Assembly (NCBI GenBank): GCA_902536925.1
Contig: CACAZL010000004.1
Span: 1-62,113 of the forward strand
DNA: 62,113 nucleotides
Source: an uncultured Pelagibacteraceae bacterium
Lineage (GTDB): Bacteria > Pseudomonadota > Alphaproteobacteria > Pelagibacterales > Pelagibacteraceae
Reading direction: 5' to 3'
Shown: one piece after another, positions 1 through 62,113 of the stretch
How the letters are laid out: every line of letters starts with the position of its first letter
How positions within the stretch are numbered: position 1 is the stretch's first letter
Notes under the pieces: model-generated
What the model was told of the DNA's origin: nothing
Database searches by the model: none
The model's input: the letters and a program-made list of their open reading frames with translations, nothing else
Translations under genes and position numbers: made by a program

Positions 1-1671
1 TGTGCAAAATTGTTTAGAAGCACAGGTATTCCAAAAAATAATATCAAATTGTTGGATACAAAGGGCGTAATAAATAAAAATAGAAAAGATATTAATTCTT
101 GGAAAAAAGAATTTGCAGTTGAAACAAAAGACAAAAATTTAGATGATGCAATGAAAAATGCAGATGTATTTTTAGGCTTGTCTGCTGCAGGTGTTGTAAA
201 AAAAAGTATGGTTAAAAAAATGGCGAAAAATCCAATCATATTTGCATGTGCAAATCCAGATCCAGAAATCAAACCAGAAGATATAGAAGAAGTAAGGGAT
301 GATGCAATAATTGCAACTGGCAGATCAGATTATCCAAATCAAGTAAATAATTTAATTGGGTTTCCTTACATATTTAGGGGAGCATTAGATGTTAGAGCGA
401 AAACTATTAATGAAGAGATGAAAGTTGCGGCAGCTAATGCTATCGCCTCACTTGCAAGAGAATTTGTGCCTGATGAGGTTGCGGCTGCAATGGGTGGTGA
501 AAGACCTAATTATGGAAAAGAATATATCATTCCATCTACTTTTGACCCTAGGTTAATTAGTGTAATACCAGTAGCTGTAGCAAAAGCTGCGATGAAATCT
601 GGAGTAGCTAGAAAAAAAATAGAAAATTTTGATCAATATTCTGAACAGTTAAAACAAAGGCTTGATCCATCTGTGACGATCATGCAAGGAATAAATAGCC
701 AAATTAAAAAAACAAACAAAAAAGTTGTATTTGCTGATGGTGAAGATGAAAATACTTTAAAGGCAGCTATAGCATTTAAAAATAGTGGATTAGGCACACC
801 TATTTTGGTTGCTAAAGAAAAAGTTGTTAAAGAAAAACTGAGAGAGATAGGTTACGGAGAAAACTTTGATATTCAAATTGTGAACTCTACTTTAAGTGAC
901 AAAAGAAAAAAATATGTAAATTATCTATTTAAAAAACTGCAAAGAAAAGAGGGATTGCTTGAAAGAGATTGTGATAAAATGGTTAGAAATGACAGGGTTA
1001 TATGGGGTTCTTGCATGGTTGCATGTGGCGATGCTGATGCAATGGTTACTGGAAATTCGAGAAGGTATGGACAATCTCTTGATAAAGTAAAAAAAGTTAT
1101 AGATGCTAGACCGGGAGAAATTATGTTTGGATTAAACATGATTGTAAATAAGGGCAAAACGGTTTTTATTGCAGATACAAGTGTCCACGAATATCCAACA
1201 TCTGAACAACTTTCTGAAATAGCTATTTCTGCATCTAGAGTTGCAAAATTATTTGGTTTTGAGCCAAAAGTTGCTTTTCTTTCACATTCAACATTCGGTC
1301 AACCAATTACAGCTAGAACTAAACATATAAGAGATGCAGTAGAAATTTTAAAAAATAAAAAAGTTAAATTTAAATTTGATGGAGACATGCAGCCAGATGT
1401 AGCCTTAAGTGATGAATATAAAGACCTTTATCCATTCTCTGAGATAGTTGGTAATGCAAATATATTAATTATGCCAGGTCAACATAGTGCCGCAATAACT
1501 TACAAAATAATGAAAACTTTGGGCGGTGCTAAGGTTATTGGACCACTATTAATCGGTTTAGGTCAAGCTATAGAGATAGCACCACTTAGATCTTCAACAT
1601 CAGATATATTAAATTTAGCATCCGTTGCAGCATATTCAGCTGGAGTGATTAATTACAAAAAACCTAATTAA
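1..1671 (+). CDS. maeB: NADP-dependent malic enzyme with phosphotransacetylase-like tail (5' partial)
   Basis: The C-terminal 556 codons of a hybrid malic enzyme, which decarboxylates malate to pyruvate and makes NADPH. The frame is open to base 1, so the true start lies outside the window; about 200 residues are missing compared with the usual length of roughly 750. The first part in view is the NAD(P)-binding domain with the motif IIFACANPDPEI near residue 78. From about residue 220 onward it matches a phosphotransacetylase-like domain, including MPGQHSAAIT near the end. In known MaeB enzymes this tail is regulatory, not a working acetyltransferase. The stop overlaps the converging BON lipoprotein by 4 bases. 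Confidence 0.93.
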   Translation, partial: CAKLFRSTGIPKNNIKLLDTKGVINKNRKDINSWKKEFAVETKDKNLDDAMKNADVFLGLSAAGVVKKSMVKKMAKNPIIFACANPDPEIKPEDIEEVRDDAIIATGRSDYPNQVNNLIGFPYIFRGALDVRAKTINEEMKVAAANAIASLAREFVPDEVAAAMGGERPNYGKEYIIPSTFDPRLISVIPVAVAKAAMKSGVARKKIENFDQYSEQLKQRLDPSVTIMQGINSQIKKTNKKVVFADGEDENTLKAAIAFKNSGLGTPILVAKEKVVKEKLREIGYGENFDIQIVNSTLSDKRKKYVNYLFKKLQRKEGLLERDCDKMVRNDRVIWGSCMVACGDADAMVTGNSRRYGQSLDKVKKVIDARPGEIMFGLNMIVNKGKTVFIADTSVHEYPTSEQLSEIAISASRVAKLFGFEPKVAFLSHSTFGQPITARTKHIRDAVEILKNKKVKFKFDGDMQPDVALSDEYKDLYPFSEIVGNANILIMPGQHSAAITYKIMKTLGGAKVIGPLLIGLGQAIEIAPLRSSTSDILNLASVAAYSAGVINYKKPN

Positions 1672-2261
1672 TTTTTTATAACTCTCAAGTCTTCAACTAA
1701 AAAAATGCTTGTAACTACATCTTCCACATCAAGAACTTTCTTGGCCTCGTTAATTACTTCAGCTCTTTCTTCTTCATTTTGTGAAATTCCATAAACATAA
1801 ATTATTTTCTTATATGTGTCGATATCATAATTCGCAGACCTTATTTTTTTATTTGCAATCATTGCCGTTCTTAATTGAGATGTTATCAGCACATCTTTTG
1901 CAGTTTGCTTAAAGTTAAACTTTTCTTTAATTTTTAAATCGTTTTTAACTGATCTTGCACCTTTTATTTCCCATCCAAGTTTTGTGATTTTAAGTTTTTC
2001 TTCGACCGTATTTACTTTGCCAGTTATAAATATTCTTCCATCCAATACTTTAGTTTTTACGTTTAATAGATAACCTTTATCCATTAGAATTAATTTGGCT
2101 CTTAAATTTTTTTGCATTAATGAATCATCTATTTGTGTTCCAATAGTCCTTGGATCCATTGCAACCGAAACACCTGTACCTAAAACACCAGTTGAAGAAT
2201 AACCAATACATCCAGAAAATGAAATAAGAATTATAATTAATAATAGGTTTTTAAATTTCAT
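1668..2261 (-). CDS. BON-domain outer-membrane lipoprotein (YraP/DolP-like)
   Basis: 197 residues. An N-terminal hydrophobic stretch ends in a lipobox with Cys18 (SFSGC), so the mature protein should be a lipoprotein. The rest fits two BON domains (about 45-115 and 120-190), each with the alternating hydrophobic beta pattern and conserved glycines (DGRIFITGKV, YGISQNEEE). DolP-type proteins help keep outer-membrane integrity. It lies just downstream of rsmI and near an LpoA-like gene, the same set of functions that clusters around dolP in gammaproteobacteria. Its start overlaps the end of rsmI by 11 bases, and an 11-A run (minus strand) sits directly before the ATG. Confidence 0.8.
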   Translation of the reverse strand: MKFKNLLLIIILISFSGCIGYSSTGVLGTGVSVAMDPRTIGTQIDDSLMQKNLRAKLILMDKGYLLNVKTKVLDGRIFITGKVNTVEEKLKITKLGWEIKGARSVKNDLKIKEKFNFKQTAKDVLITSQLRTAMIANKKIRSANYDIDTYKKIIYVYGISQNEEERAEVINEAKKVLDVEDVVTSIFLVEDLRVIKN

Positions 2262-3108
2262 TTTTTTTTTTCAAACAAAAATCATAAACAATTTTTTTTG
2301 ATATATTATTTTCGTTACTAATTTTTGTGGTTACATCCTTAATTGACATTTTTTTTAAAAGTTTGATAATTTTTTTTTTAACAGATTCTTCAATTACTTG
2401 TAACCTGTTTTGTAAATTTAAATTTTCTGATATTACTACAGTCATCTCACCTTTTTCAGATATGTTAATATTGTTGAGGTTTTTAACTTTATCTCTAATA
2501 TATTCTTCGTGCAATTTGGTCATTTCTCTAGTAATTAAAATATCTCTATCATTAAAATATTTTTGGATTTGAGTTCTTATTTTTTTTATTTTTTTAGGTG
2601 AAATAAAAAAAACAATTGAATAATTTAAATTAGAAATTTTTTTAAAAAGTTGATCAATTTGCAACTTTTTATTAGGCAAAAAACCACAAAAAAAGAAATT
2701 GTTTGAAAAGCCGCTTACAGAAACAGCCGCTGTAGCAGCAGAGGATCCTGGGACTGGAAATATATTAATTTTATTCTTGATACATTCATTTATCAAAATT
2801 CCACCTGGATCTGAAATTGTTGGAGTGCCAGCATCTGAAATGATAGAAATTATTTTGTTTTCTTTTAATAAATTTAAAACATTTTTAACGTTTTTTTTTT
2901 CATTAAATTTGTGATTAGACAATAATTTTGTATTTATATTGAACCTAGATAATAGTTTACTTGAAACTCTTGTGTCTTCTGACAAAATCAAGTCTGATTT
3001 ATTAAGAATGTATATAGCTCTTAAAGTAATATCACCCAGGTTTCCTATTGGAGTTGAAACACAATATAGCCCAGGTTTTAAATTATCATTTAATCCAAAA
3101 TTATACAT
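2251..3108 (-). CDS. rsmI: 16S rRNA (cytidine1402-2'-O)-methyltransferase RsmI
   Basis: 285 residues, normal length for the family. It methylates the 2'-O of C1402 in the decoding centre of 16S rRNA using SAM. Family signatures are present: LYCVSTPIGNLGDITLRA near the N terminus, SEDTRVSSKLL, and SDAGTPTISDPG, the tetrapyrrole-methylase-type SAM site. The start lies only 3 bases from the start of the divergent LpoA-like gene, so each promoter must sit inside the opposite gene. The protein ends in a lysine-rich tail encoded by a long A run. Confidence 0.95.
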   Translation of the reverse strand: MYNFGLNDNLKPGLYCVSTPIGNLGDITLRAIYILNKSDLILSEDTRVSSKLLSRFNINTKLLSNHKFNEKKNVKNVLNLLKENKIISIISDAGTPTISDPGGILINECIKNKINIFPVPGSSAATAAVSVSGFSNNFFFCGFLPNKKLQIDQLFKKISNLNYSIVFFISPKKIKKIRTQIQKYFNDRDILITREMTKLHEEYIRDKVKNLNNINISEKGEMTVVISENLNLQNRLQVIEESVKKKIIKLLKKMSIKDVTTKISNENNISKKIVYDFCLKKKNEI

Positions 3109-3111
3109 TTA

Positions 3112-4269
3112 ATGATGATGAGAAAATTATATATCATAGTTTTAAAAGTTTTTCTTATAATCGTTTTATCTCAACTTAAAGCAATATCGGAGGAGAAAAT
3201 TAAGATAGGTTTAATAGTACCTCTATCAGGTGAATATTCATATATTGGTAAATCAATTCTTAAATCTACAAGAATGGCGTTAAATAAAATTAATGATGAC
3301 AGAATAACGGTGATACCTAAAGATACCAAAGCAAACCCTATAGATGCTTTGAAAGTATCAAACGAGCTCTACAATAATGGAATAAAAATAATTATTGGGC
3401 CAGTATTTAATGAGAGTAACAAATATTTAGATGAATTAAATGAAGTAACTTTCTTATCTTTTACTAACAAAATTAGAAATAATCCAAAAAATGTAATTTC
3501 AGCAGGAGTAAATGCAATATCACAAATAAATACAATTAAAAAATATTTAAGTGAAAATAATTTAAAAAATACAATATTTTTAGTTCCCGAAACTGAGTAT
3601 AAAAGAGAAATTGAAGAAGCTATTGAGAAATCTAATTTAATATTAAAAGAAAAATTTATTTATAAAAAAGACCCAACATTACTAACAAAGCAAATAGAAA
3701 ATCTAACAAGATATCAACAAAGAAAAGAAAATTTAAAAAATGAAATTAAGAGAATAGAAGATTCAAATATTTTCAATAAAAAAAAAAAAATTGATGAATT
3801 AAATAAAAAAGATACTTTAGGTTTCATTAATTTTGATTCTGTAATAATTGCTGATTTTAGCGAAAGTCTGAAAAGTGTTGCCACATCGTTATTATATACC
3901 GATGTATCGTCAGTAAGAATTAAATACATTACATTAAATCAATGGTTCGATGAAAGTCTTTTAAAGGAAACTTCATTGCATCCTATATATTTCCCATCGA
4001 TAAATAAAAATAATTTTGAAGTATTTCAAAAGGAATACATTCAAAACTTTAACAGTACACCAAATCAGATTTCTTTTTTAAGTTATGATCTAATAGGGTT
4101 GGTATATTACCTGTTAATAAATAATGATTTTGAAACTAATGAAAATTTATTTATTAAAAAAAATAAATTTAAAGGAAAAATAGGAATCTTTGAAATAAAT
4201 AAAAAAACAATCACACATCAATTAAACTTTTATGAAATACAAAATGAAAATTTTAAAGAAATTTTTTAA
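3112..4269 (+). CDS. LpoA-like penicillin-binding-protein activator / periplasmic binding-protein fold
   Basis: 385 residues from the first of three tandem ATGs (3112, 3115, 3118); any of them is possible. An N-terminal hydrophobic signal segment is followed by KIKIGLIVPLSGEYSYIG, typical of the type I periplasmic-binding fold shared by Leu/Ile/Val-binding proteins and the C-terminal domain of LpoA. Position next to rsmI favours LpoA, which activates a peptidoglycan synthase from the periplasmic side. No clear lipobox Cys is visible, unlike classical LpoA. A lysine-rich linker around residue 220 is encoded by a run of 13 A (3778-3790). An amino-acid-binding protein role cannot be excluded. 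Confidence 0.72.
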   Translation: MMMRKLYIIVLKVFLIIVLSQLKAISEEKIKIGLIVPLSGEYSYIGKSILKSTRMALNKINDDRITVIPKDTKANPIDALKVSNELYNNGIKIIIGPVFNESNKYLDELNEVTFLSFTNKIRNNPKNVISAGVNAISQINTIKKYLSENNLKNTIFLVPETEYKREIEEAIEKSNLILKEKFIYKKDPTLLTKQIENLTRYQQRKENLKNEIKRIEDSNIFNKKKKIDELNKKDTLGFINFDSVIIADFSESLKSVATSLLYTDVSSVRIKYITLNQWFDESLLKETSLHPIYFPSINKNNFEVFQKEYIQNFNSTPNQISFLSYDLIGLVYYLLINNDFETNENLFIKKNKFKGKIGIFEINKKTITHQLNFYEIQNENFKEIF

Positions 4270-4867
4270 TTTTTTTGAAAGCTTTTGCTCTGTGATCATT
4301 TTTAAACTTTAACTTTTGACTCATTTGACCAAATGTTAATCTTTTATTTTCAGGAATAAAAATTGGATCGTATCCAAAACCTTTTTTTCCAATTTTCTTT
4401 TTGGAAATTTTACCACTAATAATCCCTAAAGATTGGATCGGTTTTTTTTTTAATCCATAAATAGTTAATGCACAAATAAATCTTGCTTTAATCTTTTTTG
4501 ACTTCCAATTTTTATCTATCTTCGATAACTTTTGATAAACTTTAGATATTGCTAAATTAAAATCACCCCTTTTTCCACCCCATCTTGCTGAAAAAATACC
4601 TGGTTGATTATTTAGCAAGTCAATTTCAAGTCCAGAATCATCTGCGATACAAATTTTTTTTGTTTTTTTTGAAAAATACTTCGCTTTAATTAAAGAATTT
4701 TGTAGAAAAGTATTTCCATTCTCTTTGGGGCTTTTAAGACCATAGTCTTTTGGAGAAGTAATAATGTAGTATTTGGGCAGCAAATCTCTAATTTCTTTTA
4801 TTTTTCCCTCATTATTTGACCCAACTACTATTTCCTTATTTTTTTTTTTTAACATCTGGTATTTCAT
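4253..4867 (-). CDS. rdgB: XTP/dITP diphosphatase (RdgB/HAM1 family)
   Basis: Removes non-canonical purine nucleotides (dITP, XTP) by hydrolysis to the monophosphate. Family motifs: IVVGSNNEGKIKEI at the N terminus, CIADDSGLEID (metal/catalytic Asp), FSARWGG, and GKKGFGYDPIF. I place the start at 4867 (MKYQMLKKK). The open frame runs on to 4927, but that would add a hydrophobic stretch unlike the family and overlap grpE. An ATG at 4855 is also possible. A 12-T run (4839-4850) lies just inside the coding start. The 3' end overlaps the LpoA-like gene by 17 bases. Confidence 0.92.
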   Translation of the reverse strand: MKYQMLKKKNKEIVVGSNNEGKIKEIRDLLPKYYIITSPKDYGLKSPKENGNTFLQNSLIKAKYFSKKTKKICIADDSGLEIDLLNNQPGIFSARWGGKRGDFNLAISKVYQKLSKIDKNWKSKKIKARFICALTIYGLKKKPIQSLGIISGKISKKKIGKKGFGYDPIFIPENKRLTFGQMSQKLKFKNDHRAKAFKKIKKFL

Positions 4868-4883
4868 AAATTTCTTACCATAT
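4856..4883 (+). promoter_or_regulatory. Possible heat-shock (RpoH-type) promoter for grpE
   Basis: A CTGGTA element (4856-4861, 4 of 6 to CTTGAA), a 14-base spacer, then TACCATAT (4876-4883), close to the sigma-32 -10 element CCCCATNT. Only 8 bases separate it from the grpE ATG, so the transcript would have almost no leader. Inferred from pattern only; the -35 match is weak. Confidence 0.35.
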
Positions 4884-4891
4884 AGACAGAA

Positions 4892-5530
4892 ATGGAAAAA
4901 GATGAAACACAAAATAAAGAAGATCAAAATTTAAAAGAAGAAAACTCAGACCTAAACAAAGATAAACAGGCCCCAGATGAGACTGGAGAAAGAGAGGATG
5001 AGGAAAAACTTTCACCTGAGGACGAAATTGCAAACCTTAAAGATAAAATTGCTAGAACATTTGCTGAAATGGAAAATCAGAGGAGAAGATTTGAAAAAGA
5101 AAAAGATGAAGCCTTTGAATATGGTGGATTTTCATTTGCAAGAGAAACTCTAAATCTTTTAGATAATTTAGAGAGATCAAAACAAACTCTGGAAAATGAT
5201 GAAACAATAAAAGATAAAGACACCTTAAAAAAATTGTTAGAGCATATAGATATTATTAATAAAGATATGATTTCAATTTTCAAAAAAAATAATATTGAAC
5301 CGATTAAAGCAATTAACGAAAAATTGGATCCAAATTTACATCAGGCTATGATGGAAATCGAAGATGATACAAAAGATCAAGGCACAATAGTTCAAGAAAT
5401 TCAGAAAGGTTTTATGATGAAGGATAGGTTGCTAAGACCTTCGTTGGTAGCCGTATCTAAAAAAAAAGTTGAAGATAAACAGAATAACCAAAAAAACCAA
5501 GAAAATGAGGTAAAAGAGGTAAAAAATTAA
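4892..5530 (+). CDS. grpE: Nucleotide exchange factor GrpE
   Basis: 212 residues. GrpE releases ADP from DnaK. It has an acidic, disordered N terminus, a long coiled coil (about 45-105, with FAEMENQRRRFEKEKDEA), and the C-terminal beta domain with the family motif NLHQAMMEIEDD and IVQEIQKGFMMKDRLLRPSLV. First gene of a grpE-dnaK-dnaJ run. The start is 24 bases from divergent rdgB, so its promoter lies in that gap or inside rdgB. Confidence 0.97.
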   Translation: MEKDETQNKEDQNLKEENSDLNKDKQAPDETGEREDEEKLSPEDEIANLKDKIARTFAEMENQRRRFEKEKDEAFEYGGFSFARETLNLLDNLERSKQTLENDETIKDKDTLKKLLEHIDIINKDMISIFKKNNIEPIKAINEKLDPNLHQAMMEIEDDTKDQGTIVQEIQKGFMMKDRLLRPSLVAVSKKKVEDKQNNQKNQENEVKEVKN

Positions 5531-5591
5531 TTATTTATTATGGTTGTAGTTGTAAAATTAACACTTATATGATCTTCAAATAGGACTAATT

Positions 5592-7514
5592 ATGAGCAAA
5601 GTTATAGGAATAGATCTAGGAACAACAAACTCATGTGTAGCCGTTATGGAGGGTACACAAGCAAAAGTTTTAGAGAATGCTGAAGGAGCAAGAACTACAC
5701 CATCAGTTGTAGCATTTACAGATGAAGGTGAAAAATTAATAGGTCAACCTGCAAAAAGACAAGCAGTTACAAATCCTGAAAATACAATATTTGCAGTTAA
5801 AAGATTAATTGGAAGAAATTTTGATGATCCAACAGTTAAAAAAGACGTTGAAACTGCTCCTTTTAAAATAGTTAATTCTGATAAAGGCGATGCTTGGATT
5901 GAGGCTAAAGGACAAAAATATTCTCCATCACAAATTTCAGCTTTCACACTGCAAAAAATGAAAGAGACAGCTGAAAAGTATTTAGGCTCTGAAGTTAAAC
6001 AAGCTGTAATTACTGTCCCAGCATATTTTAATGATGCTCAAAGACAAGCAACAAAAGATGCAGGTAAAATAGCAGGTCTCGAGGTTTTAAGAATTATAAA
6101 TGAGCCAACAGCAGCATCTTTAGCTTACGGCTTAGATAAAAAAGCTAATAAAAAAATTGCAGTGTATGATTTAGGTGGAGGAACATTTGATGTTTCAATT
6201 CTTGAATTAGGTGATGGTGTATTTGAAGTGAAATCAACTAATGGTGATACATTTTTGGGTGGAGAAGATTTTGATAATTCAATTGTTGATTATCTACTAT
6301 CAGAATTCAAAAAAGAGAATGGTATTGATTTAAAATCTGACAAATTAGCATTGCAAAGACTTAAAGAGGCTGCTGAAAAAGCAAAAATAGAATTATCATC
6401 AGCAACACAGACCGAGATAAATCTTCCATTTATTACCGCCGATAAAACTGGACCGAAACATATTAACTTAAAAATGACTAGAGCAAAATTAGAAGCATTA
6501 GTTGAAGACTTAATTTCAAGAACTATACCGCCATGCAAAACTGCACTTAAAGATGCTGGTTTAGCTGCAAGTGAAGTGGATGAAATTGTATTAGTTGGCG
6601 GAATGACTAGAATGCCAAAAGTGATTGAAGAAGTAAAAAATTTCTTTGGAAAAGATCCTAATAAATCTGTAAATCCTGATGAAGTAGTGGCTATGGGTGC
6701 AGCAATACAAGCTGGTGTTTTACAAGGTGATGTAAAAGATGTTTTACTTTTAGATGTAACTCCATTGTCTTTAGGAATAGAAACATTGGGAGGTGTATCA
6801 ACAAAATTAATTGATAAAAATACAACAATTCCAACAAAAAAGAGCCAAGTATTTTCAACCGCTGAAGATAATCAACCTGCTGTATCAATTAGAGTTCTAC
6901 AGGGTGAAAGAGAAATGGCATCAGATAACAAAGTTTTAGGAAATTTTGAATTAGTTGGTATTGCTCCAGCACCAAGAGGTGTTCCACAAATTGAGGTAAC
7001 ATTTGATATCGATGCAAATGGTATAGTTAACGTATCAGCTAAAGACAAAGGAACTGGTAAAGAGCAAAAAATTCAAATTCAAGCATCTGGAGGATTAAGT
7101 GACGAAGAAATTAATCAAATGGTAAAAGATGCAGAGTCAAATAAAGAAGAAGATAAAAAGAAAAGAGAAGCTGTTGATGCAAGAAATCAAGCAGATACAT
7201 TAATTCACTCAACTGAAAAAAATTTAAAAGAACACGGTAGCAAAGTTTCTGATGCAGATAAGAAAGCTATTGAGGATTCATCAGCAAACTTGAGAAATGC
7301 ACTAAAAGGAACTGATGTTGAGGAAATTAAGAAAAAAACACAAGATTTAGTTCAGGCATCTATGAAATTAGGTGAGGCAATCTATAAATCACAACAAGGT
7401 GCAAAACCTGAAGATGCTCCAAAAGACGCAAAGAAAGAAGATACGAAAGACGATAACGTTGTTGATGCAGATTTTGAAGAAGTAAAAGACGAAAATAAAG
7501 AGAAAAGCGCCTAA
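5592..7514 (+). CDS. dnaK: Chaperone DnaK (Hsp70)
   Basis: 640 residues, full length. ATPase domain with [14 protein letters not shown] at the start, [10 protein letters not shown] and [10 protein letters not shown]; substrate-binding domain from about 390 (linker [16 protein letters not shown]); acidic tail ending [11 protein letters not shown]. Works with DnaJ and GrpE in protein folding. 61 bases separate it from grpE; in that gap GTTG (5543-5546), 17 bases, then CTTATAT (5564-5570) resembles an alphaproteobacterial RpoH site, so dnaK may have its own weak heat-shock promoter as well as read-through from grpE. Confidence 0.99.
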
Positions 7515-7542
7515 TAAAACAACTGTTTGTCTATAACATGTT

Positions 7543-8667
7543 ATGGCAAAAAGAGACTATTACGAAGTTTTAGGTGTAAATAAAAGTGCTTCTGCAGACC
7601 AAATAAAATCAGCTTATAGAAAACTCGCAGTCAAATATCATCCAGATAAAAATAAAGGTGATAAAGGTGCTGAGGAAAGATTTAAAGAGGCATCTGAAGC
7701 ATATCACGTGCTTTCTAACTCTGAGAGAAAACAAAATTACGATAATTTTGGTCATGCAGCTTTTGAAAATGGTGGAGGCGGAAGAGGTGGATTTGGAAAT
7801 TTCGATTTTTCAAATCACTTTTCTGATATTTTTGAAGACTTTTTTGGAGAAGGTTTTGGTGGCGGTCGTAGGTCAAGAAGATCAAATAATAGAGGATCAG
7901 ATTTAAGATATGATTTAACTATTACATTGGAAGAGGCATTTTCAGGTAAGAAGCAAGACATAAAATTTTCCACTTCTGAGAAATGTGATACTTGTAGTGG
8001 CACAGGATCAAAACCTGGACATCAAGCAGGTACATGTTCTATGTGTGGAGGCCATGGACAAGTAAGGTCTAGTCAAGGTTTTTTTACAGTTCAACAAACT
8101 TGCCCACAGTGTGCTGGTGCAGGAGAGGAAATTACTCATCCATGTTCTAGTTGTAATGGACAAGGTAAAAAGCAGGCTTCTAAAAGATTGTCCGTTACTA
8201 TTCCAAAAGGTGTGGATGATGGAACAAGAATAAGGTTGTCGGGCAAAGGTGAGGCTGGATCAAGAGGTGCTAGTAGTGGTGACTTATACTTATTTATAAA
8301 TGTTCACTCTCATGATCTATTTAAAAGATCTGATGAGAATTTGTTTTTTGAATGTCCAGTTTCCATTGCGGATGCTGCACTTGGTACTTCGATTGAAATT
8401 CCAACAATTGATGGTGGTAAAGCTAAAATTAAAATTCCATCTGGAACACAAAGTGGAAAACAATTTAGATTGAGGGGAAAAGGTATGCCTTACATGAGGG
8501 GTAATGATTTTGGAGACCTTTATGTGCAAGTAAACACCGAAGTTCCAATATTCCTAAATAAAAAACAAAAAGAATTACTAGAAAAATTTAGAGAAATTGA
8601 AAATGAAAAATCTAACCCAAGCATACAAAAGTTCTTTCAAAAAGCTAAAAGCTTTTGGAAAAATTGA
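7543..8667 (+). CDS. dnaJ: Chaperone DnaJ (Hsp40)
   Basis: 374 residues. J domain with the HPD motif (KYHPDKN, about 32-38), a Gly/Phe-rich linker (about 77-120), four CxxCxGxG zinc-binding repeats ([32 protein letters not shown]), and the C-terminal substrate-binding domains. Stimulates DnaK ATPase and delivers substrates. It follows dnaK by 28 bases and its stop shares one base with the next ATG (TGATG). Confidence 0.99.
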
Positions 8668-9527
8668 TGAAACAAAAGTTTCCACATCCAAATAATAAAA
8701 ATGAATACTTTGAATTCTTAGATGGTAAATTCTGCAATTTATCTAATAGTTCAGAAAAATTAAATGTTTTAGAATATTCAGATAATCTACAGGGGTGGTC
8801 TGAAGATCACACAGAAATGATTGATCATGAAATTGGATCAAATCATCCAATAGATATCTCATCACGGAAACTATGTAAATTTTTTTTAAAAAAATTTAAC
8901 AATTTTGAAAAAAATGTAATTTTAGAAATTGGTTGCTCAAGCGGAAATTTAATAAATGAGATTAATTCTATTAGTAATACTTATTATATTGGTTCAGATG
9001 TATTAAAAAAATCTGTTAAAAATATTGCAGAAAAATACAAAAATATTCCTTTTGTTGTTTTTGATATTTTAAAGAATCCATTTCCAGACAATTTTTGTAA
9101 TACTGTCATCATGTTAAATGTTTTGGAACATATAGAAAATGACACAAAAGCTCTAAAAGAAGCTAATAAACTTTTGTGTAATAATGGCTTACTAATTTTA
9201 GAAGTTCCTGCTGGTAAATTTTTATATGATGAATATGATAAACAACTGTTACATTTTAGAAGATACAAAATGTTTGATTTGGTAAAAAAAATAGAAAATG
9301 CTGGTTTTACAGTAGAGAGAAAAACTCATTTAGGTTTTTTTATTTTTCCAATTTTTATATTAGTAAAACTATTTAATAAGATTTTTAGAGGTAAAAATAT
9401 TATTTCTAAACAGGCAAATTTGTCAAATAATACACTTGTCAATATACTTTTTCTTATTGAGAGTAAATTAAGAAAATTTAACTTACCATTTGGTATTAGA
9501 TGCTTTATTTGCGCTAGAAAAAAATAA
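8667..9527 (+). CDS. Class I SAM-dependent methyltransferase, substrate unknown
   Basis: 286 residues from the ATG at 8667, which overlaps the dnaJ stop (TGATG); a TTG at 8655 would lengthen it by four residues. SAM-binding motif I is VILEIGCSSGNLINEI, and the motif IV/post-I region is NTVIMLNVLEHIEND, typical of Methyltransf_11/UbiG-like folds. The C terminus carries a hydrophobic stretch (LGFFIFPIFILVKLF), suggesting membrane association and perhaps a lipid or lipid-linked sugar substrate. Cotranscription with dnaJ is probably only positional. Confidence 0.8.
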   Translation: MKQKFPHPNNKNEYFEFLDGKFCNLSNSSEKLNVLEYSDNLQGWSEDHTEMIDHEIGSNHPIDISSRKLCKFFLKKFNNFEKNVILEIGCSSGNLINEINSISNTYYIGSDVLKKSVKNIAEKYKNIPFVVFDILKNPFPDNFCNTVIMLNVLEHIENDTKALKEANKLLCNNGLLILEVPAGKFLYDEYDKQLLHFRRYKMFDLVKKIENAGFTVERKTHLGFFIFPIFILVKLFNKIFRGKNIISKQANLSNNTLVNILFLIESKLRKFNLPFGIRCFICARKK

Positions 9528-9583
9528 CTTCAAAATAATTGTGATTTTTTTTTCTAAATGGTAATATTTATAGTCAATATTGA

Positions 9584-10360
9584 ATGAGTAAAATTAATTT
9601 AGCTATTACTGGATGCATGGGAAGAATGGGTCAGCAGTTGATTAAATCTGCTCGAAAAGATAAATCAATAAAATTAGTCACCCTTACAGAAAATTTCTAT
9701 GTAAGTAATCGAATTGGCGGAATTAAACCTGAATTAAATACTGAAAATGCTTTTAGTAAAGCAAATGTAATAATAGATTTTACTATACCAAAATGCACAT
9801 TTGAAGTTCTTAAAATAGCATCAAAACTAAAAAAAAAAGTTGTAATTGGCACAACAGGATTTTCAAAGAGAGAAGAAGGATTAATAAAGAAATTTGCTAA
9901 GAAAATTCCTATTTTAAAGGCAGGTAATATGAGTCTAGGAATTAATTTACTAATGTACCTAACAGAAATTACATCATCGTCACTTGGAAGTAATTATTTA
10001 ATTAAAGTTAATGAAATACATCATAAGCATAAAAAGGATTATCCATCTGGAACAGCTTTAATGTTAGGAAAAGGGATAGCAGTTGGAAAAAACAAAGACT
10101 TTTATAAAATAATTGGAAAAAAATACTTAAACAAAAAAAAATTTCCTTACGGAAAAAAAATTAATTTTAATTCAATTAGAAAAGGCGAAATAATTGGCGA
10201 ACATGAGGTTACTTTTTCAAGTGGAAAAGAAATAATTACACTTAACCATGAAGCATTTAATAGGTCTTTGTATTCAGAAGGTGCGATAACAGCCGCAAAA
10301 TGGTTAATTAATAAAAAAGCTGGTTTATATTCTATGAGAAATCTTCTTAATTTTAATTAA
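9584..10360 (+). CDS. dapB: 4-hydroxy-tetrahydrodipicolinate reductase
   Basis: 258 residues. Catalyses the NAD(P)H-dependent reductase step of lysine/diaminopimelate synthesis. N-terminal Rossmann motif ITGCMGRMGQQL; VIGTTGFS; catalytic/substrate loop EIHHKHKKDYPSGTAL with the family's His and Lys; C-terminal GEITFSS-like region and NHEAFNRSLYSEGAI. The stop shares one base with the nth start (TAATG), so the two are translationally coupled. Confidence 0.97.
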   Translation: MSKINLAITGCMGRMGQQLIKSARKDKSIKLVTLTENFYVSNRIGGIKPELNTENAFSKANVIIDFTIPKCTFEVLKIASKLKKKVVIGTTGFSKREEGLIKKFAKKIPILKAGNMSLGINLLMYLTEITSSSLGSNYLIKVNEIHHKHKKDYPSGTALMLGKGIAVGKNKDFYKIIGKKYLNKKKFPYGKKINFNSIRKGEIIGEHEVTFSSGKEIITLNHEAFNRSLYSEGAITAAKWLINKKAGLYSMRNLLNFN

Positions 10361-11013
10361 TGAATGAAGTTCAGAGAGCTAAAATAGTATTAAAAATACT
10401 CAATAAAACTTATCCTTCAACTCCAATACCTTTAAAACATAGAAATATATTCACCCTTTTAATATCTGTTCTCCTTTCAGCACAGTGCACTGATATAAAT
10501 GTAAATAATGTTACAAAAAGTATTTATCCAAAATATAACAAACCAGAGCATTTTGTTAAACTTGGTAGAAAAAGAATTGAAAAATTAATTAGAAGTATAG
10601 GAATATTTAGGATCAAGGCTAAAAGTATCTATAATTTATCAAAAACATTGGTTGAAAAATATAAGGGAAAAGTTCCTAAAACTTTTGAACAATTAGAAGA
10701 GTTGCCAGGTGTAGGACATAAAACTGCTAGTGTAGTTATGTCTCAAGGTTTTGGGTTTCCTGCTTTTCCTATAGATACTCATATACATAGACTTGCTCAA
10801 CGTTGGGGATTAACAAATGGGAAAAGTGTCATTCAAACGGAAAAGGATTTAAAGCAATTATTCCCAAAAAAATACTGGAACAAGTTGCATCTTCAAATAA
10901 TTTATTATGGAAGAGAATATTGCAAAGCTAGAGAGTGTTATGGTATTTCTTGTAAAATTTGTACTTCTTGTTATCCTAATAGAAAAAAACCAATTAAAAC
11001 AAAGAAAGCTTAA
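10360..11013 (+). CDS. nth: Endonuclease III (DNA glycosylase/AP lyase)
   Basis: 217 residues. Removes oxidised pyrimidines in base-excision repair. Helix-hairpin-helix ELPGVGHKTASVV carries the catalytic Lys, and FPIDTHIHRLAQRWG carries the catalytic Asp. The C-terminal Fe-S cysteines are oddly spaced: C-x4-C-x4-C-x2-C-x2-C rather than the usual C-x6-C-x2-C-x5-C. Either the cluster is bound by a different set of four, or it is altered. One base separates the stop from the PfkB kinase start. Confidence 0.95.
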   Translation: MNEVQRAKIVLKILNKTYPSTPIPLKHRNIFTLLISVLLSAQCTDINVNNVTKSIYPKYNKPEHFVKLGRKRIEKLIRSIGIFRIKAKSIYNLSKTLVEKYKGKVPKTFEQLEELPGVGHKTASVVMSQGFGFPAFPIDTHIHRLAQRWGLTNGKSVIQTEKDLKQLFPKKYWNKLHLQIIYYGREYCKARECYGISCKICTSCYPNRKKPIKTKKA

Positions 11014-11014
11014 A

Positions 11015-11944
11015 ATGAAAGTCTTAGGAATAGGTAATGCAATAGTAGATGTGATTTGTAAAGTTGATGAAGAATTTATCTCTAAAAATTATTTAACAAA
11101 AGGTACTATGAAATTAGTTTTTGATGAGAGTGAATTCAAAAATTTATTTTCAAATCTTAAAATTGAAAAAACAATTTCTGGTGGATCAGTTGCAAACTCT
11201 ATTGTAGGACTATCTCAGTTAGGAGATAAAGTCGGCTTTATAGGTAAAGTAAGTGATGATGATTTAGGTTCAAAATATGAAGAAGGTTTAAAATTAGAAA
11301 AAGTTGAATTTTTATACAACAAAAAAAAGGAAGATTTGCCAACCGGAACTTGCCTGATTTTAGTGACGCCAGACTCTGAAAGAACTATGTGTACATTCCT
11401 TGGTACAGCTGGAAAAATAAATGAAGACGACGTCTCCTCAGAAACAGTCAAAAGTAGTGAAATGATATTTTTGGAAGGATATTTATGGGATGAAGGGGAA
11501 CCAAAAAAAGCTTTTGAAAAGGCAATTAATAATGCTAATAAAGTTGCAATGTCTCTTTCAGATCAATTTTGTGTTGATCGACATAAAACTCATTTTCTTG
11601 AATTAGTTAAGAATAAATTGGATGTAACCTTCGCTAATGAACAAGAGATAAAGTCATTAATAAATGCAAAAGATTTTAAAGAGGTGATAGAATTTGGGAA
11701 AAGCTTAAAGAGAATGCTAGTTATCACTAGAGGGGAAAAGGGAGCGGTTTCCATTTATGGTGATGAAATTTCTGAAAATACAATTAAAAAAGATTTAGTC
11801 ATCAAAGATTTAACAGGAGCTGGTGACTTGTTCGCTGCAGGATTTCTACATGGCTATCTGAATGGTTCAAATACCAAGGATTGCTTAAATAAAGGGAGAG
11901 AGATGTCTTCAAAAGTTATACAACAAATAGGAGCTAGACTTTAG
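11015..11944 (+). CDS. PfkB-family sugar/nucleoside kinase (probably adenosine kinase-like)
   Basis: 309 residues from the ATG at 11015 (MKVLGIGNAIVDV), directly after nth. The frame is open back to 10907, but that stretch is nth read in another frame. PfkB signatures: SGGSVANSIVGLSQLG near the N terminus, and the anion-hole/catalytic motif DLTGAGDLFAAGFLHGYL near the C terminus. SAR11 relatives are usually called adenosine kinase, but ribokinase/fructokinase activity cannot be told apart by eye. Its 3' end overlaps the converging ArfA gene by 11 bases. Confidence 0.85.
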   Translation: MKVLGIGNAIVDVICKVDEEFISKNYLTKGTMKLVFDESEFKNLFSNLKIEKTISGGSVANSIVGLSQLGDKVGFIGKVSDDDLGSKYEEGLKLEKVEFLYNKKKEDLPTGTCLILVTPDSERTMCTFLGTAGKINEDDVSSETVKSSEMIFLEGYLWDEGEPKKAFEKAINNANKVAMSLSDQFCVDRHKTHFLELVKNKLDVTFANEQEIKSLINAKDFKEVIEFGKSLKRMLVITRGEKGAVSIYGDEISENTIKKDLVIKDLTGAGDLFAAGFLHGYLNGSNTKDCLNKGREMSSKVIQQIGARL

Positions 11945-12050
11945 TTTTTTTCCTATTATAGCTTCCTTTGCCTTTTTTTGGTTTAACTATCTTTTGTTTA
12001 TATTTGCTCGAAAATAATTCTTTAGCGTGAATATTTTTTTTTTTAACCAC
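11934..12050 (-). CDS. arfA: Alternative ribosome-rescue factor ArfA (38 residues)
   Basis: A 38-residue basic protein read from a GTG at 12050, preceded in frame by a stop. It carries KPKKGKGSYNRK, matching the KNKKGKGSYMRK core of E. coli ArfA, the segment that lies in the mRNA channel of stalled ribosomes. ArfA recruits release factor 2 to ribosomes stuck on mRNAs without a stop codon, as a backup to tmRNA. It ends soon after the core motif, much like the truncated active form of the E. coli protein. It overlaps the regulator gene upstream by 8 bases and the PfkB gene by 11 bases. Too short for routine ORF calling; the motif match is strong. Confidence 0.8.
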   Translation of the reverse strand: MVKKKNIHAKELFSSKYKQKIVKPKKGKGSYNRKKTKV

Positions 12051-12603
12051 TTATCTTATATCCTTCTCTATGACTAGAAATAAAATTTTTGTCGTTAAAT
12101 TTCTTTTCTATTTTTTTTCTTAATCTGTAAATATGTGTTTCAACTGTATGTGTCTCTAATTTGGATTTATGGCCCCAAACTTCCTTTTGCAAGTCAATTA
12201 TTGACGTTGGTATTTTAAATTTATTCAAGAAGGTTATGATTTGAGCTTCCTTTTCTGTAAGCGACAATCTAACTTTATCTTTATTCATTATTCTTGAATT
12301 TAGATTAATAGAATATTTACCTATCCTTATATTATTCTGTTCATTGAATTTTTTCTTTAAAAAATTAATATTAATAATTTCAATAAGTTTTAAAACATTT
12401 ATAGGGTAATTTAATATTAGTTGATTTTCTAAATTGAAATTTTTTTCTCCAGAAATAATTAGATTATTACTATCATTTAAAATACCTTCCATTTCTTTAG
12501 CATTCAGAGATTTCAAATTAAAATTTAAAAGATATTTAATTTCATTTAATATATTAAATAAAACTTTAAAATTGTGTATTATTAATGTTTGTTGGTAAAT
12601 CAT
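12043..12603 (-). CDS. OmpR/PhoB-type winged-helix regulator with degenerate receiver domain
   Basis: 186 residues from the ATG at 12603 (MIYQQTLII); an upstream start at 12621 would overlap the divergent transpeptidase gene. The last 90 or so residues are a winged-helix DNA-binding domain (LSLTEKEAQIITFL, then ETHTVETHIYRLRKKI and a GYKI end). The first 90 have receiver-like spacing, including a late Pro (LNYPINVLKLIEII), but no acidic pair near the start and no obvious phospho-acceptor Asp. It probably works without classical phosphorylation. No histidine kinase is nearby. It reads directly into arfA. Confidence 0.75.
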   Translation of the reverse strand: MIYQQTLIIHNFKVLFNILNEIKYLLNFNLKSLNAKEMEGILNDSNNLIISGEKNFNLENQLILNYPINVLKLIEIININFLKKKFNEQNNIRIGKYSINLNSRIMNKDKVRLSLTEKEAQIITFLNKFKIPTSIIDLQKEVWGHKSKLETHTVETHIYRLRKKIEKKFNDKNFISSHREGYKISG

Positions 12604-12614
12604 AATGCTACAAT

Positions 12615-13118
12615 ATGACAATTATAATCAAAAATAAAGACACTCTTATTTATGATGAATTCAAATTTAAATGTTGTGTCGGAAAAAATGGCTTTACAAA
12701 AGATAAAATTGAAGGTGACAAAAGAACACCGACAGGAAAATTTACATTAGGTAATTTATTTTACAGAAATGATAGAAAGTTAAAACCAAAAACAAAATTA
12801 AAAATATTAAAAATTAAAAAAAATATGGGTTGGTGTAATGATGTAAAATCTAAGAGACATTACAATAAATTAATCAATGTTCACTCAAAATTTAATCATG
12901 AAAAACTATTTAGAAATGATTATAAATATGATTTTTTTATACCAATTAATTATAATTACCATAAAACTAAATTGGGTATAGGTAGTGCTATTTTTATACA
13001 TTTAACAAAAAACTACAAACCAACTGCTGGATGTATTGGGGTTTCTGAAAAAGACTTTCTGATATTAATTAAATTAATAAATAAAAATACTAAAATTAAT
13101 ATTTGTTATTCTCTTTGA
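12615..13118 (+). CDS. L,D-transpeptidase catalytic (YkuD) domain protein
   Basis: 167 residues. Conserved YkuD features: GDKRTPTGKF near residue 35, an Asn-Val-His block (LINVHSKF), and FIHLTKNYKPTAGCIGVS containing the catalytic His and Cys (S/TxGCxG type). The family forms 3-3 cross-links in peptidoglycan or attaches proteins to it. This subgroup shows no signal peptide here, so export is unclear. Its start is 11 bases from the start of the divergent winged-helix regulator, and its 3' end overlaps yggS by 13 bases. Confidence 0.82.
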   Translation: MTIIIKNKDTLIYDEFKFKCCVGKNGFTKDKIEGDKRTPTGKFTLGNLFYRNDRKLKPKTKLKILKIKKNMGWCNDVKSKRHYNKLINVHSKFNHEKLFRNDYKYDFFIPINYNYHKTKLGIGSAIFIHLTKNYKPTAGCIGVSEKDFLILIKLINKNTKINICYSL

Positions 13119-13768
13119 CCAAAAATTTGAGATCCAATCCTTACAAAGGTAGATCCATTACTAATCGCATTCAAATAATCTGAAGACATACCCATACTCA
13201 ATTCTTTAAGTCCAAGTTTTTTATTTAACTCATTCATACGTTTAAAATAATTAGTACTATCCTCATTGAAAGGAGGAATACACATCAGACCTAAAATATT
13301 GAGACCTGAACATTTACAATACTGGTAAAATTCGTAAAGCTCATCTTCAGGTATGCCGGATTTTTGCTCCTCCCTTCCTATGTTGACTTGAATAAAAATT
13401 TTTATTTTTGTTTTTAAAGCTTTTTGTTGGTTAGAAATTTTGTCAGCAAGTTTTTTATTATCTAAAGAATGTATATAATCAAATATTTTCAAAGCAATTT
13501 TTACTTTGTTGGATTGCAGCTTTCCTATTAAATGTAATTTTATGTTTTTGTTTTTATTTTTTATACTCATCCATTTTTCAAATGCTTCTTGGACTTTGTT
13601 TTCGCCAAAATCTGTATGCCCATGCTCAATAAGTGGCATTATATGATTAATTTTGAAAGTTTTAGAAACAGCTATTACTTGTGGAAGATTATGTGATTTT
13701 AAATCTTTTGATAAATTTACCTTAACATTTTCTTTAATTTTAAGTAAATTTTTAACAGTTTCATGCAT
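13106..13768 (-). CDS. yggS: YggS-family pyridoxal-phosphate homeostasis protein
   Basis: 220 residues, the usual length for this single-domain alanine-racemase-fold protein. PLP-binding lysine in PQVIAVSKTF (about residue 37); HTDFGENKVQEA; KLHLIGKLQSNK; HSLDNKKLADKI; IQVNIGREEQKSG; LSMGMSSDYLNAI; GSTFVRIGSQIFGQR at the C terminus. Controls free PLP and amino-acid pools. The ATG is back-to-back with that of the divergent ThiE-like gene in the palindrome ATGCAT (13763-13768). Confidence 0.96.
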   Translation of the reverse strand: MHETVKNLLKIKENVKVNLSKDLKSHNLPQVIAVSKTFKINHIMPLIEHGHTDFGENKVQEAFEKWMSIKNKNKNIKLHLIGKLQSNKVKIALKIFDYIHSLDNKKLADKISNQQKALKTKIKIFIQVNIGREEQKSGIPEDELYEFYQYCKCSGLNILGLMCIPPFNEDSTNYFKRMNELNKKLGLKELSMGMSSDYLNAISNGSTFVRIGSQIFGQRE

Positions 13769-14290
13769 AATAATTTTCCAAATAAATTCTACTTTATAAG
13801 TAGTTTTAAAAAAAATAAAATTGATAAATTAGACAATAATACAGGGATTATTTATAGAAACTACCATGACAAACTCAACAAAAAAGAAATAATAAAAATA
13901 ATGAAATATTGTAAACTAAAAAATATAAAATTTTTTTTATCTAATAATTTCAAAATTGCTCTAAATTTACAACTTAATGGAGCATATATTCCATCTTTCA
14001 ATAAAAGTTTTGATCATTTGCATTATAAAATTAAACCCTCGTTTAAAATATTAGGATCTGCACACAATATTGAAGAAATTCGTATAAAAGAAAAACAAAA
14101 AGTACAACTAATATTTATTTCTTCACTTTTTAAAAAAAATAAAAACTATCTAGGTATTAATAAATTTAAATTATTAAGCAAACAGACAAATAAAAAAGTT
14201 TTAGCGTTGGGTGGTATTACAAAAAATAATATAAAAAAAATTAAACTTTTAAGCTGCTATGGATTTAGTGGCATTTCCTATTTTGAATAA
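13763..14290 (+). CDS. Degenerate ThiE/TenI-like TIM-barrel protein
   Basis: 175 residues, shorter than ThiE (about 210). The C-terminal phosphate-binding end is recognisable (LALGGITKNNIKKI, then CYGFSGISYF), and the N-terminal KFYFISS start and IKFFLSNNFKIALNL region align with ThiE. Where ThiE has the ND-R and DGVHLG active-site motifs, this protein has SNNFKIA and NGAYIPS, so the pyrophosphate and Mg sites look lost. A thiamine-phosphate synthase label would probably be wrong; a binding or regulatory role is as likely. Divergent from yggS, ending at a strong terminator. Confidence 0.6.
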   Translation: MHNNFPNKFYFISSFKKNKIDKLDNNTGIIYRNYHDKLNKKEIIKIMKYCKLKNIKFFLSNNFKIALNLQLNGAYIPSFNKSFDHLHYKIKPSFKILGSAHNIEEIRIKEKQKVQLIFISSLFKKNKNYLGINKFKLLSKQTNKKVLALGGITKNNIKKIKLLSCYGFSGISYFE

Positions 14291-14291
14291 A

Positions 14292-14318
14292 AAAAGGCCC
14301 CTTAAAAAGGGGCCTTTT
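14292..14318. terminator. Bidirectional rho-independent terminator
   Basis: Perfect inverted repeat AAAAGGCCCC (14292-14301), 7-base loop, GGGGCCTTTT (14309-14318). It has A and T tracts on both sides, so it can end both the ThiE-like gene and the converging porin gene. One of only two GC-rich hairpins of this kind I see in the window. Confidence 0.9.
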
Positions 14319-14337
14319 CTAATATTATACTTGATGA

Positions 14338-15294
14338 TTAGAATGAGAACGAAATTGATACTTCGTATCCGTTTCTGTCATCAGTTGCTGTGTTAGCAAT
14401 GTTATCAACACTGTGGTATGATGCACTTACACCCATTGATCCCATTGTGTAAGCTATACCAACAGCAGATGCTTCTTGATCATCACCTGTGTTGTATTCA
14501 GTCTCGTGTTGACCATAAGATACTGATAAGTCATCATTAACTTGGTAAGATATACCAAATCCAGTTGTATCTCTGTCAGTTGTTGCTCCGTTTTCAGCAT
14601 CAAACTCTGAAGATTGAACACCAATTGTGAAACCGTCCATTGCATAAGTTGCAAACATTGTACTTTCGTCTGACTCGTTTGCAGTATCATGTACTGTACC
14701 AGCTGCATAACCAATTCTTAAACCGTCAATACCAGTGTACTCAATTGCGTAGTCATTATATGACTCAACTGAGTTAGCGGCTTCAGCGTTATGGTATGCA
14801 AGTGCTACTGATACACCTGACTCATGGCTGTAGCTATATGTAAACATATCTTCTTCAGCATCACCATTAATTACAGCTGCAGCTGCACCTGTTACAACAG
14901 CCCATGGCTCTTCATAAGCAGCAGGCATTACGTCGTCACGTGCGCTTAATGCAGATGAACCACCGTGACCAGCAAATACTAAAGTACCTCTGTCACCTAG
15001 ATCAAAAGTAATTGATCTGTCATCCATTAATTGAGATGATCCAGCAGTATCTGATTCCTGTGCACCACCATCTAATTCTAGTGATAATGTTACACCGATG
15101 TCATTAACATCGCCTGAAGCAGAGAATGTTACTCCGTCAGTCATTGACCAACCGTTACCAGTGTTAGAGTTGTTATCTCCACCACCAAACGTTATAGAAG
15201 CAGAACCTGTTACTGCCATATCAGCAGCGTTTACAGACCCAGCTATTAGGGAACCAGCTAAAGCTGTTAACCCTATTTTTGTTAGTTTGTTCAT
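14338..15294 (-). CDS. Outer-membrane porin (major SAR11-type)
   Basis: 318 residues. A typical signal peptide (MNKLTKIGLTALAGSLIAG, cleavage after VNA) is followed by beta strands rich in alternating aromatic/small residues and acidic loops, ending in a C-terminal Phe (YEVSISFSF) as outer-membrane barrels do. Low Lys and high Gly/Ala/Asp set it apart from its neighbours and suggest a highly expressed, acidic surface protein. It should form a diffusion pore. A strong AAGGAG ribosome-binding site sits 8 bases upstream (15303-15308) and a strong terminator downstream. Confidence 0.93.
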   Translation of the reverse strand: MNKLTKIGLTALAGSLIAGSVNAADMAVTGSASITFGGGDNNSNTGNGWSMTDGVTFSASGDVNDIGVTLSLELDGGAQESDTAGSSQLMDDRSITFDLGDRGTLVFAGHGGSSALSARDDVMPAAYEEPWAVVTGAAAAVINGDAEEDMFTYSYSHESGVSVALAYHNAEAANSVESYNDYAIEYTGIDGLRIGYAAGTVHDTANESDESTMFATYAMDGFTIGVQSSEFDAENGATTDRDTTGFGISYQVNDDLSVSYGQHETEYNTGDDQEASAVGIAYTMGSMGVSASYHSVDNIANTATDDRNGYEVSISFSF

Positions 15295-15499
15295 ATTTAA
15301 TACTCCTTCTTAGTATATTAATATTAATATTAAACAGTGTGCTTTTATCAAAAAAAGGAGAAAAATATGAATAATTGAACGTATTTTTAAAATAAAGATT
15401 ACAAGTGTTGCAATTTTACATCACATAAAAGATCAATAAAATAAACATTTTTTGGAATAAATTATAATATATATAAATTATTTAGTATTAAATTGAAAT
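15295..15499. promoter_or_regulatory. Divergent intergenic region of the porin and the DUF3576 lipoprotein
   Basis: 205 noncoding bases, the second longest gap here. On the minus strand it holds the porin ribosome-binding site AAGGAG (15303-15308). Further up is a run of three overlapping TATTAA units (about 15315-15333). A weak -35 candidate TTGCAA (15408-15413) lies 17-18 bases from an A/T-rich -10-like segment near 15384-15390. The long leader, about 90 bases if that promoter is right, would be unusual in such a compact genome. No small ORF was seen. Confidence 0.4.
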
Positions 15500-16060
15500 A
15501 TGAACTATCAAAAACTTTTTAAACATATTGTTACAATTTTCTTTGCAACTTTGATTCTTTCATCGTGCAAAAATGCCGGTGATGCAAGAAAAATTCCACC
15601 CAATGTAAAAGATAGGGTCCAACAAAATATTGAAGAAGGGAGAGGATTTAGACTAATGGGTAATATGAGCACAAAAAAAAAATCTGGAGAATTTGATTTT
15701 GCTAGTTCAAATGAATTGTGGAGAGCATCATTGGACACTCTTGATTTTATGCCATTAGCTCTTGCAAATTATAGTGGAGGAATAATCGTAACTGACTGGT
15801 ACAGTGATGGCAGTTCTCAGAATGAGTCAGTTAAAATTTCAATTCGATTTTTAAGCAATGAAGTAAGAACTGATGCTATATCAGTTAAAGTTTTTTATAA
15901 AAAATGCTCAATACAAAATACATGTGAAGTTTTAGACAGATCAGATGAACTTTCAGAAGATTTATCCAGAAAAATATTAACAAAAGCTGCTACTTACGAA
16001 AAAACATCTAAATCAAAAAAAAAGAAAAAATACATTAATAAACAATTATTAAAAGATTAA
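15500..16060 (+). CDS. DUF3576 outer-membrane lipoprotein
   Basis: 186 residues. The signal segment ends in a lipobox with Cys23 (LILSSC). The body shows the DUF3576 pattern (NELWRASLDTLDFMPLALANYSGGIIVTDWY), a conserved alphaproteobacterial family usually found just before leuS, as here (17 bases upstream). The end is lysine-rich. Function unknown; by location and lipobox it is expected at the cell envelope. Confidence 0.85.
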   Translation: MNYQKLFKHIVTIFFATLILSSCKNAGDARKIPPNVKDRVQQNIEEGRGFRLMGNMSTKKKSGEFDFASSNELWRASLDTLDFMPLALANYSGGIIVTDWYSDGSSQNESVKISIRFLSNEVRTDAISVKVFYKKCSIQNTCEVLDRSDELSEDLSRKILTKAATYEKTSKSKKKKKYINKQLLKD

Positions 16061-16077
16061 AATATTAAATCGTTTCT

Positions 16078-18621
16078 GTGGAAAGATATAATTTCAAAAA
16101 GGTCGAAGATAAGTGGCAAAAATATTGGGATAAAACAAAAGCATTTTCTACTAAAATAGATAGAAATAAAAAAAAATTTTATTGTTTAGAAATGTTTCCA
16201 TACCCATCTGGCAAAATTCATATGGGACATGTCAGAAATTACACAATTGGTGATGTACTATCTAGATATAAAACACTACAAAATTTTAATGTTTTACATC
16301 CAATGGGTTGGGATGCTTTTGGAATGCCAGCTGAAAATGCTGCAAGAGAAAACAATTTAGATCCGAAAGATTGGACAAATAAAAATATAGATACAATGAA
16401 AAAACAATTAAAAAAACTTGGATTATCAATTGATTGGGACAGAGAAATATCAACGTGTTCCGAAGAATATTACAAACACCAACAAAAATTTTTTTTAGAA
16501 CTTTTGGAAAAAGGTTTAATTTATAGAAAAGAAAATTATGTAAATTGGGATCCTGTTGATGAAACAGTGCTCGCAAATGAGCAAGTGATTGATGGAAAAG
16601 GTTGGCGATCAGGTGCTATGGTTGAAAGGAAGAAATTAAATCAGTGGTTTTTTAATATATCAAAATTTTCCCAAGATCTTTTAGACGGTTTAAATGATCT
16701 AGATACATGGCCAAATAAAGTAAAAACTATGCAGAAAAATTGGATAGGTAAGTCTTTTGGGTGTGAAATAGATTTTAAAATTGAAGGAAAAATTCCTATT
16801 AAAAATATAAAATGTTTTACCACAAGACCAGATACGCTTTTTGGTTTCTCTTTTTTAGCAGTATCAGTGGACCATAAAATTTCAGAGTTCTACAAAAAAG
16901 ATAAGGATTTTTTAAAATTTAAAGAGGAATGCTCAAAAACAGGTACAACTGAAGAAGCAATGGCAGTAGGAGATAAAATAGGTTTTAAGACCGAACTTAC
17001 TGCGATAAATCCAATAGATCCAAAACAAAAAGTTCCAGTATATTTTGCAAATTTTGTTCTAATGGATTATGGTTTTGGGGCTGTGTTTGGTTGTCCTGCA
17101 CATGATCAAAGAGACTTTGATTTTGCAAAAAAGTATGGTTTGCAAATAAAGACTGTAGTCAGACCTTATGACAAAGGTGATGATTTTCAAGTTAAAGATG
17201 AATCTTATACTGGTCCAGGAATTTTAATAAATTCTGAATTTTTGAATGGTTTTGAAGCACCAACCAAATCTGTATTAGAAACTATAAATATATTGGAAGA
17301 AAAAAAAATAGGAAAAAAAAAAACTAATTACAGATTAAAAGATTGGGGTGTATCAAGACAAAGATATTGGGGATGTCCAATACCAATACTTTATGATGAG
17401 AACGGAGAAGTGCATCCTGTTCCAAAAGAAATGTTGCCTGTTAAATTACCTGAAAGTATAAAATTAAATGTTAAAGGCAATCCTCTTGATCATCAAGAGG
17501 ACTGGAAAAAAATAAATATTGATGGAAAAGAGTATACTAGGGAAACAGATACCCTTGACACTTTCGTTTGTTCATCTTGGTATTATTTAAGATTTTGTTC
17601 ACCAAAAGAAAGTGACTATGGTTTCAATAAAGAGGAAATTGACTATTGGATGCCTGTAGACCAATACATAGGAGGAGTTGAGCATGCTATTTTGCATTTA
17701 TTATATTCTAGATTTTTTAGCAGAGCTATTAATTATCAGAACAAAAATTTTGATATTACAGAACCATTTAAAAGCTTGTTTACTCAAGGTATGGTTTGTC
17801 ATGAGACGTATAAGGATAAGAATAATAATTGGTTAAGCCCAGAACAAGTAGAAAAAATTAATAACAAATTTTTTTTAAAAGATAATTCTAATGAAGAAGT
17901 AAAAGTTGGCCCCTCAGAGTCCATGTCAAAGTCAAAGAAAAATGTAATTGATCCAGAGCAAATAATTGAGAGTTATGGTGCTGATTCTGTACGACTATTT
18001 ATACTGTCAGACAGTCCACCAGAGAAAGATGTTCAATGGTCAGATCAAGGAATGATTTCATCATATAAGTTTATTCAAAAATTGTGGACTTTGCACAACT
18101 CTATAAAATCAAAAATTCAAAAAGAAGACGAAACAAATGAAGATAAAAAAATTGTTAATTTCACAAATCAGACAATAGCCAAAATCACTGATAATTTAGA
18201 AAAATTTAATTACAATGTAATTATAGCTAATTTACATGAAACATATAATTTTTTTACAAACTACATTAAGGAAAACAAAAATATAAAATATCTCAAAGAA
18301 TGTTATGAGAAAATTATTATATGTTTCATGCCAATTATTCCTCATTTCTCAAATGAATGTTTAAGTGATCTTGGAATTGACGATAAATCAGTCTGGCCGG
18401 AATATGACCTATCTTTTTTAGAAAATGAACAAATCAAAATTGTTATACAAATTAACGGTAAAAAAAGGTCTATTTTAAATGCAAAAAAAAATATAGAGGA
18501 AAGAGATCTTTTGAAAATTATAAAAGAGGATAAAGTGTTAGAAAAGTATTTAAATCAGAAAACGATTGTGAAGACTGTATATGTTCAAAATAGATTAATG
18601 AATATTTTAGTAAATGAATAA
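16078..18621 (+). CDS. leuS: Leucyl-tRNA synthetase
   Basis: 847 residues from a GTG start at 16078. Class I signature HMGH at residues 48-51 ([11 protein letters not shown]), the editing domain inserted after about residue 220 (TTRPDTLFG motif), [23 protein letters not shown]-like block, KMSKS-type loop SMSKSKKN near residue 615, and an anticodon-binding C terminus. Charges tRNA-Leu and hydrolyses mischarged products. The 3' end overlaps lptE by 8 bases, the same leuS-lptE-holA order as in E. coli. Confidence 0.98.
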
Positions 18622-19066
18622 AATATTATACGTTATTATTATTTTTATGTCATTAGTGGGTTGCAAATATGAACCTATCTTTTTGAGTAAAAAAAGTAAT
18701 TTTAAATTTAATAATATTATTATGCAAGGTGACGAGAAAATTAACAAAATAATTAAAAATAACCTACTAAATAGAAGTAAAGGTAACAAAATTTATGATA
18801 TTCACCTTACAACTAGCAGAGATAAAGAATCAATATCTCTAAATGAAAAAGGTGATGCAACTAGTTACAAATTAAAAATTTTTACAGATTATAAAATCAT
18901 TGAAAATAACGAAATCGTTTTTAAAAATAATTTTACAAAACAAACTACATATAACAACATTACAGATAAATTTGAGCTATCAAAAAATGAAGAAAATATA
19001 ATTGAAAATTTATCAAAAATTATTTCATCGGAAATAATTATGTCAGTCGTGACAATAAATAAATGA
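18614..19066 (+). CDS. lptE: LPS-assembly lipoprotein LptE
   Basis: 150 residues with a signal segment and lipobox Cys17 (MSLVGC, followed by KYEPIF, a common LptE start). Two-layer alpha/beta composition fits the family, although sequence conservation is low. The gene order leuS-lptE-holA is the best support. LptE plugs the LptD barrel and helps insert LPS in the outer membrane. It overlaps leuS by 8 bases and holA by 4 bases. Confidence 0.82.
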
Positions 19067-20040
19067 TTATTAAGAGTTTTCAATTAAATCAAACTAATAT
19101 TGAAAAATTTAACTTTTTCATGTTTTATGGACCAAACAGCGGCCTTCAAAATGAAATAATTGAAAATTTTTTTGCTAAAAGATTTGAAGAAGTTATCAAC
19201 AAATACGATGAAAATGAGATAATAAGAAACAGAGAAATTATAATATCTGAAATGATGTCTAAATCACTTTTTGATAATAAAAAAATTTACATTATTTCTA
19301 GAGTTAGTGAAAAAATTTTAAATTTTATTCTCGAAATCTTAGAGAAGAAGATAGATGGTGTTAAAATCATATTAAAAAGCAAATCCTTAGACAAGCGTTC
19401 AAAACTAAGAACTTTTTTTGAAAAAGACAAATTGTTGGTAACTATTCCAGTTTACGAAGACACTCCACAAGATCTTTCAAAAATAATTGTCAAATTTTTA
19501 AATGAAAATAAAATTAAGCTTTCGATGGAATCTATTAACTTACTAATTAGCAGAGCTAGAGGTGATAGAGATAATATTAAAAATGAACTCAATAAAATAT
19601 TAAGTTACTCATTTACAAAAAAAAGTGTCAGTTTTGAAGCGGTAAAAAAATTAAGCAATTTGAGTGAAAATTTTAGTGTTGGTGAATTGGTTGACAATTA
19701 TTTATCAAAAAAAACTAGCAGCGTTGTAAAAGTTCTTAATGAAAACAATTATACAAATGAAGATTGTATTCTTATTATTAGGACAATTTTAAATAGGTCA
19801 AAGAGACTTATGAATATTTTAGAAAAATACAATGAAAATGAAAATTTAGATGTAATTATTTCAAATGTTAAACCACCTATATTTTGGAAGGAAAAAGAGG
19901 GAGTAAAAAAACAGGCAAATTCATGGACATTAATCGAATTAAAAAATAAAATTTATGAACTTAACGAAATTGAAATGTTAATTAAAACAAACACTAATAA
20001 TTCACTAAACATATTATCAAATTTTATTGTTAATTATTAA
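19063..20040 (+). CDS. holA: DNA polymerase III subunit delta
   Basis: 325 residues. The N terminus FFMFYGPNSGLQNEII matches the start of the AAA-like domain. DNKKIYIISRVSEKI and the conserved domain-III-like helix region (TEAVKK-like, NEDCILIIRTILNRSKRL) follow. HolA opens the sliding clamp as part of the clamp loader. It comes last in the leuS-lptE-holA run, and its stop overlaps that of converging parB by 4 bases. Confidence 0.93.
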   Translation: MIIKSFQLNQTNIEKFNFFMFYGPNSGLQNEIIENFFAKRFEEVINKYDENEIIRNREIIISEMMSKSLFDNKKIYIISRVSEKILNFILEILEKKIDGVKIILKSKSLDKRSKLRTFFEKDKLLVTIPVYEDTPQDLSKIIVKFLNENKIKLSMESINLLISRARGDRDNIKNELNKILSYSFTKKSVSFEAVKKLSNLSENFSVGELVDNYLSKKTSSVVKVLNENNYTNEDCILIIRTILNRSKRLMNILEKYNENENLDVIISNVKPPIFWKEKEGVKKQANSWTLIELKNKIYELNEIEMLIKTNTNNSLNILSNFIVNY

Positions 20041-20888
20041 TAGTTGTTTTTGATTGTATTTATTAATCTATCTAATTGATCTAACCCTTTAAACTCAAAT
20101 GTTAATTTTCCTGAATTATTCTTTTTATTACTTAAATAAACTCTCATCCCAAGTTTTTCACTAAGTTGGTTTTCAACTGAAATCAAATTTGGATCTTTTA
20201 ATTTTGCGGTTTGTTTAAAACCTTTTTTTAGAATTCTTACAAGATTTTCTGTTTGTCTTACAGATAATTTTTTTTTAATTATTTTGTCGGCAATTAGAAT
20301 TGCATTTTCTAAACCGATTAATAGTTTTGCATGTCCTTGTGATATCTTATTGAGTTTTATCATTTCAATTAATTTTTCTGGTAGCGTTAATAATCGTAGA
20401 GAATTTGAAACATGTGATCTACTTTTACCTATAAACTTAGAAACACTTTCTTGATTATATCCAAAGTTTTCGATAAGATTTTTATAACTATCAGCCTCTT
20501 CTATTGCATTAAGATCTTTTCTTTGGACATTTTCAATAATTGCTAATTCAAGTGATTTAAGATTATCTGCTTCTATTATAATTACAGGGATCTCGTGAAG
20601 ACCAGCTGATTGTGCTGCTTGCCATCTCCTCTCTCCAGCAATTAACTCATACTTGTTGTCCTGACTACCAAATTTTCTAACTATCAATGGTTGTATTATT
20701 CCTCTCTCCTTGATCGAATTAGTTAATTCTTCTAAAGATTCTTTCTCAAACAATTTCCTTGGCTGATTTCTATTTGGAACAATAGAACTTATAAGAACTT
20801 TTTCATTTGAATTTTTTATATCACTATCTCCTATCAATGATGATAGACCTCTCCCTAGTCCTTTTTTGCTTTTAAAAGGATTAATCAT
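20037..20888 (-). CDS. parB: Chromosome-partitioning protein ParB
   Basis: 283 residues. N-terminal GLGRGLSSLIGD is the ParA-interacting region; the ParB/Srx nuclease-like CTP domain has NRNQPRKLFE and the GERRWQAAQ motif (GERR); a helix-turn-helix follows (NQESVSKFIGKSRSHVSNSLRLL); the C-terminal dimer domain is at the end. ParB binds parS sites and spreads as a CTP-driven clamp. Two parS-like sites lie nearby at 22361-22376 and 22693-22708. Start overlaps parA stop by 4 bases. Confidence 0.98.
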   Translation of the reverse strand: MINPFKSKKGLGRGLSSLIGDSDIKNSNEKVLISSIVPNRNQPRKLFEKESLEELTNSIKERGIIQPLIVRKFGSQDNKYELIAGERRWQAAQSAGLHEIPVIIIEADNLKSLELAIIENVQRKDLNAIEEADSYKNLIENFGYNQESVSKFIGKSRSHVSNSLRLLTLPEKLIEMIKLNKISQGHAKLLIGLENAILIADKIIKKKLSVRQTENLVRILKKGFKQTAKLKDPNLISVENQLSEKLGMRVYLSNKKNNSGKLTFEFKGLDQLDRLINTIKNNY

Positions 20889-21685
20889 GCTGCACTCTCC
20901 ACTTTATTGTCTTGATCTAAAAATTCTTCTGTAAATTTAAAATAAGCTCTACTGCCTGGACATAACTTATCATATATTAAAACCGGGATACCATGAGATG
21001 GAGCTTCTGATAGTCTGACATTTCTTGGCACAACAGCTGAATAAACTTTATCTTTAAAATAATTTCTTGCTTCCAATTCAACTTGTCCTGATAGTTTATT
21101 TCTTTTATCGAACATAGTCAGGAGTATACCCCTTATCTCTAAGGATGGATTCAAATTGGATTTTATCCTCTCGATAGTTTTCATAAGTTGAGTAAGACCT
21201 TCTAAAGCAAAAAATTCTGTCTGAAGAGGCACAACTAGTGCATCTGAAGCTACCAATGCCATAATTGTAAGTAAACTGAGTGATGGTGGGCAGTCTATAA
21301 GTATATAATCATAAGATGCTCTAGAATCATTTAAAATAGGGCTTAATTCGTCCTTTAATTTAAAAGCTCTCCGGTTATCACCAGCTGTCTCAACTTCAAG
21401 ACCAGACAAATCTACATTGGATGTAATTAAATCAAGGTTTGTAAATTTAGTTGACTGTATAACCTCTGAAATTTTCTTGTTTCCATTTAGAACATTATAA
21501 ATTGTTTTATCAGAATTTTTTGTATTTGATAATCCTAGACCTGTTGTTGCATTTCCTTGAGGATCTAGGTCGATTACTAAAATCTTTTTTCCTTTCATTG
21601 ATATTCCTGCTGCTAGATTGATGACAGTTGTAGTCTTTCCGACTCCTCCCTTCTGATTAATGACTGAAATTATTTTAATATTCAT
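20885..21685 (-). CDS. parA: Chromosome-partitioning ATPase ParA
   Basis: 266 residues. Deviant Walker A motif NQKGGVGKTTTVINLA near residue 10, DLDPQGNATTGLG, and YDILIDCPPSL-like block. ParA moves ParB-parS complexes apart after replication. It is followed by parB with a 4-base overlap and preceded by a 93-base gap after rsmG, the longest noncoding gap in this minus-strand cluster, which may hold the parAB promoter. Confidence 0.98.
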   Translation of the reverse strand: MNIKIISVINQKGGVGKTTTVINLAAGISMKGKKILVIDLDPQGNATTGLGLSNTKNSDKTIYNVLNGNKKISEVIQSTKFTNLDLITSNVDLSGLEVETAGDNRRAFKLKDELSPILNDSRASYDYILIDCPPSLSLLTIMALVASDALVVPLQTEFFALEGLTQLMKTIERIKSNLNPSLEIRGILLTMFDKRNKLSGQVELEARNYFKDKVYSAVVPRNVRLSEAPSHGIPVLIYDKLCPGSRAYFKFTEEFLDQDNKVESAA

Positions 21686-21778
21686 TTTTCTTATAATATT
21701 TTTTTTTTTTTTATTAATTTTTTGTAGCCTAAAAATTTTTTATTCTGAAATAAACTTTTTACTTGGAGTTGATTTATT

Positions 21779-22423
21779 CTAGGCATTTTTTTTTCTCAAA
21801 TTTGAAATTTTTACAATCATAGACTCTTGACTAGTTAAACTCTCTTTTTTTTCATAATCAAATTTCCAGGACTTAAGTGCATTAACTAAAATATTTTTGC
21901 CACTCTTTCCTAAAAATAAAATTATGTATTTAAAATTTTTGAAGTTACTTTGAGCAATTTGAAAAATTATCGGCAAAGGCTTAAATGCGCGGGAAATTAT
22001 TACATCAGTATTTAATTTTTTTTCGTAAAAAATATTTTTTTGGCGAACTTCTGAATTTAAATTAAACTTTTTTGTCATTTCTTTTAAGAAAATACTCTTA
22101 TGGTAACTTTTTTCATAAAAAATTAGCTTAAATGCTTGTTTTTTTGGTTTCATCAAAATACCTAAAACTATACCTGGTAGGCCAGCGCCGGAGCCTAAAT
22201 CGGTACAAATTTTAATGTCTTTTTTATCAATAAATTCAATGATTTGTGCACTATCTTGAATATGCCTTTGTTTTATTGACTTTTCAGTTGTTTTACTAAT
22301 TAAGTTAATGTCTTTATTTTTTCTAATTATAGCTTTTGAATAGTCTTCAAGATCCTTTAAAGTTTCACGTGAAACATTTAAACCTATAATTTTATCAATT
22401 TTATAAATATTCGAATCAATCAA
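21779..22423 (-). CDS. rsmG: 16S rRNA (guanine527-N7)-methyltransferase RsmG (GidB)
   Basis: 214 residues. SAM-binding motif [15 protein letters not shown] (about residue 75), [15 protein letters not shown], and IISRAFKPL. Methylates G527 of 16S rRNA. The N-terminal NVSRETLKD is encoded by a parS-like sequence. It overlaps mnmG by 4 bases, the standard gidA-gidB arrangement next to parAB near the origin. Confidence 0.96.
22361..22376. other. parS-like centromere site 1 (inside rsmG)
   Basis: AGTTTCACGTGAAACA differs at one base from the bacterial parS consensus TGTTTCACGTGAAACA; the central 14 bases are a perfect palindrome. It lies in rsmG about 1.5 kb upstream of parB and about 8 kb from the proposed origin, the expected place for ParB loading. 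Confidence 0.88.
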
Positions 22424-24291
22424 GCTATATGTTTAATAGACTTTCTTTTCAGATGAGACAACAAAATATACACTGCTGCCGGAGTAATACCGTCAATTCT
22501 TAATGCTTGACCCATAGTTTTAGGTCTTATCTTCTTAAATTTAGATTTTACCTCATTAGATAGTCCTGAAAAGTTGTCATAATTGAGATTTTCAGGGATT
22601 ATTAAGTCCTCATCTCTTTTAAATGCAAGTATATCTGCTTTTTGCTTTTTTAAATATCCCTTATAATGTGAATTGATTTCCAATTGTTCATCAATTTCAC
22701 GTGAAACATAGTTTATTTGTGGCCATATTTCCCTAATTTTACTCATATTTACTGATTTTTGTCCTAATATTTGATTTGCTGATCGACTAATGCCGTCTTT
22801 TGCAATTTTAACTCCAAATTTAGCTACTTTTGAGGGTGTAATCATCAATTTATCCATTTTAAAATGTAATTTTGACAATTGACTAAATTTCTCTTTATAT
22901 ACACTCTTTCTCTCATTTAAAACTAATCCTATATCTATACCTTTTTGGGTTAACCTTACGTCTGCATTGTCTGACCTAAGAGATAGCCTGTACTCTGCCC
23001 TTGATGTAAACATTCTATAAGGTTCAGCTACACCCTTAGTAACTAAATCATCTATCATAACTCCAATATAAGCTTCTGATCGATCTAAAATAAATGGTTC
23101 TTTTTTTTTAAAAGATAATGCAGCATTTATTCCAGCTACTAATCCCTGAGCTGCTGCCTCTTCATATCCTGTAGTTCCGTTAATCTGGCCAGCAAGATAA
23201 AGATTTTTAATTTTTTTTGTCTCTAGAGTTAAAAAAAGCTCCCTAGGATCAACAAAATCATATTCAATTGCATATCCTGGTCTCAAAATTTTAACATTTT
23301 CTAAACCACTGATATTATTACATATTTCCTGCTGCAAAGATGCTGGTAATGATGTAGATATTCCATTTGGGTAAATTGTATGATCATTTAAACCTTCAGG
23401 CTCCAAAAATATTTGATGCCTCTGCTTACCTGCAAATTTTTTTATTTTATCCTCTATTGATGGACAATATCTCGGTCCCACACCTTTTATGTTCCCAAAG
23501 TACATTGCACTTTGTTTAAGATTTTTAGAAATAATTTTATGAACGTTCTCATTTGTATACGTAATACGGCATGAAATTTGTTTGTTTAAATTTTTTTTTG
23601 TAAGAAAAGAAAAAAAATATGGATCATCATCTGCATATTGCTCCTCTAAATTTTCAAAATTTATTGTACGAGCGTCGAGCCTTGGTGGAGTTCCAGTTTT
23701 TAGTCTACCTATTTTAAAATGATACTTTTCTAATTGCTCGCTTAAACCTGTTGAGGGTTTCTCATCAAATCTTCCAGCAGGTTTTTTTTTCTTACCAATG
23801 TGAATAAGACCATTTAAAAATGTGCCCGTTGTTAGAATTAACCTCGATGATTTAACAACTTTCCCAGATTGTGTTACAAATCCTATTATATCATTATTTT
23901 TAAAAGTAAACTTAATTACAGGATCTGAAAAAATGCTTAAATTACAGTAGTTTACAAGTTTTTCTTGCATAAATTTTTTATATAATGATCTGTCACTTTG
24001 TGTTCTAGGTCCTCTAACCGCTGGACCCCTACTTCTATTTAAGAGTCTAAATTGAATACCTGATTTATCTGCCACTTCTCCCATAACACCATCGAGTGCA
24101 TCTATTTCTCTTACTAAATGTCCTTTACCTAAGCCTCCAATTGCTGGATTGCAAGACATCTCTCCTATAGTATCAAATCTGTGTGTAAATAAAGCAGTGT
24201 TAACACCTAATCTTGCTGAAGCGGCTGCAGCTTCGCAACCAGCATGACCGCCACCTATTACTGCTATATCAAATTTAAGATCATTTTTCAT
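22420..24291 (-). CDS. mnmG: tRNA uridine-5-carboxymethylaminomethyl synthase subunit MnmG (GidA)
   Basis: 623 residues. FAD-binding [19 protein letters not shown] at the N terminus, [31 protein letters not shown], and [15 protein letters not shown]. With MnmE it modifies wobble uridine 34 of certain tRNAs. It carries a second parS-like site near its 3' part. The start follows mnmE by 76 bases. Confidence 0.99.
22693..22708. other. parS-like centromere site 2 (inside mnmG)
   Basis: AATTTCACGTGAAACA differs from the parS consensus at two bases at one edge and keeps the perfect TTTCACGTGAAA core. In mnmG it encodes YVSREI, close to the NVSRET encoded by site 1. Two sites about 330 bases apart are consistent with a ParB nucleation cluster. 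Confidence 0.75.
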
Positions 24292-24367
24292 ATCTGTAAT
24301 TTATTATTGATCTTAAAATTTACAAGAAAACACTCAAATTTGTTTAAAAAGTGTTATATACCAACGA

Positions 24368-25699
24368 TTATTTACCTATACAGAAATCACTAAAAATTGA
24401 ACCTAATATCTCTTCAACATCAACTTTTCCAACAATCATTCCTAAATGTCTTGTTGCCAACCTTAAATCTTCAGCTGCTTTGTCAAATTCTTCTAAGGAA
24501 TTTTTATCTTCAAAGCTTATTAAATGTTCGACACATTTCTCAAGATTAACTCTGTGTCTTTGTCTTGTAATATAAATATCTTCAGAAGAAATAAATTTAT
24601 TTTTCAAATTTTCTTTGATCAAATTAATAAGTTTATCTAAATTTTTTTCCTTTTTTATTGAGACTTGAATTGAAACATATTTCTTAATTTCACTATTTAT
24701 CAATTCTAGACCAAGATCCATTTTATTAATAACTATAATTGATTTTTTTGATCCAAAATTGCTTAAAAAGTCTGTAAAATCAAGACTTTTGGGATCCATC
24801 ATGAAAATATTTAGATCAGCATTTTCAGCTCTTTTTAAGGCTAACTTAATACCTTTTTTTTCAATTTCATTTTTTGACTCCCTGATCCCTGCTGTGTCAG
24901 AGATTACAACTGGATAACCATCTAAGTTTAGGTGAGCTTCAATGACATCTCTTGTGGTTCCAGCGATTTCGGAAACAATTGCTATGTTTCTCCTCGACAA
25001 ATAGTTTAACAAAGAAGATTTTCCTACATTCGGAGGTCCAAGAATTGCTATTTTAAAACCTTCTCTTATCCTTTCTCCCACTTTCTGATCGTTTAAAATA
25101 TTCCCTATTTCATTTCTTATGCTCTGGGCTTCTGAATGAATATTTTTTAAAATATTTTTGGGTAAATCTTCTTCGGGAAAATCTATTTTGGCTTCAATGT
25201 TTGACAAAATTTTTAACAACCTTTCTCTTAATGAATTAAACTTGGTTGCACTTTTTCCAGACATAATTTTTATTGCTTGTTGTCTCTGGATTTCTGTTTC
25301 CGATGAAATTAAATCTGATATACTTTCTGCCTTTAACAGATTTATTTTACCATTTTGAAAAGCTAACTTCGTGAATTCACCTGGATCAGCTAATCTACAG
25401 CCATCAATTTTAGATATTGAAGATTGCATTGCATCTACAACTGCTTTGCTACCATGTACATGGAATTCTGCCATATCTTCACCTGTGTAGCTCTCAGGGC
25501 TGGGAAACCATAGTATAATACCTTCGTCTATTAAATCATTAGTTTCTGGATTTTTAAATTTTCGAAGTGTAGCCACTTTGGGCTTTGGTAAAGGCAAAAA
25601 AGTTATATTTTCCAAGACTTTTTTTGTGTTTAAACCTGAAACCCTTATAACAGCAATTCCAGATATTCCTGGTCCAGAGGAAAGTGCATAGATTGTCAT
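24368..25699 (-). CDS. mnmE: tRNA modification GTPase MnmE (TrmE)
   Basis: 443 residues. N-terminal folate-binding domain (MTIYALSSGPGISGIAVIR), G domain with P-loop ILGPPNVGKSSLLN near residue 220, DTAGIRES, NKMDLG, and the C-terminal CIGK motif with the conserved Cys. Partner of MnmG. A 42-base gap separates it from the divergent sulfotransferase gene. Confidence 0.99.
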   Translation of the reverse strand: MTIYALSSGPGISGIAVIRVSGLNTKKVLENITFLPLPKPKVATLRKFKNPETNDLIDEGIILWFPSPESYTGEDMAEFHVHGSKAVVDAMQSSISKIDGCRLADPGEFTKLAFQNGKINLLKAESISDLISSETEIQRQQAIKIMSGKSATKFNSLRERLLKILSNIEAKIDFPEEDLPKNILKNIHSEAQSIRNEIGNILNDQKVGERIREGFKIAILGPPNVGKSSLLNYLSRRNIAIVSEIAGTTRDVIEAHLNLDGYPVVISDTAGIRESKNEIEKKGIKLALKRAENADLNIFMMDPKSLDFTDFLSNFGSKKSIIVINKMDLGLELINSEIKKYVSIQVSIKKEKNLDKLINLIKENLKNKFISSEDIYITRQRHRVNLEKCVEHLISFEDKNSLEEFDKAAEDLRLATRHLGMIVGKVDVEEILGSIFSDFCIGK

Positions 25700-25741
25700 T
25701 TTATTATAGCCACAATATGAATTTAATATAAAAATAATTCA

Positions 25742-26581
25742 ATGATTATTTGGTTAGCTTCTTATCCAAAAAGTGGGAATACTTGGGTTAGATCTCTTTT
25801 ATCTGCATATTATTATACCGAAGATGGTAAATTTAACTTTGATCTATTAGATAAAATAAAACAATTCCCGAGTAAGGACTTCTTAAAAAAAGAAATTAAA
25901 AGCGTCGATGAAGCTGCGGAAAATTGGCTAATAGCTCAAAGTAAAATTAAAGCAAAAAACGAAGTGCGTTTTTTAAAAACACATAATGTATTTGGATCTT
26001 ATAAAGGTAAAAATTTTACTACATCTGAATTTTCATTAGGAGCAATTTACATAGTCAGGGACCCCAGGAATGTTTTATCATCATTGATGAATCATTATTC
26101 TTTAAACGAGGACGAGGCTCTAAATATGATTAATAGTGTTTATAGAAATTTAAGGGATGAAAATAATCTTGAAGATTACTCCAACTATTCATTTATAAGT
26201 TCTTGGGCAAATAATTTCAAATCATGGAAGTTAACTAAAGATATAGAAACACTTTTTATAAAATATGAGGATTTAGAGAAAAATAGATTTAACACATTTA
26301 AAAAGATTATAAAATTTACAAATAAATTGATGAACAAAGATAGTAAAATTAATTTTAATAAATTAAAAAATTCAATAGAAAGTACTGACTTTGATATTCT
26401 AAAAAGAAAAGAGGAAACAGAGGGATTTAAAGAAGCTATTTTTTCAAAAAAAGAAGGAAAAGTGAAAAATTTTTTTAATTTAGGTACTAAAAATAACTAT
26501 AAAAAACTAATTAGATCACAAACATCAAAAACAATTAAGAAATTTTTTAAGAAAGAAATGAAAGAGCTAGGCTATATTTAG
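25742..26581 (+). CDS. Sulfotransferase-domain protein
   Basis: 279 residues. The PAPS 5'-phosphosulfate loop is [12 protein letters not shown] (residues 7-18), and the 3'-phosphate motif is [13 protein letters not shown] near residue 105. These are hallmarks of cytosolic-type sulfotransferases, which move sulfate from PAPS to an alcohol or amine. The acceptor is unknown; a lipid, sugar or small molecule is possible. It is on the opposite strand from all its neighbours in the par-mnm-rho-hem block, as if inserted between mnmE and rho. Its stop overlaps that of rho by 4 bases. Confidence 0.85.
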
Positions 26582-27849
26582 ACCGGCTTATTCATTGAAT
26601 TGAAAAATTCAGAATTATTTTTTGTATCTTTTAATTTAGAGTTTATAAATTCAATAGCATCCATTGAGCCCATAGGTGCAATTATTCTTCTCAAAACGTT
26701 CATTTTTTGGAGATCATTTTTTTCAAAAATTAATTCCTCTCTTCTTGTTCCAGATTTTGTAATATCAATTGCAGGGAATATTCTTTTTTCAGAAATTTTT
26801 CTATCTAAAATAGTTTCACTATTTCCTGTTCCTTTAAACTCTTCAAATATAACTTCATCCATTCTACTACCGGTATCAATTAAAGCAGTTGCTATTATTG
26901 TCAAAGACCCTCCTTCTTCAATATTTCTCGCTGCTCCAAAAAATCTTTTAGGTCTTTGAAGTGCATTAGCATCCACTCCACCAGTTAAAACTTTTCCAGA
27001 ACTTGGAACAACTGCATTATAAGCTCTTCCTAATCTAGTTATAGAGTCTAACAAAATAACTACATCTTTTTTATGTTCGGTTAATCTCTTTGCTTTTTCA
27101 ATTACCATTTCTGCTACAGCTACGTGTCTTTGTGCTGGCTCATCAAATGTTGAACTTATAACTTCTCCCTTAACAGTTCTTTGCATATCTGTTACTTCTT
27201 CAGGTCTTTCGTCTATCAGTAAAACCATCAGATAACATTCTGGATGATTTGCAGTTATTGAATTTGCGATGCTTTGTAAAATCATTGTTTTTCCTGCCTT
27301 TGGAGGAGAAATAATTAATGATCTCTGTCCTTTTCCTATTGGACTCACTAAGTCAATTAATCTTGGTGTCAAATCTACTTTTTTTTCCACTTTATTTGTT
27401 TCAACTTCCATAACTAATTGTTTATTTGGGTAGAGTGGAGTTAAATTATCAAAAGCAATTTTGTGCTTGAATTTGTCGGTTTCTTCAAAGTTAATTTTAC
27501 TAACCTGTAGTAAGGCAAAATATCTTTCGCCTTCCTTTGGTGATCTTATTGGACCTTCGACTGTATCTCCGGTTCTCAATCCAAATTTTCTAATTTGGTT
27601 TGGACTGACATAAATATCATCAGCACCAGGTAAATAATTTGATTCTATTGCTCTCAGAAATCCAAAGCCATCTTGGAGTAATTGGAGAACTCCTCCTCCA
27701 GTAATTTCTTCGCCTTTTTCTGCTAATTTTTTAAGTATTGCAAAATAAATTTCTTGTCTTCTTAAAGTACTTGCGTTTTCTATTCCTAAATTTTCGGCTT
27801 CACTAATAAGTTTTTCAGAGCTTTTTTCTTTTAATTCTTGTATATTCAT
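26578..27849 (-). CDS. rho: Transcription termination factor Rho
   Basis: 423 residues. N-terminal RNA-binding cold-shock-like domain ([17 protein letters not shown]), Walker A in [12 protein letters not shown] near residue 182, Walker [17 protein letters not shown] near 263, and Q-loop region [16 protein letters not shown]. Hexameric helicase that ends untranslated transcripts. Expected in an origin-proximal alphaproteobacterial gene order with mnmE and heme genes. Confidence 0.99.
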
Positions 27850-27906
27850 ATTGGGAGATTTAATTAGATAAGCTTAATATAGTTATGTGTTGATAAGATT
27901 TCAACC

Positions 27907-28341
27907 CTATAAAGGCTTAAAAACAACAACAAAAACAATCAAAATAAGTAATAATGTTGGTATTTCATTAATAAGTCTATAAAATTTATGACTATGTGCA
28001 TTTTGATCTATTTTAAATTGGACAAGAATTCTACCGAGGTATAAATGATAAAGTGTTAATATAGTTACAAAAATTATTTTTAATATCATCCAAGTTTGTA
28101 CTATTTGTTGAACTCCGATACTGTGAATTAATATTACACCAAAAATCCAAGACAAAATCATGGCTGGGGTCATAATGTAAAAAAATAATTTTCTTTCCAT
28201 TGTCTTAAATATTTCTGAGGTTTTTTTTTCTGAACTATTTTCAGAATGATAGACAAAGATTCTGGGCAAATATAGAAGTCCAACCATCCAAGATATAACA
28301 GAAATTAAATGTAATGACTTAAATAATAGGTAAAAATTCAT
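27907..28341 (-). CDS. hemJ: Protoporphyrinogen IX oxidase HemJ
   Basis: 144 residues from the ATG at 28341 (MNFYLLFKSLHLISVISWM), one base after hemH; six further upstream residues are open but would overlap hemH. Four predicted membrane helices; conserved His11 and the WMVGLLYLPRIFVYH segment match the HemJ/UPF0093 family, which oxidises protoporphyrinogen IX in bacteria lacking HemG/HemY. It comes directly after hemH, consistent with the penultimate and last steps of heme synthesis. Confidence 0.93.
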   Translation of the reverse strand: MNFYLLFKSLHLISVISWMVGLLYLPRIFVYHSENSSEKKTSEIFKTMERKLFFYIMTPAMILSWIFGVILIHSIGVQQIVQTWMILKIIFVTILTLYHLYLGRILVQFKIDQNAHSHKFYRLINEIPTLLLILIVFVVVFKPL

Positions 28342-28342
28342 G

Positions 28343-29335
28343 TTATATATTTTTTTCAATCAAATTTTTCAACAAAAGTATATGATCATCGCTGTCATTT
28401 AAGCAAGGAACCATGTCAAAATTTTCTCCACCAGACTCCATAAAACTTTCTTTACCTTGTATGAGTATTTCTTCTAATGTTTCAACACAATCAGAGGAAA
28501 AACCGGGGCATATTGCTAAGACATTTCTTTTTCCATCTTTTGGGAGTTCTTCTAAAGTTTTATCTGTGTAAGGTTGCAGCCATTCCTGAGGGCCAAATCT
28601 TGATTGAAATGTAGTTTTAATTTCAATAGAGTTTAACTTCTCATTAATTAGCCTTGTCGTTTTATGACAATAACAATGATATGGATCACCTTTATCAAAA
28701 TATTTTTTTGGAATTCCATGATAAGAAGCTAATATTAAATCTGGTTTCCAATCAATCTCGCTAATTTTTTTATTTATAGATTTTACCAATGCATCTATGT
28801 ACAAAGGATTAGATTCGTAGTGCGGTATTATTTTTAAAGAAGGCTGCCATCTCATGTTCATGAGTGTTCTATAAACCTCGTCGCAAACTGTGGCTGTGGT
28901 GGCGGCAGCATATTGGGGGTATAATGGTAAAATTACTAAATTTTCACATCCTTCTGAATGTAGTTTTTTTATTTTATTTTTAATACTTGGATTTCCGTAT
29001 CTCATTGCAAAATCTACAATTAAATTTTCATCTTTAAAATAGTTAGATGTTTTTTCCATTTGTTTTTCTGTATAATAAAGTAGTGGAGACATATTTTTGT
29101 CTTTCATCCAAATCTCTTTATATGCTTTAGCTGTTTTAGAAGGCCTAAACGTGAGAATAAAAAGGTTAAGAATTATTTGCCAAATAATCGGGTTGACTTC
29201 AATTACCCTCCTGTCGGATAAAAATTCCTTTAAATATTTTCTTATATCAAACCAACTAGTAGAATCGGGAGTTCCTAGGTTAATCAGTAACACCCCTGTT
29301 TTTCCAAATTTTACTGATGGATGTTCTTGTTTCAT
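28343..29335 (-). CDS. hemH: Ferrochelatase
   Basis: 330 residues. Inserts iron into protoporphyrin IX. VLLINLGTPDS at the N terminus, LPLYPQYAAATTATV, LASYHGIPKKYFDKGDPYHCYC with the metal-binding His, and WLQPYTDKTLEEL. Runs hemE-hemH-hemJ on the minus strand with a 4-base overlap upstream. Confidence 0.98.
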   Translation of the reverse strand: MKQEHPSVKFGKTGVLLINLGTPDSTSWFDIRKYLKEFLSDRRVIEVNPIIWQIILNLFILTFRPSKTAKAYKEIWMKDKNMSPLLYYTEKQMEKTSNYFKDENLIVDFAMRYGNPSIKNKIKKLHSEGCENLVILPLYPQYAAATTATVCDEVYRTLMNMRWQPSLKIIPHYESNPLYIDALVKSINKKISEIDWKPDLILASYHGIPKKYFDKGDPYHCYCHKTTRLINEKLNSIEIKTTFQSRFGPQEWLQPYTDKTLEELPKDGKRNVLAICPGFSSDCVETLEEILIQGKESFMESGGENFDMVPCLNDSDDHILLLKNLIEKNI

Positions 29336-30333
29336 TTAAAATTTCTCACTGTTTCTACAAGTTCATAAACCATATCAACCTCAGTTTCAGGCAAAATACC
29401 GTGACCCAAGTTAAAAACATAAGGATGGTCTTTGAATATATTCAAATACTTATTAATTTGTTTTTTCAAGTTTTCTTTATTCGATAAAAGGATCTTGGGA
29501 TCCAAACCTCCTTGTATTGGTATATCTAGTGATTTAATTAGACTTTCAGGATCAACATTATAATCAATATTTATCATACTAGGATTAACTATTTTTGTGA
29601 ATTTAACATAATCAGAAATGCCTCTAGGGAAACATATCACGGGTACACCTAAATTTTTTACATAGTTTACAAGTGATAAAGTTGGATTGTATAAAAATTT
29701 ATCAAAATCACTTTTTATTAAACCAGCCCAACTATCAAAAATTTGAATTATTGTAGCTCCAGCTTTTATTTGGTTTTCAATATGAATCTTAATAAATCTA
29801 TCTAACAAATTTAAAATTTCACTTATTAGAATTTCATCTTTAAAAAAAACATCTGGTAATCCGTTTTTAGGTGAAACTTTATTTACCATATATACTAGCA
29901 ACGTCCATGGGGCACCAACAAAGCCAATTAAATCTTTATTTTCAAGTGCTTTACTATTTTTAAGATTGGATAATAATTTATATACGGATGATAAATTATC
30001 TGTAAAATCATCCTTGGTAATGTTTTGGAGTTTGTCTAATTCTAAATCTCCTAAACTAGGACCAAAGTTTTTTTTAAATTGAACAGATTGACCTATCCCA
30101 TAGGGTATCATTAATATATCTGAAAATATTATCGCAGCATCGAAACCAAATCTCTTTATTGGCTGTAATGTTATTTCTTCAGCTAAGGTTTGATTTAAAC
30201 ATAATCTAATAAAATCTGGATTTAATTTTCTAATTTCTCTAAATTCTGGCAAATATCTTCCAGCCTGTCTCATTAACCAAATTGGATTAATTTTAGTACT
30301 CTTATTTATTAAACATTCTTTTATTGGTGTCAT
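29332..30333 (-). CDS. hemE: Uroporphyrinogen decarboxylase
   Basis: 333 residues. PIWLMRQAGRYLPEFRE is the family signature at the N terminus; FVGAPWTLLVYMV and IIQIFDSWAGLI follow; C-terminal NLGHGILPETEVD. Converts uroporphyrinogen III to coproporphyrinogen III. It is the last minus-strand gene before the probable origin, as in Caulobacter and Rickettsia, where hemE borders oriC. Confidence 0.98.
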   Translation of the reverse strand: MTPIKECLINKSTKINPIWLMRQAGRYLPEFREIRKLNPDFIRLCLNQTLAEEITLQPIKRFGFDAAIIFSDILMIPYGIGQSVQFKKNFGPSLGDLELDKLQNITKDDFTDNLSSVYKLLSNLKNSKALENKDLIGFVGAPWTLLVYMVNKVSPKNGLPDVFFKDEILISEILNLLDRFIKIHIENQIKAGATIIQIFDSWAGLIKSDFDKFLYNPTLSLVNYVKNLGVPVICFPRGISDYVKFTKIVNPSMINIDYNVDPESLIKSLDIPIQGGLDPKILLSNKENLKKQINKYLNIFKDHPYVFNLGHGILPETEVDMVYELVETVRNFK

Positions 30334-30616
30334 TTATATTAAGATAATTATATTTAGTATTTATTATTAGTATGTATTGTTGATAACGTAAATTACTCAA
30401 TTTTAACACTTTGTTAACTTTTTATACATTTTAATGTTTAAAAAACCCCCAAAAAAACAAGATTATTTAATTATTTTACAAAACTTTAAAATTGTTAATA
30501 AGATATTCACATTAATTTTTAATGTTAATTAAATGAGTATAAAAAATATTTCTTTTATAATTTTATCAAATGAGGATTATTTCTCAAATAAGACTTAATT
30601 TATAAACAATTTATAC
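30334..30616. other. Probable chromosomal replication origin (oriC)
   Basis: The longest noncoding stretch in the window (283 bases), between hemE (minus) and ppsR (plus), exactly where alphaproteobacterial origins are known. Leading-strand gene direction flips here. It is extremely AT-rich. DnaA-box-like 9-mers: TTATCAACA on the minus strand (30378-30386) and ATATTCACA (30503-30511), each one change from TTATNCACA; weaker TTATACATT (30422-30430) and TTATACATG (30611-30619). An A-C5-A run (30441-30457) stands out. Candidate by synteny plus boxes. Confidence 0.72.
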
Positions 30617-31438
30617 ATGAAAAATACACACCAAATATTCTTAATTTCAGATTCAACGGGAGAGACACTTGACAGAATTTTTATGGCTTTAAAAGCTCAA
30701 TTTAACAATTTTAATTATGAACTTAATCAATTTTCTTTTACAAGAACAGAAAGTCAAATATCTACAATTCTTAAAAATGCAAAAAAACAAGATAGTCCTA
30801 TAATATTATATACTGTAGTTAATAGTAAACTCGCCAAATATTTAGCAGAAGAAGCAAATAAAATTAGTGTACCTTGTTTTGGTGTTTTAGGAGATTTAAT
30901 TTTAAATTTCTCAAAAATTCTAAATCAAAAAGCAACTCATAAACCTAGCGGTCAGCATGTCTTAGATGAAGAATATTACAAAAGAATTGAAGCAATTCAA
31001 TTTACAATGAATCATGACGATGGTAATCAAACAGGCAATATACTTGAATCAGATATTATATTAATTGGTGTTAGTAGAACAAGTAAAACACCAACCTCTA
31101 TCTATCTCGCTAATAAAGGTTTAAAAACTGCAAACATCCCGCTAGTAAATGAAATGATGATACCAAAAGATGTTATTGAATCTAAAAACTTGTGTGTAGT
31201 TGGACTAGTAACAGAGGCTGAAAGATTATTTGATATTCGACGTAATAGACTAAATTCGCTTAAGGAGAAAGAAGCATCTGATTATACAGACCTAGAAAAA
31301 ATCAAAATTGAAGTTGAACAATCAAAAAAAATATTTAAAAAAAATAAATGGCCCACAATAGACGTAACGAGAAAATCAGTTGAGGAGACCGCTGCTTCAA
31401 TTATTAAAATATATGAAATAAAGAATAAAAATGTATAA
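30617..31438 (+). CDS. ppsR: Pyruvate,phosphate dikinase/PEP-synthase regulatory protein (PpsR, DUF299)
   Basis: 273 residues. Bifunctional ADP-dependent kinase and Pi-dependent pyrophosphorylase that turns PEP synthase or PPDK off and on. LISDSTGETLDRI at the N terminus, the P-loop GVSRTSKTPTSIYLANKG near residue 152, and VTEAERLFDIRRNRL. It is the classic first gene to the right of the alphaproteobacterial origin (the Rickettsia RP001-type position). Overlaps maf by 8 bases. Confidence 0.95.
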   Translation: MKNTHQIFLISDSTGETLDRIFMALKAQFNNFNYELNQFSFTRTESQISTILKNAKKQDSPIILYTVVNSKLAKYLAEEANKISVPCFGVLGDLILNFSKILNQKATHKPSGQHVLDEEYYKRIEAIQFTMNHDDGNQTGNILESDIILIGVSRTSKTPTSIYLANKGLKTANIPLVNEMMIPKDVIESKNLCVVGLVTEAERLFDIRRNRLNSLKEKEASDYTDLEKIKIEVEQSKKIFKKNKWPTIDVTRKSVEETAASIIKIYEIKNKNV

Positions 31439-32015
31439 GTTGGTTCTAGCATCAAAGAGTAAAGTAAGGTATGAAATTTTATCAAAATATAATGTTAACT
31501 GTATAGTTGAACATTCAAATGTTGATGAAGAACCAATAAAGCAAAGTTTACTGAATGAAGGTGCTACTCCAGAAATTATATCAAAAAATTTAGCTGAATT
31601 AAAAGCAAACAAGGTGAGCCAAAAATTGAATGATAGTTTAGTTTTGGGAGCTGATAGTGTTATAGATTTAAACGGTGAATTAATTTCCAAGCCAGAAAAT
31701 AGAAATCAAGCATTTAATATTTTAAAAAAATTAAATGGAAAAATGCATCATTTAATAAGCTCTGCATGTATATCAAAAAATGGATCAATGGTATGGAATT
31801 ATACAGAGAAAGCAAACTTAACGATGAAAAAATTTACTGACAATAATCTAAAAGAATATTTAAGCAAAATAACAGACGAAGCTCTATATGCTTATAATGT
31901 TTACCAAATAGAAGGTGAGGGAAGAAATTTATTTTCTAAAATCGAGGGAGATGAAAATACTATTATGGGCCTTCCAATTGATAAAATTAAAAAGTATATT
32001 GAGAGTTTACAGTGA
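31431..32015 (+). CDS. Maf-family nucleoside-triphosphate pyrophosphatase
   Basis: 194 residues. VLASKSKVRYEIL at the N terminus, VLGADSVIDLNGELISKPENR with the catalytic Asp and Lys, and INGLPIDKI-like MGLPIDKIKKY at the end. Maf proteins hydrolyse modified or canonical NTPs (YceF type likes m7GTP). Lies between ppsR and aroE with 4- to 8-base overlaps. Confidence 0.93.
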   Translation: MYKLVLASKSKVRYEILSKYNVNCIVEHSNVDEEPIKQSLLNEGATPEIISKNLAELKANKVSQKLNDSLVLGADSVIDLNGELISKPENRNQAFNILKKLNGKMHHLISSACISKNGSMVWNYTEKANLTMKKFTDNNLKEYLSKITDEALYAYNVYQIEGEGRNLFSKIEGDENTIMGLPIDKIKKYIESLQ

Positions 32016-32812
32016 AAAAATATTTAGTTGTTGGAAATCCTATTGAGCATTCATTATCTCCAAAACTTCAAAATTATTGGTTAAATTCTAATAATATTGA
32101 AGCAATTTATGGAAAATTGCTTACATATGAAGATGATTTGAAAGAATTATGTACTAGTATCAAGAACGGTCAATTAAACGGGCTTAATATTACAGTGCCT
32201 TTTAAAAAAAAAATTATACCTCACTTGGAGGTACTCAGTGGTCATGCATTAAAAACTCAATCTGTGAATACAGTATGCTTAAATAAAGGAAATGTTACAG
32301 GATACAATACTGATATTGACGGATTTGAACTCAGTATCAAAAAGTTGAATTATGATGTTAGCAACAAAAAAATAGTCATTTTAGGAGCAGGAGGAGTTGT
32401 TCCTTCAATAATTTATGCTTTAAAAAAAATGAATGCTCAACAAATTTACTTGTGTAACAGAACAAAAGAGAAGGCACAAATTTTAAAGAATCTATTTGAA
32501 GGAATAGAGATTATAACTTGGGGATCGCTTCCCAATTTTGACATGATTATTAATGCTACTAGCTTAGGATTAAAGGAAAACGATACATTTGGAATTGATT
32601 TTTCAATAGCTGGAAAAAATAAACTGTTTTTTGATGTTATTTATAATCCATTTAAAACTGACTTTTCAGAAGCTGGGAGTAAACAAGGAAACATAATCGA
32701 GAATGGTTTAAATATGTTTTTATTTCAAGCACAAAAAGCATTTAGTATATGGCATAATGTTGAACCAAAGATTGATCAAGAAGTAATAAAATTTTTAGAA
32801 GATAAGAATTAG
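32012..32812 (+). CDS. aroE: Shikimate dehydrogenase (NADP+)
   Basis: 266 residues from a GTG start overlapping the maf stop (GTGA). Shikimate-binding NPIEHSLSPKLQNYW, catalytic Lys in NITVPFKKKI, NTDIDGFE, nucleotide loop VILGAGGVVPSIIYAL (Val-Pro replaces the usual Ala-Arg), and INATSLGL. Reduces 3-dehydroshikimate in aromatic amino-acid synthesis. Confidence 0.96.
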   Translation: MKKYLVVGNPIEHSLSPKLQNYWLNSNNIEAIYGKLLTYEDDLKELCTSIKNGQLNGLNITVPFKKKIIPHLEVLSGHALKTQSVNTVCLNKGNVTGYNTDIDGFELSIKKLNYDVSNKKIVILGAGGVVPSIIYALKKMNAQQIYLCNRTKEKAQILKNLFEGIEIITWGSLPNFDMIINATSLGLKENDTFGIDFSIAGKNKLFFDVIYNPFKTDFSEAGSKQGNIIENGLNMFLFQAQKAFSIWHNVEPKIDQEVIKFLEDKN

Positions 32813-33552
32813 TGAGACTTAATAATAAAATTGCAATAATAACAGGTTCAGCCTCTGGTTTTGGGAAAGGAATAGCTGAAAAATTTACTGAAGAAGGGGC
32901 TAATTTAATATTAATTGATGTAAATTCAAAATTATTAAAGAAAGTTTCTAAAAATTTATCTCAAGATTATTTTGTTGCTGATGTATCTAAAGCATCAGAT
33001 TTTAATTCTATACTAAAATATGTTTATAAAAAATATAATTCTGTAGATATATTTGTGAATAATGCTGGCATAACACACAAACCAAAACTTATGGAAAAAG
33101 TAACTGAAAAAGAATTTGATAAAGTATTCAATGTAAACGCAAAATCAGTTTACTATTGTGGAAAATATTTTGTGCCAAAAATGAAAAAAATAAAAAAAGG
33201 GGTTATTTTAAATGTTGCTTCAACAGCAGGTATATCCCCAAGACCTAAATTAAATTGGTATAATGCAAGTAAAGGCTGGATGATTACAGCAACGAAAGCT
33301 ATGGCTGTAGAATTGGCACCATTTAAAGTAAGAGTTAATGCCATAGCCCCTGTTGCTGGAAAAACACCGTTATTAAAATCATTTATGGGAGGGAACACGG
33401 TAAAGAAAAAACAAGCTTTTTTATCTACAATCCCTATAGGTAGATTTTCAACTCCTCAAGATATGGGAAATGCTGCTTGTTTTTTATGTTCTGATGAAGC
33501 AAGCATGATAACTGGTACAATATTAGAGGTAGATGGCGGAAGGTGTATATAA
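32812..33552 (+). CDS. Short-chain dehydrogenase/reductase, classical type
   Basis: 246 residues from a GTG at 32812. Cofactor loop ITGSASGFGKGIAEKF near residue 11, NNAG, catalytic Ser in ILNVASTAG, and YNASKG with the YxxxK pair; C-terminal MITGTILEVDGGR. Typical FabG-like SDR, with substrate unknown. It sits between aroE and coaE, where many alphaproteobacteria have those two genes adjacent, so it may be an insertion. Confidence 0.9.
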   Translation: MRLNNKIAIITGSASGFGKGIAEKFTEEGANLILIDVNSKLLKKVSKNLSQDYFVADVSKASDFNSILKYVYKKYNSVDIFVNNAGITHKPKLMEKVTEKEFDKVFNVNAKSVYYCGKYFVPKMKKIKKGVILNVASTAGISPRPKLNWYNASKGWMITATKAMAVELAPFKVRVNAIAPVAGKTPLLKSFMGGNTVKKKQAFLSTIPIGRFSTPQDMGNAACFLCSDEASMITGTILEVDGGRCI

Positions 33553-33558
33553 TTAAAA

Positions 33559-34146
33559 ATGATTAGAATTGGAGTCATAGGAGATATAGGCTCTGGGAAA
33601 TCTTTCATTGCCAAACTTTTTAAAAAGCCAGTTTTTAATGCTGATGAAGAAGTCAAACTAATTTACAGAAATAATAGAGTTTGTTTTAACAAACTAAAAA
33701 AAAAAATACCTCAATTTATTAAATCTTTTCCAATTAGAAAGAATGAAATAGTTGAGGCGATAAGTAATGATAAAAGAAATCTGATCAAAATATCATCAGT
33801 TGTTCACCCATTTGTTAGAAAAAAAATGAAAATTTTTTTAAAAAAAAATAGAAAAGAAAATATGGTAATTCTTGATGTACCATTATTAATTGAAAATAAG
33901 TTAAATAAAAAAAAGGACATTTTGATATTTATTAAATCTAATCAGAGTAATATTTTAAAGAGACTTAAAAAAAGAACTAATTTTAACAAGAAAGTTTTAA
34001 AAAGTTTAAAAAAAAATCAGAGTAGTGTGTTAGAAAAAAAAAAATTATCAAATTATGTTGTCGATAATAATTATTCTCCTAATATAATGAAAAAAAAAAT
34101 TAATAAATTAAAAAATAAAATTTTAAATGAAAGAAGTAGTACTTGA
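33559..34146 (+). CDS. coaE: Dephospho-CoA kinase
   Basis: 195 residues. P-loop GVIGDIGSGKSFIAKLF, NADEEVKLIY, VHPFVRKKM, ILDVPLLIENKLNKK, and the lid with KRTN. Phosphorylates dephospho-CoA in the last step of CoA synthesis. The 3' end overlaps dnaQ by 20 bases, one of the longest same-strand overlaps in the window. Very lysine-rich, as usual for this genome. Confidence 0.95.
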   Translation: MIRIGVIGDIGSGKSFIAKLFKKPVFNADEEVKLIYRNNRVCFNKLKKKIPQFIKSFPIRKNEIVEAISNDKRNLIKISSVVHPFVRKKMKIFLKKNRKENMVILDVPLLIENKLNKKKDILIFIKSNQSNILKRLKKRTNFNKKVLKSLKKNQSSVLEKKKLSNYVVDNNYSPNIMKKKINKLKNKILNERSST

Positions 34147-34795
34147 TACAGAGACAACTGGATTATCTATAAAAGATGGTCATAGAATAGTTGAAATAGG
34201 ATGCATAGAATTAGATAATTTAATACCTACAACAAATATTTTTCATTGTTATTTAAATCCAGAAAGAAAAGTTTCGGAGACTGCTTTTAAAGTTCATGGT
34301 TATACAGATGAGTTTCTTTCCAATAAAAAAAAATTTGTAGATATCGCAGATGATTTTTTAAAATTTATTAAAGATAAAAAAATAATAATTCATAATGCTG
34401 AATTTGATATTGGTCATTTAAACAACGAACTAAGTTTATTGAATAAAACAAAAATATCAAAAGATAATATTGTGGACACACTAGAAATTGCAAGAAATAA
34501 ATATCCTGGTTCAAGTATTAGTTTAGATGCACTTTGTAAAAGGTTTAGAATAGATAATTCTAGAAGAAAAAAACATAGTGCTTTGATAGATTGTGAATTA
34601 CTTTCTAAAGTATATATAAATCTCTTAGATCAAAAAGAACCATTTTTTAAGTTTAATGAGGAAAAAGATAAAATAATGAAAAACACAAAGATTTCAAAAA
34701 GCTACTCCAAAAAAATTATTGAAATAACAGAAAATGAATTTCAAGATCATAAAAAGTTTTTAGAAAGAGAAATAAAAAAAAATTTTTTTAGTTAG
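34127..34795 (+). CDS. dnaQ: DNA polymerase III epsilon subunit (proofreading exonuclease)
   Basis: 222 residues. Exonuclease motif I VVLDTETTGLS begins at residue 4, so the chosen start is right; motif II HNAEFDIGHLN; motif III HSALIDCELLSKVY. Provides 3'-5' proofreading. It overlaps coaE by 20 bases and its 3' end overlaps secB by 8 bases. Confidence 0.97.
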   Translation: MKEVVLDTETTGLSIKDGHRIVEIGCIELDNLIPTTNIFHCYLNPERKVSETAFKVHGYTDEFLSNKKKFVDIADDFLKFIKDKKIIIHNAEFDIGHLNNELSLLNKTKISKDNIVDTLEIARNKYPGSSISLDALCKRFRIDNSRRKKHSALIDCELLSKVYINLLDQKEPFFKFNEEKDKIMKNTKISKSYSKKIIEITENEFQDHKKFLEREIKKNFFS

Positions 34796-35213
34796 TTTTT
34801 TGTTTATATAGTTCGTCAAAATTAATGTTCTTTTCTAGCCTTAATTCTGGAAATCCTGCGTCTTTTATTATTTTAATCAATATACGCTCAATTTCTGGAT
34901 AAATGGTTTTTTGAATATCACAGAGTAATATTTTCTCTAGTTCTTGTTTATCTAATTCTTTATCAATTATTTTAACAACAGTGGCATAGGAAATTTCAAA
35001 GTGCGATTTTCTTTTGTTTTCGGTTGGGTCCTTGTAAGAAACCTTAGTAATAACCTCGATCATTTTATTTTTTAAAGTTTTAGTAGTGATATTTATTCCT
35101 AGTATATATTTTGTAATATAATCTCTACTAAAAATAAAAACTTCTGCACTTGGAACTTCAACAGACAAATCTTGTATATATTTCAAAATTATTTCATATT
35201 TTTTTGTCATCAT
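34788..35213 (-). CDS. secB: Protein-export chaperone SecB
   Basis: 141 residues from ATG 35213; ATG 35210 or GTG 35219 are also possible, and a GAGG just upstream does not settle it. Family motifs: KYIQDLSVEVPSAE at the N terminus, HFEISYATVV, LCDIQKTIYPEIERIL, and DAGFPELRLEKNINF. Homotetramer that keeps exported proteins unfolded and hands them to SecA. It starts inside the end of the fxsA-like gene. Confidence 0.95.
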   Translation of the reverse strand: MMTKKYEIILKYIQDLSVEVPSAEVFIFSRDYITKYILGINITTKTLKNKMIEVITKVSYKDPTENKRKSHFEISYATVVKIIDKELDKQELEKILLCDIQKTIYPEIERILIKIIKDAGFPELRLEKNINFDELYKQKTN

Positions 35214-35619
35214 CCTCACTCAAATCTTCGAATTGACCGTCAATATAATTATTTTCTTTTGGTTTGCTGTAATTTTTTTTCTTAAAAAATTTTCCTAATA
35301 TCATTCTTCTTGTTATTGGTATTATTAATAATATTCCAATAATATCTGTTGCAAACCCAGGTAATATTAAAAGAAGTGATGCAAAAGCCAATGTTGCTCC
35401 AGACATTATTTCATAGATTGGCATTTCATTTCTGATTAGCTGACTCATTCCTGATTTTAAAGTATTAAATCCTTCATACCTTGCATAAGCAACACCTGCA
35501 ATTGCAGTAGTTAAAATGAGTAAAACAGTGTTAAATGCTCCTATTTGAGAACCGATTTTGATAAATAAATAGATTTCAAGAAGAGGAATACCAATAATTA
35601 AAATTAATACTGTGTTCAT
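35194..35619 (-). CDS. FxsA-family membrane protein
   Basis: 141 residues. Hydrophobic core with about three membrane segments: IGIPLLEIYLFIKIGSQIG, then TVLLILTTAIAGVAYARYEG, then LAFASLLLILPGFATDIIGI; charged C-terminal tail. The LxPGFxTDxxGxLL pattern is diagnostic for FxsA, whose E. coli member affects phage exclusion. Next to secB, as in other alphaproteobacteria. Confidence 0.92.
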   Translation of the reverse strand: MNTVLILIIGIPLLEIYLFIKIGSQIGAFNTVLLILTTAIAGVAYARYEGFNTLKSGMSQLIRNEMPIYEIMSGATLAFASLLLILPGFATDIIGILLIIPITRRMILGKFFKKKNYSKPKENNYIDGQFEDLSEDDDKKI

Positions 35620-35676
35620 TTGTCTATTATTTAATTAGCAGGTTGAAATTATTAACATAGTAAATATTATAAGAAT

Positions 35677-36264
35677 ATGAATTATAGCTTTGAATACATC
35701 GATATTATACTACTTGCAATGATTGCAGGGTTTATTTTTTTAAGATTAAGAGGAATTTTAGGAAAAAAAACAGGTTTTGAGGAAGATATTGACTCAAGCT
35801 TTGCTCATGAAGCTCCACCTTCAAAACCAACAATCAACTTAAATGCAAGCACGTTTGATGAAAAAGCAAAAAAAGAATTTGTAGAAGGAGCTAAAATTGC
35901 CTATGAGACGATTATTACAAACTTTGCAAAGGGAAAATTGAAAGATATAAAATCTCTTTTAGACAAAAGTGTTTACCAGCAATTTGAAGATGCAATCAAA
36001 GATAGACAGTCTAAAAAACTTTCCTCAGAAACAACATTTATAGGAATCAGTTCCGCAGAAGTTAAACAACACGAACAAAATAAGAATATGCTCGAAGTAA
36101 CTATTGAATTTGTAAGTGAAATAATTTCTTGTGTAAAAGATAAAGATGAAAAAGTAATATCAGGTGACCCAGAAAAAATTAAAAAAGTATTAGATACTTG
36201 GAAATTTTCAAAAGATAGTAGATCTTCAAATCCCAACTGGTTATTAATTGATACTCAAGCTTGA
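35677..36264 (+). CDS. Tim44-like domain protein (TimA)
   Basis: 195 residues. N-terminal anchor helix (IDIILLAMIAGFIFLRLRGILG), a linker, then a Tim44-like domain (about 65-195; EFVEGAKIAYETIITNFAKG, LKDIKSLLDKSVYQQF, and [21 protein letters not shown] at the end). Alphaproteobacterial relatives of mitochondrial Tim44 sit in the inner membrane; their role is unsettled. Divergent from fxsA with a 57-base gap. Confidence 0.92.
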   Translation: MNYSFEYIDIILLAMIAGFIFLRLRGILGKKTGFEEDIDSSFAHEAPPSKPTINLNASTFDEKAKKEFVEGAKIAYETIITNFAKGKLKDIKSLLDKSVYQQFEDAIKDRQSKKLSSETTFIGISSAEVKQHEQNKNMLEVTIEFVSEIISCVKDKDEKVISGDPEKIKKVLDTWKFSKDSRSSNPNWLLIDTQA

Positions 36265-36674
36265 CAAATAAGCTATCAGATAAAGATAAAAAAGATTGGC
36301 AAAAATTCCTAAGTAGTTCCGAAAAACTTCAGAACAAAGATGTGGATGAAGTAAATTATCAAAAAGCTTCTGAAAGATCAATCGATCTTCATGGATATAC
36401 TTTAGAAGAAGCTAACAAAAAAATTTCAGAATTTATTGAAAATTGTTATGCAAATAAAATTATAAAAATTAATGTTATAACTGGTAAGGGAATGAGATCT
36501 AAAAATTTAGATGATCCTTATCAATCTAAAGATTTAAGTATTTTAAAGTATTCAGTGCCAGAATATATTAAGAATAATCCTGAGTTAATGAGTAAAATTA
36601 TAAGAATTGATTTAGATTCAGTTCTTAGTCCTTCGAAAGGAAATTTTGATATACATTTGAAAACTATAAAATAA
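36261..36674 (+). CDS. Smr (MutS2 C-terminal-like) domain endonuclease-family protein
   Basis: 137 residues from a TTG at 36261 overlapping the previous stop (TTGA). A short basic/acidic N terminus precedes the Smr domain: [16 protein letters not shown] with the LDxHG-type motif, and [13 protein letters not shown] with the TGxG motif. Smr proteins nick branched or structured nucleic acids. The 3' end overlaps hslU by 11 bases. Confidence 0.88.
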
Positions 36675-38031
36675 ATTTTGAAAGATCAGTATCTTTTACC
36701 AATTCACCAATATTTTCTTTAATATATTTACCATCGACAGTAATTTTTTCTCCAGCTCTATCCGTTGCTGTAAAACTAATTTCATCTAATACCCTCTCAA
36801 TTATTGTATGTAACCTTCTTGCTCCAATATTTTCGACTGATGAATTTACTTCACTCGCTATATGCGCAATTGTATTAATCCCGTCTTCTGTAAAATCTAA
36901 ATCTACGTTTTCAGTTTTTAAAAGTGCTTTGTACTGTTTAATTAAACTATTATCAGGCTCTTTTAATATTCTAATGAAATCCTCACTATTTAGTGCATCA
37001 AGCTCAACTCTTATAGGTAATCTTCCTTGTAATTCTGGCAAAAGATCAGATGGCTTTGCTAATTGAAAAGCACCAGAAGCAATAAATAAAATGTGGTCAG
37101 TCTTAACAGGTCCATATTTTGTACTTACAGTTGTACCTTCTATCAATGGTAATAGATCTCTTTGAACACCCTCTCTCGATACATCACCACCGACACGGTC
37201 TGTTCTTGCTGAAATTTTATCAATTTCATCCAAGAAAACTATTCCATTATTCTCTGTTGAATCTTTTGCTGACTTAATAATTTTGTCTTGTTCAATAAGT
37301 TTGTCAGATTCCTCGTTTATTAAAATTTCATGTGATTCTTTAACTGACATTTTCTTTTTTTTAGGCTTTTGACCCATAGATTTTCCAAGCATGTCAGAAA
37401 TATTAATCATTCCAACGTTTGCACCTGGCATTCCAGGTATTTCAAATGATGGCATTTGATTAGACTCGCTAATAGCTATTTCAATTTCATTATCATCTAA
37501 ATCTCCATCTCTTAGTCTTTTTCTAAAACTTTCTCTTGTTGCAACACTAGCTTTATTTCCTACCAACGCATCTAATACTCTGTCTTCAGCCAATTTTTGT
37601 GCTTGAGCATGAACTTCTTTTCTTTTCTTTACTTTTTCCATCGCAATTGCAATTTCTAATAAATCTCTTACAATTTGCTCTACATCACGTCCCACATACC
37701 CCACTTCTGTAAATCTTGTAGCTTCAACTTTTACAAATGGTGCTTCAGCTAATTTTGAAAGTCTTCTAGATATTTCAGTTTTACCAACACCAGTTGGTCC
37801 GATCATTAGAATGTTTTTTGGAAGAACTTCATCTTTCATATCGTCTTCTAATGCTTGTCTCCTCCATCTATTTCTTAAAGCGATAGCAACAGCTCTTTTA
37901 GCTTTGTTTTGCCCAACAACAAATCTATCTAATTCAGATACGATTTCTCTAGGTGATAATGAATTTGCAATTGTTGTTTTTTCTTTATCTATTTTTCCTT
38001 TAGGAAAGGTTGTTATGTTTGATTTTTCCAT
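36664..38031 (-). CDS. hslU: ATP-dependent protease ATPase subunit HslU (ClpY)
   Basis: 455 residues. AAA+ unfoldase: [24 protein letters not shown] at the start (shown in part), Walker [31 protein letters not shown] pore region, Walker [13 protein letters not shown], and sensor/C-terminal [15 protein letters not shown]. Feeds substrates to HslV. The start overlaps the hslV stop by one base. Confidence 0.99.
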
Positions 38032-38546
38032 TATATTTTTTCCATACTCAAATTACCATTAGTAAATACGCATATGTCAGATGCAACTTTAATTGATTTT
38101 TTTGCAATTTCTTCAGCAGACATGTCAGTATCCATTAATACTTTTGCTGCAGCTAAAGCATAGTTTCCTCCAGACCCAATACCAATAACATCGCCTTCAG
38201 GTTCTAAGACATCTCCAGTTCCAGAAATTATAAAGCTTTTTTCTTTGTCACCAATTGCCATTAAGGCTTCTAATCTTCTTAAATATTTATCAGTTCGCCA
38301 GTCTTTGGCTAGTTCAACAGCAGCTCTTGTTAAGTTACCCGCATGTTTTTCTAGCTTAGATTCTAATCTTTCAAATAATGTTAAAGCATCAGCAGTAGAT
38401 CCTGCAAATCCTGCTATCACATTTCTTTTCTCAATTTTACGAACTTTGTTAGCAGTTTTCTTAATTACAGTGTTACCCATACTAACTTGGCCATCACTGG
38501 CCACAACTACGTCATTATTTTTTCTTACAAGCACAATTGTTGTCAT
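38031..38546 (-). CDS. hslV: ATP-dependent protease proteolytic subunit HslV (ClpQ)
   Basis: 171 residues. After Met removal the N-terminal Thr2 (MTTIVLVRK) is the catalytic nucleophile; [29 protein letters not shown] and [11 protein letters not shown] are family motifs. Forms a two-ring peptidase with HslU. The promoter appears to be a heat-shock type that ends only six bases before the ATG, so the mRNA may be leaderless. Confidence 0.98.
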
Positions 38547-38552
38547 GGACTA

Positions 38553-38584
38553 TAGATGGATATGAATTTCAATAGTTCAAGCCC
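38553..38584 (-). promoter_or_regulatory. Heat-shock (RpoH-type) promoter for hslVU
   Basis: On the minus strand: GGGCTTGAA (38584-38576), matching the sigma-32 -35 consensus GGCTTGA, a 14-base spacer to the octamer ATCCATCT (38561-38554), two mismatches from CCCCATNT, continuing as CCATCTAT. The hslV ATG begins 6 bases past the -10, so transcription should start at or next to the start codon. Confidence 0.55.
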
Positions 38585-38636
38585 AGGTTTAGTATTATTG
38601 ATATAATCAAAAATACCTATATACCTAATTTAAATT

Positions 38637-39227
38637 ATGAAAAGAAAAGCAAAAATAGCTAGAAAAACAAAAGAAACCAATATCAGTGTCGATCTAAATA
38701 TTGACGGCAAAGGTAAGTACAAAGTTGACACAGGAATAGGTTTCTTAGATCATATGCTCGAGCAGTTATCTAAACATTCATCAATGGATTTAACTGTTAA
38801 AGCTAAAGGCGACACACACATTGATCTTCACCATACAACAGAAGACACTGGAATTGCTATTGGAGAATGCTTAAAGAAAGCTTCAAAAAAATTTGTAGGC
38901 ATTAAAAGATATGCCCATATTTTATTACCGATGGATGAAACATTAACAAGAGTTGCAATAGATGTTTCGAACAGACCTTATTTGATTTGGAATGTAAAAT
39001 TAAAAGTTGAGAAACTTGGAGAAATGGACACAGAATTGTTTAAAGAATGGTTCCAAGCCTTTTCTCAAGCTGCAGGAATTACTTTACACGTTGAAAATAT
39101 TTATGGTGATAATAGTCACCACATAATAGAGTCTTGCTATAAAGGCCTAGCAAGAACTTTAAGAGCTGCGCTAGAATTAGATCCTAGGAATAAAAGTACA
39201 ATTCCCTCTACAAAAGGCTCTTTATAA
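38637..39227 (+). CDS. hisB: Imidazoleglycerol-phosphate dehydratase
   Basis: 196 residues. Monofunctional HisB. Metal/active-site motifs: [38 protein letters not shown], and [18 protein letters not shown]. Dehydrates imidazole glycerol phosphate in histidine synthesis. First gene of hisB-hisH-(two secreted proteins)-hisA-hisF-hisE. Confidence 0.98.
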
Positions 39228-39232
39228 AATTA

Positions 39233-39859
39233 ATGGACGTCACAATTGTTGACTATAAATCGGGTAATATAAGCTCTGTAATTAACTCCTTCAAGGAAGT
39301 TGCTAAAGATAAAGTTAATATCGAAGTAACTTCAGATTTAAATAAAATTAAATCAAGCGATAAAGTAGTTTTACCAGGGCAGGGCTCATTTAAAAGCTGT
39401 ATAGATGGTTTAAATAGCATAAATGGCTTAATAGATACTCTTAGCGAATTTGCATTAAATAATAAAAAACCACTTCTCGGTATTTGTGTAGGTCTTCAAA
39501 TGTTTGCAGATGTTGGTTATGAAGAAGTTGAGACTAAGGGATTAGGTTGGGTTTCTGGTAAAGTTTCTAAAATTGATAATCAAGATGGAAAATATAAACT
39601 ACCTCATATCGGTTGGAACCAAATAAATATTGTTAAAGAAAGTAAAATTTTTAAAGATATAGAAAACAATTCTCATATGTATTTTGTTCACAGTTATGAA
39701 TTTATTCCAAATGATAATTCAGTCACAGCCGCAACAACAGATTATGCATCAAATATAGTTTGTGCAGTAGAAAAAGAAAATATATTTGGAACGCAGTTTC
39801 ATCCTGAAAAAAGTGATAAAACTGGTCTTAAAATAATTGATAATTTTATAAATTTATAA
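39233..39859 (+). CDS. hisH: Imidazole glycerol phosphate synthase subunit HisH
   Basis: 208 residues. Class I glutamine amidotransferase with oxyanion strand VLPGQGSFKSC, nucleophile Cys in PLLGICVGLQMFA, and His-Glu in FGTQFHPEKSDKTG. Supplies ammonia to HisF. Five bases after hisB; one base before the secreted alginate-lyase-like gene. Confidence 0.97.
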   Translation: MDVTIVDYKSGNISSVINSFKEVAKDKVNIEVTSDLNKIKSSDKVVLPGQGSFKSCIDGLNSINGLIDTLSEFALNNKKPLLGICVGLQMFADVGYEEVETKGLGWVSGKVSKIDNQDGKYKLPHIGWNQINIVKESKIFKDIENNSHMYFVHSYEFIPNDNSVTAATTDYASNIVCAVEKENIFGTQFHPEKSDKTGLKIIDNFINL

Positions 39860-39860
39860 A

Positions 39861-41003
39861 ATGAAAAAAATTATTTTAGCGATTATTATAAATTTATTGT
39901 GTTTTTTAAACTATGGTAATGCACAAGTTAAATCAGAAAATATAACATTTCCAAAACATTTTTACACTGAACAGATAGAAGTTTGCTTTGCAGCAGGAAA
40001 TGAAAGTTTTAAATCAAACTACACTAAAAGCAGAATTGAAAGCTTAATTAATTTGGATTGGATGAGTGAATGGGCAAAAGGAAACTCAAGAAGTGTAAAT
40101 CACGAAAATTTGACAGGTCCAATGACGTTATTTGCGGTTACCACGCATACAGCAGTTGGAAATAACGATAAAGATGAAATTAATTTAGCTAAAAATGTTC
40201 TAATTCAAATGGCAAAGGCAAATATCCTGTATGACACAATAGGAAGAGAAGAATTAAAAGAAAAGCCTAGATGTTGGAAAGATGGTAATCCAGAAGCACC
40301 TTGTTGGTATCATGCTTATGAATTTGCAAGAGATGCTTTCGCAAATTACATGATCATTGCTATTTATTTAAAGGAACAGTTAAGCAAAGAAGAACTAAAG
40401 ATAGTAAATAAATATATAAAAAAAATGCATAAAAAATTTATAAAACCAGAGGAATTTGCAAATAAAAAAAGAGGCTTTTATGCAATGGGAAATGGAGGAA
40501 TTCCAAATTTAGTTTATGCGAGCTGGACAAATAATAAAAAATTAGCTGCTAAAGAAATAAATTTTAGACTCAATTATATAGATAAAGTATTTTACGATGA
40601 TGGTTATATTAACAATAATTCTTTTAGAGGATATAGAGGTTTATGGTATCACTCTTATGGATTAAATTCCGCTTTGGGATATATTTATTTAGCTCATTTA
40701 TGGGGTGCAAAAATTCCGAAAAAAATTATTAAAAAGGTAACGAAAGCAGCAGAGGTCCTAAATTTAGGAATTACTGATTACGAGAAATATACCTCAAGAA
40801 AGTTTGATGGAGATCAAAATAATAACCAATACAAAAAGAAAAATGCAAGAATGCATACCCATCAAGATGCATTGGCAATTGATACTTTGATGGAAATGAT
40901 TACTGGTGTAAAACTAGAAACAGACTTAACTTATTTACGTAAAAGACCCAAGTCAGGCATTGATGATTTAATTGGATTTAATGCAAATTGTATAAAAAAA
41001 TGA
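39861..41003 (+). CDS. Secreted alpha/alpha-toroid protein, alginate-lyase (PL5)-like
   Basis: 380 residues with a Sec signal peptide (cleavage likely after GNA, residue 21). The mature protein is helical and aromatic-rich. The stretch DGYINNNSFRGYRGLWYH with YHSYGLNSAL (residues 263-272) resembles the catalytic DGSLP..RG.RALHYHNYAL region of PL5 mannuronate lyases, keeping the Tyr-His pair. Activity on alginate is not shown; it may act on another uronate polymer or the cell's own envelope. Paired with the next gene (ATGA overlap) and inserted between hisH and hisA. Confidence 0.6.
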   Translation: MKKIILAIIINLLCFLNYGNAQVKSENITFPKHFYTEQIEVCFAAGNESFKSNYTKSRIESLINLDWMSEWAKGNSRSVNHENLTGPMTLFAVTTHTAVGNNDKDEINLAKNVLIQMAKANILYDTIGREELKEKPRCWKDGNPEAPCWYHAYEFARDAFANYMIIAIYLKEQLSKEELKIVNKYIKKMHKKFIKPEEFANKKRGFYAMGNGGIPNLVYASWTNNKKLAAKEINFRLNYIDKVFYDDGYINNNSFRGYRGLWYHSYGLNSALGYIYLAHLWGAKIPKKIIKKVTKAAEVLNLGITDYEKYTSRKFDGDQNNNQYKKKNARMHTHQDALAIDTLMEMITGVKLETDLTYLRKRPKSGIDDLIGFNANCIKK

Positions 41004-41938
41004 GATTTATTTATTATATTTCTTTACTGACAATCCTAATTATTAGTAGTGCAAATTCTAAAAATATTAACATTCAAGATATTAATTTTGATGTTCCTCA
41101 AAGCCATATTTACATTGAGTATACGAATGATGAAGTTGAAGATTTTTTTCAGGAGTTTATGAATTCAGCAAATATCAAATTGTATCTTATGGGACCCAAA
41201 AAATATGTTGATTTAGAACGAGCCATTTTAAATGGTGAAGATGTTATGAATAATCAATATGCAAAGTCAATCATGAAAAAAATGGAAAAAAAGAATTTTA
41301 AAGATGAGGTTCAAGCCTCTAAGTGGGTAATGTCTGAAGTAAAAAAAATAATGAAAAAAGAGAAAATTGATTTTATATCTTATGTAATATTTTCAGACCA
41401 AAATTTAAAAAACACATTTTCAGACAACGATTTTTCAGGAATTATAGATGAATTAAATCAGATGAATTCTTCTGAATTGGCTGAACAAACAAAAGAGATT
41501 AGAAAAATGATTACAAGTTTATCTGGTAATAATAAAAGTATTCCAATTAATGACGATATGACAATAAATTTATCAAAATTTAAAATATCAAAAAATAAAA
41601 ATAATCAATTATATTTAAGATCCGCTGGTGATTTTATTTATATATTTGGTCCTATGAGATTAGATATAGATTTAAATCTTTTTTTAACTGAGCATAATGA
41701 CAAGGCAATTATGTTAATTTCAGCATGTTATGTAAATTGCTCAAAATTTAATTCTAAATTTGATAAAATGAAAAAAAACTCTTTCAATAATATTAAAATC
41801 AATAATGTAAATATAAATAATAGTAATGATATAAATTCTAATATTGTTGAGCAGTTAGAGCAGCTAAATAGTTTATATAAATCAGGTGTCCTAACCAAAG
41901 AAGAATTTGAAAAAGCAAAGAAAAAAATCCTAAATTGA
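41000..41938 (+). CDS. Secreted SHOCT-domain protein of unknown function
   Basis: 312 residues from ATG 41000, overlapping the previous stop (ATGA). Signal peptide ending around SSANS. The central region has no family I recognise; it contains a cysteine pair (ACYVNCS) and an Asn-rich linker (about 265-283). The C terminus is a SHOCT motif (EQLEQLNSLYKSGVLTKEEF, continuing EKAKKKILN), usually found in membrane-associated or phage-type proteins and thought to help oligomerise. Probably acts with the toroid protein before it. Confidence 0.72.
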   Translation: MRFIYYISLLTILIISSANSKNINIQDINFDVPQSHIYIEYTNDEVEDFFQEFMNSANIKLYLMGPKKYVDLERAILNGEDVMNNQYAKSIMKKMEKKNFKDEVQASKWVMSEVKKIMKKEKIDFISYVIFSDQNLKNTFSDNDFSGIIDELNQMNSSELAEQTKEIRKMITSLSGNNKSIPINDDMTINLSKFKISKNKNNQLYLRSAGDFIYIFGPMRLDIDLNLFLTEHNDKAIMLISACYVNCSKFNSKFDKMKKNSFNNIKINNVNINNSNDINSNIVEQLEQLNSLYKSGVLTKEEFEKAKKKILN

Positions 41939-41939
41939 A

Positions 41940-42659
41940 ATGAAAATTTTTCCGGCAATAGACATTAAAGATAAAAAATGTGTTAGATTAATAAAAGGAG
42001 ATTTTGAAAATAAAACTGAATATGAAATGTCTCCTGTTGAACAAGCTGGAAAATATAAACAAAATGGATTTAAAAATTTACACATTGTTGATCTGGACGG
42101 TGCATTAACTGGGGAGCCAATTAATATTGATATTATTCAAGATATTGTTGAAAAATTTGATCTTAATATTGAAATAGGAGGCGGAGTAAGAAATTTTGAG
42201 ACTATTCAAAAATATATTGATGCTGGTGTTGAAAAAGTAATTTTGGGAAGTGCTGCTATAAAAGATAGAAGATTTTTGGAAGATGCTTGTAATAAATTTC
42301 AAAACCAAATTGCATTAGGTTTAGATGCAAAAGATGGTCATCTTGCAATTTCTGGATGGACAGAAGAGTCTGATAAATTAACAACTGAATATTTAAAAAA
42401 GGTAAATGATTATGGAGTTAGCAGGATTATTTACACAGATATTAATAGAGATGGAACTAAGCAAAGCCCGAATTTTGAAGAAACACAAAAAGTGGCTAAT
42501 ATTTCTAATTGTCCAGTAGTTATATCTGGAGGTGTTTCATCAATTAATGATATTAAGAAAGCTAAAAATTTAAATAATATCGAAGGTGTTATAGTCGGAA
42601 AAGCTATATACGATGGAGATATAAAATTAGATGAACTTGCAAAAGAAATAGATGCTTAA
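41940..42659 (+). CDS. hisA: Phosphoribosylformimino-AICAR ribotide isomerase
   Basis: 239 residues. (beta/alpha)8 barrel isomerase. [19 protein letters not shown] with the N-terminal catalytic Asp, [30 protein letters not shown], and [10 protein letters not shown] with the second catalytic Asp. Overlaps hisF by 8 bases. Begins one base after the SHOCT gene. Confidence 0.97.
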
Positions 42660-43404
42660 AAATAGAATTATACCTTGTTTAGATGTTAAAAATGGTCGTG
42701 TTGTAAAAGGTATTAACTTTGTAGATCTTAAAGATGCAGGAGATCCCGTTGAACAAGCAAAAATTTATAGTGATGGCGGTGCTGATGAGATTTGCTTTTT
42801 AGATATTACTGCTTCAAATGAAAATAGAGATACTATTTATGAAGTAGTAGAGAAAACTTCTAAGAAATGTTTTGTACCTTTAACCGTTGGTGGAGGAGTT
42901 AGAAGTATAGATGATATTAATAAATTACTTAATAGTGGAGCTGATAAAGTTTCTATAAATACAGCTGCAGTTCAAAATTCAAAAGTTGTTGAAGATAGTT
43001 CTAGAAAATTTGGATCACAATGCATTGTTGTTGCAATCGATGCAAAAAGAAAAGACACTGGATGGGAAATCTACACTCACGGTGGAAGAAATCCAACAGG
43101 TGTAAATGCCTTAGAATTTGCTTCTAAAATGGAAAAATGTGGGGCAGGAGAGCTTCTTGTGACATCTATGGATAAAGATGGAACTCAGTCAGGATATGAT
43201 ATTGAATTAATGCAAAAGATATCATCCATAGTAAATATTCCAGTTATTGCATCAGGTGGAGTTGGAACATTAGATCACTTAGTTGATGGAATAAAATCAG
43301 GTGCAAGTGCTGTTTTAGCAGCATCTATATTCCATTATGGAACTTATTCAGTAAATGAAGCTAAGCAATATTTGGCTTCAAAAGATATACCTGTTAGGAT
43401 TTAG
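42652..43404 (+). CDS. hisF: Imidazole glycerol phosphate synthase subunit HisF
   Basis: 250 residues. [19 protein letters not shown] with the catalytic Asp, [46 protein letters not shown], and [12 protein letters not shown]. Barrel partner that uses ammonia from HisH to close the imidazole ring and release AICAR. Followed one base later by hisE. Confidence 0.98.
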
Positions 43405-43405
43405 T

Positions 43406-43678
43406 ATGTTAAAGATTTTAGAAGACCTCGTTATCCTTGCAAGAGAGCGAAAAAGTAATCCTGTTGAAGGTTCATACTCTAATAAGCTTTTAGAAGATAA
43501 ATCTTTAGCAAAAGAAAAGGTTTTAGAAGAGATAAATGAACTAATAGAAGCTGTAGAGCAAGACTCAAATAAAATCCATGAAGCAGCAGATGTTTTATAT
43601 CACTTAATCATGTATCTTGAAAAAAGTGGAATAAAAATCGAAGAAGTGATGGAAGAACTGAAGAGTAGAAAAAAATAA
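43406..43678 (+). CDS. hisE: Phosphoribosyl-ATP pyrophosphohydrolase
   Basis: 90 residues from ATG 43406 (MLKILEDLVILA); a longer open frame to 43355 is only hisF in another frame. Monofunctional HisE of the MazG-like helical family with the metal-binding EExxE pattern in EEINELIEAV and HEAADVLYHLIMYL. Hydrolyses phosphoribosyl-ATP, the second step of histidine synthesis. Ends the his cluster. Confidence 0.95.
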   Translation: MLKILEDLVILARERKSNPVEGSYSNKLLEDKSLAKEKVLEEINELIEAVEQDSNKIHEAADVLYHLIMYLEKSGIKIEEVMEELKSRKK

Positions 43679-43679
43679 C

Positions 43680-44945
43680 TTACAATTTACCAGGTAACCA
43701 GGTTGAGAATATTGGAAACAGTATCATTAGTATTCCATAAATTATTCCAACAATTGTAAATAGAGGAACTTCTTTGAAAGCCTTGGCTGGATTTTCTTTG
43801 ATCACTCCTGCAGCTGTATAAATACCAACACATACGGGGGGTGTTATCATTCCTATTCCAGCAAAAGCTACAAATACTACGTAAAGATGAAGTAGGCTTT
43901 GATTAAATGATAATGTGATTGCTGCAAAAATTGGAACAGTTAAATAAAATACAGGAACTATTTCTATAAACGTTCCAAGAATTAAACAAATTGCTCCAAG
44001 CATTATCCAGAACAGGTTTACGCTTACACCTTTATCTGTAAAGAATGTTATAATTTTTTGAGGAGCTTGAGTGTAAGTTAAAACTACACTTAAGAAAGTT
44101 GCAGTAGCTATAATTGCAAATATTACAGCTGTTATGATTGCAGTTTCCCTTAAACAGCTCATCAAAGATGAAAAAGTAAGTTCACGGTAAATTAAAAATC
44201 CAATTAGAACTGCATATACTCCTGCAACAGCGGCTGACTCAGATGGAGTTAATATTCCAGCATAAATTCCACCCAAAATTATAACTGGGGTGATCAATGC
44301 CGGTAATGCAGCTATGAAAGAACTTAATCTTTCCCTCAATGATGCCTTTTCATCTGTTCTAATATGCCTGCATTTAAACAAAACTAGAAGGACCATCAAA
44401 ACTAAGAGAACTAAGCCTGGTATAACCCCTGCAGCAAATGTTTTAGAGACTGGAACGTTCGTTAGAGCGCTAAATAATATTGCTGCATTGGATGGAGGTA
44501 TCAATGCCTCTAAAAGAGCAGCGGAAGCTGCAAGTACAACAACGAACGGAGTTGGGTAACCTTGTTCAATCATCTTTGGCATCATGATTGTCCCAACAGC
44601 AGTGATTGCTGCAAGTATTGATCCACAAAAAGCTGCGAAGAATCCCATAGCAATAACCATTGCAACACCTAATCCTCCAGGCCAATGACCAACTAGTGTT
44701 GTTGTAAACTTAACAAGTCTTGATGCAGCGCCTCCTTTTAACATTGCCATTCCAGTAAAGATAAATAATGGAACAGCGATTAGAACGTGTTTTGTTAATG
44801 CACCAAATGAAACTTGAATCAAAACTGACCAAGGTAAATTCAATCCTGCAATTGCAGCTAATGAACTTCCTAAACCAAAAACTAAAAAAATAGGTACAGA
44901 AATAACTAATGTCACAAGAGAAATAATAAAAGCCAATCCAAACAT
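43680..44945 (-). CDS. dctM: TRAP transporter large permease (DctM family)
   Basis: 421 residues, strongly hydrophobic with about 11-12 membrane helices. Signatures: VPLFIFTGMAMLKGG, GFFAAFCGSILAAITAVGTI, PPSNAAILFSAL, ILTPSESAAVAGVYAV, and GMITPPVCVGIYTA. Takes up the substrate captured by DctP, driven by a sodium gradient. Exactly adjacent to dctQ with no gap. Converges with hisE. Confidence 0.97.
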   Translation of the reverse strand: MFGLAFIISLVTLVISVPIFLVFGLGSSLAAIAGLNLPWSVLIQVSFGALTKHVLIAVPLFIFTGMAMLKGGAASRLVKFTTTLVGHWPGGLGVAMVIAMGFFAAFCGSILAAITAVGTIMMPKMIEQGYPTPFVVVLAASAALLEALIPPSNAAILFSALTNVPVSKTFAAGVIPGLVLLVLMVLLVLFKCRHIRTDEKASLRERLSSFIAALPALITPVIILGGIYAGILTPSESAAVAGVYAVLIGFLIYRELTFSSLMSCLRETAIITAVIFAIIATATFLSVVLTYTQAPQKIITFFTDKGVSVNLFWIMLGAICLILGTFIEIVPVFYLTVPIFAAITLSFNQSLLHLYVVFVAFAGIGMITPPVCVGIYTAAGVIKENPAKAFKEVPLFTIVGIIYGILMILFPIFSTWLPGKL

Positions 44946-45440
44946 TTATTCTTTCCCTGAAAGTTTTTTTAGATTATCTATAATAAGTTCTAATGAAGTT
45001 AAGGCTAAAATTAAAAAACCAACTGGAAATGCTAAAAACATCCACCAAATAGGAATATTAATTTCTAATTCCATCATTTGTCCAAGATTGTAGTACATTG
45101 TCGTTGCATCAACTCCTGCTTTAAAGAAAACACATGCAGAAATTAAAGCTATTAGATTTACGATTGTTCCAATTATATTTTTTGATTTTTCTGATAAATA
45201 ATGACTTAGAAAATCTACTTTAATATGTTGTCCTTGTTTTAATAAAGGACCAAGTAATGGAAATACTAACCAACTAACCATTACAGGTGGCAATTCAATA
45301 AACCACGCAAATCCTGTTCCTGTGATAAATCTTGTTGTGGCGCTTAAAGCTAAAGCTGCCACCATTAAAAAGACAATGAACATTGCGAGCGAAATTGCAG
45401 CTTTTGCTAGCAAATTATTAATAGCTCGCAATGCCCTCAT
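44946..45440 (-). CDS. dctQ: TRAP transporter small permease (DctQ family)
   Basis: 164 residues with four membrane helices and the family motif LPPVMVSWLVFPLLGPLLKQ. Small subunit that joins DctM in the inner membrane. Lies between dctP (28 bases upstream) and dctM in the usual P-Q-M order. Confidence 0.94.
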   Translation of the reverse strand: MRALRAINNLLAKAAISLAMFIVFLMVAALALSATTRFITGTGFAWFIELPPVMVSWLVFPLLGPLLKQGQHIKVDFLSHYLSEKSKNIIGTIVNLIALISACVFFKAGVDATTMYYNLGQMMELEINIPIWWMFLAFPVGFLILALTSLELIIDNLKKLSGKE

Positions 45441-45468
45441 AATCTTTATAGAAAAAGTTTAACTTCTT

Positions 45469-46485
45469 CTAATTGCTCTTAGCATATGCTTGTGCTGCCT
45501 CTAAAGCGTCAGCATCAATCATTTTAGCCATTGCTGGCATCACTTCATCTTTCATAAGCTTATCAAACTTAGCTTTTTCAGCCCCTGAAAGTGTAGTAAC
45601 AACCCCACCTCTTTCTTGGAATTTTTTAAGAGTGCTTTCTCCAGTATCCATAATTAAATCAGTTGATCTTTTTCCAATTTCTTTACCAACATCCATTATG
45701 ATTTTTTGTAAGTCTGGAGATAAACTATTAAACCAAGTTGAGTTTGCCATGATATATGCATCAGCATAATATTGATAAGGCTTTTGAGCGTATTTCAAAA
45801 ACTCCCACCAGCTATATGCCTCTATACTTCCTGGAGGACTATTAATTGTATCAATCATTCCAGTTTGTAAAGATGTATAAACTTCACCAGTAGGCAATGA
45901 TACTCTGTTTGCTCCTAAAGCATCCCACATTGGCTCTTCACTTTTTAAAAGTCTTCTAGCCTTTAAACCTTTCATAGCATCAATACCTGTTAATTCCTTA
46001 GCACTTGAAAAAGTCATTACAGGTCCAACTGGGTTATACATTACTAATGTTGAATTAGTTTTTTTTGTTAACTCACCCCAAATTTCTTTTCCTTTAGGTG
46101 AATTTTGAAAAAAACCTCTTTGCTGTTCCCATGAATTAAATAGTCCTGGAAATGAAGCAACATTAAAGTTCTTATTGATTGGTGGGAAACTTACTACTCC
46201 AACAATTCCTCCAAGTTCAACCGCACCAGAAGTAACTGCTCCCATTACTTCTCTAATTCCAAACAATTGTTTAGATGGATATACTTCGATTTTTAATTTC
46301 CCCTTTGCTCTTTTGTTGACTTCATCTGCAAATATTTGTGCATGTTTTGCACTATGGTGCTTCGGGCTCCAGTGAACTGATAAACGTCCAATTATTTCTG
46401 AAAAAGCAGCTGTTGAAGTAAGAACAAATGAAAAAATAAATGTTAAGCTAATAATAGCTTTATAAATTGATTTAAATTTATTCAT
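45469..46485 (-). CDS. dctP: TRAP transporter substrate-binding protein (DctP family)
   Basis: 338 residues with a Sec signal peptide (cleavage around AAFS). Family features: HAQIFADEVNKRAKGKLKIEVYPSKQL (shown to 27 positions in the gene, key parts VYPSKQL and GIREVMGAV), KGLKARRL, and GEVYTSLQTGMIDTI with the ligand-contacting Arg/Asn region upstream. Binds the substrate in the periplasm; carboxylate-type ligands are typical, but the actual one cannot be read from sequence. GAGG ribosome-binding site just upstream. Confidence 0.95.
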   Translation of the reverse strand: MNKFKSIYKAIISLTFIFSFVLTSTAAFSEIIGRLSVHWSPKHHSAKHAQIFADEVNKRAKGKLKIEVYPSKQLFGIREVMGAVTSGAVELGGIVGVVSFPPINKNFNVASFPGLFNSWEQQRGFFQNSPKGKEIWGELTKKTNSTLVMYNPVGPVMTFSSAKELTGIDAMKGLKARRLLKSEEPMWDALGANRVSLPTGEVYTSLQTGMIDTINSPPGSIEAYSWWEFLKYAQKPYQYYADAYIMANSTWFNSLSPDLQKIIMDVGKEIGKRSTDLIMDTGESTLKKFQERGGVVTTLSGAEKAKFDKLMKDEVMPAMAKMIDADALEAAQAYAKSN

Positions 46486-46574
46486 TTTTCCTCTCTTTTT
46501 TAAAAATTGATCATATTAGTTGCATACATTTTAACAATGCAAAATTTTAAAAATTTTAATAAATTAAACTCAAA

Positions 46575-47120
46575 ATGAAACGAAATGGTTTCACATTAAT
46601 CGAACTTTTAGTTGTAGTAGCAATAATTGGTATTTTGGCAGCAGTAGGAGTTGTTGCATACAGCGGCTATACAAAAGGGGCAAAGCAAAATGTATTAAAA
46701 TCAAATTTTGCAAATATTGAAAAAAAAATCAAATTAGCAGCAACAGGTTGTTTTAGTGGAATTGAAATAAAATTTGGCCCATATCAAGATGGCAGATCAC
46801 CAAATACTCATACATGTAATACACCCGGCTTTTCTAGTAATATGTTAAGCGCTGACTCAATTACATTTAAATTGTACTTAGAAAATTTTGGTATGAAAAA
46901 CCCTATTAACAGCTCTCAACTTGGAATAAATTGGAGTAATGGAACTTGTCCACCACAGAATGTTGCTCAAGGTCAAATAGTTATGGGATATGCCCACAAA
47001 AATAATACATGCGGAATGGCTGGTAATATGTCTTGCCTTAAAGTAAATTTAGGTGATATCGACGGAAATGGATCAGATGATTTTATATCTGAAGAAATTA
47101 ATTTTTGTGATTTTAGATAA
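46575..47120 (+). CDS. Type IV pilin/pseudopilin with cysteine-rich globular domain
   Basis: 181 residues. Prepilin signal MKRNG|FTLIE with the Glu at +5 and a hydrophobic helix (LLVVVAIIGILAAVGVVAY). The globular domain has six cysteines (59, 81, 125, 146, 154, 178), enough for three disulfides, and an EF-hand-like loop DIDGNGSDDF at residues 161-170. Could be the major pilin of a DNA-uptake or adhesion pilus. No other pilus genes are in the window. Confidence 0.88.
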   Translation: MKRNGFTLIELLVVVAIIGILAAVGVVAYSGYTKGAKQNVLKSNFANIEKKIKLAATGCFSGIEIKFGPYQDGRSPNTHTCNTPGFSSNMLSADSITFKLYLENFGMKNPINSSQLGINWSNGTCPPQNVAQGQIVMGYAHKNNTCGMAGNMSCLKVNLGDIDGNGSDDFISEEINFCDFR

Positions 47121-47244
47121 ATGAAATATACAAATGATAATATATTCACCTAAATACTAGGTGGTTAAATTTCTTTTAACACAAATGATAAGGTTTTTAT
47201 TGATCCTTCAGCAAACTTTAAATAATAATTTAAATAATTAATAA
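47121..47244. other. Intergenic region after the pilin gene
   Basis: 124 noncoding bases. A small hairpin CACCTA (47147-47152), 5-base loop, TAGGTG (47158-47163), followed by a moderately T-rich stretch, may end the pilin transcript or stabilise its 3' end. The stem is only 6 bp and the T tract is broken, so it is a weak terminator at best. I see no small gene here. Confidence 0.3.
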
Positions 47245-47556
47245 ATGTTAAAGTTGTCTTTAATTATTGCTGCAATAATTTTTAGTATACTCACTTGGGC
47301 TACTGCTAATGTATGCAGTTATAATTATGTTATCCAAAAAAAAAGTAATATAATTGAGGAATTGAGTAAAGAGATTGATATTTCATTGGGAAATACGAGA
47401 GTATATTATTTTAGAGAATTAAATTGTAAAAAAGCTGATTTAAGTTTTGATATGATAAGAATGATGGAAAATATTGAAGTTATATCGGTGATGTTTTATC
47501 AATACTTTACAACGGATATAACAGGAAAACCTTTGGGAAAAAAAAATAATTTATGA
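47245..47556 (+). CDS. Small secreted or membrane-anchored protein, unknown
   Basis: 103 residues. N-terminal hydrophobic segment (LSLIIAAIIFSILTWATANV) that could be a signal peptide or anchor. Two cysteines remain (CSYNY and NCKKAD). No recognised domain. It overlaps the HIT gene by 4 bases, so it is translated with it. Following a pilin gene is suggestive, but the gap of 124 bases does not prove a link. Confidence 0.6.
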   Translation: MLKLSLIIAAIIFSILTWATANVCSYNYVIQKKSNIIEELSKEIDISLGNTRVYYFRELNCKKADLSFDMIRMMENIEVISVMFYQYFTTDITGKPLGKKNNL

Positions 47557-47918
47557 AATATGATGACAACAATATATTTGCTAAAATACTAAGAGGTGAA
47601 ATTCCTTGTAATAAAATTTATGAGGATGATTTTGTTTTATCCTTTTATGACATAAACCCTCAGAAAAAAATACATGCATTAGTAATTCCAAAAGGAAAAT
47701 ATATTGACTTAGACGACTTCAGCTCCAATGCATCCAATGAAGAAATAATTGGACTAATGAAAGGTGTTACAACTGTTGCAAAAAAATTAGGTATCTCGTC
47801 CATAGATGGTAAAGGTTATAGAGCTCTGGCTAATATAAGTGATTACGGTGGTCAAGAAGTCCCGCATCTGCACTTTCATTTATTTGGTGGTGAAAAAGTA
47901 GGAAAAATGGTTTCGTGA
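47553..47918 (+). CDS. HIT-family nucleotide-binding hydrolase (HinT-like)
   Basis: 121 residues. IFAKILRGEIPCNKIYEDDFVL (typical Hint start, key part FAKILRGEIP), IHALVIPKGKY, and the histidine triad PHLHFHLFGG with the catalytic His. Hint enzymes hydrolyse purine-nucleotide phosphoramidates. Overlaps both neighbours by 4 bases. Confidence 0.95.
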   Translation: MKYDDNNIFAKILRGEIPCNKIYEDDFVLSFYDINPQKKIHALVIPKGKYIDLDDFSSNASNEEIIGLMKGVTTVAKKLGISSIDGKGYRALANISDYGGQEVPHLHFHLFGGEKVGKMVS

Positions 47919-48427
47919 TAACTAGGATTGATAGAAAATATTTAGAGATAGACTCACTAAATAAAATTAATTCGTCAGAAAAACCAAAGAGCGGTTGTAA
48001 AGTTGAGAAAAAAAATCCTCCAGATTTTCAAATCAATAAATTTTTTTATAAGAACATTGGTAAAAGTTATCGTTGGGTCGATAGATTAGTTTGGAATGAC
48101 ACTAAATGGATAGATTATACTAACAATTCAAATTTAGAGACTTACATACTTTCTGAAAATGAAAATTTAATTGGTTTTTTTGAGCTTTTGTTTCATACAG
48201 AGACAAGAAAATGTGAAGTAGCCTATTTCGGTATTCTAGACGAATTTATAGGTAAAAAATTTGGTGGCTATCTTTTATCGGAGGCTTTGAAATTAGGATT
48301 TAGAAAAAATACTAAAAAAGTTTGGTTACATACTTGCTCATTAGACCATAAACATGCCTTGAAAAATTATTTGGGGAGAGGAATGAAAATTTTTAAATCA
48401 GAAACTATTAATTTAGATATTAGTTAA
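47915..48427 (+). CDS. GNAT-family N-acetyltransferase
   Basis: 170 residues from GTG 47915 (GTGA overlap with the HIT stop). GNAT core: LIGFFELLFH, then KCEVAYFGILDEFIGKKFGG (beta4 and acetyl-CoA loop), LLSEALKLGF, VWLHTCSLDHKHALKNYLGRGM. Acceptor unknown. Its stop overlaps the converging lolA gene by 8 bases. Confidence 0.85.
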   Translation: MITRIDRKYLEIDSLNKINSSEKPKSGCKVEKKNPPDFQINKFFYKNIGKSYRWVDRLVWNDTKWIDYTNNSNLETYILSENENLIGFFELLFHTETRKCEVAYFGILDEFIGKKFGGYLLSEALKLGFRKNTKKVWLHTCSLDHKHALKNYLGRGMKIFKSETINLDIS

Positions 48428-48974
48428 TATAATTTTGAATTTTAAATACTTTTTGATCAATCATAATATTTGTTTTCATATCAGTTAAATTTGTTTCAAC
48501 TCTATTTAGATAAACATCTGTTGTTGTCCACCCCTTTATCTCATAACTTAATTTATCAAAAAAAATATTTAATAAATTGTTATTATGTTCAATTTTAAAA
48601 GAGAACGTTTCATCATTTTCTTTAATTGTTTCCATCTGGTCTAATTTATCTATTAGAAATTTTTTATCTAAAATTAAATTTAGAGGAGTATCTTTAAGTT
48701 GGTATCTTAAATAATTTTTAATTTTTTTACTATTTATCACAAGTGATTTTCCATTAGATACTAAAATTTTATTATAAATATCATCATACCTACACAAAAT
48801 TTTTTTTGGATATGAAATTATACATTCTCCTTGTTCGGTCTTCTCTCCAATTTTTTGTATGAATTTAAAAGATATATTTTCTATATTCTCTAGTTTGTTT
48901 TTTATTGATTGCTTTGATGATGCAAAAATATTAATTGGATAAAGAAGAATTAATATAAAAATTAAATATTTCAC
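48420..48974 (-). CDS. lolA: Outer-membrane lipoprotein carrier protein LolA
   Basis: 184 residues. Signal peptide (cleavage after FAS), then a LolA-like beta-barrel: NISFKFIQKIGEKTEQGECIIS (key FKFIQ), a YDDIYNKILVSNGKSLVI block, and LEYEIKGW-like LSYEIKGWTTTDV. Carries lipoproteins across the periplasm to the outer membrane. The start touches the ftsK stop, an ftsK-lolA pairing seen in other alphaproteobacteria. Confidence 0.85.
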   Translation of the reverse strand: MKYLIFILILLYPINIFASSKQSIKNKLENIENISFKFIQKIGEKTEQGECIISYPKKILCRYDDIYNKILVSNGKSLVINSKKIKNYLRYQLKDTPLNLILDKKFLIDKLDQMETIKENDETFSFKIEHNNNLLNIFFDKLSYEIKGWTTTDVYLNRVETNLTDMKTNIMIDQKVFKIQNYIN

Positions 48975-51052
48975 TACTTTAAAACTTCTCTTTTACCAAC
49001 ATGATTAGCTTTGCTAACCTCACCATTTGCTTCCATCTGATCAATAATTCTTGCAGCCCTATTATATCCAATTTGTAATTTTCTTTGCAAAAAAGAGGTA
49101 GATGCTTTTCTTTCTGATTTAATTATTTCTAACGCTTCACTATACAATTCATCGGTGTCAGAATTATCCTTATTTTTTTCACCAATTTCTTTCTCGTCAG
49201 CAAAATTCAAAATTTCATCAACATAATCTGGCTCAGCTTGATTTCTTAGGAAGTTGTTTACTTTATCTATTTCTATCTCTGACACATATGGCGCATGTAT
49301 CCGTGTAATTCTATTAGCTGAGGACATATATAACATATCTCCTTTTCCTAAAAGCTGCTCAGCTCCTTGCTCACCTAAAATTGTTCTGCTATCAATTTTA
49401 GAGGTTACTTGGAATGAAATACGAGTAGGAAAATTAGCCTTAATTGTACCAGTTATTACGTCTACGCTTGGTCTTTGAGTGGCCATTATTATATGGATTC
49501 CAGCCGCTCTAGCCATTTGTGATAATTTTTGAATATAATTTTCAATTTCTTTTCCAGCTACCAGCATGAGATCTGACATTTCATCAACAATTACAACAAT
49601 ATAAGGCATCTTTACTTTGTGCTTTTCATTATATCCGCCAATGTTCCTTACACCCACTTTTGTCATCAATCTGTATCTACTTTCCATTTCTTTACCTACC
49701 CAACCTAAAACAGATGCTGCTTTTTTTGCCTCAGTAATTACTGGACATAATAAATGAGGTATCCCCTCATAAGTTGAAAGTTCTAACATTTTTGGATCGA
49801 TCAAAATGAACTTACATATGTCAGGTGTATGTTTATAAATCAGTGATAGGATAATTGTATTAATGCATACTGATTTTCCTGAGCCAGTGGTACCTGCTAT
49901 TAATAAATGAGGCATTGAACTTAAATCACTAGTTATTGGTTCTCCAGATATACTTTTACCAAGAGCAATAGGTAATTTAATTTCTCTTTTTTTAAAATTC
50001 TTATCTGAAATTATTTCTCTTAAAAAAACATTTTCTCTGGATATCTTTGGCAATTCAATACCAACGGTATTGCTACCAGGTATAGTTGCTATTCTCGCAG
50101 ATTCAGAGCTGGTATTCCTTGCAATATCTTCTGCTAAATTAATAATTTTAGATACCTTTACCCCAGCAGCTGGTTCAAATTCGTTAAGCGAAACAACTGG
50201 TCCGTGACTTATTTTTTTTATTTTCCCTTCTACACCAAAATCAAGAAGTATTTTTTCCAATCCTTCAGCATCAATTTTAACATCTTCTTTATTATTAGAG
50301 ACTTTTTCTGGTTTTTTTAAAAAATCAATTAAAGGCAATTTAGTTTTCACATCATTTAAAATTGATTTGTTGTTAGAAAATAAATCTTCTTGAACAGGTG
50401 GCTCTTCAGTTTTTTCTAAAATAGTATTTTTTTTAAATATATTTTCCCGATTAGTAGAATTATCTTTTTTTGAAGAAAATATATTTTTTAATAGAGAGAA
50501 AAAATTTATAATATGAGAAATTTTGAAATTACTGCTTAGAAGAAAAAAAAATAAAATAAAAAATATTAATAAATAATAGCTTGCTGTTTTGTTAATTTTC
50601 AAAAAATCTATAATTATAGTTTCTGACATTAAATCACCAACAAATCCGTTGTTCCCATTTATTATTAACCAATATGTTTCCTCATGGAATATACTAAAGA
50701 AGAATGTCGCAACAATAATGTAAAGAATTATAAAAAAAATATTTTCTATAATAATAATAAATTTTTTATTAAGTGTTATTGATACTCCTGTAAATAGAAG
50801 AGAAAAAGGAATTAAAAGAGAAATTAAACCAATAGATTGAAAAAATATATCAGCGATGAAGCTCCCTCTAAATCCAAGTAAATTTCTTATCTCCTGGTTT
50901 TCTGGAAATATAAAATTTGGATCTTCTGGAGAATAGCTAATTAAAGATATAAAAAGCAATATAGAGATAACTACAAGAAAAATGCCAACTAATTCAGCTA
51001 ATCTTCTTATAATAAAATCGCTTATTTTACTGATATAATTTTTAAATATCAT
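48974..51052 (-). CDS. ftsK: DNA translocase FtsK
   Basis: 692 residues. Four N-terminal membrane helices, a short linker, then the motor: Walker A AGTTGSGKSVC at residues 386-396, Walker B IVVIVDEMSDLML, IHIIMATQRPSVDVITG; C-terminal winged-helix gamma domain (RKASTSFLQRKLQIGYNRAA). Pumps chromosome termini through the septum and activates XerCD. Much shorter linker than in E. coli, in line with genome streamlining. Confidence 0.98.
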   Translation of the reverse strand: MIFKNYISKISDFIIRRLAELVGIFLVVISILLFISLISYSPEDPNFIFPENQEIRNLLGFRGSFIADIFFQSIGLISLLIPFSLLFTGVSITLNKKFIIIIENIFFIILYIIVATFFFSIFHEETYWLIINGNNGFVGDLMSETIIIDFLKINKTASYYLLIFFILFFFLLSSNFKISHIINFFSLLKNIFSSKKDNSTNRENIFKKNTILEKTEEPPVQEDLFSNNKSILNDVKTKLPLIDFLKKPEKVSNNKEDVKIDAEGLEKILLDFGVEGKIKKISHGPVVSLNEFEPAAGVKVSKIINLAEDIARNTSSESARIATIPGSNTVGIELPKISRENVFLREIISDKNFKKREIKLPIALGKSISGEPITSDLSSMPHLLIAGTTGSGKSVCINTIILSLIYKHTPDICKFILIDPKMLELSTYEGIPHLLCPVITEAKKAASVLGWVGKEMESRYRLMTKVGVRNIGGYNEKHKVKMPYIVVIVDEMSDLMLVAGKEIENYIQKLSQMARAAGIHIIMATQRPSVDVITGTIKANFPTRISFQVTSKIDSRTILGEQGAEQLLGKGDMLYMSSANRITRIHAPYVSEIEIDKVNNFLRNQAEPDYVDEILNFADEKEIGEKNKDNSDTDELYSEALEIIKSERKASTSFLQRKLQIGYNRAARIIDQMEANGEVSKANHVGKREVLK

Positions 51053-51113
51053 GAATCAAAACTGCTTTTGTCACTTTGTATCATTTAATTTTTATTGTTA
51101 AAATTATTTTGTT

Positions 51114-52196
51114 ATGAAAATTTGTCTTATAGGCCAAAATTTAACAAATTTGATTCTCGCTAACGTTTTAGAGGAAAAAAAACTCAATGTTGACATATAT
51201 TTAAATAAAAAATTTCAAAACATTAAAACAAATAGAACAATAGCTTTATCAAGCGAAAATTTTGATTATTTAAAATCTATAGCAAAATCGAATATTATAT
51301 CATGGAAAAGCAAGGAAATTAAAATTTTTACTGAAAGTTCACAATCTGAAGAGATAATTAACTTTAATAAAAAAAATAAAGAGGTTTTTAATTTAGTATC
51401 TTACTCAAAATTAAATGAAATTTTTTTTAAAAAAATAAAAAAATCAAAATTTATAAAAATATATCATTCAAATACTTCTAGTTCACTTATTCTAAATAAA
51501 ATAAAAAAATATGATTTAGTTATTAATAGTGAAAATAAAAATTTTATTTCAAATAAATTTTTTACAAATAAAATAAAAAAAAATTATAGAAGTAGAGCGT
51601 ATACATTTCTAATAAATCATCGTCGCAAAGATAATAATAGTGCTATTCAAGTTTTTACAAAATTTGGACCTTTAGCATTTCTGCCATTATCTAATACTAA
51701 AACTTCAGTAGTTTTTTCTTATAAGGGAATGGAAGTAGATGATAAGAAAATCCTCGATATATTTAAAAAATATAATTCTTTTTATGTATTTACTAAAATT
51801 AATAAAATTGAAAATTTTAGTCTGAGTTTTGAAATGCTTAGAAATTATACCTATAATAATATCCTTGCTTTTGGTGATTTAATACATCGTATACACCCTC
51901 TTGCAGGGCAAGGATTTAACATGACTATTAGAGATATTAAAATAATTTCAAAGATGGTAAATGATAGAATATCACTAGGCCTTCCAATAGATATCTCAGT
52001 TGCTGAAGATTTCCAGAGCTCTACTAAACATCTAAATTATCTTTATGGAAAAGCAATCGATGGTATTTATGAATTTTTTAGGTTAGATAGTAATATTAAT
52101 AATTCAATTTCAAAACCAGTTTTTAGTATTTTAAATAAAAATTCTATTTTTAAAAAGTATTCTAATATTTTATCAGATAAAGGATTAAACCTATAA
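51114..52196 (+). CDS. UbiH/COQ6-family FAD monooxygenase homologue, degenerate N terminus
   Basis: 360 residues. The C-terminal FAD motif is clear: LAFGDLIHRIHPLAGQGFNM, matching GDAAHxxHPxAGQG of ubiquinone hydroxylases. But the N-terminal GxGxxG is replaced by CLIGQNLTNLI (residues 4-14), and the DG motif reads DLVINSENKN. Either FAD is held differently or the protein is a non-catalytic partner in ubiquinone synthesis. Divergent from ftsK. Confidence 0.8.
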   Translation: MKICLIGQNLTNLILANVLEEKKLNVDIYLNKKFQNIKTNRTIALSSENFDYLKSIAKSNIISWKSKEIKIFTESSQSEEIINFNKKNKEVFNLVSYSKLNEIFFKKIKKSKFIKIYHSNTSSSLILNKIKKYDLVINSENKNFISNKFFTNKIKKNYRSRAYTFLINHRRKDNNSAIQVFTKFGPLAFLPLSNTKTSVVFSYKGMEVDDKKILDIFKKYNSFYVFTKINKIENFSLSFEMLRNYTYNNILAFGDLIHRIHPLAGQGFNMTIRDIKIISKMVNDRISLGLPIDISVAEDFQSSTKHLNYLYGKAIDGIYEFFRLDSNINNSISKPVFSILNKNSIFKKYSNILSDKGLNL

Positions 52197-52197
52197 A

Positions 52198-52839
52198 TTA
52201 TTGGAGAGTAGTATTTTCAAACTCGTCTTTAATATAATTATTTAAAATTTGTTCCATTTTTTCTTTTCTTACATTTATATCAAGACTTTCTAATAATATT
52301 TGTTTTTCCTCTAATGAAAAGGGTGATGCCATTGATAGATCATTAAGGGTTTGGCTAAGATCCTTCTTTTCTAAGTCTTTTAAGTTCACAATATACCCTT
52401 GTTTTTTGAAAAACGTTCTCATGTTATTCATAATTGAACTCAAGTCTGAAAAGTTAACTTCGTTACTTTTTTGCATTATATCTTTTGAAAATTGATCATA
52501 TTGAACATTGCACTCACGGTACATTTTATCGGTATTTAACTCTGAGTTTATTCTGTATCTACAAATCCCGTTTAAAATAATAAGTATTCTACCGTCTTCG
52601 GTTTCATTGAAACTTGTGATTTTTCCAATACATCCTATTTCATATAAATCAGGTTTTTTCAAAGAACCTGTTTTTTTTGGCTGTATCATTCCAATCATCC
52701 TATGTTTTTTCATACTATCATTCACCATCTGTAAATATCGAGGCTCAAAAATATTCAGTGGAACAGTTGTACCAGGGAACATTATAAAATTTGATAAAGG
52801 GAAAATTGGTATAGTTTTTGGTAATTCTTCAAATTTCAT
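52198..52839 (-). CDS. Lon N-terminal (substrate-binding) domain protein
   Basis: 213 residues. IPIFPLSNFIMFPGTTVPLNIFEPRYLQM is the LON-domain start (key PGTTVPLNIFEPRY); IGCIGKITSFNETEDGR follows, then a helical bundle at the C terminus. Stand-alone LON proteins lack protease and ATPase; role unclear. Next to tRNA-Gly, on the opposite strand. Confidence 0.92.
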   Translation of the reverse strand: MKFEELPKTIPIFPLSNFIMFPGTTVPLNIFEPRYLQMVNDSMKKHRMIGMIQPKKTGSLKKPDLYEIGCIGKITSFNETEDGRILIILNGICRYRINSELNTDKMYRECNVQYDQFSKDIMQKSNEVNFSDLSSIMNNMRTFFKKQGYIVNLKDLEKKDLSQTLNDLSMASPFSLEEKQILLESLDINVRKEKMEQILNNYIKDEFENTTLQ

Positions 52840-52961
52840 ATCTTAATTATAATAATTCTTGTCAAGGTTACAACTATACAGAAATGATTCGTAGTCGCAT
52901 TTAATTATTTAATCACTTGCTAAATCCAAAAAAAGCTTTTAGTTTTATTATGTAAGAATAA

Positions 52962-53036
52962 GCGGGCATAGCTCAGTGGTAGAGCGTCTCGTTGCCAACG
53001 AGAAGGTCGTGGGTTCAAGTCCCATTGCCCGCTCCA
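52962..53036 (+). tRNA. tRNA-Gly (anticodon GCC)
   Basis: 75 bases including an encoded CCA. Acceptor stem GCGGGCA pairs with TGCCCGC, discriminator T; D arm GCTCAGTGGTAGAGC; anticodon stem CTCGT/ACGAG with loop TTGCCAA giving GCC (reads GGC and GGU); T arm GTGGGTTCAAGTCCCAT. The only tRNA in the window. Confidence 0.98.
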
Positions 53037-53052
53037 TTAAAGGAATTATATT

Positions 53053-53391
53053 ATGAGTGATCTAGCAAGTAAAAAATGTATCCCGTGCGAAGGCAATATC
53101 CCGCCATTTAACACAGAAGAAATTCATAAATATTTAAAACAAGTTGATGGATGGGAAGTTATAGAGGATAAAATAGATGGTTTTCATTTAATAAAAAATT
53201 TTAAATTTGATGATTTTTTACAAAGTCAAGAATTTGTGAATAAAGTTGGAGAAATTGCTGAAACAGAGGGACATCACCCTGATCTGTGGTATGGATGGGG
53301 CTATGCAAGAATTAAAATATTTACTCATGCAATTAAAGGTCTTGCTGAGAGTGATTTTATTTTAGCTGCTAAAATAGATAAGATAAATTGA
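53053..53391 (+). CDS. phhB: 4a-hydroxytetrahydrobiopterin dehydratase (pterin carbinolamine dehydratase)
   Basis: 112 residues. Catalytic signature EGHHPDLWYGWGYARIKIFT and an N-terminal VDGWEVIEDKIDG. Recycles the pterin cofactor of aromatic hydroxylases, or acts in molybdopterin or other pterin pathways. No hydroxylase gene is nearby. Starts 16 bases after the tRNA and may be read from the tRNA promoter. Confidence 0.93.
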   Translation: MSDLASKKCIPCEGNIPPFNTEEIHKYLKQVDGWEVIEDKIDGFHLIKNFKFDDFLQSQEFVNKVGEIAETEGHHPDLWYGWGYARIKIFTHAIKGLAESDFILAAKIDKIN

Positions 53392-54951
53392 TTAGTGATT
53401 AAAATGTCTTGTTTTGGAAAATACTAAAATAGTATTTGTTTGGTCAGCAAATTTAATAATTTCTTTATCATTTTTTGAACCTGACGGTTGAATGACTGCT
53501 GAAATTCCTGCTTGTACCAATTTTTCTATACCATCAACAAATGGGAAAAATGCATCAGATGCTGCTAAGATTTCATCGCTATCACTTATTTTCTGAAACT
53601 TATTCATTTTATCAATTGCTATTTTGCAGCTATCTAACCTACTTGGTTGACCAGAACCTATGCCTATTGTCTTGTAATCTTTTGTGATGACTATCGCATT
53701 CGATTTTACACTTCTGCATATATTAAATGCAAAAATAAGTTTGTTTAAAGTTTTATTCGTAGGTTTTAATTTTGAAACAACTCTAAAATCTTTCTTAGAA
53801 AAATGTTGAGTATCTGGATCTTGAACCAAAATAGAATTAAATTTATTGATAAAATTAAATCTAAAATTTTTTTCTATATTGCTAGAATCAATTAGCCTTA
53901 GATTTTTTTTCTTTTTTAAAAGTTTGAATGATTTTTTGTCAAATCCATTTGCAACTATTACCTCAAAAAATATTTTATTAATCTCTTTAGCTAAAGTAAT
54001 ATTTAATTTAAAGTTACATGATACAATACCACCATAGGCACTAATTGGGTCACTTTCTAAAGCCTCTTTAAAAGATTTGATTTTGTTTGAATTAATGGAA
54101 ACTCCACAAGGATTTGCATGCTTAATTATTACTACACCCTTATTTTTTGGTAAAGTTTCAGATATACTTAGGGCAGAATAAAGATCGTTATAGTTGTTAT
54201 AACTGAGTTGTTTTCCACTGATTTGAATAATTTCCTGTTTATTATTTTGCGAATATATTGCTCCTTTTTGATGAGGGTTTTCCCCATATCTTGTCTTCTC
54301 AACTAATTTCCCAGAAAAAACATTCTTAATTGGGAAAAGGTTTTTGGATTTCTGATTGAAATAATTAAAAATTTTTGATTCATAATATGCTGTTTCCATA
54401 AATGCTTCTTCAGCCAATTTTTCTCTAAATTTTAAATTCGTTGAACCTTTATTTTTATTTAATTCAATAGTTAAATCTTCATATTGTTTTGCGTTACTTA
54501 GAATAACTACATCATTATAATTTTTTGCAGCTGCTCTAACCATTGTTGGTCCTCCAATATCTATATTTTCAATTATATTTTTGTGACCAGAATTACTTAA
54601 TAAAATTTTTTCAAATGGATAAAAATTTATAATAACTAGATCTATATTTTCATAATTGTTAATTTTCATTTCTTTTTGATGTTTTTTATTCTGCCTAACA
54701 TTCAAAATCCCAGAATGAATTTTTGGATGCAATGTTTTTACTCTTCCATCTAGCAACTCTTTTGAATTTGTAAATTTAGATACTTCTAAGCATTTAAAAC
54801 CCATACTCTTAATTTTTTTGTATGTTCCACCTGAGCTTATTATTTTGATTTTATATTTTTTTAGTAAATTTAATAATGGCCTTAAATTGGATTTATCTGA
54901 CAATGAAATTAAAGCAGTTTTAATTTTTATTGTATTTTTTCGAATGCCCAT
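53392..54951 (-). CDS. purH: Bifunctional AICAR transformylase/IMP cyclohydrolase
   Basis: 519 residues. N-terminal IMP-cyclohydrolase (MGS-like) domain: ISSGGTYKKIKSMGFKCLEV, GRVKTLHPKIHSGIL; C-terminal transformylase: QLSYNNYNDLYSALSI, KHANPCGVS, SDPISAYGGIVSCN, SDAFFPFVDGIEKLVQAGI. Performs the last two steps of IMP synthesis. It overlaps the heparinase-like gene by 25 bases. Confidence 0.98.
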   Translation of the reverse strand: MGIRKNTIKIKTALISLSDKSNLRPLLNLLKKYKIKIISSGGTYKKIKSMGFKCLEVSKFTNSKELLDGRVKTLHPKIHSGILNVRQNKKHQKEMKINNYENIDLVIINFYPFEKILLSNSGHKNIIENIDIGGPTMVRAAAKNYNDVVILSNAKQYEDLTIELNKNKGSTNLKFREKLAEEAFMETAYYESKIFNYFNQKSKNLFPIKNVFSGKLVEKTRYGENPHQKGAIYSQNNKQEIIQISGKQLSYNNYNDLYSALSISETLPKNKGVVIIKHANPCGVSINSNKIKSFKEALESDPISAYGGIVSCNFKLNITLAKEINKIFFEVIVANGFDKKSFKLLKKKKNLRLIDSSNIEKNFRFNFINKFNSILVQDPDTQHFSKKDFRVVSKLKPTNKTLNKLIFAFNICRSVKSNAIVITKDYKTIGIGSGQPSRLDSCKIAIDKMNKFQKISDSDEILAASDAFFPFVDGIEKLVQAGISAVIQPSGSKNDKEIIKFADQTNTILVFSKTRHFNH

Positions 54952-56552
54952 TTAATTTCCTGAGTTATATTTTTTATTTTGCCTGATAAACATATATTTT
55001 GGTTTTCACTAGTTACATTTTTATTACCGAAATATATACCCGATTCAATATTTATAATCTCGCAATTAGTTGAAAATTTCCATCCAGAATTTTCAATTTC
55101 AATTAGTATAGTTTTGTTATCTAGAGTTTTTGTTAATTTAACACCTGGTTCCATATGAAATCTGATATCATATTTTTTTGTTTCTAACTTGTTTTTTGAA
55201 ATAACTTTATCAGTTCCTATTAATTTATTTTTTTCAACAAAATATTCTAAAGATCTTTCATGTAAAATTCCAAATTTTTTTAAAAAGCCATTATGAGATG
55301 CTTTGATTAACCAATAGTTTTTTTCATTAACAATATTTTTATCACTAATTTTCAAACCGTTTTCTAATGTTTTATAGTTTGCATTGTTTCTAAATGAACA
55401 ACTTGAATGATTATCAATTATAAGTGCAGAATGAGAGGCAGTAGATTTTGAAATTAGATTTAATTTGTTTTTATAATCCTGAAAGTAACCAGAATTTGAA
55501 ATGAGTTTTTTATCTTTGTAGAAGAATTCAAATGAAAGAGCTCCACTTTGATAGTTATGTGAAAAAGTTTTTTGGGGTGAATTTCCAACATCCATTGCAA
55601 GAATACAATTTTTGTTTTTTAAAATGGCATATCCTCCTACTTCATTATTTGAATTTTCAAACTTATATTTATAAAGCGAAAGATATTTATTAAATTCCTT
55701 TAAATCATTTTGATGATTCCCATTGAATAGTAAACTTTGTTCGATTTTAGAAAAAATAGAATAAGATTTTCCTAGATAGAAAATTATCTCATCAAGGTAC
55801 TCAGGTATATCATTAAAAGATTCCTTTAATAATTCTCTAACAAGAACAAAATATTTTAAATAAAAATTTAATTGCCTGATACTTCTCGTTTTTGGAAAAT
55901 ACTCATCGTCAAACGAATTAATAATAATTTTTCTCATTAATTCTAATCCATAATTTAAAAATTTTTCATTTGCGTATGATAATCCTGTAATTATTATTGC
56001 TATACAGCCTAATAATTTATCATTAACAGATGGAGATTTGCTTATTTCATTTATTAAATGATTAATCTGTTTATTTACAGAAAAATTAAATTTATTTTTA
56101 TATTTAGTATCACTTTCATCATAAGATAATTTAGAGTTTGCAATCCAAGATATTAGTCTCTTTGATAAAATATCTGTTTGCCATGTTAATGAATTATAAC
56201 TTTGATTTTTTTCAATCCATTTAATAATTATTGATTGTGTAATACTTGGGGAAGATTTTAAATCAATACTAAATAACCAATAAAAATTATTTAGTTTATT
56301 GAGGTTATTACTAGTTAATAATTCACTTTCCCAAATATTATCTTTATCTAGTTCTTCGATTTTAATTTTTTTTTTATCATATTTAACTAAGCAGCTTAAA
56401 ATACTTAGACTTGGTCTATAAGAAATGTTGCTTATCTCAATTTTTGAAATTTTATTATTATAAAACCTTGATTTTAAGTATAAATTTCTTATTTGATTTT
56501 TAGTGTAGTAAAAAAATTCATTTATTAAAATTAAAGAATTTTTTAAATACAT
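54927..56552 (-). CDS. Heparinase II/III-family protein
   Basis: 541 residues. Helical toroid first (LTWQTDILSKRLISWIANSK), then the family's beta-sandwich domain with SHNYQSGALSFEFFYK and STASHSALIIDNHSSCSF, the alphaproteobacterial variant of the H-x-H-x-D type motif. It lies between rpe and purH, its usual alphaproteobacterial address. The substrate is unknown; a role in the cell envelope is as likely as polysaccharide use. Confidence 0.85.
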   Translation of the reverse strand: MYLKNSLILINEFFYYTKNQIRNLYLKSRFYNNKISKIEISNISYRPSLSILSCLVKYDKKKIKIEELDKDNIWESELLTSNNLNKLNNFYWLFSIDLKSSPSITQSIIIKWIEKNQSYNSLTWQTDILSKRLISWIANSKLSYDESDTKYKNKFNFSVNKQINHLINEISKSPSVNDKLLGCIAIIITGLSYANEKFLNYGLELMRKIIINSFDDEYFPKTRSIRQLNFYLKYFVLVRELLKESFNDIPEYLDEIIFYLGKSYSIFSKIEQSLLFNGNHQNDLKEFNKYLSLYKYKFENSNNEVGGYAILKNKNCILAMDVGNSPQKTFSHNYQSGALSFEFFYKDKKLISNSGYFQDYKNKLNLISKSTASHSALIIDNHSSCSFRNNANYKTLENGLKISDKNIVNEKNYWLIKASHNGFLKKFGILHERSLEYFVEKNKLIGTDKVISKNKLETKKYDIRFHMEPGVKLTKTLDNKTILIEIENSGWKFSTNCEIINIESGIYFGNKNVTSENQNICLSGKIKNITQEIKWAFEKIQ

Positions 56553-56553
56553 C

Positions 56554-57213
56554 TTACATTGATTTTAGAGTTTCTATATTTTTTTTAATATCACCATTGT
56601 TTTCTTTGAATATTGTTGTTCCAGAAACTAATATATTTGCTCCCGCTGATATAACCTTTTTTGAATTAGAGAAATTTATTCCACCATCAACTTCAATATC
56701 AAATTTTAAGTTATTATCTTTTTTTATTTGATATAGTTTTTTAATTTTTTCAATGACTTCTGGTATAAATTTTTGACCACCAAAACCGGGATATACACTC
56801 ATAATTAAAACTAAATCTATTTCTTTTAATAATTTTTCAATGACACTTACTTCCGTATTTGGATTTAAAGAAATGCCTACTTTTTTCTTTAATTGTTTTA
56901 TAAGTTTAATCGACTCAATCAAATTGTCGGTTGCTTCAGGGTGAATTGTTATTATATCAGATCCTGCTTCAGCAAAATTTTTTATATATTTATGAACTGG
57001 TGAGATCATTAAATGTACATCAAAAGGTAATTTTGTATAATTTCTAAGTGTTTTTATCACTGGAGGACCAATTGTAATATTGGGAACAAAATGCCCATCC
57101 ATTACATCGACATGAATTAAGTCAGCGCCACCATCTTCTAATCTTTTAATTTCCTCACCTAATTGGCTAAAATCTGCTGAAAGTATTGAAGGCGAAATTT
57201 GTATATTTTTCAT
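56554..57213 (-). CDS. rpe: Ribulose-phosphate 3-epimerase
   Basis: 219 residues. ISPSILSADFSQLGEEIK at the N terminus, DLIHVDVMDGHFVPNITIG with the metal-binding residues, FDVHLMI, MSVYPGFGGQKFIPEV, and IEVDGGINFSN. Interconverts ribulose- and xylulose-5-phosphate in the pentose phosphate pathway. One base before the heparinase-like gene. Confidence 0.98.
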   Translation of the reverse strand: MKNIQISPSILSADFSQLGEEIKRLEDGGADLIHVDVMDGHFVPNITIGPPVIKTLRNYTKLPFDVHLMISPVHKYIKNFAEAGSDIITIHPEATDNLIESIKLIKQLKKKVGISLNPNTEVSVIEKLLKEIDLVLIMSVYPGFGGQKFIPEVIEKIKKLYQIKKDNNLKFDIEVDGGINFSNSKKVISAGANILVSGTTIFKENNGDIKKNIETLKSM

Positions 57214-57260
57214 TAATAAATAAAAACTAGTACTATCAATTTTTGAATATATTTGAATTA

Positions 57261-57596
57261 TTATTTACCAAATATTTTATAAATTTCCGCAGCTATTTCA
57301 CTTTCTAATGGAAACGATAACATTCCCATAACAGAATAACCCATTAAATAAGGCATTAAATAAAATCTAAACATATAAAAAAACCACGCTACATAAAGTG
57401 GAACTAATGGTCCTATAATGAAACTAGGAGTTATGAATTTAAAAATTTTAATAATTGGGTTTGTGTATTTTACAAATACTTTCATAAAAAAGAATTCAGA
57501 ATCTTCTTTTTGAAAAATATTCATTGCAGATCTTCCAATTAAAGTCCACATAATGATACCTAAAATGTAGTCTATTACTAAAATATATAAAGGCAT
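57261..57596 (-). CDS. Small inner-membrane protein, YggT-like
   Basis: 111 residues with about three membrane segments. The central YTNPIIKIFKFITPSFI resembles the TxPxxxPxRxxIP segment of YggT proteins between two helices, but with Lys/Phe in place of the usual Arg/Pro, so the assignment is tentative. Just beyond the terminator of the symporter operon and 47 bases before rpe. Confidence 0.55.
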   Translation of the reverse strand: MPLYILVIDYILGIIMWTLIGRSAMNIFQKEDSEFFFMKVFVKYTNPIIKIFKFITPSFIIGPLVPLYVAWFFYMFRFYLMPYLMGYSVMGMLSFPLESEIAAEIYKIFGK

Positions 57597-57603
57597 TTAT
57601 CTG

Positions 57604-57635
57604 AAAAAAAAGGGGGCGGATACCGCCCCCAAAAA
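57604..57635 (-). terminator. Rho-independent terminator of the symporter operon
   Basis: Perfect stem GGGGGCGG (57612-57619), 3-base loop, CCGCCCCC (57623-57630), with eight T on the minus-strand 3' side (57604-57611). It directly follows the symporter stop. A run of five A on the other side makes it partly usable in the reverse direction. Confidence 0.93.
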
Positions 57636-57642
57636 GTTTAAT

Positions 57643-59481
57643 TTAGTGTTGCTTACCAAGTATTGTCTTACCTGATGGAACACGAACTTCGTCTACCATT
57701 TGCTGTGTAGCTTTATCTGGTTCTTCAGTCATTAAACTTACTACAACCATTACAACTAAACAGACCGACGCTCCGATTATACCGAAACGTAAATGGTCAA
57801 TACCTAACCAAGGCGCATTACCCATAAACTTAGGATAAACATAAATTAGATAAGCTGTTCCTGATGCAAGACCTGCTATCATACCTGCGATTGCTCCTTG
57901 TCGTGTTGCTCTCTTCCACCATACACCAAGTATTAATGGGAAGAACAATCCTGACATTGCAAAGTCAAATGCCCAAGCAACTGCACCAAGGATACTAGTG
58001 ATCCTCATCGATGCAATATATGCTCCAGCGGCACCAATAACTATTAGAAGTGCTCTAGCAACTAACAATCTTTTTCTTACATCCGCTTTTGGATCAATGA
58101 TTTTGTAATAGATATCATGTGATAAAGCGTTAGCGATAGCAAGAATTAGACCGTCAGCAGTTGACATGGCAGCAGCCATTCCTCCTGCAGCAACTAGTCC
58201 AGAGATTACGTATGGTAATCCAGCAACCTCAGGAGTTGCTAGTACAACTACGTCACCTCTCATAAACCATTCATTTAACTGAAGAATACCATCTCCGTTA
58301 AAGTCTGCTATGAAGGCTTGTTTTACATTAATCCATGCATTTACCCACTCAATTTGCATAATTTCAGCAATTGGTTTTCCAATAATACCTGTTGGTAAGT
58401 TTGGATCTATTAGTGAGATTTTGGATAATGTTGCAAGCATTGGCGCTGAAGTATAAAGCAATGCAATAAAGAATAGTGACCATGCCACTGATTTTCTTGC
58501 AGCTTTAACACTTGGAGTAGTGAAGTATCTCATTAAAATGTGTGGTAAAGAAGCTGTTCCTACCATCATACATAGTGCTAATGAAATAAATTTCCATGCA
58601 GCCATTCCACCTTCTGGCACACCTGCGTGTGACACAGCGATAGATTTTAGACCACCTGGTACACCTGCAGCTTTAATATCTGCAGCAGCATTTTTAACTA
58701 ATCCAAATTGCGATTCAAGTGCACCTAATCTAGCTACTTCCTCACCTAACATAAAGTGTGGAAAGAAACCAAATCCTGATTTGTTACTAATCCAGAATAC
58801 TGGAATTAGATAAGCAATAATCAATACTATGTATTGAGCAACCTGTGTCCAAGTTACCGCTCTCATTCCGCCTAGCATTGAACAAAGTAAAATACTTACT
58901 AGTCCAACCCAAACTCCTAATTCAAATGGAATACTTAGTGCTCTTGATGCGATTGTTCCTGTTGCGTTAATTTGAGCTGTTACATAAGTGAAAGATGCCA
59001 ATGTTAAAACAACTACGGCACAGAACCTTGCGAAGTTTCCGCCATATCTTGTTCCAATGAAATCTGGCACAGTATAACATCCAAATTTTCTTAAGTATGG
59101 TGCTAAAAGTGATGATACTAAAACGTATCCCCCAGTCCATCCGACTAAGAAAGCCATATAAGTATAACCACCAAAGTAAATACCACCAGCCATTGCAACG
59201 AATGAAGCACCTGACATCCAGTCAGCTGCAGTAGCCATTCCGTTAAATACTGTTGGTACCTGTCTTCCAGCAACATAATAAGCATCGACCTGTACAGTTC
59301 TAGATAGATATCCAATTATGGCATATATACAAACTGTAAAGGCGACAAACAAAATACCAATTGTTTTTGCGGTCATACCTGCTTGCTCTGCTATTGCCAT
59401 CAAAATGATGAATATAAAGAAGCCCCCAGTATATGTTCCGTAAATTTTTGGTAGGTTGTCAATAAAATTGCCTTTAAACAT
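57643..59481 (-). CDS. actP: Sodium/solute symporter large subunit (acetate permease ActP-like, VC_2705 type)
   Basis: 612 residues, about 13 membrane helices. SSS-family features: YVAGRQVPTVFNGMATAADW (key AADWMSGASF), GGYTYMAFLVGWTGGYVL, TVPDFIGTRYGG, and SGLVAAGGMAAAMSTADGLI. With the small subunit encoded upstream (stop/start overlap TAATG) and acs close by, acetate or another short monocarboxylate is the best substrate guess. A GGAGGA ribosome-binding site lies inside the upstream gene's end. Confidence 0.9.
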   Translation of the reverse strand: MFKGNFIDNLPKIYGTYTGGFFIFIILMAIAEQAGMTAKTIGILFVAFTVCIYAIIGYLSRTVQVDAYYVAGRQVPTVFNGMATAADWMSGASFVAMAGGIYFGGYTYMAFLVGWTGGYVLVSSLLAPYLRKFGCYTVPDFIGTRYGGNFARFCAVVVLTLASFTYVTAQINATGTIASRALSIPFELGVWVGLVSILLCSMLGGMRAVTWTQVAQYIVLIIAYLIPVFWISNKSGFGFFPHFMLGEEVARLGALESQFGLVKNAAADIKAAGVPGGLKSIAVSHAGVPEGGMAAWKFISLALCMMVGTASLPHILMRYFTTPSVKAARKSVAWSLFFIALLYTSAPMLATLSKISLIDPNLPTGIIGKPIAEIMQIEWVNAWINVKQAFIADFNGDGILQLNEWFMRGDVVVLATPEVAGLPYVISGLVAAGGMAAAMSTADGLILAIANALSHDIYYKIIDPKADVRKRLLVARALLIVIGAAGAYIASMRITSILGAVAWAFDFAMSGLFFPLILGVWWKRATRQGAIAGMIAGLASGTAYLIYVYPKFMGNAPWLGIDHLRFGIIGASVCLVVMVVVSLMTEEPDKATQQMVDEVRVPSGKTILGKQH

Positions 59482-59738
59482 TAATCATCCTCCTTTTCGG
59501 TAAAACCAAACTCTTCATCGATTTTTTCCTGTCTATTTGCAAACCAAAAAATTAGGACCACAAATGCAATGATGGAACCTTGCGCACACATGTAGTACGC
59601 TAATGGATATCCCATAAAACTTGAAGTGTTTAGGTCAGAACCAAACATGAAGATCAGATAACCGAAAACAAACCAAATAATTAATGTAATTATCATTAAT
59701 CCTTTGGTTTTTTCCCAGTGCTTTTCTTTGTTTGACAT
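59481..59738 (-). CDS. Sodium/solute symporter small subunit (DUF4212)
   Basis: 85 residues with two membrane helices (MIITLIIWFVFGYLIFMFG and AYYMCAQGSIIAFVVLIFW) and the family's HWEKTKGL start and FGFTEKEDD end. Always found beside the large subunit. A strong GGGAGG ribosome-binding site precedes it, rare among genes here, suggesting high expression. Confidence 0.93.
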   Translation of the reverse strand: MSNKEKHWEKTKGLMIITLIIWFVFGYLIFMFGSDLNTSSFMGYPLAYYMCAQGSIIAFVVLIFWFANRQEKIDEEFGFTEKEDD

Positions 59739-59849
59739 TATTTTAATCCTCCCTATAGGTTAAAGATATAATTCATACTCATTTAATGTGATAATTAAAG
59801 GGTAAAAAATGGCATATATTTATAGCAAAAGTAGTAATATCGGTTCTAA
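59739..59849. promoter_or_regulatory. Divergent intergenic region upstream of the symporter operon
   Basis: 111 bases. On the minus strand it holds the GGGAGG ribosome-binding site of the symporter small subunit just above the start codon, and an AT-rich stretch that must contain its promoter. On the plus strand it precedes the 209-residue unknown gene. I could not pick out a convincing -35/-10 pair. Confidence 0.4.
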
Positions 59850-60479
59850 ATGGGCATTAAATACAAATTAAAGCTCAAAGATTTGAAATTTGAGTATTTA
59901 AAGGAATATTTCATTCCATTCTTAAAATATTTCAAAAAAACAAAAAAAATCGAAAATTATTCTGATTTAAAAGAATTCATTCAAAAAAAATCTGCATGGG
60001 TAAGCCAAGTTACTCTATATGGATATCTTAAAACAAGAATGGGAGCAAAATATGTATTGATGTTTGAAGATGAGATATTTTTAGGATCTATTAACAAAGC
60101 TAAATGGAACATCTACTCAGTTGCTTTACAAGATCTTACATTTTATGCGATTTCTTTTTTAAAAAATATTAGAAATCAACATGATACTGAAAAAGCAAAT
60201 GAAATTTATTTTGAAATTTTAGATAATGAACTTCAAAAAAATGAAATGCCAAATGAAATATATGAAAATGCAAAAAAAAAATTTCTTGAGAGATATCAAA
60301 ACATTAATTGGAATAAGTACCATGAGTCATTACCTTTTAATACTAGTGCTTTATCTTTATATGAATGGTCACCAATAGCTGAAGAGTTAAAATCTTTAGA
60401 CAAAAAAATAGTTTTAAATTCTATGATTCTGAAATGGGATAATGTTAAAAAGGAATTTATTGAATTAATAAATTTTTAA
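59850..60479 (+). CDS. Conserved hypothetical protein
   Basis: 209 residues, soluble, charged, no signal peptide or membrane segment. No family recognised. The segment [20 protein letters not shown] followed by a helical region ([20 protein letters not shown]) looks like a conserved fold, and [15 protein letters not shown] lies near the end. It runs opposite to its neighbours, between the symporter genes and acs, with its stop overlapping acs by 4 bases, so a link to acetate use is possible but unproven. Confidence 0.7.
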
Positions 60480-62113
60480 GTATTTTTTCTATTTTCAACT
60501 AAACTTTTTACAACACTTGGATCTGCCAAGGTAGTTGTATCACCTAATTGATCATGTTCATTTGCAGCAATTTTTCTAAGTATTCTTCTCATGATCTTAC
60601 CCGACCTAGTTTTTGGAAGACCAGGAGAAAATTGAATTAGATCCGGAGTAGCTATTGGACCAATTTGTTTTCTAACCCACAGCTTTAAATCTCTCTCTAA
60701 ATCTAAAGTTGATTTTTCTCCCACATTCAAAGTAACGTAACAATACAAACCATTACCTTTAATATCATGTGGATATCCAACCACAGCAGCCTCAGCAACT
60801 TTTGGATGAGCTACAAAAGCACTTTCTATTTCGGCAGTTCCAAGATTATGTCCTGAAACAATAATTACATCATCAACTCTTCCTGTAATCCAGTAATATC
60901 CATCTTTATCTCTTCTGCATCCATCTCCTGTAAAATATTTTCCGTCAAATTGAGAAAAATAAGTATCAATAAATCTTTGATGATCACCGTAAACTGTCCG
61001 CATCTGACCGGGCCAAGATTGTGCAATACATAATCGACCTTCAGCTTCTCCTTTTAAAACTTTTCCATCTTTACTAACTATTACTGGTTTAATTCCATAA
61101 AATGGTTTTGTTGCTGAACCTGGTTTTAAATTTATAGCACCTGTTTGAGGACTGATTAATATTCCACCCGTTTCCGTTTGCCACCAAGTATCAACAATTG
61201 GGCAGTTCGAATCTCCAACAGTTTTATAATACCACTCCCATGCTTCTGGGTTGATTGGTTCGCCCACGGTTCCTAATAATTTCAGTGATTTTCTTGATGT
61301 TTTTTTAACAGGCTTATCACCTTCTCTCATTAAAGCTCTTATTGCTGTTGGTGCTGTATAAAAAATATTCACTTTATATTTATCAACGATCTGCCACCAT
61401 CTTGAACTATCAGGATAAGTTGGAATTCCCTCAAACATTATTGTTGTTGCTCCATTTGATAATGGTCCATAAATAATATAGCTATGACCAGTTACCCAAC
61501 CTATGTCAGCTGTACACCAATAAATATCTTTAGGTTTATAATTGAATATATACTGATGAGTCATTGATGCGTAAACCATATACCCTCCAGTTGTATGCAT
61601 CACCCCTTTCGGTTTTCCTGTTGATCCCGAAGTATATAAAATAAATAAAGGATCTTCTGCATTCATTTCTTCGGGTTCACATTTATTTGAAACTTTTTTT
61701 GTTAACTCGTGGTACCAAACATCTCTCCGTTCATCCCAATTTATTCTATTGCCTGTTCTTTTTACAACAACACATTTTTTTACGTTTGGGCAATTTACTA
61801 AAGCCTCATCAGCTATTGATTTTAATGGGATTATTTTTCCACCTCTTACACCTTCATCAGCTGTAATTAGATAATCAGACTCGCAATCGTTTATTCTTCC
61901 AGAAATACTATCTGGAGAAAATCCTCCAAAGATTATTGAATGCACCGCTCCTATTCTTGCACACGCCAACATTGTATATGCAAGTTCTGGTATCATAGTT
62001 AAATAGATTGTTACTCTATCACCTTTTTTAACCCCTAATTCTTTAAGACCATTTGCAGCTTTAGAAACTTCTTTGTGTAATTCTTTGTAGGAAATTTTCT
62101 TTTGAACTTTTGG
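60476..62113 (-). CDS. acs: Acetyl-CoA synthetase (5' partial)
   Basis: 545 codons in view; the frame stays open to the last base of the window, so about 100 N-terminal residues are missing. AMP-binding motif [49 protein letters not shown], and the C-terminal [15 protein letters not shown] with the Lys usually controlled by acetylation. Makes acetyl-CoA from acetate, ATP and CoA. Near the ActP-like symporter genes, forming an uptake-plus-activation module. Confidence 0.97.

Follow-up and report, generated by a model that had tools for sequence, protein, structure and literature searches.

The 283-bp intergenic region between hemE and ppsR, at 30334-30616 of the window (the whole stretch of 62,113 nucleotides analyzed here), is very probably the chromosomal oriC of a SAR11 cell, of the hemE/COG1806 kind. 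Near relatives of its genome are classified as Pelagibacteraceae (SAR11). A probable oriC at this site had been proposed in a first-pass annotation, and the proposal is supported by the flanking genes, the DnaA boxes, the parS-like sites and the GC skew of relatives. From sequence comparison we infer that DnaA binds, that the duplex opens and that replication starts at this gap. The predicted origin belongs to a type that related bacteria are known to have, is shorter than in the relatives compared and has relaxed boxes. Its features and those of its surroundings are given in Table 1.

Table 1. Features of the putative origin and of its neighborhood (positions in the window)
Feature	Position	Strand	Remarks
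Putative oriC, whole hemE/ppsR intergenic region	30334..30616	.	Conserved divergent pair, box enrichment, three-box cluster
hemE	29332..30333	-	Left flank, start at 30333; TIGR01464 match just under cut-off
ppsR / COG1806	30617..31438	+	Right flank, start at 30617; PRK05339 match over cut-off
DnaA-trio-like element TAC-TAA-TAA-TAA	30361..30372	-	5 nt 3' of box 1; proposed unwinding site
DnaA box 1 TTATCAACA	30378..30386	-	hemE-proximal, exact TTATNMACA, followed by the trios
Weak box TTTTAAACA	30435..30443	-	One mismatch to TTATNMACA
DnaA box TTATTAACA	30493..30501	-	Exact TTATNMACA
Weak DnaA box ATATTCACA	30503..30511	+	Within one base of TTATNCACA
Weak box TAATTAACA	30523..30531	-	One mismatch to TTATNMACA
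Weak box TTATACTCA	30534..30542	-	One mismatch
DnaA box TTATAAACA	30600..30608	+	Exact TTATNMACA; register -17 from ppsR start
parB	20037..20888	-	Segregation gene near the putative origin
parA	20885..21685	-	Named from ParA-like family matches, none over cut-off
parS-like site AGTTTCACGTGAAACA	22361..22376	.	One mismatch; inside rsmG frame
Second parS-like site	22693..22708	.	Two mismatches; inside mnmG frame

By base count the gap has 15.2% G+C, against 23-36% in 2-kb windows, so that its A+T content is above average. As had been noticed, it is the longest noncoding stretch of the window, whether ORFs of at least 60 or of at least 80 amino acids are considered; if only ORFs of at least 100 amino acids are masked, positions 59482-59849 exceed it, but they contain an 85-aa ORF. 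The switch of coding strand described for this place is also present: to the left, genes are on the minus strand back to parB, with ORF 25742-26581 as the single exception, and to the right they are mostly on the plus strand, with minus blocks at 34788-35619, at 36664-38546 and from 43680. The C5 run that had been singled out does exist at 30446-30450, but it is not conserved in an alignment of 30 gaps and thus is not a conserved element. A plasmid search with the hemE-ppsR region gave no match, and a second match of the gap in its own genome (G000:C1:99711-99764, 77%, query 135-195) was taken as an A+T-rich chance match. Elsewhere in the window, the ORF at 46575-47120 (+) has an N-terminus (MKRNGFTLIELLVVVAIIGILAAVG) that, judged by eye, is type IV pilin-like.

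Divergent hemE adjoins ppsR in all 30 loci of a first set, and the pair was found in 116 of the 120 loci of a larger one; in two of the four exceptions (L035 and L093) there is no hemE match inside the locus, and in the other two (L121 from G067 and L122 from G066) hemE is located elsewhere. The ppsR gene is present in 31 of 61 genomes, comprising 31 of the 37 from the same family (its own genome included) and none of the 24 from the sister family f2, which suggests that this regulator was lost in the latter (no match, 24/24). In SAR11, the gap between divergent hemE and ppsR measures 255-286 bp in 61 of 63 loci, and these 61 gaps, all distinct, form the set used for the statistics given below. 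In other alphaproteobacteria the two genes are divergent in 25 of 28 loci (obtained from 76 other genomes with ppsR, among 114 searched in the class, including two SAR11 already seen), with gaps of 327-899 bp. The idea of a reduced origin, put forward in the first-pass annotation, thus holds as far as length is concerned.

It had also been noted that the Caulobacter and Rickettsia origins lie beside hemE, and the same gene pair does enclose both (PMC1914354). Cori of Caulobacter crescentus, as described there, resembles the region studied here in its divergent flanks, its A+T-rich gap and its several DnaA boxes, and is 404 bp long compared with 283 bp in the window. The hemE/COG1806 origins of Rickettsia have the same flanks and about 82% A+T, and the lengths given for them, 383-396 bp (PMC1914354), are above the 255-286 bp of SAR11.

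DnaA boxes were searched with the consensus TTATNMACA, which covers the TTATNAACA and TTATNCACA forms. The 61 SAR11 gaps contain 168 of them against 10.8 in shuffles, an enrichment of about 15-fold, although shuffle comparisons overstate independence because related sequences share ancestry. TTATNAACA contributes 135 copies in 60 gaps (shuffle mean 8.8, maximum 16) and TTATNCACA 33 copies in 28 gaps (shuffle mean 2.0, maximum 7); the gap of L309, one of the 61, has no exact box. The control TTATNTACA was not enriched (6 versus 8.5 in shuffles), and the reversed and the complement motifs each gave 5 matches versus 10.8. Comparison of the gap across SAR11 genomes, which had been suggested as a check, therefore favors the origin, since at least one TTATNAACA is found in 60 of 61 distinct gaps, many in shared registers. 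Counted from ppsR, exact boxes fall at -17/-14 in 35 of the 61 gaps, at -112 in 22, at -93 in 20, at -197 in 19, at -134 to -141 in 17, at -208 in 11 and at -220 in 5. In a plain count of pairs, boxes with at most one mismatch on the same strand are most often spaced by 11 bp (35 pairs), and next by 22 bp (21 pairs).

In the window's own gap there are three exact TTATNMACA, a number that was reached in 0.15% of 2000 shuffles of this gap and at no other place of the window within 283 bp. The annotation had counted two 9-mers one base from TTATNCACA, but there are five (30378-, 30493-, 30503+, 30534- and 30600+). Over the whole window such 9-mers, at one base or less from TTATNCACA, are fewer than in shuffles (75 versus 105.7), so that five in 283 bp represent a local cluster. 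At the place of box 1, 43 of the 61 gaps have a box with no more than one mismatch and 26 have an exact one, and at the place of the weak box at about 30503-30511 the close relatives L004, L006 and L007 have an exact TTATGCACA or TTATTCACA. Among five complete genomes, which were sampled, the gap is the only three-box cluster in G012 and G133 and one of two such places in G067 (the other at 841 kb); the gap has fewer than three boxes in G075 and G085, the former with a three-box cluster at 285 kb.

The remark that perfect boxes are scarce is right in that exact TTATNCACA is absent from the window's gap, but the relaxed form is a variant of the whole lineage and not a local feature. With 135 TTATNAACA and 33 TTATNCACA in the lineage, the scarcity does not reflect the decay of a single origin. 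In 25 gaps of other alphaproteobacteria, mostly at higher G+C, we counted 12 TTATNCACA versus 2 TTATNAACA. We considered and rejected the possibility that DnaA has come to prefer A over C at position 6 of the box, as both forms are about equally enriched (15 and 16 times), which looks like tolerance combined with base composition.

The hemE-proximal box is followed by a putative DnaA-trio element. The definition of such an element (a box, a spacer of 0-16 nt and at least three NAN) applies to the window; however, NAN is easily found in A+T-rich DNA, and TAN was used as a stricter test. The window has a single place where four TAN follow a box with one mismatch or none (box at 30378, trios 30372-30361). 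In the 43 gaps with a minus-strand box at the hemE end, A is found at positions 7, 10, 13 and 16 after the box in 88-95%, preceded by T in 60-79%. Where this box is exact (27 gaps, in which the downstream sequence takes 24 different forms), TAN accounts for 3.17 of the 4 trinucleotides at offset 5, whereas 2000 shuffles never gave more than 1.29 of 4 for the best of 12 offsets. The phase is missing from 74 plus-strand boxes (at most 0.76 of 4), the test covering boxes with enough downstream sequence and ppsR-side boxes falling at the end of the gap. A weaker phase was seen after 31 other minus-strand boxes, with 1.39 of 4 at offset 1 and 0.52 at offset 5.

Under this strict rule (four TAN behind a box with no more than one mismatch), 19 of the 61 SAR11 gaps qualify, against 0.64 expected from shuffles, and none of 25 other alphaproteobacterial gaps does. 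The gaps of G133, G012 and G085 do not satisfy it, although all come close: in the first two, three of the four trinucleotides are TAN, and in that of G085 all four are, but the box before them has two mismatches. The 1.32 Mb of sequence sampled across these three genomes contain a single match to the rule, at 917416 of G133, outside the gap. The element resembles the basal unwinding system as outlined in PMC8287927 in its box, its 5-nt spacer (within the limit of 0-16) and its three or more trinucleotides with a middle A; it differs in that SAR11 trios are mostly 5'-TA[A/C], while the most frequent one given for that system is 5'-TAG (3'-GAT-5').

Many bacterial origins adjoin dnaA, and it could be supposed that the SAR11 origin does so too, the hemE/ppsR gap being merely a conserved divergent promoter region; we consider this improbable. 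In Caulobacter dnaA is close to the origin, whereas in SAR11 it lies 60-72 kb from ppsR, a distance found in 11 of 11 complete genomes and equal to about 5% of the chromosome. The window's own genome has its dnaA on another contig (G000:C13:9777-10988), cut by the contig end at 10990. An origin beside dnaA would be in line with the position of this gene, also close to the skew minimum at genome scale, and with one paper in which SAR11 whole-genome alignments were started at DnaA (PMC12421898). On a finer scale, the cumulative skew is higher at dnaA than at ppsR in G133 (0.065 versus 0.012 of the amplitude) and in G085 (0.103 versus 0.006), and dnaA is also above ppsR in G012, G067 and, slightly, G075. 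Moreover, there is no three-box cluster near dnaA in the samples of G012, G075, G067 and G133, and a parS-like site adjoins hemE/ppsR. A skew minimum together with a box cluster at dnaA, as expected of an origin adjacent to it, was not found in the relatives.

These skew values come from relatives because the source genome is fragmentary (796 kb in 26 contigs, 63% complete, the window being one contig); cumulative GC skew was computed from 30-39% samples of five complete genomes. Its minimum, which the annotation had proposed as a check of the origin, is at or near ppsR in four of the five, and G075 is ambiguous. In G085 the minimum coincides with ppsR. In G133 it is 25 kb from ppsR, which stands at 1.2% of the amplitude, and in G067 the distance is 19 kb. 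In G012 the minimum is flat over about 100 kb; ppsR lies within this plateau, whose lowest point is 28 kb from the gene. G075 shows near-equal minima at 360 kb (slightly lower) and at 605-635 kb, of which only the second is near the gap. The window's own skew has a local minimum at about 30 kb that is not the global minimum of the window.

Raw GC skew closely tracks gene direction, and we rejected it as stand-alone evidence of replication. Correction for gene direction was done at third codon positions. The corrected skew changes sign at ppsR in G133 and G067. In G133 it is negative in 9 of 9 stretches of the arc that runs from 1040 kb past the zero point to 320 kb, and positive in 7 of 10 at 325-995 kb; in G067 it is positive in 11 of 11 stretches at 141-740 kb, and in the rest of the genome 6 of 8 are zero or negative. 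The order is weak in G012 (7/11 positive, 6/8 negative) and in G085 (4/7 positive plus one zero, 5/8 negative), and there is none in G075 (5/11 positive, 4/9 negative); at fourfold sites no clear order was seen. The counts exclude stretches whose genes all lie on one strand (four in G085 and one each in G133, G067 and G012) and also the G085 stretch spanning the gap. One boundary between the two sides was set at ppsR and the other at the maximum of the sampled skew, which makes the terminus boundary a fitted one. As the raw skew tracks gene direction and the corrected skew is mixed, we take the skew as moderate support for the hemE/ppsR origin.

In 12 of 12 genomes we found a parS-like site with no more than one mismatch, at 7.4-19.5 kb from ppsR in 11 complete genomes and at 8.3 kb in the window; none was found elsewhere at this stringency. 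When two mismatches are allowed, scattered extra sites appear in 6 of 12 genomes and the reversed control pattern matches in 3 of 12. For the window alone the signal is weakly beyond chance, the two matches with at most three mismatches being equalled by 9 of 100 shuffles. In G064, G066, G067 and G068, from other genera, the parS-like site is on the ppsR side and not on the hemE side.

Still less probable is that the gap is a divergent promoter or regulatory region where no replication starts and where transcription is controlled by DnaA or by a response regulator: such a gap must contain two promoters, and in fact 30200-30750 has 11 promoter-like matches versus 5.3 in shuffles and TTAA-N7-TTAA is enriched, but the boxes persist after replacement of either flank, no promoter role is known for the trio element and there is no CtrA among the response regulators scanned.

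The replacement of hemE is seen in G066 and G067, where this gene was relocated and boxes are still found upstream of ppsR. In G067 the arrangement is rho, gap and ppsR (rho named by eye from the rho of the window), and hemE is now near the skew maximum while the minimum remains near ppsR. The replacement of ppsR is seen in the sister family: five of its 24 genomes, all of them lacking a ppsR match, have hemE opposite a frame that looks maf-like by eye, with 265-280 bp between the two. Boxes lie wholly inside three of these five gaps (1, 2 and 3 boxes), in total 6 versus 0.46 in 500 shuffles (maximum 3), and in L133 and L136 the sole box overlaps with the start of maf. A gap with boxes therefore survives the loss of either neighbor, which would be unexpected for a mere hemE or ppsR promoter. 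The ORF adjoining relocated hemE in G067 and G066 (L137, L138) resembles hemB by eye. In L131 and L139 (G068:C1:358206-359185) the hemE beside the predicted origin is apparently broken, with a match in two pieces, one of them with two in-frame stops.

The TTAA-N7-TTAA motif, examined as a candidate CtrA site, occurs 80 times in the 61 gaps versus 32.5 in shuffles (maximum 58), and the spacing controls N6 and N8 occur 50 and 32 times. This enrichment could be a by-product of DnaA boxes phased at 11 bp, an explanation only partly supported by the overlap with boxes, which is 7/40 at no more than one mismatch and 20/40 at two. GANTC is found 6 times in the 61 gaps versus 18.9 in shuffles, in only 3 gaps, compared with the several sites present in Caulobacter Cori (PMC3973325). 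We do not claim avoidance by selection, given that the control GTNAC is likewise depleted (16 versus 71.8).

CtrA sites characterize Caulobacter, but some relatives lack them. Cori also has five CtrA sites according to PMC1914354, and no CtrA was found among the OmpR-type regulators scanned in SAR11, which reached at most 143.6 bits against a cut-off of 350 for the CtrA model. The scan comprised three of the four OmpR-type hits of G133 and the window's apparent copy of the fourth, a fifth hit, in G064, lying outside it; one of the scanned proteins is PhoB, over the model cut-off. As the CtrA model is named for Rhodobacterales, the absence of CtrA is likely rather than proven. The window encodes at 12043-12621 (-) a protein carrying a DNA-binding domain of response regulators (PF00486); its better family matches cover the C-terminal part only, and its receiver is apparently degenerate. 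In the other six genomes searched, similar but weaker hits are located at 18-28 kb from ppsR. GcrA matches were obtained in 79 of 84 family genomes with a model that is imperfectly specific (a control match in Sulfolobus), and N6/N4 methylase matches in 12 of 12 genomes, that of G012 reaching 579.7 bits with the CcrM model, whose cut-off is 830. A CcrM homolog in SAR11 is mentioned in PMC3973325.

If the gap works as the origin, DnaA would bind the array of 9-bp TTATNMACA boxes and would spread from the box at 30378-30386 (-) onto the trinucleotide run 30372-30361, opening the duplex there. The helicase would then be loaded and two forks would leave, one through hemE and parAB and the other through ppsR and maf, while ParB bound to the nearby parS sites would move the new origins apart. 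A broader reading, possible but rather doubtful, is that the SAR11 origin is stripped-down: about 280 bp, with TTATNMACA boxes on an 11-bp phase, TA[A/C] trios at the hemE end, no CtrA control although a CcrM-like methylase and GcrA are retained, and dnaA separated from the origin by about 60 kb. Initiation would in that case be governed solely by the supply of DnaA, with a possible link to the weak cell-cycle regulation of SAR11.

SAR11 is one of the most abundant cell types of the ocean, and estimates of its growth in situ from metagenome coverage depend on a known origin position. DoriC probably includes a predicted entry for HTCC1062, and the word Pelagibacter is absent from the text of the DoriC 2018 paper. 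SAR11 coverage in metagenomes was described as V-shaped with a single origin (PMC9589681), and a figure legend states that the HTCC1062 oriC was manually identified (PMC4033161); the titles, abstract beginnings and passages retrieved from the literature did not give the sequence or site of a SAR11 origin. The growth estimator GRiD anchors fragments at dnaA (PMC7852909). Our comparison places the putative SAR11 origin 60-72 kb from dnaA, where both GRiD and the alignments of PMC12421898 are anchored. Moreover, the map of boxes and trios offers concrete test sites for initiation in a streamlined alphaproteobacterium without evident CtrA. As for DnaA itself, its recognition region reads NRDHTT...IHS in 5 of 5 genomes of the window's genus and GRDHTT...IHA in 3 of 3 genomes of other genera.
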